Source: Bacteroidales bacterium (GTDB taxonomy: Bacteria; Bacteroidota; Bacteroidia; Bacteroidales; F082). From it: a stretch of DNA of 46,837 nt. Both the position numbers and the translations under genes were made by a program. Of this stretch, positions 1 to 46,837 are shown piece by piece. Positions within the stretch are counted from its first letter, which is position 1. Each line of letters opens with the position of its first letter. Where the stretch lies: the NCBI GenBank assembly GCA_015493215.1, contig WGDP01000041.1, positions 1 to 46,837 on the forward strand, written 5' to 3'. The notes beneath the pieces are model-generated. The model had not been told where the DNA came from and made no database searches. It saw nothing but the letters and a program-made list of their open reading frames with translations.

Positions 1-2
1 AC

Positions 3-1547
3 AGTATCAATGCGCAAAAACAAAACCGTAACCAGGATGGTAGCACCGGCCTGCAAATAAAATGCAACCTGTTCGAGCATAACTATCAGGATATTACGGT
101 AACATACAGTGGCACCCGCGCCGAAATCTACGGCATTGCCAAACACCAGGGAAGTACTGATACTGCCGTTACCGCTCCCGCCGGAAACCGCTTTAGCCAG
201 TTAAGTACATGGAGTTACAGCGACTTTAACAATGAAGGAAAGTATGTTTGGTATCATATGCCAAGGTCATCCTTTGCTTTGCAATATAAGATTGTCCCCA
301 AATATAGCGATACAACTAAAGTGAAACGTGCTTTTAATAATGGTATTTATCAATGGAATCCAACAGAAGGATGTCCTTCGCATTTAACAGGCAAAACAAA
401 AAGCCAGTTGGATGCATCTATTGAAGAAAATGAAGCAAGCCGTATCGTATATGCCGATTCGTTGGATAATCTTACCGATGATGGCAATACTACTTCGCTT
501 AACCTTGATGTGGTAACCAGCATGCCGCCCGAAACCATGCAACTGCGCAGCCAACTGCTCAATGCTTCGCCCTATTTGAGCGATACGGTAATGGTAAATG
601 CCGCCGAAAAGGAGGAGGTGCTGCCCAACAGCATTGTTACGGAAATTTTGGCTGAAAACCCGCAATCGGCCAAATCGGACAAGGTGATAGACAAACTGAA
701 CGAACGTATTACACCACCCAGCGATAATCAGATGGCGCAAATACATGCCAACGATACCGTACTGGGCGAAAAAGAGGCGCTGGAATCAAAAAAAGCCTAT
801 TATGCCTCCCGCAAGCAACAAAATGTTAACGATTTGGTACGGCTGAATATGAGCGATACAACAATTACCGCTGTTTACGACAGTATTGAAACTGCCCTTG
901 CCCATGTACAAACTCCCGAATCCTATTATTTACAAGCCTTTGCAAGATATAACAATGGAGATAGTACAGGGGTATTAAACAAACTTTCGGACGTAACCTC
1001 CAATTTCGATTTAAACAGTTGTGAAACCGATATACATTCCGCTTACGAAGATTATTTTGATGTTTTGCTTGCCTTGCAATCGAAAGGTAAAAACATAACC
1101 GATATTGATAGCACACAAAAGGAAGCTCTGTACAACATTGTGCAAAACTCCGGTGGTTTGGTTCAGGCACTTGCTCGCAACATACTAATAAAAACAGGTG
1201 ACATCGTTTACCACGAACCCTATATATTGCCCGATACCACTACAACCAAATCGGCAAAAGTAAAAGGTGGTTTTAACAAGCCTTTTTATAAAAGCGAAAG
1301 TTACTTTAAGTTTTACCCAAATCCTGCCAATAGTTATATGACGATAGAATACGAAATTCCGCTTAATGCAAATGATGCTGTTATTGAAATTGTATCTGTT
1401 AACGGTGTACAAATCGAAGCTATACGGTTAACTACCGGCTGGGGACAAAAAATAGTTGATTTGAGAAACTACAACCCGGGTACATACCTTATACGGCTTT
1501 ACATAAATGGCAAAGTTGTAGAGACAGGAAAAATTGTAAAGTATTAA
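3..1547 (+). CDS. C-terminal part of a secreted T9SS-sorted protein (5' truncated by the window edge)
   Basis: Frame 3 is open from position 3 through the listed ORF start at 258 (SINAQKQNRNQDGSTGLQIKCNLFEHNYQD...YVWYHMPRSSF), so the ORF extends off the left edge. C-terminus FYPNPANSYMTIEYEIP...GTYLIRLYINGKVVETGKIVKY resembles a type A T9SS sorting domain. Confidence 0.8.
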   Translation, partial: SINAQKQNRNQDGSTGLQIKCNLFEHNYQDITVTYSGTRAEIYGIAKHQGSTDTAVTAPAGNRFSQLSTWSYSDFNNEGKYVWYHMPRSSFALQYKIVPKYSDTTKVKRAFNNGIYQWNPTEGCPSHLTGKTKSQLDASIEENEASRIVYADSLDNLTDDGNTTSLNLDVVTSMPPETMQLRSQLLNASPYLSDTVMVNAAEKEEVLPNSIVTEILAENPQSAKSDKVIDKLNERITPPSDNQMAQIHANDTVLGEKEALESKKAYYASRKQQNVNDLVRLNMSDTTITAVYDSIETALAHVQTPESYYLQAFARYNNGDSTGVLNKLSDVTSNFDLNSCETDIHSAYEDYFDVLLALQSKGKNITDIDSTQKEALYNIVQNSGGLVQALARNILIKTGDIVYHEPYILPDTTTTKSAKVKGGFNKPFYKSESYFKFYPNPANSYMTIEYEIPLNANDAVIEIVSVNGVQIEAIRLTTGWGQKIVDLRNYNPGTYLIRLYINGKVVETGKIVKY

Positions 1548-1550
1548 GGC

Positions 1551-3146
1551 ATGTATTACAGAAAACTTTTACAATTATTTTTATTTTTCCTCCCTTTGCT
1601 GTCTCTCGGGCAGCAAAGGTGGGAAACAATTATTTATGGTAGTTTTGGCGCTATAGGAAATACAATTACATATGATAGGGGAGAATTGATATCTGCAGCA
1701 TATGACGGTAACGGTACACACAAATCTATTATTTATAAACTTGACAGAAACGGTGATATACTATGGCATAAGTATCTGTTTTATGATGATTGGGCGGTTC
1801 CCGGTGGAATCAAACAGAACGAAAATGGAAAAATAATAGTTTACGGTACTACTAATAATGACGCAAACTTGGTAATGCTTGATGCCTGCGGTAGCTTTTT
1901 GTGGTGCAACAGGTATAATGAGAGCCAAAACTTTACAACAGATTTTACCGATGCTGTTTTTCTTGATAACGGCGATGTAATATTGCTAATGACAATAGAT
2001 TATAATGACGGAGTACATTTTGATATTGGTTTAATATCTTTTGATGCAGCAGGTAATTTATTGTGGGTACACCCCTTTAATATGATTCAAAAGTACCCAC
2101 GCCTTTATGGGATGATTTACACCTGGCATCTTGAAAAACACGATAACTTTTTAATGTTATCGGGGTTTGGATACTATTCCTATCCTGACAATCCTTATGT
2201 TGGTTTATTAAAACCGATGTTTGTTAAAACTGATGCAGATTTTAACGAAGAATGGTTGTTGCCTTATGGATTGGCAGATAGCAGTGTAAATGATACCATT
2301 TTGGGCGATGCTCGCGGGGTAGTTTCTTATGAAAACGGAGTGCTGCACGGGTGGGGCAGTTCAACCAAACCGCTACAAAGCTATTACACTTCAATATTGA
2401 TGAATTTTGACTCAGCGGGTAATGTAACCAATCATCATATTATTGAAAATGAAATGATAGACTCCACGGCAACGGAAAACTTTTTCCTGGATTTATGTAA
2501 ACGGGACGACACTACTTATTTTACTTCAATAAAATATGGGAATCAGGGATGGGAAAATCCATCAGGAGAGGTAATTATGGATACTGCCGGAAATGTTTAT
2601 CAAAGCCAGTCGCATACAGAAGCAAATTTGCAGGGAGGTAATTTTCCTTTGGAAAAAGATACGACCAATAATCAGTATTATTTGACATATTCCAATTATG
2701 ATTGGAACATCGTACTCTATAAATTCGATGCCGATTTAAACAGTGTGCCCATTGATACGGCATCTTATAACTACGACAGTTTGTGCGATAACCTGCCCAT
2801 AGCATCGGATACCATTTATGTAACCGGTTGCGGAGTAATTGTAAGCACGCCGGAGTTTCCAAGCCCTGCCGCCTACTATGCGGCCAAACAAAAGGTGGAT
2901 CTCACGGCTTACCCTAATCCCGTAAGTAGCGGCACGGTTTACTTTAAACTGAAATACACAAGATACCACAGCAATATGCAACTTACCGTGTACGATATAT
3001 CGGGCAGGCCAATGGCGAAAAGACCCATTGCCACCGGACAGAAGGAGGCAAAGCTGTCCGTTAACGGTTTTTCACCGGGGCTGTACGTGGCGGTGGTAAC
3101 CAACGGGAAAAAGGTGCTGGGGAAGAGGGCGTTTGCGGTGGAATAA
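1551..3146 (+). CDS. Secreted protein with T9SS C-terminal sorting domain, probable beta-propeller-like body
   Basis: N-terminal signal peptide MYYRKLLQLFLFFLPLLSLGQ; repeated 'LDRNGDILW', 'FDAAGNLLW', 'FDSAGNV' motifs; C-terminal AYPNPVSSGTVYFKL...GLYVAVVTNGKKVLGKRAFAVE. Confidence 0.75.
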   Translation: MYYRKLLQLFLFFLPLLSLGQQRWETIIYGSFGAIGNTITYDRGELISAAYDGNGTHKSIIYKLDRNGDILWHKYLFYDDWAVPGGIKQNENGKIIVYGTTNNDANLVMLDACGSFLWCNRYNESQNFTTDFTDAVFLDNGDVILLMTIDYNDGVHFDIGLISFDAAGNLLWVHPFNMIQKYPRLYGMIYTWHLEKHDNFLMLSGFGYYSYPDNPYVGLLKPMFVKTDADFNEEWLLPYGLADSSVNDTILGDARGVVSYENGVLHGWGSSTKPLQSYYTSILMNFDSAGNVTNHHIIENEMIDSTATENFFLDLCKRDDTTYFTSIKYGNQGWENPSGEVIMDTAGNVYQSQSHTEANLQGGNFPLEKDTTNNQYYLTYSNYDWNIVLYKFDADLNSVPIDTASYNYDSLCDNLPIASDTIYVTGCGVIVSTPEFPSPAAYYAAKQKVDLTAYPNPVSSGTVYFKLKYTRYHSNMQLTVYDISGRPMAKRPIATGQKEAKLSVNGFSPGLYVAVVTNGKKVLGKRAFAVE

Positions 3147-3210
3147 CCTTTCAGGTCGCCGCCTGCCGGAGGCAGGTAAATAGGCGTTGCGGGTGGTGTC
3201 CTGAAAGGTT
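3145..3210. repeat. Inverted repeat / hairpin downstream of the 1551-3146 gene (possible terminator)
   Basis: aacctttcagg (3145-3155) is complementary to cctgaaaggtt (3200-3210), with an inner cctgccggaggcagg hairpin. Confidence 0.55.
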
Positions 3211-3376
3211 GAGCATGGGGAATAAACAATGTTCAAAGAACAATGAGCAAGTACAACAGATTGAAACAAACCTGAAAATTGATTATTGTGTGTTGAATAT
3301 TGGAAATTAATAACTTAAAAAATAAGCAATAAGCAATGTTCAATGAGCAATGAGCAAAGAAAAAGGTTATCCTGTT

Positions 3377-3495
3377 GTCATTTCGAACCATGCGGGGAGG
3401 AAATGAGCGAGGCGGTGAGAAATCTCCTTTTTATGCAAACTGAATATTCAGGGAGATTTCTCGTCGCTCCCCGGGGTCGCTTCCCTCGAAATGAC
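3377..3495. repeat. Palindromic intergenic repeat element (REP/MITE-like)
   Basis: Outer IR gtcatttcga (3377-3386)/tcgaaatgac (3486-3495); inner IR gagaaatctcc (3417-3427)/ggagatttctc (3452-3462). Confidence 0.7.
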
Positions 3496-3519
3496 AGAAT
3501 GAATAAAAATTTTAAAACC

Positions 3520-3996
3520 ATGAAAAAAACAATACTCCTCTTTCTCTTTTTGCCTTTGCTGGCTCTGTCACAAACAAAGCCTTCCGGTTGGCTTACGCCT
3601 TACGCCAATGCGGAGTTTAACAACGGGAAAATCATTTATACAATCATCAGCCCTCAACAGCACCTCGATGCCCGGCTGCTGCCGCTAATGCTGCCTCGCA
3701 ACCTTGTACAATTGCGCATGGATAACAGGCCGGTAACCGTATCGGGAAAATACATCGCCGAAAGCCAACAAAAAATCCGCGACTACCTCAACACCGAGCC
3801 GGTAAACCTGCGCAGTGCCAAACAAAAAAATGAGTATCTTCGCCTCTCGGCCATGGTTGTGCTCTGGGATTTAAAGCTGTCGTCATTCTGCCAAAACAAC
3901 CTGAAACAGATGGCACAGTCGGAGGACAAGCAGCTAAAACGGAATGCCGAAACGGTGCTGAAGGTATTGGCGGTGTTTGAGGAGAACAGGAAGTGA
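3520..3996 (+). CDS. Small secreted protein of unknown function (HEAT-like helical C-terminus)
   Basis: Listed ORF starts at 3343 inside the palindromic repeat; the internal start MKKTILLFLFLPLLALSQ gives a signal peptide and is more likely. Confidence 0.6.
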   Translation: MKKTILLFLFLPLLALSQTKPSGWLTPYANAEFNNGKIIYTIISPQQHLDARLLPLMLPRNLVQLRMDNRPVTVSGKYIAESQQKIRDYLNTEPVNLRSAKQKNEYLRLSAMVVLWDLKLSSFCQNNLKQMAQSEDKQLKRNAETVLKVLAVFEENRK

Positions 3997-4211
3997 TTTA
4001 TGGGTGATGATTTAGCAATAAGCAATATTCAATAAACAATGAGCAAGTTTAAAAGCACGAAACAAACAAATTTGAGCATTGAAAATTGAGCGTTGAATAT
4101 TGAATATTAACCATTTAACAAACAAGTGTTTATTGTTCCCCGATAATTATCAGGATTGCTTCGGGGCTTGCGCCCCTCGCAAATTAGCGGCTTCGTTTTT
4201 TAGTTTGCGGC

Positions 4212-6623
4212 TTAAAACTTAAAACTATACGAAACATAGGGCATGCCGGGGAAAAGGCTTACCTGCTTTAGCACCTTATCCGGTTTGCCGGTTCCGTTGT
4301 AATGGTCGTAATCGTAATCCACAAAAATAAAGAAATAGTTTTGGCGGAAATAGGCATTGTAAAGCCCTACGCTCCAGGTGCGCTCGCCCCATTTTTTCTT
4401 TTTATGGAAATTAACCCCGAGGTCGAGGCGGTGATAGCTTGGCGTGCGGTAGTTGTTGCGTTCCTGCACATTATCAACGTACTGATAATAGGGCTGCATG
4501 CCACCCGGCCCTCCTACGCCTGCATAGCCTCCTGCACTGTTGTCGATGGTAATGTATTTATCGTACGGCAGGGTAATGGCGGCACCGGTTCCAAACACCC
4601 AGGTGGCGCCAAAGTCAATTTTGTCACTTAGCTTGTAGGTGGCTACAATTGAAAGGTCGTGCCGCCTGTCGTAATGATAGGGAAATTTATCGGGGCTGAC
4701 CTCTTCAAACTTTCGCCACGACCACGACAGGGTGTATCCTATCCAGCCGGTTAATTTACCCATATCTTTTCGTATCAAAAGCTCGGCACCATAGCTCCAA
4801 CCGTTTCCAACCGTAATCATCTCCTGCCAGTTGTTGTCCGATGTAAGGTACGATGCACCGGGTTTGTACGAAATAACATCCTCAAGCCACTTATAATATC
4901 CTTCGAGGCTTATTTCAAACATATCGTTCAGGTTATACACGCCACCCAATGCCACCTGCTGCGATTTCATGGGCTTGATGGTATCGGTTACCGGAACCCA
5001 CAAATCGGTAGGCAGGCCAATTGAAGTATTGGTTAACAAATGCACATACTGCGCCATGGTTGCGTACGAAGCCTTAAGCGACAGCTTTTTAGAAGCAATT
5101 ACCCGCAAAGCCGCACGGGGCTGCAACGATTTATAAAAGGTGTTTTTTACATAAAAGCCCGAAGCATGTAAACCGAGATTCATTTTAACGTAGCTGCCAA
5201 GGGAGAAGTCATCTTCAACATAGGCGTCAATTTCGTTGGCATAAATTTTATTGTTTCCAAAGGTTGTGTCAACCGAGGCATAATCCGACCCCTCCTGATT
5301 GCTAAACGAATAGGCATTTACACCGGGATTAAAGGTGTGATAAATGTTGCTGACTCCAAAGCGGATATATTGATTTGTGGTGGGCACAAAATCAAAATCG
5401 GCAGCGGCAGCCAGGTCATCAATCCCCGAAAAATAATCAAAGGCCAGTTTTTCGTGATAATCAGGTGTTGTGTTATCGCTTTTTTCACCTACCAAAAAAT
5501 TATACCGGCTGTAGGAGCCTCTGAAATTGGCAAAGAGTTTTTTGTTAAACACATAATTCCATCGTAAGGCAGTGGTAATATTTCCCCATCGCAGTTTAAA
5601 ATTATCTTTGGTTTTATAATCAATCGATTCGTATTTGCTGTTGGCGTATGCCTTATCGTTTCCCATGTAAGCACTCAGGTAAATGCGGCTTTTTTCGGAA
5701 AAGCGCCAATTTATTTTCCCGTTTAAATCGTAAAAATAATAACCACCAAAAAAGTTATCGCTGTTGCCTGCCATTTTGTTGGCTATAAGTTGTATGGGGT
5801 ACGATAAGATATCAATATAAGTCCGCCGTGCCGAAACAATAAACGACGATTTGTTTTTTACCACAGGCCCTTCGAGGGTTATTTTTGAAGCGATAAGCCC
5901 TACGGTTCCCTGCACTTTAAAAGCTTTGCTGTTTCCCTCTTTCATTCTGATATCCAGCACCGAAGAGAGTCTGCCGCCATATCTGGCCGGAAAACCTCCT
6001 TTTACCAGTGTTACCGAATTGAGGGCATCGGCATTGAACACCGAAAAGAAGCCGAACAGGTGGTTGGCATTATATACCGGAACGCCATCTAACAAAATAA
6101 GGTTTTCGTCGGGGCCGCCGCCACGCACGTAAATACCACTGGTGCCTTCGGTTCCCGACTGTACGCCGGGCAACAGCTGAATGGTTTTCATAATATCGAC
6201 CTCGCCAAAAAATACGGGTAATTTTTTAAGGGTTTTAAGCGGAAGCTCGGTAATACTCATTTGTGAGCTTTCGAGGTGGTGCTCAATGCCATTGGCTTTA
6301 ACTTCAACTTCTTCCAGCTCAATGGTAGGTTTTAGCTCCACATTAATAACCGTGTCGGCAGTCAGGTTAAAGGTGAGGTTAAGCGGCTGATATCCCACAA
6401 AGGAGTAAACCACCGTAACCATGCCTTTTGGCTGCGTGAGGCTGTAAAACCCGTAGTTGTTGGTTACACATCCAGCATAGGTTTGTTTGTTGTAAACGTT
6501 GGCACCCAATAGTTTTTCGCCGTTGGAAGCATCATTAACAAATCCGGTAACGGTAAATTTTTGAGCATGTCCGGCTGCCGCACCTAACATGATGGCAAGC
6601 AGAATTATAATAAACTTTTTCAT
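4212..6623 (-). CDS. TonB-dependent outer-membrane receptor with N-terminal carboxypeptidase-regulatory-like domain
   Basis: Signal peptide; FTVTGFVNDASNGEKLLGANVYN...; plug motif GVQSGTEGTSGIYVRGGGPDENLILLDGVPVYNANHLFGFFSVFN; aromatic C-terminus SYSFKF. Confidence 0.93.
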   Translation of the reverse strand: MKKFIIILLAIMLGAAAGHAQKFTVTGFVNDASNGEKLLGANVYNKQTYAGCVTNNYGFYSLTQPKGMVTVVYSFVGYQPLNLTFNLTADTVINVELKPTIELEEVEVKANGIEHHLESSQMSITELPLKTLKKLPVFFGEVDIMKTIQLLPGVQSGTEGTSGIYVRGGGPDENLILLDGVPVYNANHLFGFFSVFNADALNSVTLVKGGFPARYGGRLSSVLDIRMKEGNSKAFKVQGTVGLIASKITLEGPVVKNKSSFIVSARRTYIDILSYPIQLIANKMAGNSDNFFGGYYFYDLNGKINWRFSEKSRIYLSAYMGNDKAYANSKYESIDYKTKDNFKLRWGNITTALRWNYVFNKKLFANFRGSYSRYNFLVGEKSDNTTPDYHEKLAFDYFSGIDDLAAAADFDFVPTTNQYIRFGVSNIYHTFNPGVNAYSFSNQEGSDYASVDTTFGNNKIYANEIDAYVEDDFSLGSYVKMNLGLHASGFYVKNTFYKSLQPRAALRVIASKKLSLKASYATMAQYVHLLTNTSIGLPTDLWVPVTDTIKPMKSQQVALGGVYNLNDMFEISLEGYYKWLEDVISYKPGASYLTSDNNWQEMITVGNGWSYGAELLIRKDMGKLTGWIGYTLSWSWRKFEEVSPDKFPYHYDRRHDLSIVATYKLSDKIDFGATWVFGTGAAITLPYDKYITIDNSAGGYAGVGGPGGMQPYYQYVDNVQERNNYRTPSYHRLDLGVNFHKKKKWGERTWSVGLYNAYFRQNYFFIFVDYDYDHYNGTGKPDKVLKQVSLFPGMPYVSYSFKF

Positions 6624-7576
6624 GGTTTACCTCCTTCCCCTTCACCAGTGGAAACAGTGTAGCTAACCGATATGGTATCGCTGTTATAAGCTCCGAGGAT
6701 ACCATAACCGTTGTCAACATTTGAATAAATAACCACAGGCTCCGAAAAGGGGTTATCGCTTCCGCCTGTTTCCCAATAAACCCCCAGCGATTTCAGATAG
6801 GTAAAGTAACTTTTGGTTATGGATTTCAGGTGAAACTCGAATTTATAGGTTTGTTTATCGTCTGTTGCCATTTTGTTGTAGCCATAATAAGCATACAAAA
6901 AGATAAATTTAAAGGTTACCTGTTTGCCGTCAGTTAGTTTATCGCTCCAAAGGAGGCTGCTGCCCGATTGGCTATCGAAAAATCGTTCGTTTTCGTCGGT
7001 GGGCCATACAGAAGATTGGGGGTCAACATAAACCAGACTGTCGTTGTAATAATTATACAATACACAACTTAACTGATAGTAATTGGCAACTCCGGGGGGG
7101 TCGTTGTAAGTAATTTCTCCAAAAAAGTTTGTTATATTATTTCCGTATTCATCGGTGGTAAAAACAGAGGAGGTATCCAGCGAAACAATGGGTACTTTTG
7201 GAGGGATGGAGGCAACACTTTCGATGTCGTGATATGTTCCATACGAAACGGTAACTTTATACTGTTTACCGGTTTGAGGGTAAAATCCGGGGTTGCTATA
7301 AAATCCGTATCCGGTATTTTGCAGCTGATACAAAAGGTTATCACCTTCAAAAAGCAGCACCTTGGCACTGTCGATAAAGGGCAGGTTGTCAGCCGATTCA
7401 TCTTCAAAAATGTTAGAGGTATGACTAACATTTACAGTGAAAACGCTGTCGGGAGTAATGGCTGCATTGAGCACCAGTTTTGTTTCTTTGGTTTTAAGCT
7501 CATCGTTAAGGATTTTTACGCAGCCTGAAAGCATGATATAGCTTAAAAAGAGGAGCGAAAGAACTATTTTTTTCAT
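6620..7576 (-). CDS. DUF4249-family lipoprotein
   Basis: Lipobox signal LMLSGC; LVLNAAITPDSVFTVNVSHTSNIFED...; 4-bp overlap with the downstream TonB receptor, the usual pairing for this family. Confidence 0.8.
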   Translation of the reverse strand: MKKIVLSLLFLSYIMLSGCVKILNDELKTKETKLVLNAAITPDSVFTVNVSHTSNIFEDESADNLPFIDSAKVLLFEGDNLLYQLQNTGYGFYSNPGFYPQTGKQYKVTVSYGTYHDIESVASIPPKVPIVSLDTSSVFTTDEYGNNITNFFGEITYNDPPGVANYYQLSCVLYNYYNDSLVYVDPQSSVWPTDENERFFDSQSGSSLLWSDKLTDGKQVTFKFIFLYAYYGYNKMATDDKQTYKFEFHLKSITKSYFTYLKSLGVYWETGGSDNPFSEPVVIYSNVDNGYGILGAYNSDTISVSYTVSTGEGEGGKP

Positions 7577-7636
7577 AAAAAGGGTTAATGTGGTTAAAGG
7601 TATGACACCATAATTGTTGAATGGTTGTATGTATTA

Positions 7637-9817
7637 TTATTTTACGCGTGTAACTTTTACAACACCTTTTATTTTTCCAAGGCGATGAATCAGGCTGTTT
7701 AAATAATCGACCGACTTAATCATTACCGTAACGCGGCCGTCGAATTGTTTTCCCTTTGTTTCAAAGTTGATGGAACGCATGTTTATGTTCAAATCGTTGG
7801 AAATAGTGGAGGTTATCTCACCCACCAGCCCCAGCTCATCTTTACCCTGAATGCGGATAACGGCATTTTTATAAATATCTTCGTTGGTGTCGAGCCATTT
7901 TATGGGCAGTACGCGGTAGGGATATCGTTCCAACAATCGTTTGGCGTTGGGGCAATCGTAGCGATGGATTGATATTTTACCCTGAGTTGTAACAAAGCCA
8001 AAAACGCGGTCGCCCAAAATAGGGTTGCAACATTTTGAAAAATAGTAGTTTACATTCTTCAGGTTGTCGCCCACCCAAAGCACCTCTTTTTCTTCTTCTC
8101 TGTCGCGATTTGCAACGGTGCTGCCGGTTTCTGTTGATTGTTCTCTCTCCCTGACTGTACCGGCCTTTTTATCCTCTTCGTCTGTTTTTTCGAAAATCAC
8201 TTTTTTAATGATGGAAACATCCAGTTTGTTGGTTGCCACCAGATAATAGAGGTCGATGGCAGTATCGAGCTTAAAGTGTTTTACCAAAAGGTTGATAAGG
8301 TCGTCGGTACTTTTTACTTTCCAGTTTTTAAATTTTCGCAACAGCAACGATTTGCCCGATTCTGCTTCCTGATATTTTTCTTCTTTAAGCTGACGTTTGA
8401 TGCGGTTTCGTGCCCGGTCGGTTACCACATAGGCTAACCAGTCGATTTTAGGTTTTTGCCTGTTGGAGGTCATAATGCTGATTTTGTCGCCGTTTTTAAG
8501 CACGTAGCGAATGGGTACGGCAACATTGTTTACTTTGGCACCATTGCAGTGCGCTCCCACATCGGAATGAATATCGTAGGCAAAATCGAGTACGGTAGCT
8601 CCGGCAACAAATTGCTTGAGGTCGCCCTTGGGGGTAAACACAAACACTTTATCGGTTTTTTTGTTGCCAACTTTATAAACCGCTTTATCGGAAGTTTTAC
8701 TTTTTTCCAGTGCGCCACGCACCTGCGTAAGCCAGTTGTCAGCATCTTTGGCTTTGTGGTTTTCTTTGTAAATCCAGTGCGCTGCCTGGCCTCGTTCCGC
8801 TTCATCATCCATACGTTTGGTACGTATCTGAACCTCTACCCATCGTCCGCTATGGCCTTTAACCGTTGTGTGTAACGATTCGTATCCGCTCTCTTTGGGT
8901 TGCGAAATCCAATCGCGAAGCCTTTTGGGGTTCGGCTGGTAAATATCGGTAACAATGGAGTAGGTTCGCCAGCAAATCTCCTGTTCCTTTTTAGGTTTTG
9001 TATCCACAATAATGCGTATGGCAAAAAGGTCGAATATTTCATCGAGGCCAACATTTTGACGGTTAATTTTTGCCCAAATAGAGGGTATCGACTTGGTGCG
9101 ATACTTTAACTCATAGCGAATGCCTGCTTTGATTAATTCGCGCTCAACAGGCTTTAAGAAATCCTGAATATAAACCTCGCGCTTGGTTTTGGTTTCTTTA
9201 AGTTTGTTTTTTATATCGTTGTAAATATCAGGACTTTCGTAGAGCATCACGTGCTCTTCCATTTCGGTTTTTACGTTATAAAGCCCCAGCCGGTGTGCAA
9301 TGGGAATATAAATATACTTTGTTTCGTTAATGACTTTTGTAAATCGCTCCGGGGATGATTCATCGGGGTTTCGCAGGTCGTACAGGCGGTGTGCCATTTT
9401 AACCAAAATAACCCTGATATCGTCAACGATGGATAGAAACATGCTCCTGAAGGTTTCCGACTGGAATGAAACGCGCTGTGTTTGTAATTCCGATATTTTG
9501 TTAAAGCCTTCAACAATTACCCTGACTTCGTGGCCAAAGGCGTTTTCCATTTTTTCGTACGGATATTCATCGGATGAAATGCCATGCATTAATGCCGCCA
9601 TAGCCGAATTGGCGCCCAGCCCTATTTCTTTAATTACAATGTGGGCAATTTCGAGGTAGTGTTTAAATTTTTCGTCGGATGGGTTAAGATGATGTGATTC
9701 CCAAACCCGGTTAAAAGCCTTTGAAATCAATTGCTTTTCTTTATCGTTAAAGGGTTTTACTTCGTTATGCAATAAGCTATTCAGCGCCTGTTTCGATACT
9801 GTATCCGGTTTTTTCAT
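7637..9817 (-). CDS. RelA/SpoT-family (p)ppGpp synthetase/hydrolase (HD, synthetase, TGS, ACT)
   Basis: HD region (AHIVIKEIGLGANSAMAALMHG), synthetase region (GYESLHTTVKGHSGRWVEVQIRTKRMDDEAERGQAAHWIYKE), TGS (VFVFTPKGDLKQFVAGATVLDFAYDIHSDVGAHCNGAKVN), C-terminal ACT. Listed ORF starts at 9910; MKKPDTVSKQ at about 9817 is a more likely start. Confidence 0.93.
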   Translation of the reverse strand: MKKPDTVSKQALNSLLHNEVKPFNDKEKQLISKAFNRVWESHHLNPSDEKFKHYLEIAHIVIKEIGLGANSAMAALMHGISSDEYPYEKMENAFGHEVRVIVEGFNKISELQTQRVSFQSETFRSMFLSIVDDIRVILVKMAHRLYDLRNPDESSPERFTKVINETKYIYIPIAHRLGLYNVKTEMEEHVMLYESPDIYNDIKNKLKETKTKREVYIQDFLKPVERELIKAGIRYELKYRTKSIPSIWAKINRQNVGLDEIFDLFAIRIIVDTKPKKEQEICWRTYSIVTDIYQPNPKRLRDWISQPKESGYESLHTTVKGHSGRWVEVQIRTKRMDDEAERGQAAHWIYKENHKAKDADNWLTQVRGALEKSKTSDKAVYKVGNKKTDKVFVFTPKGDLKQFVAGATVLDFAYDIHSDVGAHCNGAKVNNVAVPIRYVLKNGDKISIMTSNRQKPKIDWLAYVVTDRARNRIKRQLKEEKYQEAESGKSLLLRKFKNWKVKSTDDLINLLVKHFKLDTAIDLYYLVATNKLDVSIIKKVIFEKTDEEDKKAGTVREREQSTETGSTVANRDREEEKEVLWVGDNLKNVNYYFSKCCNPILGDRVFGFVTTQGKISIHRYDCPNAKRLLERYPYRVLPIKWLDTNEDIYKNAVIRIQGKDELGLVGEITSTISNDLNINMRSINFETKGKQFDGRVTVMIKSVDYLNSLIHRLGKIKGVVKVTRVK

Positions 9818-9908
9818 GTACGTTTCACCTCTCATATAAAATCGTTTATAAAAATAACGAATTATTGCAAACCAACAATGGCTCGTCATTATTATCTTAT
9901 CATAACGC

Positions 9909-9946
9909 AAAAAAGCAGTGTCTCATATTTGGGAGCACTGCTTTTT
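9909..9946 (-). terminator. Rho-independent terminator downstream of floA-like gene
   Basis: aaaaaagcagtg...cactgctttttt-like hairpin (9909-9920 / 9936-9946) with flanking A/T runs. Confidence 0.7.
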
Positions 9947-9968
9947 ACAATTTATTTATAAAATATTA

Positions 9969-10961
9969 TTACTTACGGTCTTCGCTTCCTTCAATATTAG
10001 GGTCTTTGGCTATGGAATCGCGCATGCGTGTATCTGCCTGTATGTTTCTGTATTTTTGATAATCCATGATGCCGAGGTTACCACTTCTGAATGCTTCGGC
10101 AATGGCCATGGGAATTTGAGCTTCGGCCTGAATAACGTTGGCGCGGGCTTCCTGGGCTTTGGCCTTCATCTCCTGCTCGTGGGCAACAGCCATTGCCCTG
10201 CGCTCTTCGGCTTTGGCCTGTGCAATGTTTTTGTCGGCGTTGGCCTGATCCATTTGCAGCACAGCCCCGATGTTTTTACCAATGTCGATGTCGGCAATAT
10301 CAATGGAAAGTATCTCGAAAGCGGTTCCCGAGTCGAGGCCTTTTTCCAATACCACTTTTGAAATGCTGTCGGGATTTTCGAGCACCGCTTTGTGCGATTT
10401 TGCCGAACCGATGGAAGATACAATACCTTCGCCAACACGCGCCAGCACAGTTTCTTCGCCGGCACCCCCTACCAACTGTTTTATGTTGGCTCGCACGGTA
10501 ACCCTGGCCATGGCAATAAGCTGGATACCATCTTTGGCCACGGCAGCCACCTTTTTGGTGTCAATCACCTTTGGGTTAACCGACATTTGAACAGCCTCCA
10601 GCACATCGCGGCCGGCAAGGTCGATGGCGGTGGCAGTTTTAAAGTCAAGGTTCATGTTGGCTTTATCTGCTGATATAAGTGCATTTACCACCTGTTGCAC
10701 GTGTCCTCCGGCCAGATAATGCGCTTCGAGGTTTCCACGGTCGAGGTTAATACCCGCCTTGGCTGCCGTAATCATGCTGTTTACAATAAGGCCCGGCGGA
10801 ACTTTACGCCACCGCATGATGATTAGCTGTACAAGTGATATCCGCACATCGTTTACCAGAGCATTAAACCACAGCCCCACAGGGATGAAGTAAAAAAGCA
10901 CCCAGATAAGAAAAAGGGCTCCTATGCCCATGGCAATTATTAAATAGGCATTTGTATCCAT
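9969..10961 (-). CDS. floA: Flotillin-like protein FloA (UPF0365)
   Basis: [45 protein letters not shown]...[24 protein letters not shown]...[38 protein letters not shown]. Confidence 0.93.
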
Positions 10962-10964
10962 AAT

Positions 10965-11432
10965 TTATTGTTTTAAAGATTTAATGTAAATTTTATTGTT
11001 ATCAATTTTAATAATTTCAATGTCGGTGTTTGGGTCGATAAAGTCGGTACGGGCATCAACCTCCACAAAATTACCGTTAAATTCAGCCTTGCCCATGGGT
11101 GCGCATCTTGAAATTGTTTTTCCCACATCTCCCACTTTTAAGCCGGCCTGCTCCATGGTGTTTACCTTGCCGTCGATGGTTGAAACAAGCGCTGCTTTTT
11201 TCCATGTTTTCGACCTGATACCCAACCAGATAGCGATTACGTTAACGGCAATGGTAACCAATAGCACAATGTTACCCGACGAGGTTCCGAGATGAGCGTA
11301 AGCAACCCAAACTCCGGCTACAATGGCACCAAATCCGGCTATGCCTGCAAACCCGGTACCGGGAATTACCAACACTTCGAGCAGCAGCAATGCAATACCC
11401 ACAACAATTAATACAATTACAAGCCACAACAT
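10965..11432 (-). CDS. NfeD family protein
   Basis: Short TM-rich N-terminus plus OB-like C-terminus (GKVNTMEQAGLKVGDVGKTISRCAPMGKAEFNGNFVEVDARTDFIDPNTDIEIIKID); adjacent to the flotillin-like gene. Confidence 0.88.
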   Translation of the reverse strand: MLWLVIVLIVVGIALLLLEVLVIPGTGFAGIAGFGAIVAGVWVAYAHLGTSSGNIVLLVTIAVNVIAIWLGIRSKTWKKAALVSTIDGKVNTMEQAGLKVGDVGKTISRCAPMGKAEFNGNFVEVDARTDFIDPNTDIEIIKIDNNKIYIKSLKQ

Positions 11433-11433
11433 A

Positions 11434-11709
11434 TCAGCTGATCTCCACGGTTAATTTACGATTGGTCATTTCGGTGTAAATGGGTTTAAGTTCATCAAAC
11501 GAGCCGCTTTTTACAGGGCATTTGCCTTTAAAATGAGCGATAAGGGCACAGGTTTCGGCTTGCATATAGTCGTGACTGCAAACTTCAACAAGGCTTTCGA
11601 TAACAAAGTCAAACGAATTTACATCATCATTCCATAAAATGAGTTTTTTAATATCCTCATCTTGTGTAACTTCTTCAATATTCGGGAATTTTTTCTCTTG
11701 AACTGACAC
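11434..11709 (-). CDS. clpS: ATP-dependent Clp protease adaptor ClpS
   Basis: LILWNDDVNSFDFVIESLVEVCSHDYMQAETCALIAHFKGKCPVKSGSFDELKPIYTEMTNRKLTVEIS. Confidence 0.9.
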   Translation of the reverse strand: MSVQEKKFPNIEEVTQDEDIKKLILWNDDVNSFDFVIESLVEVCSHDYMQAETCALIAHFKGKCPVKSGSFDELKPIYTEMTNRKLTVEIS

Positions 11710-11801
11710 GGTTTATTTTTTTTAAAATCGAATCCAAAGTTACATTTCTTTTTGGTAATATACTTACTTTTGAAAACATTTTTACACTGACATACAATTT
11801 A

Positions 11802-12434
11802 ATGGGTTTAATATTTTCCGATTTTATAAAAAGGCTTGCCGAAAACCTGCGCAATCCGCTGCCCGGTTTTGATGTCCAATATCAAATGGCACCGGTAACA
11901 CGTGTTGAACAGTTGGTTTATAACAACAACGATATTCCGCCAAAAAACAGCGCTGTTTTAGCATTGTTGTATCCCGAAAAGGATGAAACCGTGCTGGTGC
12001 TTATGAAACGAGCCACTGATCATTCGGTTCACAGCGGCCAAATTTCATTTCCGGGCGGACAGGCTGAACCTTATGACAAAAGTGATGAAGCCACCGCATT
12101 GCGCGAAACCGAAGAGGAGTTGGGTATCGACAGCAGCCGGGTTCATGTTTTGGGGAAACTTACCCCGGTTTATATTTCGCCCTCCAATTTTAATGTTATC
12201 CCTTTTGTGGGATATGTGGATGAAAAACCGGCTTTTAAACCCAACGAAGAGGTAAAAAAGGTAATAACCGTTGCCCTGTGGGAGTTGATGAAACCCAATG
12301 CAAAGCAAATACGAAAAGTAACCACAAAATATGTTACCGCGTTGGAGGTGCCTTGTTTTATTGTTGACGGCGAAATTCTTTGGGGTGCCACGGCCATGAT
12401 GATTAATGAGTTGCTGGAACTGGCAAAAAAATAA
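11802..12434 (+). CDS. NUDIX hydrolase, CoA pyrophosphatase-like
   Basis: NUDIX box GGQAEPYDKSDEATALRETEEELGI; upstream SGQISFPGGQ typical of CoA pyrophosphatase. Confidence 0.88.
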   Translation: MGLIFSDFIKRLAENLRNPLPGFDVQYQMAPVTRVEQLVYNNNDIPPKNSAVLALLYPEKDETVLVLMKRATDHSVHSGQISFPGGQAEPYDKSDEATALRETEEELGIDSSRVHVLGKLTPVYISPSNFNVIPFVGYVDEKPAFKPNEEVKKVITVALWELMKPNAKQIRKVTTKYVTALEVPCFIVDGEILWGATAMMINELLELAKK

Positions 12435-12438
12435 AACA

Positions 12439-12900
12439 ATGAAAAGAGTTTTTTTTACGGCTGTTTTTTTGATGCTGCTATCGATACCTTCTGCGTTTGC
12501 ACAACCGGAAGCAACTGTAAACGTAGTAATTGACAGTATAGTGCAGCCCGACGGGAAAGTGCACGTTGCTGTTTTTAATGGTAAAGAAAATTATAAAAAC
12601 AGTGTTCCTTTTAAAACCGCTGTAAAAAATATTTCGGGCAATCGGGCTACCGTATCTTTTAAATTACCTGTTAATCATTATTATGCCATTGCTCTGTTTC
12701 AGGATTTGAATGGCAACGATTCGTTGGATAAACGAGGTAGTATGAAAATTCCTGTTGAACCGTTTGGGTTTTCAAACAACAAAACCGGCACATTCGGCCC
12801 ACCTGCTTACCATAAGATATCATTTTATGTGGCTTCGGATACCACTTTGGTTATTGATATTATTACCGGAGAGAACAGTTTTCTGATAAAAAACCATTAG
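12439..12900 (+). CDS. DUF2141-like secreted protein
   Basis: Signal peptide MKRVFFTAVFLMLLSIPSAFAQ; GKVHVAVFNGKENY...YYAIALFQDLNGNDSLDKRGSMKIPVEPFGFSNN. Start at 12439 preferred over 12406. Confidence 0.8.
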   Translation: MKRVFFTAVFLMLLSIPSAFAQPEATVNVVIDSIVQPDGKVHVAVFNGKENYKNSVPFKTAVKNISGNRATVSFKLPVNHYYAIALFQDLNGNDSLDKRGSMKIPVEPFGFSNNKTGTFGPPAYHKISFYVASDTTLVIDIITGENSFLIKNH

Positions 12901-13018
12901 CAAATTAGTGGTTGATATAAATTATCAGCAAGGTTGTGCTTTTCAAACTCGTTTTTTCCGGTTTTTATCATTGGCTTAAAAAACCTATTTTTGCTAACAC
13001 TGAAAACAGATAGGATTT

Positions 13019-13579
13019 TTGGCCGAAAAAGAACATATTAGCGATTTACAATTAATGGAGCAGATACGAAAAGGGAATGTCCATGCTCTGGAAATTCTTT
13101 TTGACCGTTATTATGAACCGCTTTGTAATTTTTCGTTTTTATTGCTAAAATCTGCCGACCATTCCGAAGAGTTGGTGTCGGATGTTTTTATCAGAATCTG
13201 GCAAAATCGTGAAAAACACACCAAAGTAACTTATGTAAAAGCCTATTTGTATAGAAGTGTGCGTAATGCTGTCATTTCCTATTTACGAAAAAACAAGCCT
13301 GAGTTTAACGACATCTCAAACCATGAGAATTTGTTGAAAATGGAAGTAACTCCCGAAACTTTAATGGTTCGCCAGGATTTAAGAAAAGCTGTTGGTGCCA
13401 TGATTGACGCCATGCCCTTAAAAACGGGATTGGTTTTCAGGTTGCACAAGGTAGATGGTTTAAGTTATAAAGAAATTGCCTCTACCCTGGAGCTTTCGGT
13501 TAAAACCATCGAAAACCACATGGGAAAAGCCCTTCGGTTTGTAAGGGACTTACATGCAAAGAATCCCGATTATTTTTAG
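13019..13579 (+). CDS. RNA polymerase ECF sigma-70 factor
   Basis: ALEILFDRYYEPLCNFSFLLLKSADHSEELVSDVFIRIWQNR...; region 4 GLSYKEIASTLELSVKTIENHMGKAL. TTG start as listed. Confidence 0.9.
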   Translation: MAEKEHISDLQLMEQIRKGNVHALEILFDRYYEPLCNFSFLLLKSADHSEELVSDVFIRIWQNREKHTKVTYVKAYLYRSVRNAVISYLRKNKPEFNDISNHENLLKMEVTPETLMVRQDLRKAVGAMIDAMPLKTGLVFRLHKVDGLSYKEIASTLELSVKTIENHMGKALRFVRDLHAKNPDYF

Positions 13580-13587
13580 CCAACATT

Positions 13588-14712
13588 TTATTGACTAAGC
13601 CCGTTTAACCCGTTGAGCACTTTTTTAAGTACGGCTTTGGTGGCTTCATCCTTTTCTGACATATAGGCTGCTCTTATATCAGGTAACGCTGCCGTATATT
13701 CGGTTTCCAGTAAATATTGCGCTGCATGCTGACGTACTTTAGGCGATGTGTGACGTAGCAATCCAATGGACCAGCGAATGGATGGCCTTGAATAAATGGA
13801 ATGCAAATTGTCGATGGCTTTAATAACTTCGTCATCATTTTTTGAGAAGAGTTTCCAAAAATTCTCTTTTTCAAAGGCAATTACATCGGGTGTATAAAAC
13901 TCTTCCTTTGAATAAATTTGCGGCCTTACCACATTTTTTTTGTAACCTACCAGGCGTTTGCCGGCAACGTATCGAGCCATTCTTGGTACTATCCATCGCA
14001 TGCCCGGTGTTGCCTCGGGATGGCCTACCGAAGCAATAATTTTGCCTTCACCGTAATCAGCGGTAAAAAAGGCGGGTTTGCCGGGTGTTACATTTTTAGG
14101 GTATCCTTTTTTATGCGATATGTCGCTGGTTAATGTTGCTAAAACCGTAATGGGCGCTCCCTCCGGAATATCGTACATGGGGCCGTCGTAATATTGATAA
14201 AAAGCGGTGTCCACTTTTTTAAGCTCCGGAAATATCTTTTTGCCGGCTTTATTTATTTTAAAACCTATTAATGCTCTGCCGCGGTCGTAGTGGTCGCGAA
14301 TATCGGGTGCAGGAAACAGCTCCAGACTTGGGTAGCCCGGTGTGGTTGAAAACAGGTAGCCTCCGGCGCAAATGCCAACCAGTCCTTTGTGTTTTTTTTC
14401 GGCAAAGGCTTTTACCTTTTCAGCACCTTCCAATCCCAGGTTGTTGTACTCTTTACTGGCACTGCCACCCGGAAAAATGAGCACATCCAATTTGTCCAGT
14501 GCGCCGTTCATAATATCAACAGCCGATATTTTATGGGGGTAAATTCCCTTGTCAATTTTAAGGGCTTCCATGGTTTCGATAACACAAACGGGACTTGCTC
14601 CGTTGCCGTCAAATACACCTACCTGAATTTTTTTTCCCGAACGGCGCTGACCAAAAGTAGTGGTTGCTATTAATACAGCCAGTAAAAGCGTAAAAAAGTA
14701 TTTTGTTTTCAT
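13588..14712 (-). CDS. BPL_N / class I glutamine amidotransferase-like secreted protein
   Basis: Signal peptide; IQVGVFDGNGASPVCVIETMEALKID...DVLIFPGGSASKEYNNLGLEGAEKVKAFAEKKHKGLVGICAGGYLFS with GICAGG nucleophile elbow. Confidence 0.75.
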   Translation of the reverse strand: MKTKYFFTLLLAVLIATTTFGQRRSGKKIQVGVFDGNGASPVCVIETMEALKIDKGIYPHKISAVDIMNGALDKLDVLIFPGGSASKEYNNLGLEGAEKVKAFAEKKHKGLVGICAGGYLFSTTPGYPSLELFPAPDIRDHYDRGRALIGFKINKAGKKIFPELKKVDTAFYQYYDGPMYDIPEGAPITVLATLTSDISHKKGYPKNVTPGKPAFFTADYGEGKIIASVGHPEATPGMRWIVPRMARYVAGKRLVGYKKNVVRPQIYSKEEFYTPDVIAFEKENFWKLFSKNDDEVIKAIDNLHSIYSRPSIRWSIGLLRHTSPKVRQHAAQYLLETEYTAALPDIRAAYMSEKDEATKAVLKKVLNGLNGLSQ

Positions 14713-14792
14713 ATGTGTTTAATTTTTATTTCTTGAAGTTAATTTATATTTATATGTTCTTTTTAATACCTTATTGACAGCAGGACTTTATT

Positions 14793-14988
14793 GTCATACT
14801 GAGCGAAGTCGAAGTATGACCTCTCAGCACAATATTGATGATTATACTCTCCTGCCCTAATATGGTTCGATACAACACTCCTAACGTCGTGTCACCCACC
14901 ATGATTCTTTCGCTACAACACCCTAATGTCATGCTTCGACTTCGCTCAGCATGACTCATCAGCACACTTCGACTACGCTCAGTGTGAC
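14793..14988. repeat. Cluster of three short palindromic intergenic repeats
   Basis: gtcatactgagcgaagtcgaagtatgac (14793-14820); gtcatgcttcgacttcgctcagcatgac (about 14927-14954); acacttcgactacgctcagtgtgac (about 14964-14988). Confidence 0.8.
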
Positions 14989-15062
14989 ACCCGTTTTTCT
15001 TTCGGCAAAAGTAAATATCAAGTTAAATAAAACAACAACCTCAACCGTTAAAAAAACAAAAC

Positions 15063-16280
15063 TTATAATCCGAAAAGTTGGCTGTAGGTTATCTGAATTT
15101 GTTTGTCGGCACTATCGTAAAAAGCTTTTATCTTTTTTGAATCGTAACCATCCCGGCGCATTTCATTTAACAAATTATGGCCCTGCGCAATAAGGCTGTC
15201 ATCCAAAGGTTTCAGCTTTTGAACGATTCCGGTACCGTTGGCGTTGAGTAGCGCATTGACATTGATGTAATGTTTGGCGTTTTTACCCCAGTTGTAGCAA
15301 TAAACCTGCTTTTTTAAGGTTAAAGCTTTGTGGCAAAGTGGCGAGTCTTTTATGGAATCGTTGTAGGTAACAACCTCCGGCAGATCATTGTGTTTGGTTA
15401 TCCATACGGGAATGGCAACCGAAGCCAACGGCCAGCCGACAATAGACCACATGGTGGTAAGGCGGGCATCTTCACCGGGTTTAACCCCTTCTACCACACA
15501 GGATGAAGAGCTGCCTCTTCTGGGAATAAAATCTTCGAACCAAACAAACTTTTTGTGATTTTCAGGGATGTTTTTGTATTCCCACAGGTTGTCTTCGGTT
15601 AAGGAGTTGGTAAGATTTCTCGACAGTCCCTGCAAAATATCTTCGGCAACAATACCACCGCTTTTAACAGCCATATCCAATACCTTGTTGGCAGTAACAT
15701 ACCGTATGTAGCCGGCGCCGTTTTTGGGCGTGCCGCTAAATGAATAGTTAGACCTTACAATATATCCCTTGGGCGCAGTTGACGGGTCGTTGGCATCAAA
15801 TTTTACAACTTTAAAGTTGCTTAGCTCAAAATAGGCAGCCCCTCCGTTTCCATCGATAACACCAAAATTGGCTTCAAGACGGGTGGGTTTCGGCATATCG
15901 TTCAGCATCTTTTCAAAGTCGTCAATGGTGGCGCAGGTTTGCAAAGCCTGTTTCATAACCCGGCCTTCCAACCCCGACTGTTTAATGGTGTCGTTGTTCA
16001 GGTTGTAACTGGCAGAGTTCATAATGGCAAAACCGGTGCTGTTGTAGCCAATCCAAATGCTTTTTCCGGTTTTGTCCTTTGAGTTCACCAATCCGGCATA
16101 ATCGTATTTGCCATCGTGGAATACCATAATTTTATTGTTAACAGCCCAGGTATCACGATTTTTCCAAAGCAAAGGGCGCCCGTCGCGGGTATATTTTCCT
16201 GATATTACAGCCGTGGTGCAGGCATACGAAGCGGCTATTGATACGATTGCCAACAGGGTAAGAAGAAATATTTTTTTCAT
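15063..16280 (-). CDS. C45-type Ntn-hydrolase (acyl-CoA:6-APA acyltransferase-like amidase)
   Basis: Signal peptide followed by nucleophile Cys: SYACTTAVISGKYTRDGRPLLWKNRDTW; LEANFGVIDGNGGAAYFELSN. Confidence 0.75.
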   Translation of the reverse strand: MKKIFLLTLLAIVSIAASYACTTAVISGKYTRDGRPLLWKNRDTWAVNNKIMVFHDGKYDYAGLVNSKDKTGKSIWIGYNSTGFAIMNSASYNLNNDTIKQSGLEGRVMKQALQTCATIDDFEKMLNDMPKPTRLEANFGVIDGNGGAAYFELSNFKVVKFDANDPSTAPKGYIVRSNYSFSGTPKNGAGYIRYVTANKVLDMAVKSGGIVAEDILQGLSRNLTNSLTEDNLWEYKNIPENHKKFVWFEDFIPRRGSSSSCVVEGVKPGEDARLTTMWSIVGWPLASVAIPVWITKHNDLPEVVTYNDSIKDSPLCHKALTLKKQVYCYNWGKNAKHYINVNALLNANGTGIVQKLKPLDDSLIAQGHNLLNEMRRDGYDSKKIKAFYDSADKQIQITYSQLFGL

Positions 16281-16299
16281 TTAAAATAATTTAAAACGA

Positions 16300-17784
16300 T
16301 TAATTTTTATTGGGGAACCATCCTCCGTTGGAGGTGTTTATACCATCGGCATTTTCAACACCGCCAAAGGTATAAAGCGGCATATTCATCACCATCAGCT
16401 CTTTAGCAGGTATGGGGAAATGCAGCGGGGTTCCGGGTTGCAGCATATTCCGGCGCCTCATATCGAAAAAGGCAATACCAAATCCGGTTTGAATTAACTC
16501 AATGTCGCGCTCGTAAAAAATAGCTTTTAAAAGGTTTTTGATATTGGTATTTGAACTAAGCGGTGGTAACAATCCACGTTGGGTACGACTGCCATTGTTG
16601 ACAATGTTTATGGCTTCGGCCAGGTTACCTAAACGGGCATTGGCTTCGGCTTTGATAAGGTCGTTTTCAGCTACTATAAAATCGTTGACCTCGCCAATAC
16701 GGGTTGAAATGGCATAGGGATAGCGGGTGTATTCGTAGTTTGAAAAATGGTAATATCCTCTTTCGGGTTTCATGTTGTTAACCGAGTTGTAGGTGAAATC
16801 GGTTTGCAGACGATGATCGTCCGATTGCGGTTTTGGCGGGTTATGGCCGTTGTCGGGGAAGCGCCATGGATAACGACTATCCATAAGATTAATTATCCGG
16901 CAATCGATACGTGCCCATCCCGGACGGACGGTGTAAATACGAAACCAGCTAATCCATGTGGTGTTATCCATGTAGGGCGACAAGGGGCGCTCAATGCCAT
17001 TGTTGGCGTAATTTAAAACGCGTCCCCAGTCGGTTTGGTCGTTTTCAGCTTTGTTGCGGGGCATGTAAACCAAAAAACGAGCGGCAAACGAGCTTGCCAA
17101 CTGAGCCAGCTCCGATGAAGAGTAACTTGACCCGTTAATCCAGTCATCGGGAACTGTAAAGGAGCTGCTATTGCAAATTTCAATACATTTATCCAGCGAC
17201 TTCAATGCCTCCTGAGTACCTTCCTGATAGGTTGATATAGGGATGTCGGTTTCAGGCGAATTTTCGTTAACAATAAAAACCTTGTCGTAAACCATACTCA
17301 GGTAGCCCATGGTAATACCGTGAACAAAATAGGTAAACGCTCTGGTTAAGTCGGTTTTGTCGGATCCGTTAATATCAATTTCCATTCCTTTGTTAAGTGC
17401 CTTTAAAACATTGGCGGTTTGATTAAGGGTGGCATACATATCGGAATAGTAGGTTTCAAAAATGTAGGCATAGGTATAGGAAGTTGTGTTGTTAAACGGA
17501 ATTCTCGGCTCCATGGAAAGATGATACATGCCGCTGTTGGCCCATGAGCAGGTTCCCTGATCGGCGGCAACCCACATGCCCATTCTTGGCGAAATGCTTG
17601 AGTTATTGGCCATAAACCAGTTGTAAAACGAACTTTTTGCTATGCTATATACGTTTCCCTGATCGGAAAAAACAATGTCTTTATTGGGTTTGTTTTTATA
17701 ATCCACATCCAACTCTTTTGTGCAAGAGGTAAATCCAACGGTAAACAAAAACAATGTTAATGCTATGATATATTTTATTTTCAT
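16300..17784 (-). CDS. RagB/SusD-family nutrient-binding outer-membrane lipoprotein
   Basis: Lipobox (FTSCTKELDVDYKN); C-terminal RTQRGLLPPLS...LLKAIFYERDIELIQTGFGIAFFDMRRRNMLQPGTPLHFPIPAKEL. Confidence 0.88.
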   Translation of the reverse strand: MKIKYIIALTLFLFTVGFTSCTKELDVDYKNKPNKDIVFSDQGNVYSIAKSSFYNWFMANNSSISPRMGMWVAADQGTCSWANSGMYHLSMEPRIPFNNTTSYTYAYIFETYYSDMYATLNQTANVLKALNKGMEIDINGSDKTDLTRAFTYFVHGITMGYLSMVYDKVFIVNENSPETDIPISTYQEGTQEALKSLDKCIEICNSSSFTVPDDWINGSSYSSSELAQLASSFAARFLVYMPRNKAENDQTDWGRVLNYANNGIERPLSPYMDNTTWISWFRIYTVRPGWARIDCRIINLMDSRYPWRFPDNGHNPPKPQSDDHRLQTDFTYNSVNNMKPERGYYHFSNYEYTRYPYAISTRIGEVNDFIVAENDLIKAEANARLGNLAEAINIVNNGSRTQRGLLPPLSSNTNIKNLLKAIFYERDIELIQTGFGIAFFDMRRRNMLQPGTPLHFPIPAKELMVMNMPLYTFGGVENADGINTSNGGWFPNKN

Positions 17785-17796
17785 GTTGAAATTGTT

Positions 17797-20700
17797 TTAA
17801 AAGTTTAATGTTAATGAACCTGTAATAACCCTGTAGTTGGGATAGCCGAAATTATCAACCGGATAGTTGGTCAGGTCGCTGCCCGAAGCCACTTCGGGGT
17901 CGTATCCTTTGTATTTGGTAAAGGTTAAAAGGTTGCGCGATTGAACCCCGATTTTGAACCCTTTGACAAAACCCAGTTTCAGATTTTTAAGCTGGTTACG
18001 GCTCAGGGAGTAGTAAAGCGAAAGCTCACGCAGCTTAACATAGGAACCGTCTTCGATGAAATAGGAGTTGATGCCCGTGCCATCGTAAAAGTTGTTGTAA
18101 TAGTTGATGGTTTTCTTTTCCGAATTTGGTTTGCCGTATTGATCGAACACCAAATCGCGTTGGTCGCGGAAGGTATATTGGCGGGTGTAGTTGTAAATAT
18201 CGCCACCTTTTTTCCATGAGAAAAGAAAATACAAGTCGAAGTTGTAAATTTTAAACGAGTTACCCAGCGACAGGTTAAAGTCGGGATTTCCATCACCAAT
18301 TTGTACTTTGTCGCCCAACCCGTCGCCATCGAGGTCAACTTTAATGGCCAGCTCGTCAGTGGTACTCTGGCTGCCTTTGGGGACTACATATCCGTCGGAG
18401 TTCACCTCGTAATCATCAATGGTTTTTCCTTCGGGAAGTTGTTTTGCCATCTGATCGAGGGTTCGCACCCAGTCGTAACCGTACATAATGCCAAAGGTTT
18501 CGCCGCTTTTAATGTAAAAGGCATGTCGCGGGCCGGTGGTATATTCGGGGATATCGATGCTAATCACTTTTTGTCTGATGCGGTCGAAATTGATGTTCAT
18601 GTTCCAGCTAAAGTGTTTTGCTGAAAAAAAGCGTCCGTTTAAGGAGGCTTCCCACACCTTTGCACCCATTGTTCCTACATTTTGCCATTGGTTGGGGAAA
18701 CCCAAATGCGAAGGCAATGGTGCCAGCGCGAAGGCGCCGTCGGTTACCGATTGCGAGTAGGTTCCTTCAAACGAAAAGATGCTCAAAAAGTCAACGTTTA
18801 ATCCTATTTCTATTTCAGTGGTTTCGGAAGGCCTCAAATCTTTATTGCCGAGGTTTCCCGGAATAACGTTTCCATTGGTAACATTGTAGGTTTCGTATTG
18901 ATACGAAAATCCCGGGCGCTGCCCGGAGGTTCCGATGGAAGCTCGTACTTTTAACTCATCAATTCCATTAATGGTGACGTCCTCACTAATGCGGTAACCC
19001 AACGAAAACCGGTAATAGGGATTCCAGCGTACGTTTGGCCCGAAAAGAGACGAAGCATCGTAGCGGAAAAGTGCCGAAACCAGATATTTATCTTTGTAAT
19101 CGGCATCTAAAATACCAAAGTAGTTGATGGCTACAATTTTGCCTTCGTACGAATCCATGCTTGCTTTGGTGGGGTCGGTATTACCCAGTTGCGGAACACC
19201 GGTTACCACAAAATCTTTTCCCAAAACCCAATAATCGTTGTAAGAAGAGCTTTCGTACAGATAGCTAAGCTTTAGCTTTGCGGTAAAGTCGCCAAACTGT
19301 TTGTTAAGGTTTGCCGTAAACTGAAAGTTGTTGTTCATTTCGGCATAGTTGCTTTTATAAAGCGAACCCCCGATGGTTTGACCGTTTCCGGCGAGGTATC
19401 CTTTGGGGGTATAGGTGTTCCAATATTTGCTACGAAATTCATAAGTATATTTTGCATTCACCGAAATCCATGTAAAGGGATTCCAGGTACCGATAACGTT
19501 GCCTATCAAACTGGTTCTTTTAGCCAGTTTATCCCTGTAGTATAACGGATAGAGTGGGTTTTCGGCCACGCTCCAGGGGTCCGGTAAAATTTTGTAAGGC
19601 GTTCCATCATCGTTGGGAGCTTCCAAATCCACATCAGGCGAAACAAAAAGTAAATCGTTGAACGATTTGTAAGAGCCGGGATTGTTGGATTTGGTAAATA
19701 TCATCAGGTTTGATGTGGAGAGTTTTAATTTAGGCGACAGATGATAATCGAGGTTTACCCGTAAGTTGTTACGGGTATATCCACCCGTTGAAAACACAAT
19801 GCCCTGCTGGCGGTTACGCTCGTAAGAAATTAAAAAGTTAACTCCTTTTTTACTTCCGGCAGCCGAAAGGTAGTTGTTGGTATAAACTCCGTTGTGAAAG
19901 AATTTTTTTTGATGGTCGATAAGCCGGGCGTAAGGCTGGTCGGCCCAGGCACTGTCGGTTACTTTCCTGTTTCCTATTAAAATATTACCGAGCGAATCGT
20001 ACAATACTCCTTTGTATTTTGTGTAATCGGTATGCTCTTCCCAGTCGTCGGCCAGCTTATACGGATGGTGGGTGGCCTGTTGAATATAATGGGGAATTTG
20101 CTGAATACCATATTCGGTTCTAAAGGTAAAGCTGGTTTTATTGTCTGTATTTTTACCGCGTTTGGTGGTAATTACAATTACGCCGTTCCCTGCCCGCGAA
20201 CCGTACAGAGCAGCAGCGGCCGCGCCTTTTACAACTTCCAGCGATTCGATGTCGTTAACATTAATGTCGGCGAGGTTTGTGTTCGTAATAATACCGTCCA
20301 GAACAATCATGGGAGCCTGATTTCCCAACAGCGATGTGGAGCCTCTCAGCCTGATGGCGGCTCCCGAGCCGGGGAGGCCTCCTGCCTGAACTACCGTAAC
20401 ACCGGCTACTTTGCCTTGCAGTGCCTGTACCGTTGATGGTGCCGGGCCACTGTTTAATTTATCATCACCTACTTTGGTAACACTGATGGTCAGGTTTTTT
20501 TTGGGAGTATTGGCTGCCACTCCGGCCACAATTACCTCGTCCAAACCAAAGGCATCCTCTTTCATCGAAACATCAATTTTTGACTTGTTGCCAATTTTAA
20601 CTGTTTCGGTACGCATACCCATAAACGAAAACTCCAGCACTTTATCGTTATCGCCAACGGTTATTTGATAATGGCCATCCAAATCGGTTATGGTACCGTT

Positions 20701-21165
20701 GGTGGTTCCTTTTACCAAAACAGTAGCCCCTGTAATGGGCGTGTTATCAGACTGAAATGTAACCATTCCGCTGATAACACGTCCCTGATGCTGTTTTTGC
20801 TTTATGGTATCATCAACAGCCGGGGTTGCGTTTTTAACCGGTGAAGCACTTATTACATAATAATCGCTTCGCAGTTTACGATATTTTAAGTCGGTGCCTT
20901 TAACCAGTAAATCAAGTGCCTTTTCGATGGAAGGGCTGTTGATTATTTTTTCCGATGATTCAACTTTTACAGTTTCGGAAGCCTGCACATCAATGGTAAT
21001 GGATACATCAAACTGATTTTCGAGGCTGCTTACCACCTTTTGAAGTGTTTCAGCCTGACTGTTTGGTTGTTGTGCCGGAAATCCTAAACCTGTTTTTGGA
21101 AAAACGGTTAAAAATAAAGACAAAAAAATGGCCGTAAACGCAAGTGTAACAACTTTTGTTTTCAT
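17797..21165 (-). CDS. SusC/RagA-family TonB-linked outer-membrane protein with N-terminal STN domain
   Basis: STN region (FDVSITIDVQASETVKVESSEKIINSPSIEKALDLLVKGTDLKYRKLRSDYYVI); GMVTFQSDNTPITGATVLVKGTTNGTITDLDGHYQI; plug RLRGSTSLLGNQAPMIVLDGI; C-term GSLTLNF. Confidence 0.95.
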   Translation of the reverse strand: MKTKVVTLAFTAIFLSLFLTVFPKTGLGFPAQQPNSQAETLQKVVSSLENQFDVSITIDVQASETVKVESSEKIINSPSIEKALDLLVKGTDLKYRKLRSDYYVISASPVKNATPAVDDTIKQKQHQGRVISGMVTFQSDNTPITGATVLVKGTTNGTITDLDGHYQITVGDNDKVLEFSFMGMRTETVKIGNKSKIDVSMKEDAFGLDEVIVAGVAANTPKKNLTISVTKVGDDKLNSGPAPSTVQALQGKVAGVTVVQAGGLPGSGAAIRLRGSTSLLGNQAPMIVLDGIITNTNLADINVNDIESLEVVKGAAAAALYGSRAGNGVIVITTKRGKNTDNKTSFTFRTEYGIQQIPHYIQQATHHPYKLADDWEEHTDYTKYKGVLYDSLGNILIGNRKVTDSAWADQPYARLIDHQKKFFHNGVYTNNYLSAAGSKKGVNFLISYERNRQQGIVFSTGGYTRNNLRVNLDYHLSPKLKLSTSNLMIFTKSNNPGSYKSFNDLLFVSPDVDLEAPNDDGTPYKILPDPWSVAENPLYPLYYRDKLAKRTSLIGNVIGTWNPFTWISVNAKYTYEFRSKYWNTYTPKGYLAGNGQTIGGSLYKSNYAEMNNNFQFTANLNKQFGDFTAKLKLSYLYESSSYNDYWVLGKDFVVTGVPQLGNTDPTKASMDSYEGKIVAINYFGILDADYKDKYLVSALFRYDASSLFGPNVRWNPYYRFSLGYRISEDVTINGIDELKVRASIGTSGQRPGFSYQYETYNVTNGNVIPGNLGNKDLRPSETTEIEIGLNVDFLSIFSFEGTYSQSVTDGAFALAPLPSHLGFPNQWQNVGTMGAKVWEASLNGRFFSAKHFSWNMNINFDRIRQKVISIDIPEYTTGPRHAFYIKSGETFGIMYGYDWVRTLDQMAKQLPEGKTIDDYEVNSDGYVVPKGSQSTTDELAIKVDLDGDGLGDKVQIGDGNPDFNLSLGNSFKIYNFDLYFLFSWKKGGDIYNYTRQYTFRDQRDLVFDQYGKPNSEKKTINYYNNFYDGTGINSYFIEDGSYVKLRELSLYYSLSRNQLKNLKLGFVKGFKIGVQSRNLLTFTKYKGYDPEVASGSDLTNYPVDNFGYPNYRVITGSLTLNF

Positions 21166-21190
21166 ATTGCTTTATTGGTAAGTGAATAAT

Positions 21191-22117
21191 TTAATTTGAT
21201 TCAATATTTGTTTGAAGAATTTGTGATAACGCCTTTATTATCAACTCCTCATCGTCGGTGGGTGCCGAGCCGAAAAGTTTCCGGTTTAGCATTGATTTAT
21301 CGGTAATGTTAACTTCAACACCGTAGCTGTCGTCGAGAAACTGAACCACCTCTTTAACGGTACAATTGTTAAAGTGCACCTTGTTTGCTTTCCATGAAGC
21401 GTAGAGCGAAGGATTTATCCGGTTATGAAATAGTTCTCCTTTTTTATCAATAATAACCTGCTCGCCGGGTTTGGTGATAACAAATTTACGTTTTGAAATT
21501 TCTGATTCAACCCTGACTTTTCCTTCGGTAAGAAAAACCTGCGTATGACTGTTGAGTTCGTTAACGGTAAACCGCGTACCAAGAACAGTAACTGTTATTT
21601 CGCCGGCATATACATTAAAGGGGTGAGCGGCATCTTTGGTAACATGAAAAAAGGCTCTTCCACTCATGTTTACTTTACGCTTAAAGCTTCCCCATAAATT
21701 TGTTTCGTAACTCAGGGTGGCATTTTTATCAAGGATAACCTGCGTTCCATCGGGAAGGGTAACTGTTTTTAATTGAGCGGTACTGTTTTCAATATTTACC
21801 GGCTGTATGCGTACCGAAAAATAGTAGGCGGCACCAACCAATAGCAGCCCTGTAAAAAGAGCAGCAACTTTTAGCCAGATGTTCAGATTACGGGTTTTAA
21901 CTGATTGGCCTTCAGTGTTAATGGCTTCCAGCATTTTTTGTTTGGCTTTTTTGGTGTCAAACTTTTTGGTTTCAAAAACCGTTTGATGAAAAGCCTTTTC
22001 CCAGGCGGCAAATTCGGCAGCGTGGTGCTTACGAAATGTTTCTGCCTGCACTATCTCTTCGGCAGATGCTTCACCTGCAAAATAGTTGGCCAGTATATTT
22101 TCGATGGGTGTTTTCAC
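21191..22117 (-). CDS. FecR-family anti-sigma factor
   Basis: VTLPDGTQVILDKNATLSYETNLWGSFKRKVNMSGRAFFHVTKDAAHPFNVYAGEITVTVLGTRFTVN; single TM region mid-protein. Confidence 0.92.
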   Translation of the reverse strand: MKTPIENILANYFAGEASAEEIVQAETFRKHHAAEFAAWEKAFHQTVFETKKFDTKKAKQKMLEAINTEGQSVKTRNLNIWLKVAALFTGLLLVGAAYYFSVRIQPVNIENSTAQLKTVTLPDGTQVILDKNATLSYETNLWGSFKRKVNMSGRAFFHVTKDAAHPFNVYAGEITVTVLGTRFTVNELNSHTQVFLTEGKVRVESEISKRKFVITKPGEQVIIDKKGELFHNRINPSLYASWKANKVHFNNCTVKEVVQFLDDSYGVEVNITDKSMLNRKLFGSAPTDDEELIIKALSQILQTNIESN

Positions 22118-22121
22118 AGTG

Positions 22122-23756
22122 CTAATTTTTAATGGTTTTAACAGTAAATGAATGGTTGTTGCCGGTAACGCGGATAAAGTACAACCCCTTATTCCAGCTA
22201 TCGGTGTTAAACCTGATTTGTTTTTCAGAGGTAACCACTCTGTTTTCTATTTGTTTTCCGGTGAGGTTGAAAACTGTTATCCGGGTATCTTTTTCAGTAA
22301 CAGCGTTAAATGCCAGGGTCAACTCATTGTTAAATGGGTTTGGAAAAACGGTTAACTGCCTCAAAGGGTTGTCGGCAATGCCAACATACTTGCGTTTAAG
22401 GGGTACTTCGGTGCTCCAGCTGTTTTGATACCATTTTCCGTTGGTTTTTGCACGCACCCTGAATTTATACTCTTTTTCAGGGTCAACCACCAAATGAATG
22501 GAGGTGTCGGTGGAGGCATCGGACATGGTAACCCAACTGCCGTTGTTTACACTTTTTTGTACCTGAAACGCTTGTGCTTCGGCTTTTTCGGGGTAGCTCC
22601 ATTTTAAATCGAACTCAATGGAATCGGACCAAATCTCAGGTTCTTCAATCATTGGTTCGGGAATGATGTTCATGGCTCCTCCCACAATGGAGGTGTAGCT
22701 GCCGGCATTGAAGCTCCCACGTATTTTATACCATCCGTTGGAAGCGCCCCACCAGCCCATGTTAAGGTGATAAAAAGTTCCGTCGTCGTCAATTTTAAGT
22801 CCGTCGCAAACCACCGAATGTCCGCCACCCGAATTGTTTTCAACGGCCAGCACCACTGGTTTTTTGTAAACCATGTTGCTGTCGAGCAGCGACCAAAATG
22901 TGGAAGAGCTGCGGGAGCGATACAAGGCTGTAAACCTGAAATGTTGAGCCAGCGCACCCGGTATCCGGTTTACATTGGAAGTGGAGCCGTTGCTTTCAAA
23001 ATCCATTCGCAACGAAACGGCACAATGGTAAACAATTTCTCCGGCAGCTTCACGCTGTTCGATGGTCGAATATTTTGCGCGGTATCTTTCCAGCGCTAAC
23101 GGCCACGCATACTGAGTAGTATCGTAATCTACCGTGTAGGTTCCCCTGCTGCTTCCCGAGTTATCGGTATATGTATAGGTTCCAACTCCTTTGGGCGGCC
23201 ATGTGTAATGATGCAAAATGGTAGCCTGCGAAACGGCAACACATCCGGCGGCATAATGGTTTGGTGTAAACAGATTGGTAACATTTATTAAACGTCCTTC
23301 GGCATCATGGCAATTAACCTGACCCCACATGGTGTGAACATAAGGGCCGTAAATAACTGCTGTTTGCCTACCAATAGTGTTCTCGCCAATCCGGTTCAGG
23401 TCGTTGTAGGCAATCTCTTTTAACAGTGAAAAACCAATTTCTTTTTTAAACGAATCGTTAAGAGCAAAATTACTTTCAAACGAATAGGCTAACACGGGAC
23501 TTTGCTCATTAACCGATGAAACAACCACAAAGCCCTGCGGTTTCAACGAAAACAGGTAAACGCTCTCGGGGGCATTGTTAGGGTTAAAAAGCACCTGCTG
23601 CTTTACAACAGAATAAGTTTCGCCTTTTTGAGCTGTAATAAACTGTTGCGCAATTGTTTCAGCACGGTTGCGGCCAATGTTTTGTGCCGATATGTTAAAA
23701 TGAACTCCCGAAAGAATTAAAAGAAAAAGAAATATGTTTTTTACTGTTTTCATCAA
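22122..23756 (-). CDS. C10 (streptopain) family cysteine peptidase with T9SS sorting domain
   Basis: HTMWGQVNCHD...NHYAAGCVAVSQATILHHYTWPPKGVGTYTYT; catalytic-His region ENNSGGGHSVVCDGLKID; C-terminal VFPNPFNNELTLAF...GLYFIRVTGNNHSFTVKTIKN. Confidence 0.9.
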   Translation of the reverse strand: MMKTVKNIFLFLLILSGVHFNISAQNIGRNRAETIAQQFITAQKGETYSVVKQQVLFNPNNAPESVYLFSLKPQGFVVVSSVNEQSPVLAYSFESNFALNDSFKKEIGFSLLKEIAYNDLNRIGENTIGRQTAVIYGPYVHTMWGQVNCHDAEGRLINVTNLFTPNHYAAGCVAVSQATILHHYTWPPKGVGTYTYTDNSGSSRGTYTVDYDTTQYAWPLALERYRAKYSTIEQREAAGEIVYHCAVSLRMDFESNGSTSNVNRIPGALAQHFRFTALYRSRSSSTFWSLLDSNMVYKKPVVLAVENNSGGGHSVVCDGLKIDDDGTFYHLNMGWWGASNGWYKIRGSFNAGSYTSIVGGAMNIIPEPMIEEPEIWSDSIEFDLKWSYPEKAEAQAFQVQKSVNNGSWVTMSDASTDTSIHLVVDPEKEYKFRVRAKTNGKWYQNSWSTEVPLKRKYVGIADNPLRQLTVFPNPFNNELTLAFNAVTEKDTRITVFNLTGKQIENRVVTSEKQIRFNTDSWNKGLYFIRVTGNNHSFTVKTIKN

Positions 23757-23770
23757 AAGATTTTAAAATT

Positions 23771-23821
23771 GAAGTTGTTTAATGTTGCTTTAAAAAAATA
23801 AAAGTAACATTAAACAACTTC
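23771..23821 (-). terminator. Strong hairpin, putative terminator of the 709-aa gene
   Basis: gaagttgtttaatgttgcttt (23771-23791) pairs with aaagtaacattaaacaacttc (23801-23821), 21 bp with one non-Watson-Crick pair, 10 nt past the stop codon on the minus strand. Confidence 0.65.
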
Positions 23822-23830
23822 GTAATACAA

Positions 23831-25897
23831 TTATTTAAAAATAACTTTTCCGGTGAAGGGTTTGTTATTAACTTTCAAAGTATAAAAATATACTCCGGTG
23901 CTGAGGTTTAAATTTGATTTTGATATTTGAGTCGTGTGGCTACCTGCAATCTGACTGCCGAGATTTTGGCTGAAAACCAATTTTCCGGTTACATCAATAA
24001 CCTGAAGCTGAACATCAGCATTGTTATTGAGGGTATAGTTAATGTTTACCAGATTTGTTGCAGGGTTGGGATATACGTTAACCATTGTACTGTTGGCAGG
24101 GGTTTCGTCAATGCCGGTATTGTTTTTAAACCAGGTTAATACCTCATCAAAAATGGTTTCGGTATTTTCTCTTGTGTCGATACGGGCGGTTTCGAAAGCC
24201 CATGTCATAACGTAACCTGCACCGGTTTTGTTAACAAGGCCACAAGTTTTTCCATACAAAGGGTAACCGTCAGGCCCCATGTTGTACATGGCTGTTGCAT
24301 TAGGGGCAATGTCAAAGGCATCTGCATACCAAAGTCCTTCGGCATACACCCAATGAACGGGTGTGAATGTTACAATGCCATTTCCGGGAGCAGCATCTAA
24401 CTGTAACAGGTTAATTTCATCATCATCTACATGAGACTGGCCAACGTAAGTTTTAATTCCCATATAATCGTAAATAAACTGTCCTGATGAAAAGTCAATG
24501 GGAGCGGCCACAACATCATACATAAAATCAAGCCCTTGCAGCCAAACATCACCGCCATTGTCGATGTACTGAATGAGGCTTTGGTTAAATTTATAATTAT
24601 TGGTATCGCTCACATCCCACAGGTTAAGGTTTGCGCCGTCATCACCGGTGTACCAGATTACCAATTGATATTTACTTAGTGTTATGAAATCGGGAGCTTT
24701 ACCGGTTTCAACGGCGTTATAAATATCGTAAGTATATCCTAAATCCATTAGCGTTGTGTCGATAACAAGATAACGATCAAGGCCTATGGGGTTGGCATTA
24801 TCGTTAACCAGAAGAATATTGTAAAGTCCGGGGGTTACACCTTGGTTTGAGATGGTTATCTCCGTTGAATCGGTAATTCCTGAGCCGTCGGCGGCGGTGG
24901 CTTTAACCCAAACCGTTCCGTTTCCGATACCTGATCCGGCAGCTGTTAACAGCCCTTCGCCATCAATGGTTGCGTAAGCGGTTCCGGGTGTAACCGACCA
25001 CAATACAGCTTTGTTTGAAGCATCTTCGGGTAATATGTCGGCAACCATTTGAAGGGTTCCTTCGTTTTCGGTGATGGTGTTGACATCATTTTCACCGTGT
25101 ACATTAATGTTTTCAACATAAATAATGGTTCCCGAGCCAAACTGGTCAAAATAATCAAGGCCTTCTTTAAAAAACTCGGTGGTATTGGGAGTGGTGTCAA
25201 TACGGGCGGTTTCAAAGGTACAAGTTAGCACTTTGCCATCTCCTTTTTCGTTGTAAATTACCGAATAATAATCGTAAAAATCATATCCTTCGGGACCCAT
25301 ACGATAAACAGGAGTAGCTGTTGCGGTGGTGGTAAGGGCATCAACATAATACATATATTCGTAGGCAAATTTAATAGTGCTCATGGTAAAGATACCGTTA
25401 TCGGGCATCACATCCAGTTCCGCAACGCCATCTGAATAGAGTCCGTCATCAATGTGCGACTGGGCATAATATTGTGCGATACCAAAATAGTCGTACATCA
25501 TATCACCTGAAACAAAATCCAATGGTACCTCTTTGTAACGGTCGTGTAGAAAATCGAGTCCCTGCAACCAAAACATGCCGCCATTATCAATATATTGTTT
25601 TATTGATTCATTGTCAGTGTCATCACCATTCCAAAAGTGTAGGCCGGCACCATCGTTTCCGGTGTACCACATAACGAGGTCAAATCCCTGCATCAGGGTT
25701 AACGATGGGGAGCTGCCTTCCGATGCGGCATCATAAAAGGTATATTCATACCCGGCATCGGTAATGGCCTGTTTGATAACATCAACCCTGTCGGGGGCAT
25801 AACCATTGTCGTTAACCAATAAAATACTCAGGCTGTATGCATGAACAGAAATCAGCATAAAAGCAGCCAATGCAATAAAAGTGAAAAATTTCTTCAT
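23831..25897 (-). CDS. Secreted T9SS protein with two GATase-like/Rossmann units separated by an Ig-like (BIg2-like) domain
   Basis: Two copies of ILLVNDN...VIWYTGNDG...YIDNGGxxWLQGLDFxxD...; linker IYVENINVHGENDVNTITENEGTLQMVADILPEDASNKAVLWSVTPGTAYATI...; C-term YPNPATNLVNINYTL...GVYFYTLKVNNKPFTGKVIFK. Listed ORF starts (TTG) at 25960; MKKFFTFIALAAFMLISVHA at about 25897 is more likely. Confidence 0.8.
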   Translation of the reverse strand: MKKFFTFIALAAFMLISVHAYSLSILLVNDNGYAPDRVDVIKQAITDAGYEYTFYDAASEGSSPSLTLMQGFDLVMWYTGNDGAGLHFWNGDDTDNESIKQYIDNGGMFWLQGLDFLHDRYKEVPLDFVSGDMMYDYFGIAQYYAQSHIDDGLYSDGVAELDVMPDNGIFTMSTIKFAYEYMYYVDALTTTATATPVYRMGPEGYDFYDYYSVIYNEKGDGKVLTCTFETARIDTTPNTTEFFKEGLDYFDQFGSGTIIYVENINVHGENDVNTITENEGTLQMVADILPEDASNKAVLWSVTPGTAYATIDGEGLLTAAGSGIGNGTVWVKATAADGSGITDSTEITISNQGVTPGLYNILLVNDNANPIGLDRYLVIDTTLMDLGYTYDIYNAVETGKAPDFITLSKYQLVIWYTGDDGANLNLWDVSDTNNYKFNQSLIQYIDNGGDVWLQGLDFMYDVVAAPIDFSSGQFIYDYMGIKTYVGQSHVDDDEINLLQLDAAPGNGIVTFTPVHWVYAEGLWYADAFDIAPNATAMYNMGPDGYPLYGKTCGLVNKTGAGYVMTWAFETARIDTRENTETIFDEVLTWFKNNTGIDETPANSTMVNVYPNPATNLVNINYTLNNNADVQLQVIDVTGKLVFSQNLGSQIAGSHTTQISKSNLNLSTGVYFYTLKVNNKPFTGKVIFK

Positions 25898-26037
25898 AAT
25901 CTTTTTGTTTAAGTTTAATTCAATAATCCTTGCGGTATCCTTTTTAACTATAGACGCCAAAATAGCACCTCAACCCTTACAAACATTACAAAAACATTTG
26001 AGTAAAATTTTAATTTTACGGTAAACTGTCAATAAAC

Positions 26038-26077
26038 AAAAAAAAATCGGGGATGCAAAAATAATTACTTCCCCGAT
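26038..26077 (-). terminator. Rho-independent terminator of the 1699-aa gene
   Basis: Minus-strand stem atcgggga/tccccgat (26046-26053/26070-26077) followed by about nine T on the minus strand. Confidence 0.75.
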
Positions 26078-26107
26078 AGTTAAAAAGCCGGTTAATGATA
26101 AACGGGC

Positions 26108-29100
26108 TTATTGTTTAATAATTTTTCCTGAAGCAACTCCGTTTTCAGAAGTAATTTTATACAAATAAAGTCCTCTTGCGAGAGAAGCTGTGTTTATTCT
26201 GAATCCTTCGCTGCTAAAAGACAACATCTTTTGTAAAACTTTAATACCCTGCAAATTATAAAGTTCAAATTCAGCTCTCGAAGCTTTGTTAATTTGGGGT
26301 TTAACAATCAGGTAATCGGTTGAGGGGTTTGGGTAAACCGTAAATGAGTTATTGGCTTCGGCAAGTTCGTCAACGCCGGTGGTGGTTCGGTAAAACTCAA
26401 TTACTTCGCGAAACAGCTCTTCGGTATTGGCACGGGTATCGATGCGGGCTGTTTCAACGGTAAATGTCATCACACTTCCGGTATTGACCCAGGTGTCAAT
26501 TCCTGTAAAGTAGTTTGAAAAAACATAGTCGGAAGGCCCCATACTGTAAATGGTGTGAACTCCCGGTGCAGGTTGCAGGGCATCGGCATACCACAAGGTG
26601 GCATAAACCCATTGCACAGGAGTAAGGGTACAGATACCGTTGTTGGGAACAGCATCCATTTCCGACAGTCCCAGTCCGCCATCATCGGCATACGACTGTG
26701 CGTGATACTCTTCGATACCCATATAATCGTATATAAATTGTCCGGGAGTGAATGTGTCGGGAGCTTCGCCAACAATGTCATACAAAAAGTCAAGTCCCTG
26801 AACCCACACATGGCCGCCGTTGTTAACAAAATTGATTAACGGTGCGTTGAATTTAAAATCGGTGCTGTCGCTAACATCCCAAAGCTTAAGATCCACTCCG
26901 TCGTTACCGGTGTACCAAATCACCATATTGTAGTTTTCAAGCAGCGCTGTATCGGGATAGGTTCCGGTTACATCGGTATTGTAAACATCATAGGTGTAGC
27001 CGAGGTTCATCAAAACAGTGTCCAGCTCCAGATATCTGTCGGCACCGTAGTTGTTATCGTTAACCAGCAAAATGGTGAAATCGGTTCCGGCACCCTGATT
27101 TGAAATGGTAATCATGGTTGAATCGGAGACTCCCGAACCATCGTTGGCAGTAGCTTTCACCCAAACGGTTCCGTTGCCGGCAGGTGTTCCGGTGGCTTGC
27201 AGTAATCCGTCAGCGGTAATGGTGGCAGTGGCAGTTCCGTCAATCACACTCCAGGTTACACTGTTATCGGGAGCATACATGGGGAATACGTCGGCTTCCA
27301 TTTGTAAGGCTCCTCCGTCTTCGGTGATGGTGGAATCGCCGTTTTCGCTGTAAACATAAATGCTGTCAACGTAAATATCGTTGTACAGATAGTATTCAAA
27401 ATAGGAGAGTCCCTGACTGATTAATGTGTCGGTATTATCTTGTGTGTCGATGCGGGCAGTTTCAACGGCAAAGTTCATTACGATTCCCTTTTTAGTAGCT
27501 GTCCCGTCATATTTGTAAATACCAGAATAATAGTCACTAAACACATACGAGTCGGGACCCATCATGTAGCTTCCGCGGGCTTCATCGGTTTTTGCCAATG
27601 CATCGGCGTACCAAAGTTCGGAATAGGTCCAAAGTACGGGACTTAACCCGAAAATGCCATTGTTCACCACCGTATCCATTTCGGGCAAACCGGCACCACC
27701 GTCATCGGCATGCGATTGTGCGTGATATTCGGCAATACCCATGTAATCGTAAATAAATTGTCCGGCCTGAAAGGTTGTTGGTGTATTTGCAATATCATAC
27801 AGGTAATCCAATCCCTGCACCCAGACAATGCCACCGTTATCAACATATTGTTTTAGGGGTGCATTAAACTGAATGTTTGTCGAATCGGAAGTATCCCACA
27901 AAAATAAATCAACGCCATCGTTTCCGGTGTACCAAATTACGGCCGACGCACGTGCCAATGTAGCTGAATCGGGATAGGTTCCGGTGCTTACAGTGTTAAA
28001 AACCGTATAGCTGTAACCCAGGTTGATAAGTGATGTTTCGATAACCTGATAACGGGTTGGGTCGTTGTCGTTATCGTTTACCAGCAGTACTTCAAAGCTG
28101 TTTCCGCCCCCCTGATTGGTAATAATTACCATCATGGAGTCGGCCACTCCCGAGCCGTCAACGGCGGTGGCTTTTGCCCAAACGGTACCGTTTCCGGAGG
28201 GTGTTCCGGTGGCCTGTAACAAGCCGTTACTGCTAATGGTGGCGGTAGTGGTGCCGTCAACCACACTCCAGTCAACATCGTTGTCGGGTGCAAACAACGG
28301 AAAAACATCAGCTTCCATTTGAAGGGTTCCGCCGTTTACATTGATAATGTTGTTTCCGCTTTCGCTGTAAACATTGATGCTGTCAACAAAAATGTTGTTG
28401 TTTAAGTAGTACTCAAAGTAGGTAAGTCCCTGATTGATTAATGTATCGGTATTATCCTGCGTATCAATGCGGGCGGTTTCAACGGCAAAGTTCATTACAA
28501 TACCCTGTTTTGCAGCCGGGCCGGCATAATTGTACAAGCCACAATAATAGTCGCTAAAGGTATAACTGTCAGGCCCCATCAGATAGCTTCCCCGTGCTTC
28601 GTCGGTTTTTGCCAGGGCATCGGCATACCAAAGTTCGGAATAGGTCCAAAAAACAGGATTTAAACTGAAAATACCATTGTTGGCAACGGTATCCATTTCA
28701 GTTAGTCCGGCACCGCCATCATCGGCATGCGACTGGGCATGATATTCGGCAATACCCATGTAATCGTAAACAAACTGCCCGATGGTAAATGAGTCGGGGG
28801 CAAGGCCATATACATCATACATATAATCTAACCCTTGCAGCCAAACTATTCCGCCATCATCAATGTACTGTTTTAAGGGTGCATTAAAAGCAAAGTTTGA
28901 AGAGTCGGAAACATCCCACAAATACAAATCGGCACCATCGTTACCGGTGTACCAAATTACCACCGAGTAGTCGGCAAGTGTGGTCGAATCCGGGTAGTTG
29001 TTGGTGGTAACGGTATTGTAAACATCGTAATTATATCCCAAATCGATTAACGATGTTTCTATTTTTTGATATCTCGTGGTACCGTTGTTGTTATCGTTAA

Positions 29101-31207
29101 CCAACAATACATGAAAATCAGTAGCAGTTCCCTGATTTGAAATTGTAATCAGGAGTGAGTCGGCCACGCCCGAACCATCCACGGCAGTGGCTTTTGCCCA
29201 TACCGTTCCGTTTCCGGCCGGAGTTCCGGTGGCTTGTAGTAATCCGTCGGCAGTGATAGTGGCGGTGGCGGTTCCATCAACCACACTCCAGGTTACGCCA
29301 TTTTCGGGTGCATACAACGGTAAAACATCGGCATGCATCTGAAGGGTTCCTCCGTCGGATGTGATGGTGGTAACACCGTTTTCGCCGGAAACGGTTATGC
29401 TGCTTACCAGTACATCGTTGTTGGCATAGTAGTTAAAATAGGAGAGGCCCTGATTGATAAGTGTATCGGTATTGTCCTGTGTGTCGAGCCGGGCTGTTTC
29501 CACGGTAAATGTCATTATGATTCCCTTTTTCGAAGCGGTTCCCACATAGTTGTACAGTCCGCAATAATAATTGCTAAACATGTAACTGTCAGGCCCCATG
29601 TGATAAACCGTGCGTGCATCATCGGTTTTTGCCAGCGCATCGGCATACCAAAGTTGCGAGTAGGTCCAAATTACCGGGTTTAAAGTAAAAATGCCATTGT
29701 TAAAAGTGGTATCCATTTCATCAAGTCCTGTCCCACTGTCGTCGGCATGCGATTGTGCATGGTATTCGGCAATACCCATGTAATCGTAAATAAACTGCCC
29801 TGCTGACATGGTATCGGGTGCAGAACCGTAGATGTCATATAAAAAGTCCAGTCCCTGAAGCCAGACGATTCCGCCATTGTCAACATATTGTTTTAAAGGC
29901 GCATTAAAGCTAAAATCGGAAGAGTCGGAAACGTCCCATAATTTAAGATTTGTTCCATCGTTTCCGGTGTACCAGATTACCGTTTGGTAATTGGATAACC
30001 GTGTTGAGTCGGGAAAGGTATCGGTGGCAATGGTGTTATACACATCGAAGGTGTAGCCGAGATTTTCGAGCGATGTTTCTATTTTTTGGTAGCGGGATGC
30101 ATCGTTGTTGTTATCGTTTACCAGCAAAACATAGTAGTTGGAAGTTGTTCCCTGATTGGAGATGGTAATTTCAACCGAGTCGGCAACGCCCGATCCGTCA
30201 ACAGCCTGTGCTTTCACCCAAACGGTTCCGTTTCCGGCGGGAGTGCCGGTGGCATACAACATTCCCGAATCGCTAATGGTGGCAGTAGCTGTTCCGTTGA
30301 TAACACTCCATGTAACCGATTGGTTTGTTGCATTGGCAGGCTGTATATCGGCGTGCATTTGCAGCGAATCGCCATCAACGGTAATGGTAGTGGCGTTGCC
30401 ATCGCCGTAAACCGAAATGGAAGTTACTAAAATGGTTGGATTGGTAAACTGCTCGAAATAGGTTAACCCTTCACCAAAATAGGTATCGGTGTTAGCCTGA
30501 GTATCAATTTTTGCTGTTTCGGTAGCAATGGTAAGTACTTTGCCGGTTCCTTTTTCGAGGTAAACGCTGTTATAGTAGCTGTCGAACACATATCCGGCAG
30601 GTCCCATGCGATAAATTGAATCGGCATCGGGTGACGGAACCAGTGCATCGGCATACCACATGGTTGACCAAACCCATTCCATGGGCGTAAAAGTAAAAAT
30701 AGGATTTCCGGGTACCACGTCAAGTTGCGAAACACCGGTGGCTCCATCGTCGGAATGCGATTGCGCATGATACTCCTGAATGCCAAGGTAATCATAAACA
30801 AAATCGCCGGCGCTAAAGGTGTCGGGTGCCTGGCCGTAACGATCGTATAAGAAGTCGAGACCCTGGAGCCAAAACATGCCGCCATTGTCGATATAATCTT
30901 TAATGTCCTGATTGTCGCTGTCGGTACCATTCCAAAAGTAAAGTCCCACGCCATCGTTTCCGGTGTACCAGATAACCAAATCAAAATTACTCATATACGA
31001 ATAACTCGGGCTGCCCCCCTGTGCAGAAGGATCGTAATCGGTGTAATTATATCCGTTGTCGGTGAGTGCGGTTTGAATAACCGAAATTCGTGATGGTGTA
31101 TAATTATTGTCATTTACCAATAATATGGACATCTGCCCGTAACTAAAGGCGGTGCCAAACAATAAAAACCCCAACATCAATGCAAAAGACCGTAACTGTT
31201 TTTTCAT
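26108..31207 (-). CDS. Giant secreted T9SS protein with five tandem GATase-like units alternating with four Ig-like (BIg2-like) domains
   Basis: Signal peptide [24 protein letters not shown]; five LLVNDN...VIWYTGNDG...[16 protein letters not shown]...AQSHADDG...ETARIDT units; four [35 protein letters not shown]...GNGTVWVKA linkers; C-term [14 protein letters not shown]...[21 protein letters not shown]. Confidence 0.85.
27050..31130 (-). repeat. Four-to-five tandem coding repeats, period about 1.02 kb
   Basis: Reverse-complement LLVNDN motif recurs near 27055, 28075, 29095, 30110 and 31110; matching DNA such as 'ccggtgtaccaaattac' and 'catgtaatcgtaaataaa' recurs once per unit. Confidence 0.8.
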
Positions 31208-31518
31208 AACATGTGTTTTAATTTAACTGAAAAGAACAAAAACCAACGTAGTTTTATAGTTAAATGACGCACATTGAAGTAAACAACCCCCGATAAATTT
31301 ATGTAATCCGATGACTTTTATCCACGAATTACACGCCTGCCTGACCGGACGGGCAGGAATTTTATTGTGCCGTAAGCACGAAAAATTCATGCAATTAATA
31401 TTAATTTCATGAGTAAAGCCATGTAATTCATTGAAATGAAAAATCTCTTTTGAGTTAACGAAGAGATAAAATTGTTGTACATTGCAAACATAAAACTGGT
31501 ATTAACGATTTTTTATTT

Positions 31519-31641
31519 ATGCGTATTAAAATAACATTTGAACTTACCGCACCTGACGAGGTTATAGCCGTAGGGCTTGATGCCGGTTTTGGTGCCATGA
31601 GCAGTTTAGGGTTTGGTTTTTGTGATACATTTCAGAAGTGA
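31519..31641 (+). pseudogene. Internally deleted cas6 remnant (40 codons, N-terminus fused to C-terminal Gly-rich loop)
   Basis: Translation MRIKITFELTAPDEVIAVGLDAGFGAMSSLGFGFCDTFQK*: start resembles the cas6 N-terminus (MRIKVNLEL in the intact copy), end carries the Cas6-type G-loop GxGxxxSxGFGx. Confidence 0.65.
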
Positions 31642-31725
31642 TTTTTATTGACTTATAATGGCTAAGTGGGATAGTAGATATACCGATTCATTTTTGTTTA
31701 TAGAGACAGCAAATCAGAAAAAGTA

Positions 31726-32088
31726 ATGGGGCATAAAAATTATGTATATCAATGTTTTGCGTTTGATAATCGTATTAAACAATACTTCTATCCGGGAGAG
31801 GATTTTGAGCGGTTTAAAAAAGAGATGGATATGGAGGAGAGGCTGGTACTGGCTTTAGAAATGTTTTTTGACGAAGAAGCCTTTATGCCGGCATTGGTGC
31901 ATAAAATAGAAGAGCTGCTTGGCGAGGGGAATTTTATCTACGATTTTTGGGAATTCGGTGACGATGATTTTTCGCTGTATTGGTATATAAAAAAGAGTGT
32001 TTACCACGAGAAGATGAAACTCATCCGGCAGTGGGTAAAATTTGAGGAGTTGGAGGAGTTTGTTTGGTTTGAGGAGTTGGACGCGTGA
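31726..32088 (+). CDS. Small acidic protein of unknown function
   Basis: 120-aa ORF, highly acidic/aromatic (EELEEFVWFEELDA), between the cas6 remnant and the cas operon; no family recognised. Confidence 0.5.
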   Translation: MGHKNYVYQCFAFDNRIKQYFYPGEDFERFKKEMDMEERLVLALEMFFDEEAFMPALVHKIEELLGEGNFIYDFWEFGDDDFSLYWYIKKSVYHEKMKLIRQWVKFEELEEFVWFEELDA

Positions 32089-32105
32089 TAAGTTATTAAC
32101 ATGTG

Positions 32106-32136
32106 TTTGATTGTAGGTTAAATATGACTAAGTTTG
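32106..32136 (+). promoter_or_regulatory. Putative Bacteroidota-type promoter for the cas operon
   Basis: TTTG (32106-32109), 19 nt, TAAGTTTG (32129-32136), matching the TTTG/N19-21/TAnnTTTG consensus, 40 nt before cas6. Confidence 0.55.
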
Positions 32137-32175
32137 TGGGAATAATAAGAAACATTTAATTATGAGGAGATTGAT

Positions 32176-32895
32176 ATGAGGATAAAAGTTAATTTAGAGT
32201 TAAATACTGACTGGCTTACAAAAGATTACAGGGTAATATTTATGTCATTTTTAAAAAAAATATTGGAATCGTATGATAACACTATTTTAACAAACCTTTA
32301 CGGCACAAAAGAAGAACCGAGAAAAATTAACAAACCATTTACTTTTCATGTCAAGTTTCCTGAATTTAAAAAGTTTGAAGGAAATAAAATTATTTGCGGA
32401 GAAAAGGCTGTTTTTTATTTCTCGACAAATGAGGAAATATTAGCAACAAGCTTTTATAACAGTCTTAAAGAATCTAAGCATTTCACCATAGGGGAAAATT
32501 CATTTATTGAATTTAAGGTTAAAAATATTTGGATAAAACCTTTAAAAATTTTTTCAGAAGAAAAAAGTGTTTTTAAAACTTTGGCTCCAGTGCTTGTTAA
32601 TAAAAAAGGAGACAATCTACATTACCTATCGCCTGTGGACAAAGATTTTTACCAGTCTTTTCTTGATATTATCTTGTTACAGGCAAAAGCCTTTAATATT
32701 GATATAGCTCCTAAAGATATTGAAATTGAGATATATAAAATGAAAAAACTCCCGTTAACCCATTATCGTCAAACCATGACAGCCTGGTTAGGTGAGTTTA
32801 TTTTAAAAGCTCCAAAAGAAGTTTTACAATTGGTTTATGATACAGGCATTGGGGTGAGGCGTTCACAGGGTTTTGGAATGCTGGAAAAAATATAA
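32176..32895 (+). CDS. cas6: CRISPR-associated endoribonuclease Cas6
   Basis: MRIKVNLEL N-terminus; C-terminal Gly-rich loop DTGIGVRRSQGFGMLEKI; first gene of the cas operon. Confidence 0.92.
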   Translation: MRIKVNLELNTDWLTKDYRVIFMSFLKKILESYDNTILTNLYGTKEEPRKINKPFTFHVKFPEFKKFEGNKIICGEKAVFYFSTNEEILATSFYNSLKESKHFTIGENSFIEFKVKNIWIKPLKIFSEEKSVFKTLAPVLVNKKGDNLHYLSPVDKDFYQSFLDIILLQAKAFNIDIAPKDIEIEIYKMKKLPLTHYRQTMTAWLGEFILKAPKEVLQLVYDTGIGVRRSQGFGMLEKI

Positions 32896-32899
32896 CGAA

Positions 32900-34087
32900 A
32901 TGGAACAAAAACAACATATAGAACAATTACAATTGGATTTCAGTAACAATTCTGATACTGACAATGGTTATATTGAATTATTTCCGGGAAATTGGTTGTA
33001 TAATGCTGGTGTAATTGGGTTTATTTATGTTTTAGAAAAATGTGGAATAGAAAATATAGATGAATTATTAATAATTGACGGTTCTTTTGCTGGAAATATT
33101 CAAGTATGTTTAAATCGAAAAGTTGAACATAAAAATACAAAGATTCCTAAATTAATCTGGAAATGGCTTGAATTAAGTCGAAGAGAATTAAAAAAAGATG
33201 TTGAAAAAATTGAAGATCCGGTTCATGAGATTTGGGGCACATTATTTAATGTTTATTACAGAGGATTCTTTAACGCAAATACTAAAGATTTATATCAAAA
33301 ATCTAAAAGTTCAGACTCACTATTAAATCAATTATTAGGTTTTTTTTCAGGTTTTAATAAATATGATGAAAATGCACTTACATGTTCATTTTGTAATAGG
33401 AAAAATATATCAAATTATAAAAATACTTTTTCGAACGAGCATTTTAGTGGACTTGGTGGTAGCGGAGGTGATAGGGGTATGCCAAATTCTTTTTGGAATA
33501 ATGACAAAAATTTAGGAACTCATATTTGTGATACTTGTAGTTTTATATTACTTCAAAAGCACTTTGCATTTGCTAATGTTTCAGGTAACACAAAAGTATT
33601 TATCAATGCCCCTTCATTTAAATTGATGTATCAACTTAACCGAATCGTTAATGAAGTTTATATTAACAACTTAAATAATAGAGCATTATTAGCAACATCA
33701 ATAATTGAATTAGCCTCAAATACTAATCTGCTATTTAGTCAATGGACGTCAATGAATATTGAAATAATTGAGGTTAAAGATAAAGTCAGGTTTTTTTCTT
33801 TGCCTTATTCAACCATTAAACTAATTTCTAATAGAAAAATCGCAGAACTGTTAAGCAATATTGGTGAATTTTCAGTTTTAAATGCTATTTTAGAAAAAAA
33901 CTACAACAAAATATCGGATATCGGATATAAATTATTAAAAGTTGGGACAAAAGATATAACGAACAAAAGTGATAATGATTTAGTAAATAGCCTTTTGTAT
34001 CAAAAACGGAATAAAGAAAATATACTTCTTACAGCAAATAAATTGTTTAATTTATATGCATTAATACAGGATCGAATTAAAAAATAA
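32900..34087 (+). CDS. cas8b: Type I-B Cas8 large subunit, Cst1-like CxxC-CxxC protein
   Basis: Zinc-binding pairs CSFCNRKN...HICDTCSF and position between cas6 and cas7. Listed start 32873 overlaps cas6; ATG at 32900 (MEQKQHIEQ) preferred. Confidence 0.82.
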   Translation: MEQKQHIEQLQLDFSNNSDTDNGYIELFPGNWLYNAGVIGFIYVLEKCGIENIDELLIIDGSFAGNIQVCLNRKVEHKNTKIPKLIWKWLELSRRELKKDVEKIEDPVHEIWGTLFNVYYRGFFNANTKDLYQKSKSSDSLLNQLLGFFSGFNKYDENALTCSFCNRKNISNYKNTFSNEHFSGLGGSGGDRGMPNSFWNNDKNLGTHICDTCSFILLQKHFAFANVSGNTKVFINAPSFKLMYQLNRIVNEVYINNLNNRALLATSIIELASNTNLLFSQWTSMNIEIIEVKDKVRFFSLPYSTIKLISNRKIAELLSNIGEFSVLNAILEKNYNKISDIGYKLLKVGTKDITNKSDNDLVNSLLYQKRNKENILLTANKLFNLYALIQDRIKK

Positions 34088-34092
34088 GATTT

Positions 34093-34575
34093 ATGGAAGA
34101 AAATAATAAAAATCCGGTAAAACAATACATTGATGATTTAGAAAATAAAGTTAAATCGGGCGGAGCCACAGCAGAAGATTTTAAAAATGCTTTTGCCGAA
34201 TTGCAAAGAGCAAAATTAAAAATTCAACAGCTATTGGAATATAAAACTTTGGATAATAATGATATAAATAATAGTTATTATTCATTATACAAAAAGATAT
34301 CCGGTGAAAACTTCTCTGACTTGGTGGATAAATTGCATGAAATAGGTAGAAAAAATCCAAATAAAGGGTTAAAAGAAGCTTTTAAAAAGCAGAGTTATAG
34401 ACTATTAAGACAAATTAGAACCGGTAATCGTGATAAAGTTTTTTATGATTTTCTTCGAATATTTATTTCATCAGATGAAAAATTTGACAATGCTTTAGTA
34501 AGTGCATTCAAATATCCTGAGGATGAATCATTCAAAGTTTTAATCTATTCTTATTTAAGTGGAATAATTCAATAA
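34093..34575 (+). CDS. Small helical protein between cas8 and cas7; candidate separate small subunit / detached Cas8 C-terminal domain
   Basis: 160 aa, predicted mostly helical; QSYRLLRQIRTGNRDKVFYDFLRIFISSDEKFDNALVSAFKYPEDESFKVLIYSYLSGI resembles C-terminal helical regions of Cas8b-type proteins; 5-bp gap to cas8, 15 bp to cas7. Confidence 0.6.
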   Translation: MEENNKNPVKQYIDDLENKVKSGGATAEDFKNAFAELQRAKLKIQQLLEYKTLDNNDINNSYYSLYKKISGENFSDLVDKLHEIGRKNPNKGLKEAFKKQSYRLLRQIRTGNRDKVFYDFLRIFISSDEKFDNALVSAFKYPEDESFKVLIYSYLSGIIQ

Positions 34576-34590
34576 CAAAATAATCAAATT

Positions 34591-36069
34591 ATGGGAAACA
34601 GTAAAATGGCTGCGGAAAATGTAACTATAACCTTAATTTTTGATGGTTCCGCATTAAACAGAGACGAAAAGATTGGAGGCAATATACTTTCAATTAAGAA
34701 ATTAACCTTTAAAGATGAAGAAAGGCCTTTTATAAGTAAAAATGCCATCCGACACTATTTGTTTACCACACTTATGCAAGCATTTAATTGGGAAGAAACC
34801 CCAATTTTAAAACAAGGTGATGGGAATAAACAAACATTACAATTAGATTTAACAAAAAGTAATATATTAAATTCTAATGAATTAGCATTATTTGGTTATA
34901 TGTTTACTAAAGCAAATGAATCGGCATTAACAAGAAAATCTCCCTTAGGAATAACCAAGGCTATCGGTCTCTTTCCTTACAAACAAGATATGGCTTTTTA
35001 TGCTAATCATGATTTTGTAAACAGAGTGAATAAACAAGGCAAAAATGCTACACCGAATCCTTTAAATAAAGAAGAATATAACGGGTTATTCAAATTATCT
35101 TTTACAATTGATAAAAAAATGTTAGCACAGGATGTCTGGATTGTGGATGAATTTTCATATTCAGAAAACCAGTTAAAAGTAGAAATTGCAAAGCCTCAGA
35201 CTTTTGTAATTAGAAATGTTGAAAAGAAATATGATGATAATGATGAATTTATTGGCTACATCACAAAGGAAGAAGAAAACAGTCCAAGTGAATTTGAAAT
35301 CAAAATCAATGATTTTACAGTTGAGTTACCCAAAAACATGGTAAACATTAGCAAGAATGTATTATCAATAAAGCCTGTATTTGCTTTTGATAGAAAGAAA
35401 AATAATAAAGATAAATATACAACTAAATTCAGTTTTAAAGTTATAGAGTATGAAGAAAATGGAGAATCTGCAAAGGAAAAATCCTATTCATTTGAGTGTA
35501 CATACGAGCCTTTATATGATGAAAAGGGAAAAACACTTACTTTAAAATCCGGTCATGAATCAATAATTGATGGATTTAAGTGTGACAATTACAATAAACA
35601 AAATAAAGTTAACAAATTCACTAATAACAATAATGATGTAATTGAAATAACTTCGCTTGCCGATTCAAATTTTGAAAAAGGGCCTTTTGAATTAAGATTT
35701 AAATTATCTGAGAATAAGGCAAATAATATCATTAAAAACCTTTTGGATTCTATTCACAACGGCCTTACAGCTCATTCAAGCGGCGAGTTAAATACTATTG
35801 TGCCATTATTCTTAATTGCCGGTAAAGTTAAAGTGCCATCCCCGGTATTTCATTCCTATATTGATGTAAGGAGTAAAAATAACGGTACTTACGAAGTTTT
35901 TGGAATCAATGATGCTTTGAAAAACAGGTGGTTGGAAGATTCCGTTTATATATTCGATTCGGAAAGGTTAAAAAGACAACCCCTTCTTAATAAAGATAAA
36001 AACATTGAGGAAAATTGGGATAATTTCTTGAATTTTTTAAATAACAATGACGACAATAATAATTCTTAA
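34591..36069 (+). CDS. cas7: Type I-B Cas7 (Cst2/DevR family)
   Basis: NVTITLIFDGSALNRDEKIGGNILSIKKLTFKDEERPFISKNAIRHYLFTTL...; operon position. Confidence 0.88.
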   Translation: MGNSKMAAENVTITLIFDGSALNRDEKIGGNILSIKKLTFKDEERPFISKNAIRHYLFTTLMQAFNWEETPILKQGDGNKQTLQLDLTKSNILNSNELALFGYMFTKANESALTRKSPLGITKAIGLFPYKQDMAFYANHDFVNRVNKQGKNATPNPLNKEEYNGLFKLSFTIDKKMLAQDVWIVDEFSYSENQLKVEIAKPQTFVIRNVEKKYDDNDEFIGYITKEEENSPSEFEIKINDFTVELPKNMVNISKNVLSIKPVFAFDRKKNNKDKYTTKFSFKVIEYEENGESAKEKSYSFECTYEPLYDEKGKTLTLKSGHESIIDGFKCDNYNKQNKVNKFTNNNNDVIEITSLADSNFEKGPFELRFKLSENKANNIIKNLLDSIHNGLTAHSSGELNTIVPLFLIAGKVKVPSPVFHSYIDVRSKNNGTYEVFGINDALKNRWLEDSVYIFDSERLKRQPLLNKDKNIEENWDNFLNFLNNNDDNNNS

Positions 36070-36072
36070 AGT

Positions 36073-36273
36073 ATGAAAACAATAGTAATTACACCGGATA
36101 ACGAAAAGGAGTTCAACTTTTTAAATAAACTTCTTGAAAAATTAGGCTATTCTCACAAAATTATAAGTGAAGAAGAAAAAGAGGATATGGGTTTGTTACA
36201 ATTAATGCTTGAAGCACAAAACGATGACAACGTTGACGAAAAGGAAATACTAAATTTACTTGATGCATTATGA
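36073..36273 (+). CDS. Small RelB-like antitoxin
   Basis: 66-aa acidic protein (MKTIVITPDNEKEFNFLNKLLEKLGYSHKIISEEEKEDMGLLQLMLEAQ...); ATGA overlap with the following RelE-like ORF. Confidence 0.8.
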   Translation: MKTIVITPDNEKEFNFLNKLLEKLGYSHKIISEEEKEDMGLLQLMLEAQNDDNVDEKEILNLLDAL

Positions 36274-36536
36274 AAATTGTCTATAAAAAATCCTTTGAGA
36301 AAGATATTAAAAAAATCAAAAGCAAATTGATTCGTCAGGAAATAAAAGATACTTTGATGCAGATAAAACGAGCGGAAAATATTTATGAAATATCCGGTGT
36401 CAAAAAATTAAAAGGACATAAAAATGCATACAGAGTCAGGATTGGGGATTACAGAATGGGGTTCTTTTTTACGGGCAATACGGCTACAATTGTGCGGTTT
36501 GTTGATAGAAAAGATATTTATAAAAGATTTCCGTAA
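36270..36536 (+). CDS. RelE/ParE-superfamily toxin
   Basis: MKIVYKKSFEKDIKKIKSKLIRQEIKDTLMQIKRAENIYEISGVKKLKGHKNAYRVRIGDYRMGFFFTGNTATIVRFVDRKDIYKRFP, classical RelE core (YRVRIGDYRxGF...VDRKDIYKRFP). Confidence 0.92.
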   Translation: MKIVYKKSFEKDIKKIKSKLIRQEIKDTLMQIKRAENIYEISGVKKLKGHKNAYRVRIGDYRMGFFFTGNTATIVRFVDRKDIYKRFP

Positions 36537-37333
36537 TGAATAACAGAGTTTTACGTATTAAGATATATCAACCGGCAGCTCATTTTCGAATGCCTTTTAC
36601 CTACCAGCGAAGACATACTTATCCGCTACCACCCTATTCTACAGTGTTTGGAATGCTAATCAATCTTCTTGGTATAAACAACCAAAATAACGATTTATTC
36701 AAAAAAATTATAAAATGCAAGCTATCTGTTTCCGGAAGGTTTGAAACAAAACATACCGAGTATGTATGGTTTCGTAATTTAAGTAAAAAAAGTCATGAAA
36801 AATATTTCGGTAGTTTATCAATAAGAGAAAAAAACGGGCAAATTGAGCATATCGGTGGTCAAAGCCCTATTAAAATTGATGTGCTTGAAAATATGAGTGT
36901 TACTATCCACATTGCTTCATCAGACAAGCCATTTTTAAATTACTTATTCGAATATCTTCAAAATCCGCTTGATCGTCTTGAAGTAATCCATCTTGGAAGA
37001 GCTGAAGACTGGGTAGTTTTTGAAGACATTAGCTTTGTAGAATTACAAACAACAAGTGCCCATAAAAATTATGGACGTTTTTTCTGGATACCAAAAGATA
37101 TTTGGATTCAGAAAAATAACATAAATTTCGACTTTGGGACTATTGAGGGATTATTATACAATTTGCCGGTTTTTTCTACTATTAAAAATTACGAAAACAC
37201 TTTTAACAGAAACGGACAACGTGATTTCAAATACCTCAGGGTAAAATTAAATGATGGTGCGATACGTGGTTTTGATTACCTTTCCGATGATGAAGCACCG
37301 GTATTTTTTGCAGATATTCAAAAGTCCAAATAA
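36536..37333 (+). CDS. cas5: Type I-B Cas5
   Basis: LRIKIYQPAAHFRMPFTYQRRHTYPLPPYSTVFGMLINLLGI...; starts in a TAATG overlap with the toxin stop. Confidence 0.92.
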   Translation: MNNRVLRIKIYQPAAHFRMPFTYQRRHTYPLPPYSTVFGMLINLLGINNQNNDLFKKIIKCKLSVSGRFETKHTEYVWFRNLSKKSHEKYFGSLSIREKNGQIEHIGGQSPIKIDVLENMSVTIHIASSDKPFLNYLFEYLQNPLDRLEVIHLGRAEDWVVFEDISFVELQTTSAHKNYGRFFWIPKDIWIQKNNINFDFGTIEGLLYNLPVFSTIKNYENTFNRNGQRDFKYLRVKLNDGAIRGFDYLSDDEAPVFFADIQKSK

Positions 37334-37341
37334 AAACAATT

Positions 37342-39990
37342 ATGGAAATCTGGGGAAAAAGTAAAACCAACAAAGGTGATGTTATTACTCTTCAAGAGCA
37401 CATCAATGATGTATTACTGGTTTTGGAACATTATAAAATGAACATTAAAAGTGAAAATGTTTTCAGGCTTACGGAATTGGCTGTAAAATACCATGATTTG
37501 GGAAAAGTATTACCCTATTTTCAAATAAAAACATTGGGAAATAAAAACTATGAACCTTTTGATGTTTACGCAATTATTCCCCATTCCCTGCTTTCCGTAT
37601 TACTTATTAACGGAAACCATCTAAGTAAAGAAATAAACAAGATTGTTGGCGAAGACATAGGACTTGTTTATCAAAATATTGTTTTGTCAGCTATAGCTTA
37701 TCATCACTGGCGCGAAAGTTTTTACGATATTATTGAAGGGTTTAGCGATGTGTTCGAGAATTTTCTGGAACTAGTTAATAACATTTCCAAATGGAATAAA
37801 ATAATTTCAAATTTAAATGAGCTTGGAAAAAGTATAAAAGGAATTGATCCGGATTCTTTACAAATCAATTCGGATATTTTACTTGGACTTACAAACGGTA
37901 TAAAATTTTCCGATTATTTTACCCCGCCTTATCAATTATACCGTTTGCCCGACAGAGTAAAAATCAATCAAAAGAAACTAAACGACTGGGTGCTTATTAG
38001 TGGATTTACAATGCTTTCCGACCATTATGCTTCATTTGTCGAACAAGAATATAATGAATCAGAAAAAAAACAGTATCTAAAAATAACCTATAAAAAACCT
38101 GAAAGTTTTGATGTAGTTAAAAACAAGTTTATTAAAATCTTAAAAGACAAAACAGGGGAATTGATAGATGAAAAAAACATCTGGCAAATTAATAAAGTTG
38201 ATACTTTCCGGAATAATAATACAATTCTGTTAGCCCCTACCGGTATGGGGAAAACAGAATTTGCATTTTTATGGTCGGCCGGTAAAAAGTTTTTTTATAC
38301 CCTGCCTCTTCGTTCGGCTGTAAACCAAATTTACGATAGAACCAAAAACATTTTTGGAGCCGAAAACAGTGGAATACTACATTCTGATGCCGATATATAC
38401 ATCTATGGCGATGGCGGCGAATCGGAATCAATGAAAATTTACGATTTTTCACGGCAATTGACAATGGCTGCAAATATATCAACCGGCGATCAATTCTTTC
38501 CTTATGCTTTACGCCCCCCGGCTTATGAAAAAATATTTGCCAAATTTTCTTACTCCAACCTAATTATTGATGAGATTCAGGCTTATGATCCTAAAGCAGC
38601 CGCAATCGTTGTGAAGTTTACGGAACACATTGTCCAAATGGGAAGCAGGTTTTTATTAATGACAGCAACATTGCCTGACTTTATTAGAGATGAAATAAAT
38701 AAAAGAATAGGAATTGATAATATTAAAACTTTAGATCTTTTTGAAAGTGACCCAAATTTAAAAACATTTGAAAAACATAAGCTTAACATTCTTGTTGACA
38801 ATTTTACCGATAAAAAACTATCATACAATCAGGAAATTATCAATAAAATTACAGAAAAGGCCAAAGAAAATAGCGGACAAAGAGTATTGGTGGTTCTGAA
38901 TACTATTAAACAGGCACAACAGGTTTATGGTGATATTTTAAAAACAAAAGACAATACTTTAAATGTTAAGCTTTTTCATTCAAGATATTCTTTTGAACAT
39001 CGTAAAAAAATTGAGAATGAACTAATGGATTTTATGGGAAATACGCCGGAAAGCAGGAACGATAAAAAGCCTAAAATTCTAATAGCCACTCAGGTTGTGG
39101 AAGCTTCTCTCGATTTGGATGCAGATTACCTGTTCACCGAATTGGCACCATGGGATTCCTTAATTCAGCGTATGGGTAGAGTTCTAAGAGAGTTACGCCC
39201 AAATACTAAAAACATTGATAAAATAATAAAAATTAGATACAACACCGATAATCTTCCTGATAATGTGTTTGTTTTGATTTACGATGGAAAGAATAGCAAA
39301 GGGAAAACCATTTATGAATCAGGAGCAAATTATGTATATAGCAAAGATATTCTTAACAACGCATTATATCTTTTAGAAAGGCGCACCGGTGATGTGGAAA
39401 AAGAGAAGCTGCTTAAAACCTCTATAAATTATACTTTCAAGTCCTCAGGCGAATTTAAAAAGTATAAAAAGTCAGGTTTTTTGTTAAATGAAAATTTGAA
39501 AAATATCTTAGTAAGAAAAAATTATGAAGGGCTTGACAACGAAAGTAACTATTTGAAACGGTTTTATGATATGTTAGAAATATTGGATGCCGGTTTTATG
39601 TCTGAAAGAAAATCGGAGGCACAACATATTTTTAGGGAAATTAATAGTGTTGGGATTATTCCCGAATCCAGAAAAGATGAGTTTTTTAATGATATTAATA
39701 ATTTTGATTTTAACAAAAAGCACCCTTACACGCGTTTTAAAAAAGATATTATTTCTAAATTTGTAGTCAACGTTCAACGTTACAAAGTTGAAGAATTTCT
39801 TTACGATACAAATACCGTTGCAACGCAATTGTCCTTGAGCAGCGATTTCGTATCATTTAACGAAGAAGCTAAAGTAATGAAAAAACTGAAAAATTGGCTT
39901 TGGGGATATTATTTTGCAAACGTTGAATATTCTGAAAATAAAGGTTTGACAGGTATAATAAAAGAGGAATCAAACAATATGTTTCTGTAA
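37342..39990 (+). CDS. cas3: Cas3 with N-terminal HD nuclease and SF2 helicase
   Basis: HD motif KYHDLGKVLPYF; Walker A LLAPTGMGKTEFAF; DEIQAYDP; MTATLP; ATQVVEASLDLDADYLFTELAPWDSLIQRMGRVLR. Confidence 0.96.
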   Translation: MEIWGKSKTNKGDVITLQEHINDVLLVLEHYKMNIKSENVFRLTELAVKYHDLGKVLPYFQIKTLGNKNYEPFDVYAIIPHSLLSVLLINGNHLSKEINKIVGEDIGLVYQNIVLSAIAYHHWRESFYDIIEGFSDVFENFLELVNNISKWNKIISNLNELGKSIKGIDPDSLQINSDILLGLTNGIKFSDYFTPPYQLYRLPDRVKINQKKLNDWVLISGFTMLSDHYASFVEQEYNESEKKQYLKITYKKPESFDVVKNKFIKILKDKTGELIDEKNIWQINKVDTFRNNNTILLAPTGMGKTEFAFLWSAGKKFFYTLPLRSAVNQIYDRTKNIFGAENSGILHSDADIYIYGDGGESESMKIYDFSRQLTMAANISTGDQFFPYALRPPAYEKIFAKFSYSNLIIDEIQAYDPKAAAIVVKFTEHIVQMGSRFLLMTATLPDFIRDEINKRIGIDNIKTLDLFESDPNLKTFEKHKLNILVDNFTDKKLSYNQEIINKITEKAKENSGQRVLVVLNTIKQAQQVYGDILKTKDNTLNVKLFHSRYSFEHRKKIENELMDFMGNTPESRNDKKPKILIATQVVEASLDLDADYLFTELAPWDSLIQRMGRVLRELRPNTKNIDKIIKIRYNTDNLPDNVFVLIYDGKNSKGKTIYESGANYVYSKDILNNALYLLERRTGDVEKEKLLKTSINYTFKSSGEFKKYKKSGFLLNENLKNILVRKNYEGLDNESNYLKRFYDMLEILDAGFMSERKSEAQHIFREINSVGIIPESRKDEFFNDINNFDFNKKHPYTRFKKDIISKFVVNVQRYKVEEFLYDTNTVATQLSLSSDFVSFNEEAKVMKKLKNWLWGYYFANVEYSENKGLTGIIKEESNNMFL

Positions 39991-40094
39991 TAACATTAAA
40001 TCTGACATCAAAATTCCTAAAAACCCCAGATTTTCTAAAACTTTAATAAAAAATTGCACTATGCATTGTGTATCTGTCAATTAACCAACACCCC

Positions 40095-40160
40095 ATGTTT
40101 ATCTTTCGTTTCACCATAATTGCCGTTTCACCTTGGTAAGATAAAACGAAGGGTAAACAT
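40095..40160. repeat. 17-bp inverted repeat / RNA hairpin downstream of cas3
   Basis: atgtttatctttcgttt (40095-40111) pairs with aaacgaagggtaaacat (40144-40160), 17 bp including two G-U pairs when read as + strand RNA. Confidence 0.6.
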
Positions 40161-40290
40161 TTGTAAAAAAAGAAAAAACCTCTCGTTTTGATGAAAGCAG
40201 AAGAAAATGGTGCTAAAATTTCTGGCACGTAAATTATTTCCGGCAATATGGATTATCTTATTGTGGGTTAGTTATATACATCGGTTTTTA

Positions 40291-40352
40291 AATAATGTTT
40301 TGAGTAACGCAACTTTTATTATCTGGTGGAAAAACTTACACAAAACATTATT
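40291..40352. repeat. 12-bp perfect inverted repeat upstream of abiEi-like gene
   Basis: aataatgttttg (40291-40302) / caaaacattatt (40341-40352). Confidence 0.65.
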
Positions 40353-40421
40353 CAAATATTTATATAGGTTGATTTCTTTCGTGTAAAACCGGTTGTTCTG
40401 ATTGATTTGAATAAGTTTTTC

Positions 40422-40452
40422 TTGCATATAATAATTTTATGTATTACTTTTG
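40422..40452 (+). promoter_or_regulatory. Putative promoter for the abiEi-like gene
   Basis: TTG (40422-40424), 20 nt, TACTTTTG (40445-40452), matching the Bacteroidota consensus, 30 nt before the ATG. Confidence 0.5.
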
Positions 40453-40481
40453 CTATTAAATCCAAACTATGACCTAATTTT

Positions 40482-41246
40482 ATGAGAGATTTGCAATATA
40501 GATTTTTAGAAATGCTTGATGAATTCGGCTATGATATTTTTAATCTGAAAATGATTAAAGACACCGGATATTTTTCGGCCAAACGAATAAGCTATGCTTT
40601 AAAATCTTTAACAAAATCAGGAATGCTAATAAAAATCGAACAAGGGAAATATGTCAGAAGCAATTTTAACAATGAATTTGTAATAGGTAATTTTTTAGCT
40701 CCTGATGGTGGAATCGGTTATTGGTCTGCATTAAATTCCTATGGTTTAACCGAACAATTTCCGAATGTAATATTTATCCAGACATCAAAAAGAAAAGGCG
40801 AAATAGTTTTTAGAAACCTGCGCTACAAATTTGTCAAGGTTGCTCCCCGTAAACTAAAGGGTTATAAAAAAATTGGAATTGGCAACCACAGTTACAGGAT
40901 GAGTGATTTGGAAAAGACCATTGTTGATTGCTTTGATTTGCCTCAACATGCCGGCTGGTATCACGAAACAATCAAAGCATTTAATAATGCCAAGCTGAAT
41001 CCCAACAAATTAATCAGGTATTGCAAAATAATCAATAATACATCTGCTACCAAACGTATGGGATATTTAAGTGAATTATTAGGAAAAAAGGAAATGGCAT
41101 CATTTATACAATATGCACAAAGTGCAATAAAGCAATCTTATTCGCTATTTGAAATCAGTGGAGAAACCGATGGGCAATATGACAACAGATGGAAGTTGGT
41201 TATAAATATGCCTATTGAGGAAATTATTGAAATTGCAAATTCATGA
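40482..41246 (+). CDS. AbiEi-type (type IV TA) antitoxin / transcriptional regulator
   Basis: N-terminal winged-helix region (FNLKMIKDTGYFSAKRISYALKSLTKSGMLIKIEQGKYVRSN) then GGIGYWSALNSYGLTEQFPNVIFIQTSKRKGEIVFRNLRYKFVKV...MSDLEKTIVDCFDLPQHAGWYHETIKAF, typical AbiEi layout. Confidence 0.85.
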   Translation: MRDLQYRFLEMLDEFGYDIFNLKMIKDTGYFSAKRISYALKSLTKSGMLIKIEQGKYVRSNFNNEFVIGNFLAPDGGIGYWSALNSYGLTEQFPNVIFIQTSKRKGEIVFRNLRYKFVKVAPRKLKGYKKIGIGNHSYRMSDLEKTIVDCFDLPQHAGWYHETIKAFNNAKLNPNKLIRYCKIINNTSATKRMGYLSELLGKKEMASFIQYAQSAIKQSYSLFEISGETDGQYDNRWKLVINMPIEEIIEIANS

Positions 41247-41376
41247 CAAACAAAGAAAAAACAAACGTGCCTGGAAAAGTAGTTTAAGCCATCATTTACC
41301 CTCCGGCAAGCTTCCTGAAATTGATTCGGTTTACGATGAGTTGAAAAGTTTTATAGAATCTATATTAAAAAAATAA
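41243..41376 (+). pseudogene. AbiEii-type toxin remnant: start codon overlap plus C-terminal tail only
   Basis: ATGA overlap with the antitoxin stop at 41243; frame from 41245 reads DKQRKNKRAWKSSLSHHLPSGKLPEIDSVYDELKSFIESILKK*, like AbiEii C-termini; the ATG frame itself stops after 14 codons. Confidence 0.65.
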
Positions 41377-41400
41377 TCAATAATTTTAAAACAGTATAAA

Positions 41401-42411
41401 ATGGAAGAAATCACCAACAAAAACACAAAAGCACAAATTCTTGAAGCGTATGAAAAGCTTCTGAAACAGGTAAAAGAGGCCAAAGCCGAAAAACCGAAAC
41501 AGGTGCAACAGGAAAAACAGGAACGGGAAACCGTTAAAAAAGTTGAAAAGGTTACTGATAAAGCCATTGTTGACGAAATAGGAAACCTAAAAACCAATCT
41601 TGCCAAAAGTCTTGATAAAGTTGAGGATTCGCTGTTGGCTGAGTTTGAAAAGCTTAAAGAGCTAAAGGAGGCCATTGAAGTGGAAAAGAAAAACCTGAAA
41701 GAACTTTATGATCTGTCGGTTACCACCGATTCGCTAGCGGCCATGCTACTGGCACAAAAAGAACAGAAGGAAGCTTTTGAAAAAGAAATGAAAGAGCAGA
41801 AAGAAGTATTCGAACAGGAAATGGCCGATAAACATACACAATGGAAATTGGAAAAAGAGCGGCTGGAACGCGAAGAAAAAGAGTATCAGGAAGAGCTAAA
41901 GAAAAAGCGCAAGCGCGAAGAGGAAGAATACCAATATGCCTTAAAAATAACCCGTCAGAAAGAGGCCGATGCCTATGCCGCCAAAAAAGCAAAATTGGAA
42001 ACTGAATTGGAAGAAAAGCGTGCCGCCTTTGAAAAAGAGATTGCCGAAAGAGAAGCCAATGTTTCCAAAGCCGAAAAAGAGTTGGCCGAATTGAGGGCAA
42101 AAGCCGAAAACTTTCCAAAAGAACTGGAAAAAGCCGTTGCCGACAAAGAAAAAGAGATTACAAAGCAACTTGCTTCCAAATTTGAATTTGAAAGCAAACT
42201 GGCCGAAAAACAAAACGAGGGTGAGCTGCGACTAAAAGGGCAAACCATTGAAGCTTTAAAAGAGAAAATTGCCGAAATGCAAAAACAAATCAAAGAGCTG
42301 AGCGAAAAAGCCAACCTCGCTGAGAAAAATGTGAAAGATATAGCAGTAAAAGCCATCGAAAGCAGTTCTAAAATCCAGGTGTTTCCGGCTAAAGAAAACG
42401 ATAAGGAATAG
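41401..42411 (+). CDS. Long coiled-coil protein of unknown function
   Basis: 336 aa, extended heptad-like E/K/A/L-rich region (about residues 75-310), no enzymatic motif recognised. Confidence 0.8.
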   Translation: MEEITNKNTKAQILEAYEKLLKQVKEAKAEKPKQVQQEKQERETVKKVEKVTDKAIVDEIGNLKTNLAKSLDKVEDSLLAEFEKLKELKEAIEVEKKNLKELYDLSVTTDSLAAMLLAQKEQKEAFEKEMKEQKEVFEQEMADKHTQWKLEKERLEREEKEYQEELKKKRKREEEEYQYALKITRQKEADAYAAKKAKLETELEEKRAAFEKEIAEREANVSKAEKELAELRAKAENFPKELEKAVADKEKEITKQLASKFEFESKLAEKQNEGELRLKGQTIEALKEKIAEMQKQIKELSEKANLAEKNVKDIAVKAIESSSKIQVFPAKENDKE

Positions 42412-42456
42412 TAAAAACAAGTTCAAATGCTAAATTAAAACTTTAAAAATTTTCCC

Positions 42457-43476
42457 ATGCCTGCCAAACAACCCTTAAAACTTACCGAACTGCGTGCCCT
42501 GATAAAAAAGCACGACCGCAAAGACTTGGAATTTATTATTGCACAATTGTACAAGATGATTCCAAAAGATAAAAAAATTGATAATGATGTAGCCTCATTA
42601 ATTGAAAATCCGGAGAAGTTTGCGAATAGCTCCAAAACCTCAAAAAAAGGTAAAGCAATGCGGCCTTTCAGCGAAGTGGAAAAAGAAGTTTTGTTTTTTG
42701 AAGCCAATGCCTATGAACAAAACTATATGATACCAAACCGGAGTATTAAAAAAGCCGACAGGCCCAAATGGCGTTTTGTGGTTAAAAGGCTGTACAAAGA
42801 GCTGAATGAGTATGCCAAACAGGAAGACTACATCAAAAAAACTGCCGACAACCTGCTTAAACTATACGAAGTGCTTACCTATGCCTGCGGTTACTATCTG
42901 TTTAATGCTTACGATGCGTTTGAATCGGTGGGTATTGCACAAGAAACATTCTTTCAATCGGTTGTTGATAAATATAATAAAACACAGGAGAGAGAAGCAT
43001 TTATTTCAAAGTCTATTGATATCATGTTCGACAACTTTTTGAACCGTTACACCCTTTATTCAGATTTGATGTGGGTATTTTTGGAATATGTTCAAACACC
43101 TGATATGCTTTATCTTACCATTGATATTTCCCGGCAAAAACGACAAAAACTGGCAAAAAGTGAAAAAACGACAAAAGGCGACTATGAATATGAGGTAGAA
43201 AAAAAGCTTAATAATTACACCGAGTTGATTTTCAGGTGTTATGCCGGTCTGTATGAATTTGATAATGCCCTTAACGATTATCAAAAATATGCCATTGAAA
43301 GAGAGGAAGAGGTAAAGTTATATATTCTTATCAGCCTTTTATTCGATTATGAAAAGAAAGACTTGATTTTGAAACTTATTATTGAAAATGAGAAGAAAAT
43401 GGCACTAAGAGAACGCCTGATTAAACTGAAAAATTATATTTTGGAAAAAGATGAATTACCAAAGTATATGTATTAG
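42457..43476 (+). CDS. Uncharacterised 339-aa helical protein (N-terminus weakly reminiscent of DUF6155)
   Basis: MPAKQPLKLTELRALIKKHDRKDLEFIIAQLYKMIPKDKKID...; 45 bp after the coiled-coil gene and 11 bp before cas4. Confidence 0.75.
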   Translation: MPAKQPLKLTELRALIKKHDRKDLEFIIAQLYKMIPKDKKIDNDVASLIENPEKFANSSKTSKKGKAMRPFSEVEKEVLFFEANAYEQNYMIPNRSIKKADRPKWRFVVKRLYKELNEYAKQEDYIKKTADNLLKLYEVLTYACGYYLFNAYDAFESVGIAQETFFQSVVDKYNKTQEREAFISKSIDIMFDNFLNRYTLYSDLMWVFLEYVQTPDMLYLTIDISRQKRQKLAKSEKTTKGDYEYEVEKKLNNYTELIFRCYAGLYEFDNALNDYQKYAIEREEEVKLYILISLLFDYEKKDLILKLIIENEKKMALRERLIKLKNYILEKDELPKYMY

Positions 43477-43487
43477 TAACTGTACAA

Positions 43488-44006
43488 ATGCAAATAACCG
43501 GTACCCATATCAACTATTATTTTGTTTGCAAGCGCAAACTGTGGCTTTTTGCCAACAACATTCAAATGGAGCACACCAGCAGCCGGGTTTCAGAGGGTAA
43601 TCTTATTCATGAAACCACCTATCAGCAACGCACATCAAAATACGAAGAGGTTGCCATTGGTGGTATTAAAGTTGATTATTACGATGCAAAAAACAAAGTA
43701 ATTCACGAAGTTAAAAAGTCAAATAAAATTGAAACGGCTCACATTTGGCAGCTAAAATATTATCTGTTTGTTTTTGAAAAAGCCGGTATTGAAGGAGTAA
43801 CAGGCAAACTTGAATATCCCAAATTGCGTCAAACCGAGGAGGTGATTCTAAGCAATCGGGATGTTGAAGAACTGCAAGATGTTATAAACGAGATTAAAAA
43901 TATAATAACATCGGAAACATGCCCCGGAGTTCTTAACGCTACAATTTGCAAACGATGCAGCTATTATGACTTTTGCTTTAGCGGAGAAGCCGAACAGGAT
44001 GAATAA
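43488..44006 (+). CDS. cas4: CRISPR-associated exonuclease Cas4
   Basis: QITGTHINYYFVCKRKLWLFANNIQME...SRVSEGNLIHETTYQQR...; C-terminal Cys cluster CPGVLNATICKRCSYYDFC. Confidence 0.94.
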   Translation: MQITGTHINYYFVCKRKLWLFANNIQMEHTSSRVSEGNLIHETTYQQRTSKYEEVAIGGIKVDYYDAKNKVIHEVKKSNKIETAHIWQLKYYLFVFEKAGIEGVTGKLEYPKLRQTEEVILSNRDVEELQDVINEIKNIITSETCPGVLNATICKRCSYYDFCFSGEAEQDE

Positions 44007-44043
44007 ATTTAACAACTAAACACAGACTTTAAAATTAATAAGC

Positions 44044-45051
44044 ATGTCAAAAAAAACCTATTACCTGTTCAACCCCGGTCGCTTGTCACGCAAGGACAAT
44101 ACGCTTAAATTCACTCCTGTTGACCAAAATGGGATTGAAGGAAAGCCACGTTATCTGCCTGTTGAGCAAGTTGACCAGTTATACTGTTTTGGCACCATTG
44201 ATGCCAACTCGTCCATGTACAACTTTCTTGGAAAAAACGAAATTGCTGTCCATTTTTTCGACTACTACGAAAACTACACCGGATCGTTTTTATCAAAAGA
44301 TTACCTTTTATCGGGCAAAATGCTCATTAAACAATCGGCACATTACTCATCCCTTAAAAAGCGAATAAAAATTGCCAGAGCGTTTATCGAAGGAGCAAGT
44401 TACAACATTTTAAAAAACCTTAAATATTATCAAAACCGCGGCAAAGAACTTGAAAGCTATATTACTCAAATAGAAACTTATCGCAAAAGCATAAGCAGCA
44501 TTAACCGGATTGATAAATTAATGGGTATTGAAGGAAACATCCGGATGACCTATTACAAGGCTTTCGATATTATTTTGAACGGACTTAAAATGGAAGGGCG
44601 AAGCATGCAGCCTCCGCAAAACGAAGTAAATGCCCTTATTTCGTTTGGTAACATGATGTGTTATGCGCAGGTTTTAAGAAGCATACATCAAACGCAATTA
44701 AACCCTGTTATCAGTTTTTTACACAGCCCCGGCGAACGACGATATTCGCTGGCACTCGATTTATCCGAAATATTTAAACCCTTACTTGTTGACCGGGTAA
44801 TATTTAAAGTGCTAAACAAAAACATGCTTACTGCCAACGATTTTGATTCAAAAATCGGGCGTATAGTAATGAAAGAAAAGGGTAAGAAAAAATTTATTGA
44901 AACCTTTGAGCAGCGCCTTTCCGAAACCATTATGCACCGTACACTCGAAAGGAAAGTGAGTTATAAACATTTAATAAAGCTGGAAGCCTATAAGTTACAA
45001 AAGCACCTTTTGGATATAGAAGAATACAAGCCATTTAAAATGTGGTGGTAA
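44044..45051 (+). CDS. cas1: CRISPR integrase Cas1 (type I-B)
   Basis: [18 protein letters not shown]...[45 protein letters not shown]...; [43 protein letters not shown]. Confidence 0.97.
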
Positions 45052-45064
45052 AAGAGTAATAATT

Positions 45065-45328
45065 ATGTATGTAATATTGGTTTACGACATTGGCGAAAAG
45101 CGGGTAGGCAAAATGCTCAAATTGTGCCGAAAATATTTAAACTGGATTCAGAACTCGGTATTTGAAGGCGAGTTAACCGAAATTCAGCTAAAACGGCTTA
45201 AATTTGAAGCCTCTGAGATTATGAAAAAAGAAGAAGACAGTTTAATTATTTTTAAAACAAGGCAGGAAAAATGGCTTGAAAAAGAGGTGATTGGTGAAGA
45301 AAAAAACACGCTGGATCAATTTTTATAG
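45065..45328 (+). CDS. cas2: CRISPR-associated Cas2
   Basis: MYVILVYDIGEKRVGKMLKLCRKYLNWIQNSVFEGELTEIQLKRLK. Confidence 0.97.
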   Translation: MYVILVYDIGEKRVGKMLKLCRKYLNWIQNSVFEGELTEIQLKRLKFEASEIMKKEEDSLIIFKTRQEKWLEKEVIGEEKNTLDQFL

Positions 45329-45548
45329 TTGTCGGAAAGCATAAGCAAGCCTTTACGTTTATGCGTTTTCAGGCAAGAAACAACCAATATCGCTCTTTGA
45401 CATCTTGTATCTCAGCTACTTATGTTAAGTTGTCGTAGAAGCAGCAAAATAGTATTATTCCACATCGACGAGAAAAGCCACCAAAAAGACTTGGCAGTTT
45501 CAGGATAAGTTATTGAAAAACAAGTTATCTTTGTCGTTAGCTTAACGG
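45329..45548 (+). promoter_or_regulatory. CRISPR leader, with a TAnnTTTG-type -7 element at 45526-45533
   Basis: 220-bp non-coding interval between cas2 and repeat 1; TATCTTTG lies 15 nt upstream of repeat 1; repeat 3' end ATTGAAAC sets + strand polarity. Confidence 0.7.
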
Positions 45549-46835
45549 CTATCAATCGCACCAAACCGGAATTGAAACAACATCAGGAAATAGTTATCAG
45601 TCATTTTGGCAATTCTATCAATCGCACCAAACCGGAATTGAAACTCCTAATAGCTTAATTGTTAGATTTTTCATAATCTTCTATCAATCGCACCAAACCG
45701 GAATTGAAACTCTGGTGTTGGATTTCTTTAATATCGGCACCGGCACTATCAATCGCACCAAACCGGAATTGAAACCCGTTAAGTACGATAAGTATTACAA
45801 CACCGTGCTGCCCTATCAATCGCACCAAACCGGAATTGAAACTTCCGGGTTTGTTAAATCTTCTATTACCTGAAACAGGCTATCAATCGCACCAAACCGG
45901 AATTGAAACTTAATAAATTAACCGGCGATTTCCCCGAATAATCGCACCTATCAATCGCACCAAACCGGAATTGAAACCTATTCATATTTGCTTTATTCAG
46001 CAAAATATCACGTTCCTATCAATCGCACCAAACCGGAATTGAAACTGAAGAAAGCCGACCTGGTAAAATTGCGTGACCAGCCTATCAATCGCACCAAACC
46101 GGAATTGAAACAACATTATCCGGCATAATTTTGTCAAGTTTTTTATACTATCAATCGCACCAAACCGGAATTGAAACAACATTGACTACATTGTTCGTAA
46201 TATGAATTCATTCTATCAATCGCACCAAACCGGAATTGAAACATCTGTCAAACCTGCACCAAATAATGTTTTTGTTTGCTATCAATCGCACCAAACCGGA
46301 ATTGAAACTATAATTTTAAAAACAAGCAAAAATAGTAAAATATGCTATCAATCGCACCAAACCGGAATTGAAACTATTGATGATGATGGATTAGGTATAT
46401 GAGTAGCAGAACTATCAATCGCACCAAACCGGAATTGAAACTATTTTGTCACTGCAAATTATTTCAGCATATCTAAACTATCAATCGCACCAAACCGGAA
46501 TTGAAACTGGTTGAAGATGAAAAAGGCAACATCGTTGGCAGCGCTATCAATCGCACCAAACCGGAATTGAAACTGTTGATGAAGTTTTTTTCATTCTGCG
46601 TTGCATGGCTATCAATCGCACCAAACCGGAATTGAAACCAATTAGAAATAAATGTATTTAACTTTTTTGTTATCCTATCAATCGCACCAAACCGGAATTG
46701 AAACTTGCAAAACATTAAGCATTGCGTATGCTTTGGGTACTATCAATCGCACCAAACCGGAATTGAAACCAATTAGAAATAAATGTATTTAACTTTTTTG
46801 TTATCCTATCAATCGCACCAAACCGGAATTGAAAC
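45549..46835 (+). CRISPR. Type I-B CRISPR array, at least 20 repeats / 19 spacers, truncated by the window end
   Basis: 30-bp repeat CTATCAATCGCACCAAACCGGAATTGAAAC repeated 20 times with no variant seen; spacers 35-38 bp. Confidence 0.99.
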
Positions 46836-46837
46836 AA

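Follow-up and report, generated by a model that had tools for sequence, protein, structure and literature searches.

The locus described here raises the question of why a small toxin-antitoxin (TA) pair should lie inside a CRISPR-Cas operon, between two genes for subunits of Cascade, and whether such a pair guards the operon, is governed by it, or simply resides in it. The window, i.e., the whole stretch of DNA analysed, is the 46,837-nt contig WGDP01000041.1 of a Bacteroidales bacterium (assembly GCA_015493215.1). A reading of these letters made without database searches (the sequence-only reading) had proposed that a RelE-like TA module was translationally coupled to cas5 and might act as an addiction guard, or else be regulated by Cascade. 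Profile, structure and genome comparisons were used to evaluate these proposals, and the features under discussion are collected in Table 1.

The host operon and the embedded pair

Judged from its cas6, cas8b, cas11b, cas7 (Cst2/DevR), cas5b and cas3 genes, the host operon is of the Bacteroidota type I-B, and profile searches found the set complete in the window, in the order cas6-cas8b-cas11b-cas7-cas5b-cas3, followed by cas4-cas1-cas2 and a CRISPR array. The cas8b gene is listed from a TTG, and from the start context an ATG at 32900 is the likelier start. GC content is 0.30 in the cas6-cas3 block, 0.37 in cas4-cas1-cas2 and 0.43 over the initial 31 kb of the contig, a contrast suggestive of separate histories for the two modules (effector and adaptation) and of acquisition of the effector block.

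Intergenic gaps from cas8 through cas3 range from -4 to +15 nt, and for the TA pair, lying between cas7 and cas5, the three junctions measure +3, -4 and -1 nt. The geometry given by the sequence-only reading proved correct in each particular: the antitoxin begins 3 nt after cas7 (cas7 end at 36069, antitoxin start at 36073), antitoxin and toxin share an ATGA at 36270-36273, and a TAATG at 36534-36538 joins the toxin stop to the cas5 start. Both TA reading frames are intact, and the pair is complete with intact ends. The ATGA (-4) overlap is, however, also present in 16 of 32 free-standing pairs examined, and since half of these have it, the overlap is a habit of the TA family rather than a product of the cas operon; by this comparison of sequences, the contacts specific to the locus are only the +3 and -1 junctions with the cas genes.

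Table 1. Coordinates of the features discussed in the text (positions in the window)
Feature	Position	Strand	Evidence or remark
Gene for a 1699-aa protein	26108-31207	-	
Predicted operon promoter, TTTG-N19-TAAGTTTG	32106-32136	+	39 nt before cas6 start
cas6	32176-32895	+	TIGR01877, 113.7 bits (cut-off 58.7)
cas8b, Cst1-like, CXXC-CXXC	32873-34087	+	PADLOC Cas8b, E 2.5e-91
cas11b, small subunit	34093-34575	+	PADLOC Cas11b, E 6.7e-39
cas7 (Cst2/DevR)	34591-36069	+	TIGR02585, 145 bits (cut-off 72.8)
Antitoxin, 66 aa, RelB-like	36073-36273	+	family of free-standing-pair antitoxins
Toxin, 88 aa, RelE fold, M. jannaschii RelE3 type	36270-36536	+	PF05016, 3bpq matches, AlphaFold model
cas5b	36536-37333	+	TIGR01895, 126.7 bits (cut-off 96.7)
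cas3	37342-39990	+	TIGR01587, 238 bits; PADLOC Cas3b, E 7.5e-142
AbiEi-like antitoxin gene	40482-41246	+	PADLOC AbiEi, E 3.6e-79
Gene for a 336-aa protein	41401-42411	+	
Gene for a 339-aa protein	42457-43476	+	
cas4-cas1-cas2, adaptation genes	43488-45328	+	Pfam PF01930, PF01867, PF09827
CRISPR array, 20 repeats of 30 nt	45549-46835	+	reaches contig end

The toxin and its antitoxin

That the toxin is RelE-like was confirmed by three lines of comparison, which place it in the RelE/ParE superfamily: Pfam PF05016 (29.2 bits, cut-off 23), a PDB sequence search in which the full-length toxin matched Methanocaldococcus jannaschii RelE3 (3bpq, E 7.8e-13), and an AlphaFold model (pLDDT 95) whose best match among solved folds is 3bpq_B (TM 0.80). 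The toxin family profile matched 3bpq_B with E 3.2e-21. The score against NCBIfam RelE_StbE was under that model's cut-off, and the PADLOC CARF_RelE model gave a weak profile match (E 0.006). An open frame of 88 codons arises by chance in 0.075% of composition-matched sequences, and this frequency, together with the 47 toxin-homologue loci examined from the genome surveys, makes a chance reading frame unlikely.

Alignment with 34 homologues showed that K46, R55, R62, R80, Y84, F87 and P88 are kept, and that every column conserved in at least 70% of the homologues is kept or conservatively changed except positions 43 and 79. The residue at position 43 is Gly, the second commonest in that column. 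At position 79 the toxin has Asp, where 29 of the 34 homologues have His, two Lys, two Pro and one Asn; His79 belongs to the conserved C-terminal motif HRKDIY, the remainder of which is intact in the window toxin. By analogy with RelE, position 79 would lie near the active site, and the His79 to Asp change could reduce toxin activity, a point that touches on the degraded active site which the sequence-only reading had listed as unfavourable to it. As proof of a dead toxin the substitution was rejected, five other homologues also being without His. A phage origin of the toxin was likewise rejected, as a query of 50,697 phage records gave no match, and the closest plasmid-borne relative, with 54% identity across 77% of the toxin, is on a Chryseobacterium plasmid, where it lies near a recombinase and not near cas genes.

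The 66-aa antitoxin had no match above the curated cut-offs of Pfam and NCBIfam. A protein of this type, 64-70 aa in length, lies upstream of most toxin homologues in the surrounding family and order, and the same antitoxin family stands beside this toxin in some 30 free-standing pairs; from its sequence and placement, the 66-aa protein reads plainly as the cognate antitoxin of this toxin family. Its low-confidence model (pLDDT 82.5, pTM 0.45) has a beta-alpha-beta arrangement and then two C-terminal helices, with no DNA-binding fold recognisable at that confidence, and a fold search with the model returned insignificant matches only. The antitoxin profile matched RelB3 of 3bpq weakly and not significantly (E 0.13).

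The cas7-cas5 junction in relatives

Survey of related operons at this same junction had been suggested as a check, with conservation there taken to support function. Cas5 loci were sampled at the levels of family, order, class and phylum, with one further family added, and the TA pair was present at none of the 28 other readable Bacteroidota cas7-cas5 junctions. In 27 of these the two cas genes overlap or are separated by no more than about 12 nt, and in the remaining one by 86 nt; Cas5 is at least 44% identical to that of the window in 9 of the 28 surveyed loci. The nearest relative recovered was a Mariniphaga draft genome (Cas5 63% and Cas7 54% identical), where cas7 passes straight into cas5 through the same TAATG, without the pair. 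Because the junctions of the 28 relatives are empty, and the closest has TAATG between cas7 and cas5, the pair is an insertion, one that kept the coupling geometry. The proposal that it splits the Cascade genes is thus borne out, the pair having been inserted between cas7 and cas5, whereas the pair as a conserved accessory gene of type I-B operons was rejected, since it did not recur in the 28 junctions surveyed. Restriction of the insertion to one strain had been named in advance as a result that would speak against the guard proposal, and within the sample the arrangement does occur in one genome, with no conspecific among the genomes compared. Four other genomes of the genus contained no Cas5 relatives, and a Cas5 search of 174 family genomes gave one weak partial match besides the window. 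An apparent WYL-type regulator gene, recognised on reading the sequence, lies just before the Mariniphaga cas6 (L021:2210-3112) and is absent from the window.

An assembly error at the pair deserves mention here, as the genome is a draft of 355 contigs with 3.79% contamination and the contig might join unrelated sequences at that point. Such a join would have had to leave both small genes whole and yield a full cas5 with its TAATG overlap; furthermore, GC content is continuous across the pair and the toxin occurs once in this genome. A chimeric contig is accordingly given almost negligible weight.

Relatives of the toxin, on the other hand, are common and scattered. They occur in 15 of 174 family genomes (the window's own included) and in 54 of 228 genomes of the order sample, with up to 6 copies per genome, and no cas genes were detectable near 47 free-standing toxin loci, in flanks of up to ~1.5 kb. 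This distribution, the single genome with the insertion and the Asp at position 79 all favour a neutral or selfish passenger that landed by chance where expression was unbroken and that has no effect on CRISPR maintenance. With a junction that is not conserved and a conserved motif altered at His79, the passenger is a serious rival and takes a substantial minority share of the probability. It accounts less readily for two intact reading frames with most of the active-site motif kept, and for preserved contacts of +3, -4 and -1 nt. GC content also bears on the point: the embedded pair, at 0.29-0.30, has the value of the cas6-cas3 block, which would fit long residence in the operon or arrival with it and suggests an insertion that is not very recent, but free-standing pairs are also GC-poor (mean 0.33). 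Even if the pair is a passenger only, it shows small modules entering a tightly coupled operon without breaking it.

Predicted promoter and apparently shared transcript

The Bacteroidota promoter consensus is TTTG/TAnnTTTG, of which the -7 box is far better conserved (PMC6847099, PMC9723704). An exact TAnnTTTG was found 8-40 nt upstream of the antitoxin start in 25 of the 32 free-standing pairs, where 1.04 of 32 would be expected in composition-matched sequence (nominal P about 1e-32, the related sequences not being fully independent), and a box with one mismatch was found in 6 of the remaining 7. No exact TAnnTTTG could be found within 200 nt of the embedded antitoxin; near the start, the closest approach to the box agrees at 4 of 6 positions. 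Across the 46.8-kb window, TTTG-N18-22-TAnnTTTG is matched in full at a single site, the one upstream of cas6; because 3.35 full matches are expected in the window by chance, it is the position of this match, and not the count, that is informative. A scan for sigma-70 promoters, the wrong type for Bacteroidota, was discarded as uninformative (65 matches against 53 expected).

From cas6 to cas3 the + strand showed no terminator-like sites, and this, together with absence of the promoter box of the free-standing relatives, is in keeping with an apparent transcript shared by the pair and the cas genes, as the sequence-only reading had supposed. The same sequence evidence contradicts a separate promoter uncoupled from the cas genes, which that reading had listed as an observation unfavourable to it. 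A promoter of its own is usual, if not strictly defining, for a type II TA pair. The simplest reading is that this pair was captured without its promoter, or has since lost it, and would be expressed from the cas6 promoter. With no box of its own and the only full promoter match placed before cas6, the pair appears dependent on cas transcription, although a non-consensus cryptic promoter may lie inside cas7.

Search for Cascade control of the pair

CreTA is a type VIII RNA toxin-antitoxin found in class 1 cas loci (PMC8501985, PMC12737573, PMC10097628; also PMC8730458), and control of a comparable kind can be envisaged here: in a CreTA- or CrePA-like arrangement, a crRNA-like RNA would guide Cascade to repress the TA pair, and loss of Cascade would free the toxin. 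The locus is of type I-B, as in the first CreTA, and the pair is positioned inside the cas operon. Nevertheless, no repeat within 3 mismatches was found outside the array in the window or the genome, the best matches in a scan for degenerate repeats were no better than those of shuffled repeats, the 8-nt ATTGAAAC handle was absent between 3.3 and 43.7 kb, and no spacer matched the TA or cas region above 67% identity. It should be noted that creA genes can be strongly degenerate and could escape such a search (PMC8501985). Neither an RNA toxin nor a Cascade-repressed toxin promoter was found, the toxin being protein-coding with no separate promoter to repress, nor was a crRNA-like antitoxin with repeat-like flanks, the antitoxin gene also coding for an ordinary protein. 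Nothing near the TA genes, whether resembling a repeat, a crRNA handle or a spacer target, thus supports the suggestion that Cascade might regulate the pair, and CreTA-like control, rejected on the repeat, shuffled-control, handle and spacer comparisons, is regarded as very improbable.

Proposed mechanism

In characterised RelBE pairs, the antitoxin is short-lived and the toxin is stable. The explanation favoured here, to which an even chance of being correct is assigned, is that a free-standing RelBE-type pair of the Bacteroidota was captured exactly at the type I-B cas7/cas5 junction, lost its own promoter, and now depends on the cas transcript in a form of passive addiction. On the evidence of sequence, transcription of the captured pair would start at the cas6 promoter, and its translation would proceed in tandem with that of cas7 and cas5. 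Given an antitoxin that is presumably short-lived and a toxin that is presumably stable, as in the characterised pairs, the supply of antitoxin would stop if the cas transcript were lost or silenced, and the toxin already made would be freed; this toxin, an RNase by homology, would slow or arrest the cell. The cell would then depend on continued cas6-cas7 transcription, i.e., on a passive, post-segregational addiction, and because the pair apparently is without its own promoter, the cell would probably have to keep its CRISPR genes on for the antidote. The trigger would be loss of the transcript rather than loss of Cascade activity, such that point mutations which kill Cascade and spare the transcript would release no toxin.

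The pair has the apparent geometry of an addiction element, and an addiction role is physically plausible and, with promoter loss, better motivated. A "guard" role is inferred, against three observations: the junction is not conserved, neither a crRNA-like antitoxin nor a self-matching spacer was found, and His79 is changed to Asp. That the RelBE pair, stripped of its promoter and wired into the Cascade transcript, serves as a transcript-level guard punishing loss or silencing of the operon, and so as a protein counterpart of CreTA, is viewed as rather unlikely.

The same promoter-less architecture could also serve back-up abortive infection, in which transcription shut-off by a phage, or attack on the cas transcript, frees the toxin when CRISPR fails. 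Roles in phage defence are established for some type II TA pairs, and an orphan AbiEi-like defence gene is located downstream of cas3. Nothing in the sequence separates this possibility from addiction to the operon, however, and the toxin had no match among the phage records; abortive infection is considered improbable.

Relation to known systems

The M. jannaschii RelB3-RelE3 pair (3bpq) and related archaeal and Bacteroidota RelBE pairs share with the window the toxin fold and full-length toxin sequence similarity, a small antitoxin gene upstream, and the ATGA overlap common in the family. The window pair differs in its location in a cas operon, in being without the usual promoter box and in the change at His79, and its antitoxin has weak similarity to RelB3. 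Protein TA pairs among cas genes have precedent in Sulfolobales, where a passage in one paper describes vapBC pairs interspersed in cas cassettes and suggests that they help to keep CRISPR-Cas in the population (PMC4390879). Those pairs are archaeal and VapBC rather than RelBE (one type III-D cassette contains four of them), and the passage describes neither promoter loss nor translational coupling at a Cascade gene junction (PMC4390879).

CreTA resembles the present pair in lying in or beside cas operons, type I-B included, and in causing addiction to the CRISPR locus. In CreTA the toxin is an RNA and the antitoxin a crRNA-like RNA that works via Cascade, whereas both components here are proteins, and toxin release would here follow loss of the transcript and not of Cascade activity. 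In Clostridioides difficile, type I TA pairs adjoin CRISPR arrays and have been proposed to stabilise the region; these are likewise TA genes co-located with CRISPR elements, but with RNA antitoxins, and beside arrays (often in prophages) rather than inside a cas operon (PMC6079278). A RelE-family domain in a CRISPR context is also seen in CARF-RelE of type III systems (PADLOC CARF_RelE), while the toxin described here consists of RelE alone (88 aa), is paired with an antitoxin of its own, has no CARF sensor and belongs to a type I-B system.

For archaea, published work already describes TA pairs within cas cassettes and suggests a maintenance role for them. Full-text searches of open-access papers turned up neither a RelBE pair at a cas7-cas5 junction nor promoter loss in a cas-embedded TA pair, and the new observation here is the promoter box in 25 of 32 free-standing pairs and in none of the sequence before the embedded one. 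If the pair works as proposed, capture of an ordinary TA pair without its promoter would make a cas operon addictive, with no crRNA-like RNA needed. The locus offers a clean test of addiction to a transcript versus addiction to Cascade activity, and retention or loss of the promoter in embedded versus free-standing pairs provides a simple sequence criterion for TA pairs in other defence operons.

Other features of the window

Several neighbouring features were noted in the course of annotation. The AbiEi-like gene between cas3 and cas4 has no recognisable AbiEii toxin partner adjoining it, and a promoter-like TACTTTTG box lies 29 nt upstream. Between this gene and cas4 are encoded proteins of 336 and 339 aa without Pfam or PADLOC match, the former apparently a long coiled coil. 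In the array, spacers 17 and 19 are identical and the contig end is a repeat (46609-46835), reflecting either a real duplication or an assembly artefact. Upstream of the operon, on the opposite strand, the 1699-aa protein has five repeats of ~340 residues and a C-terminal sorting-like domain, and is probably a secreted surface protein.
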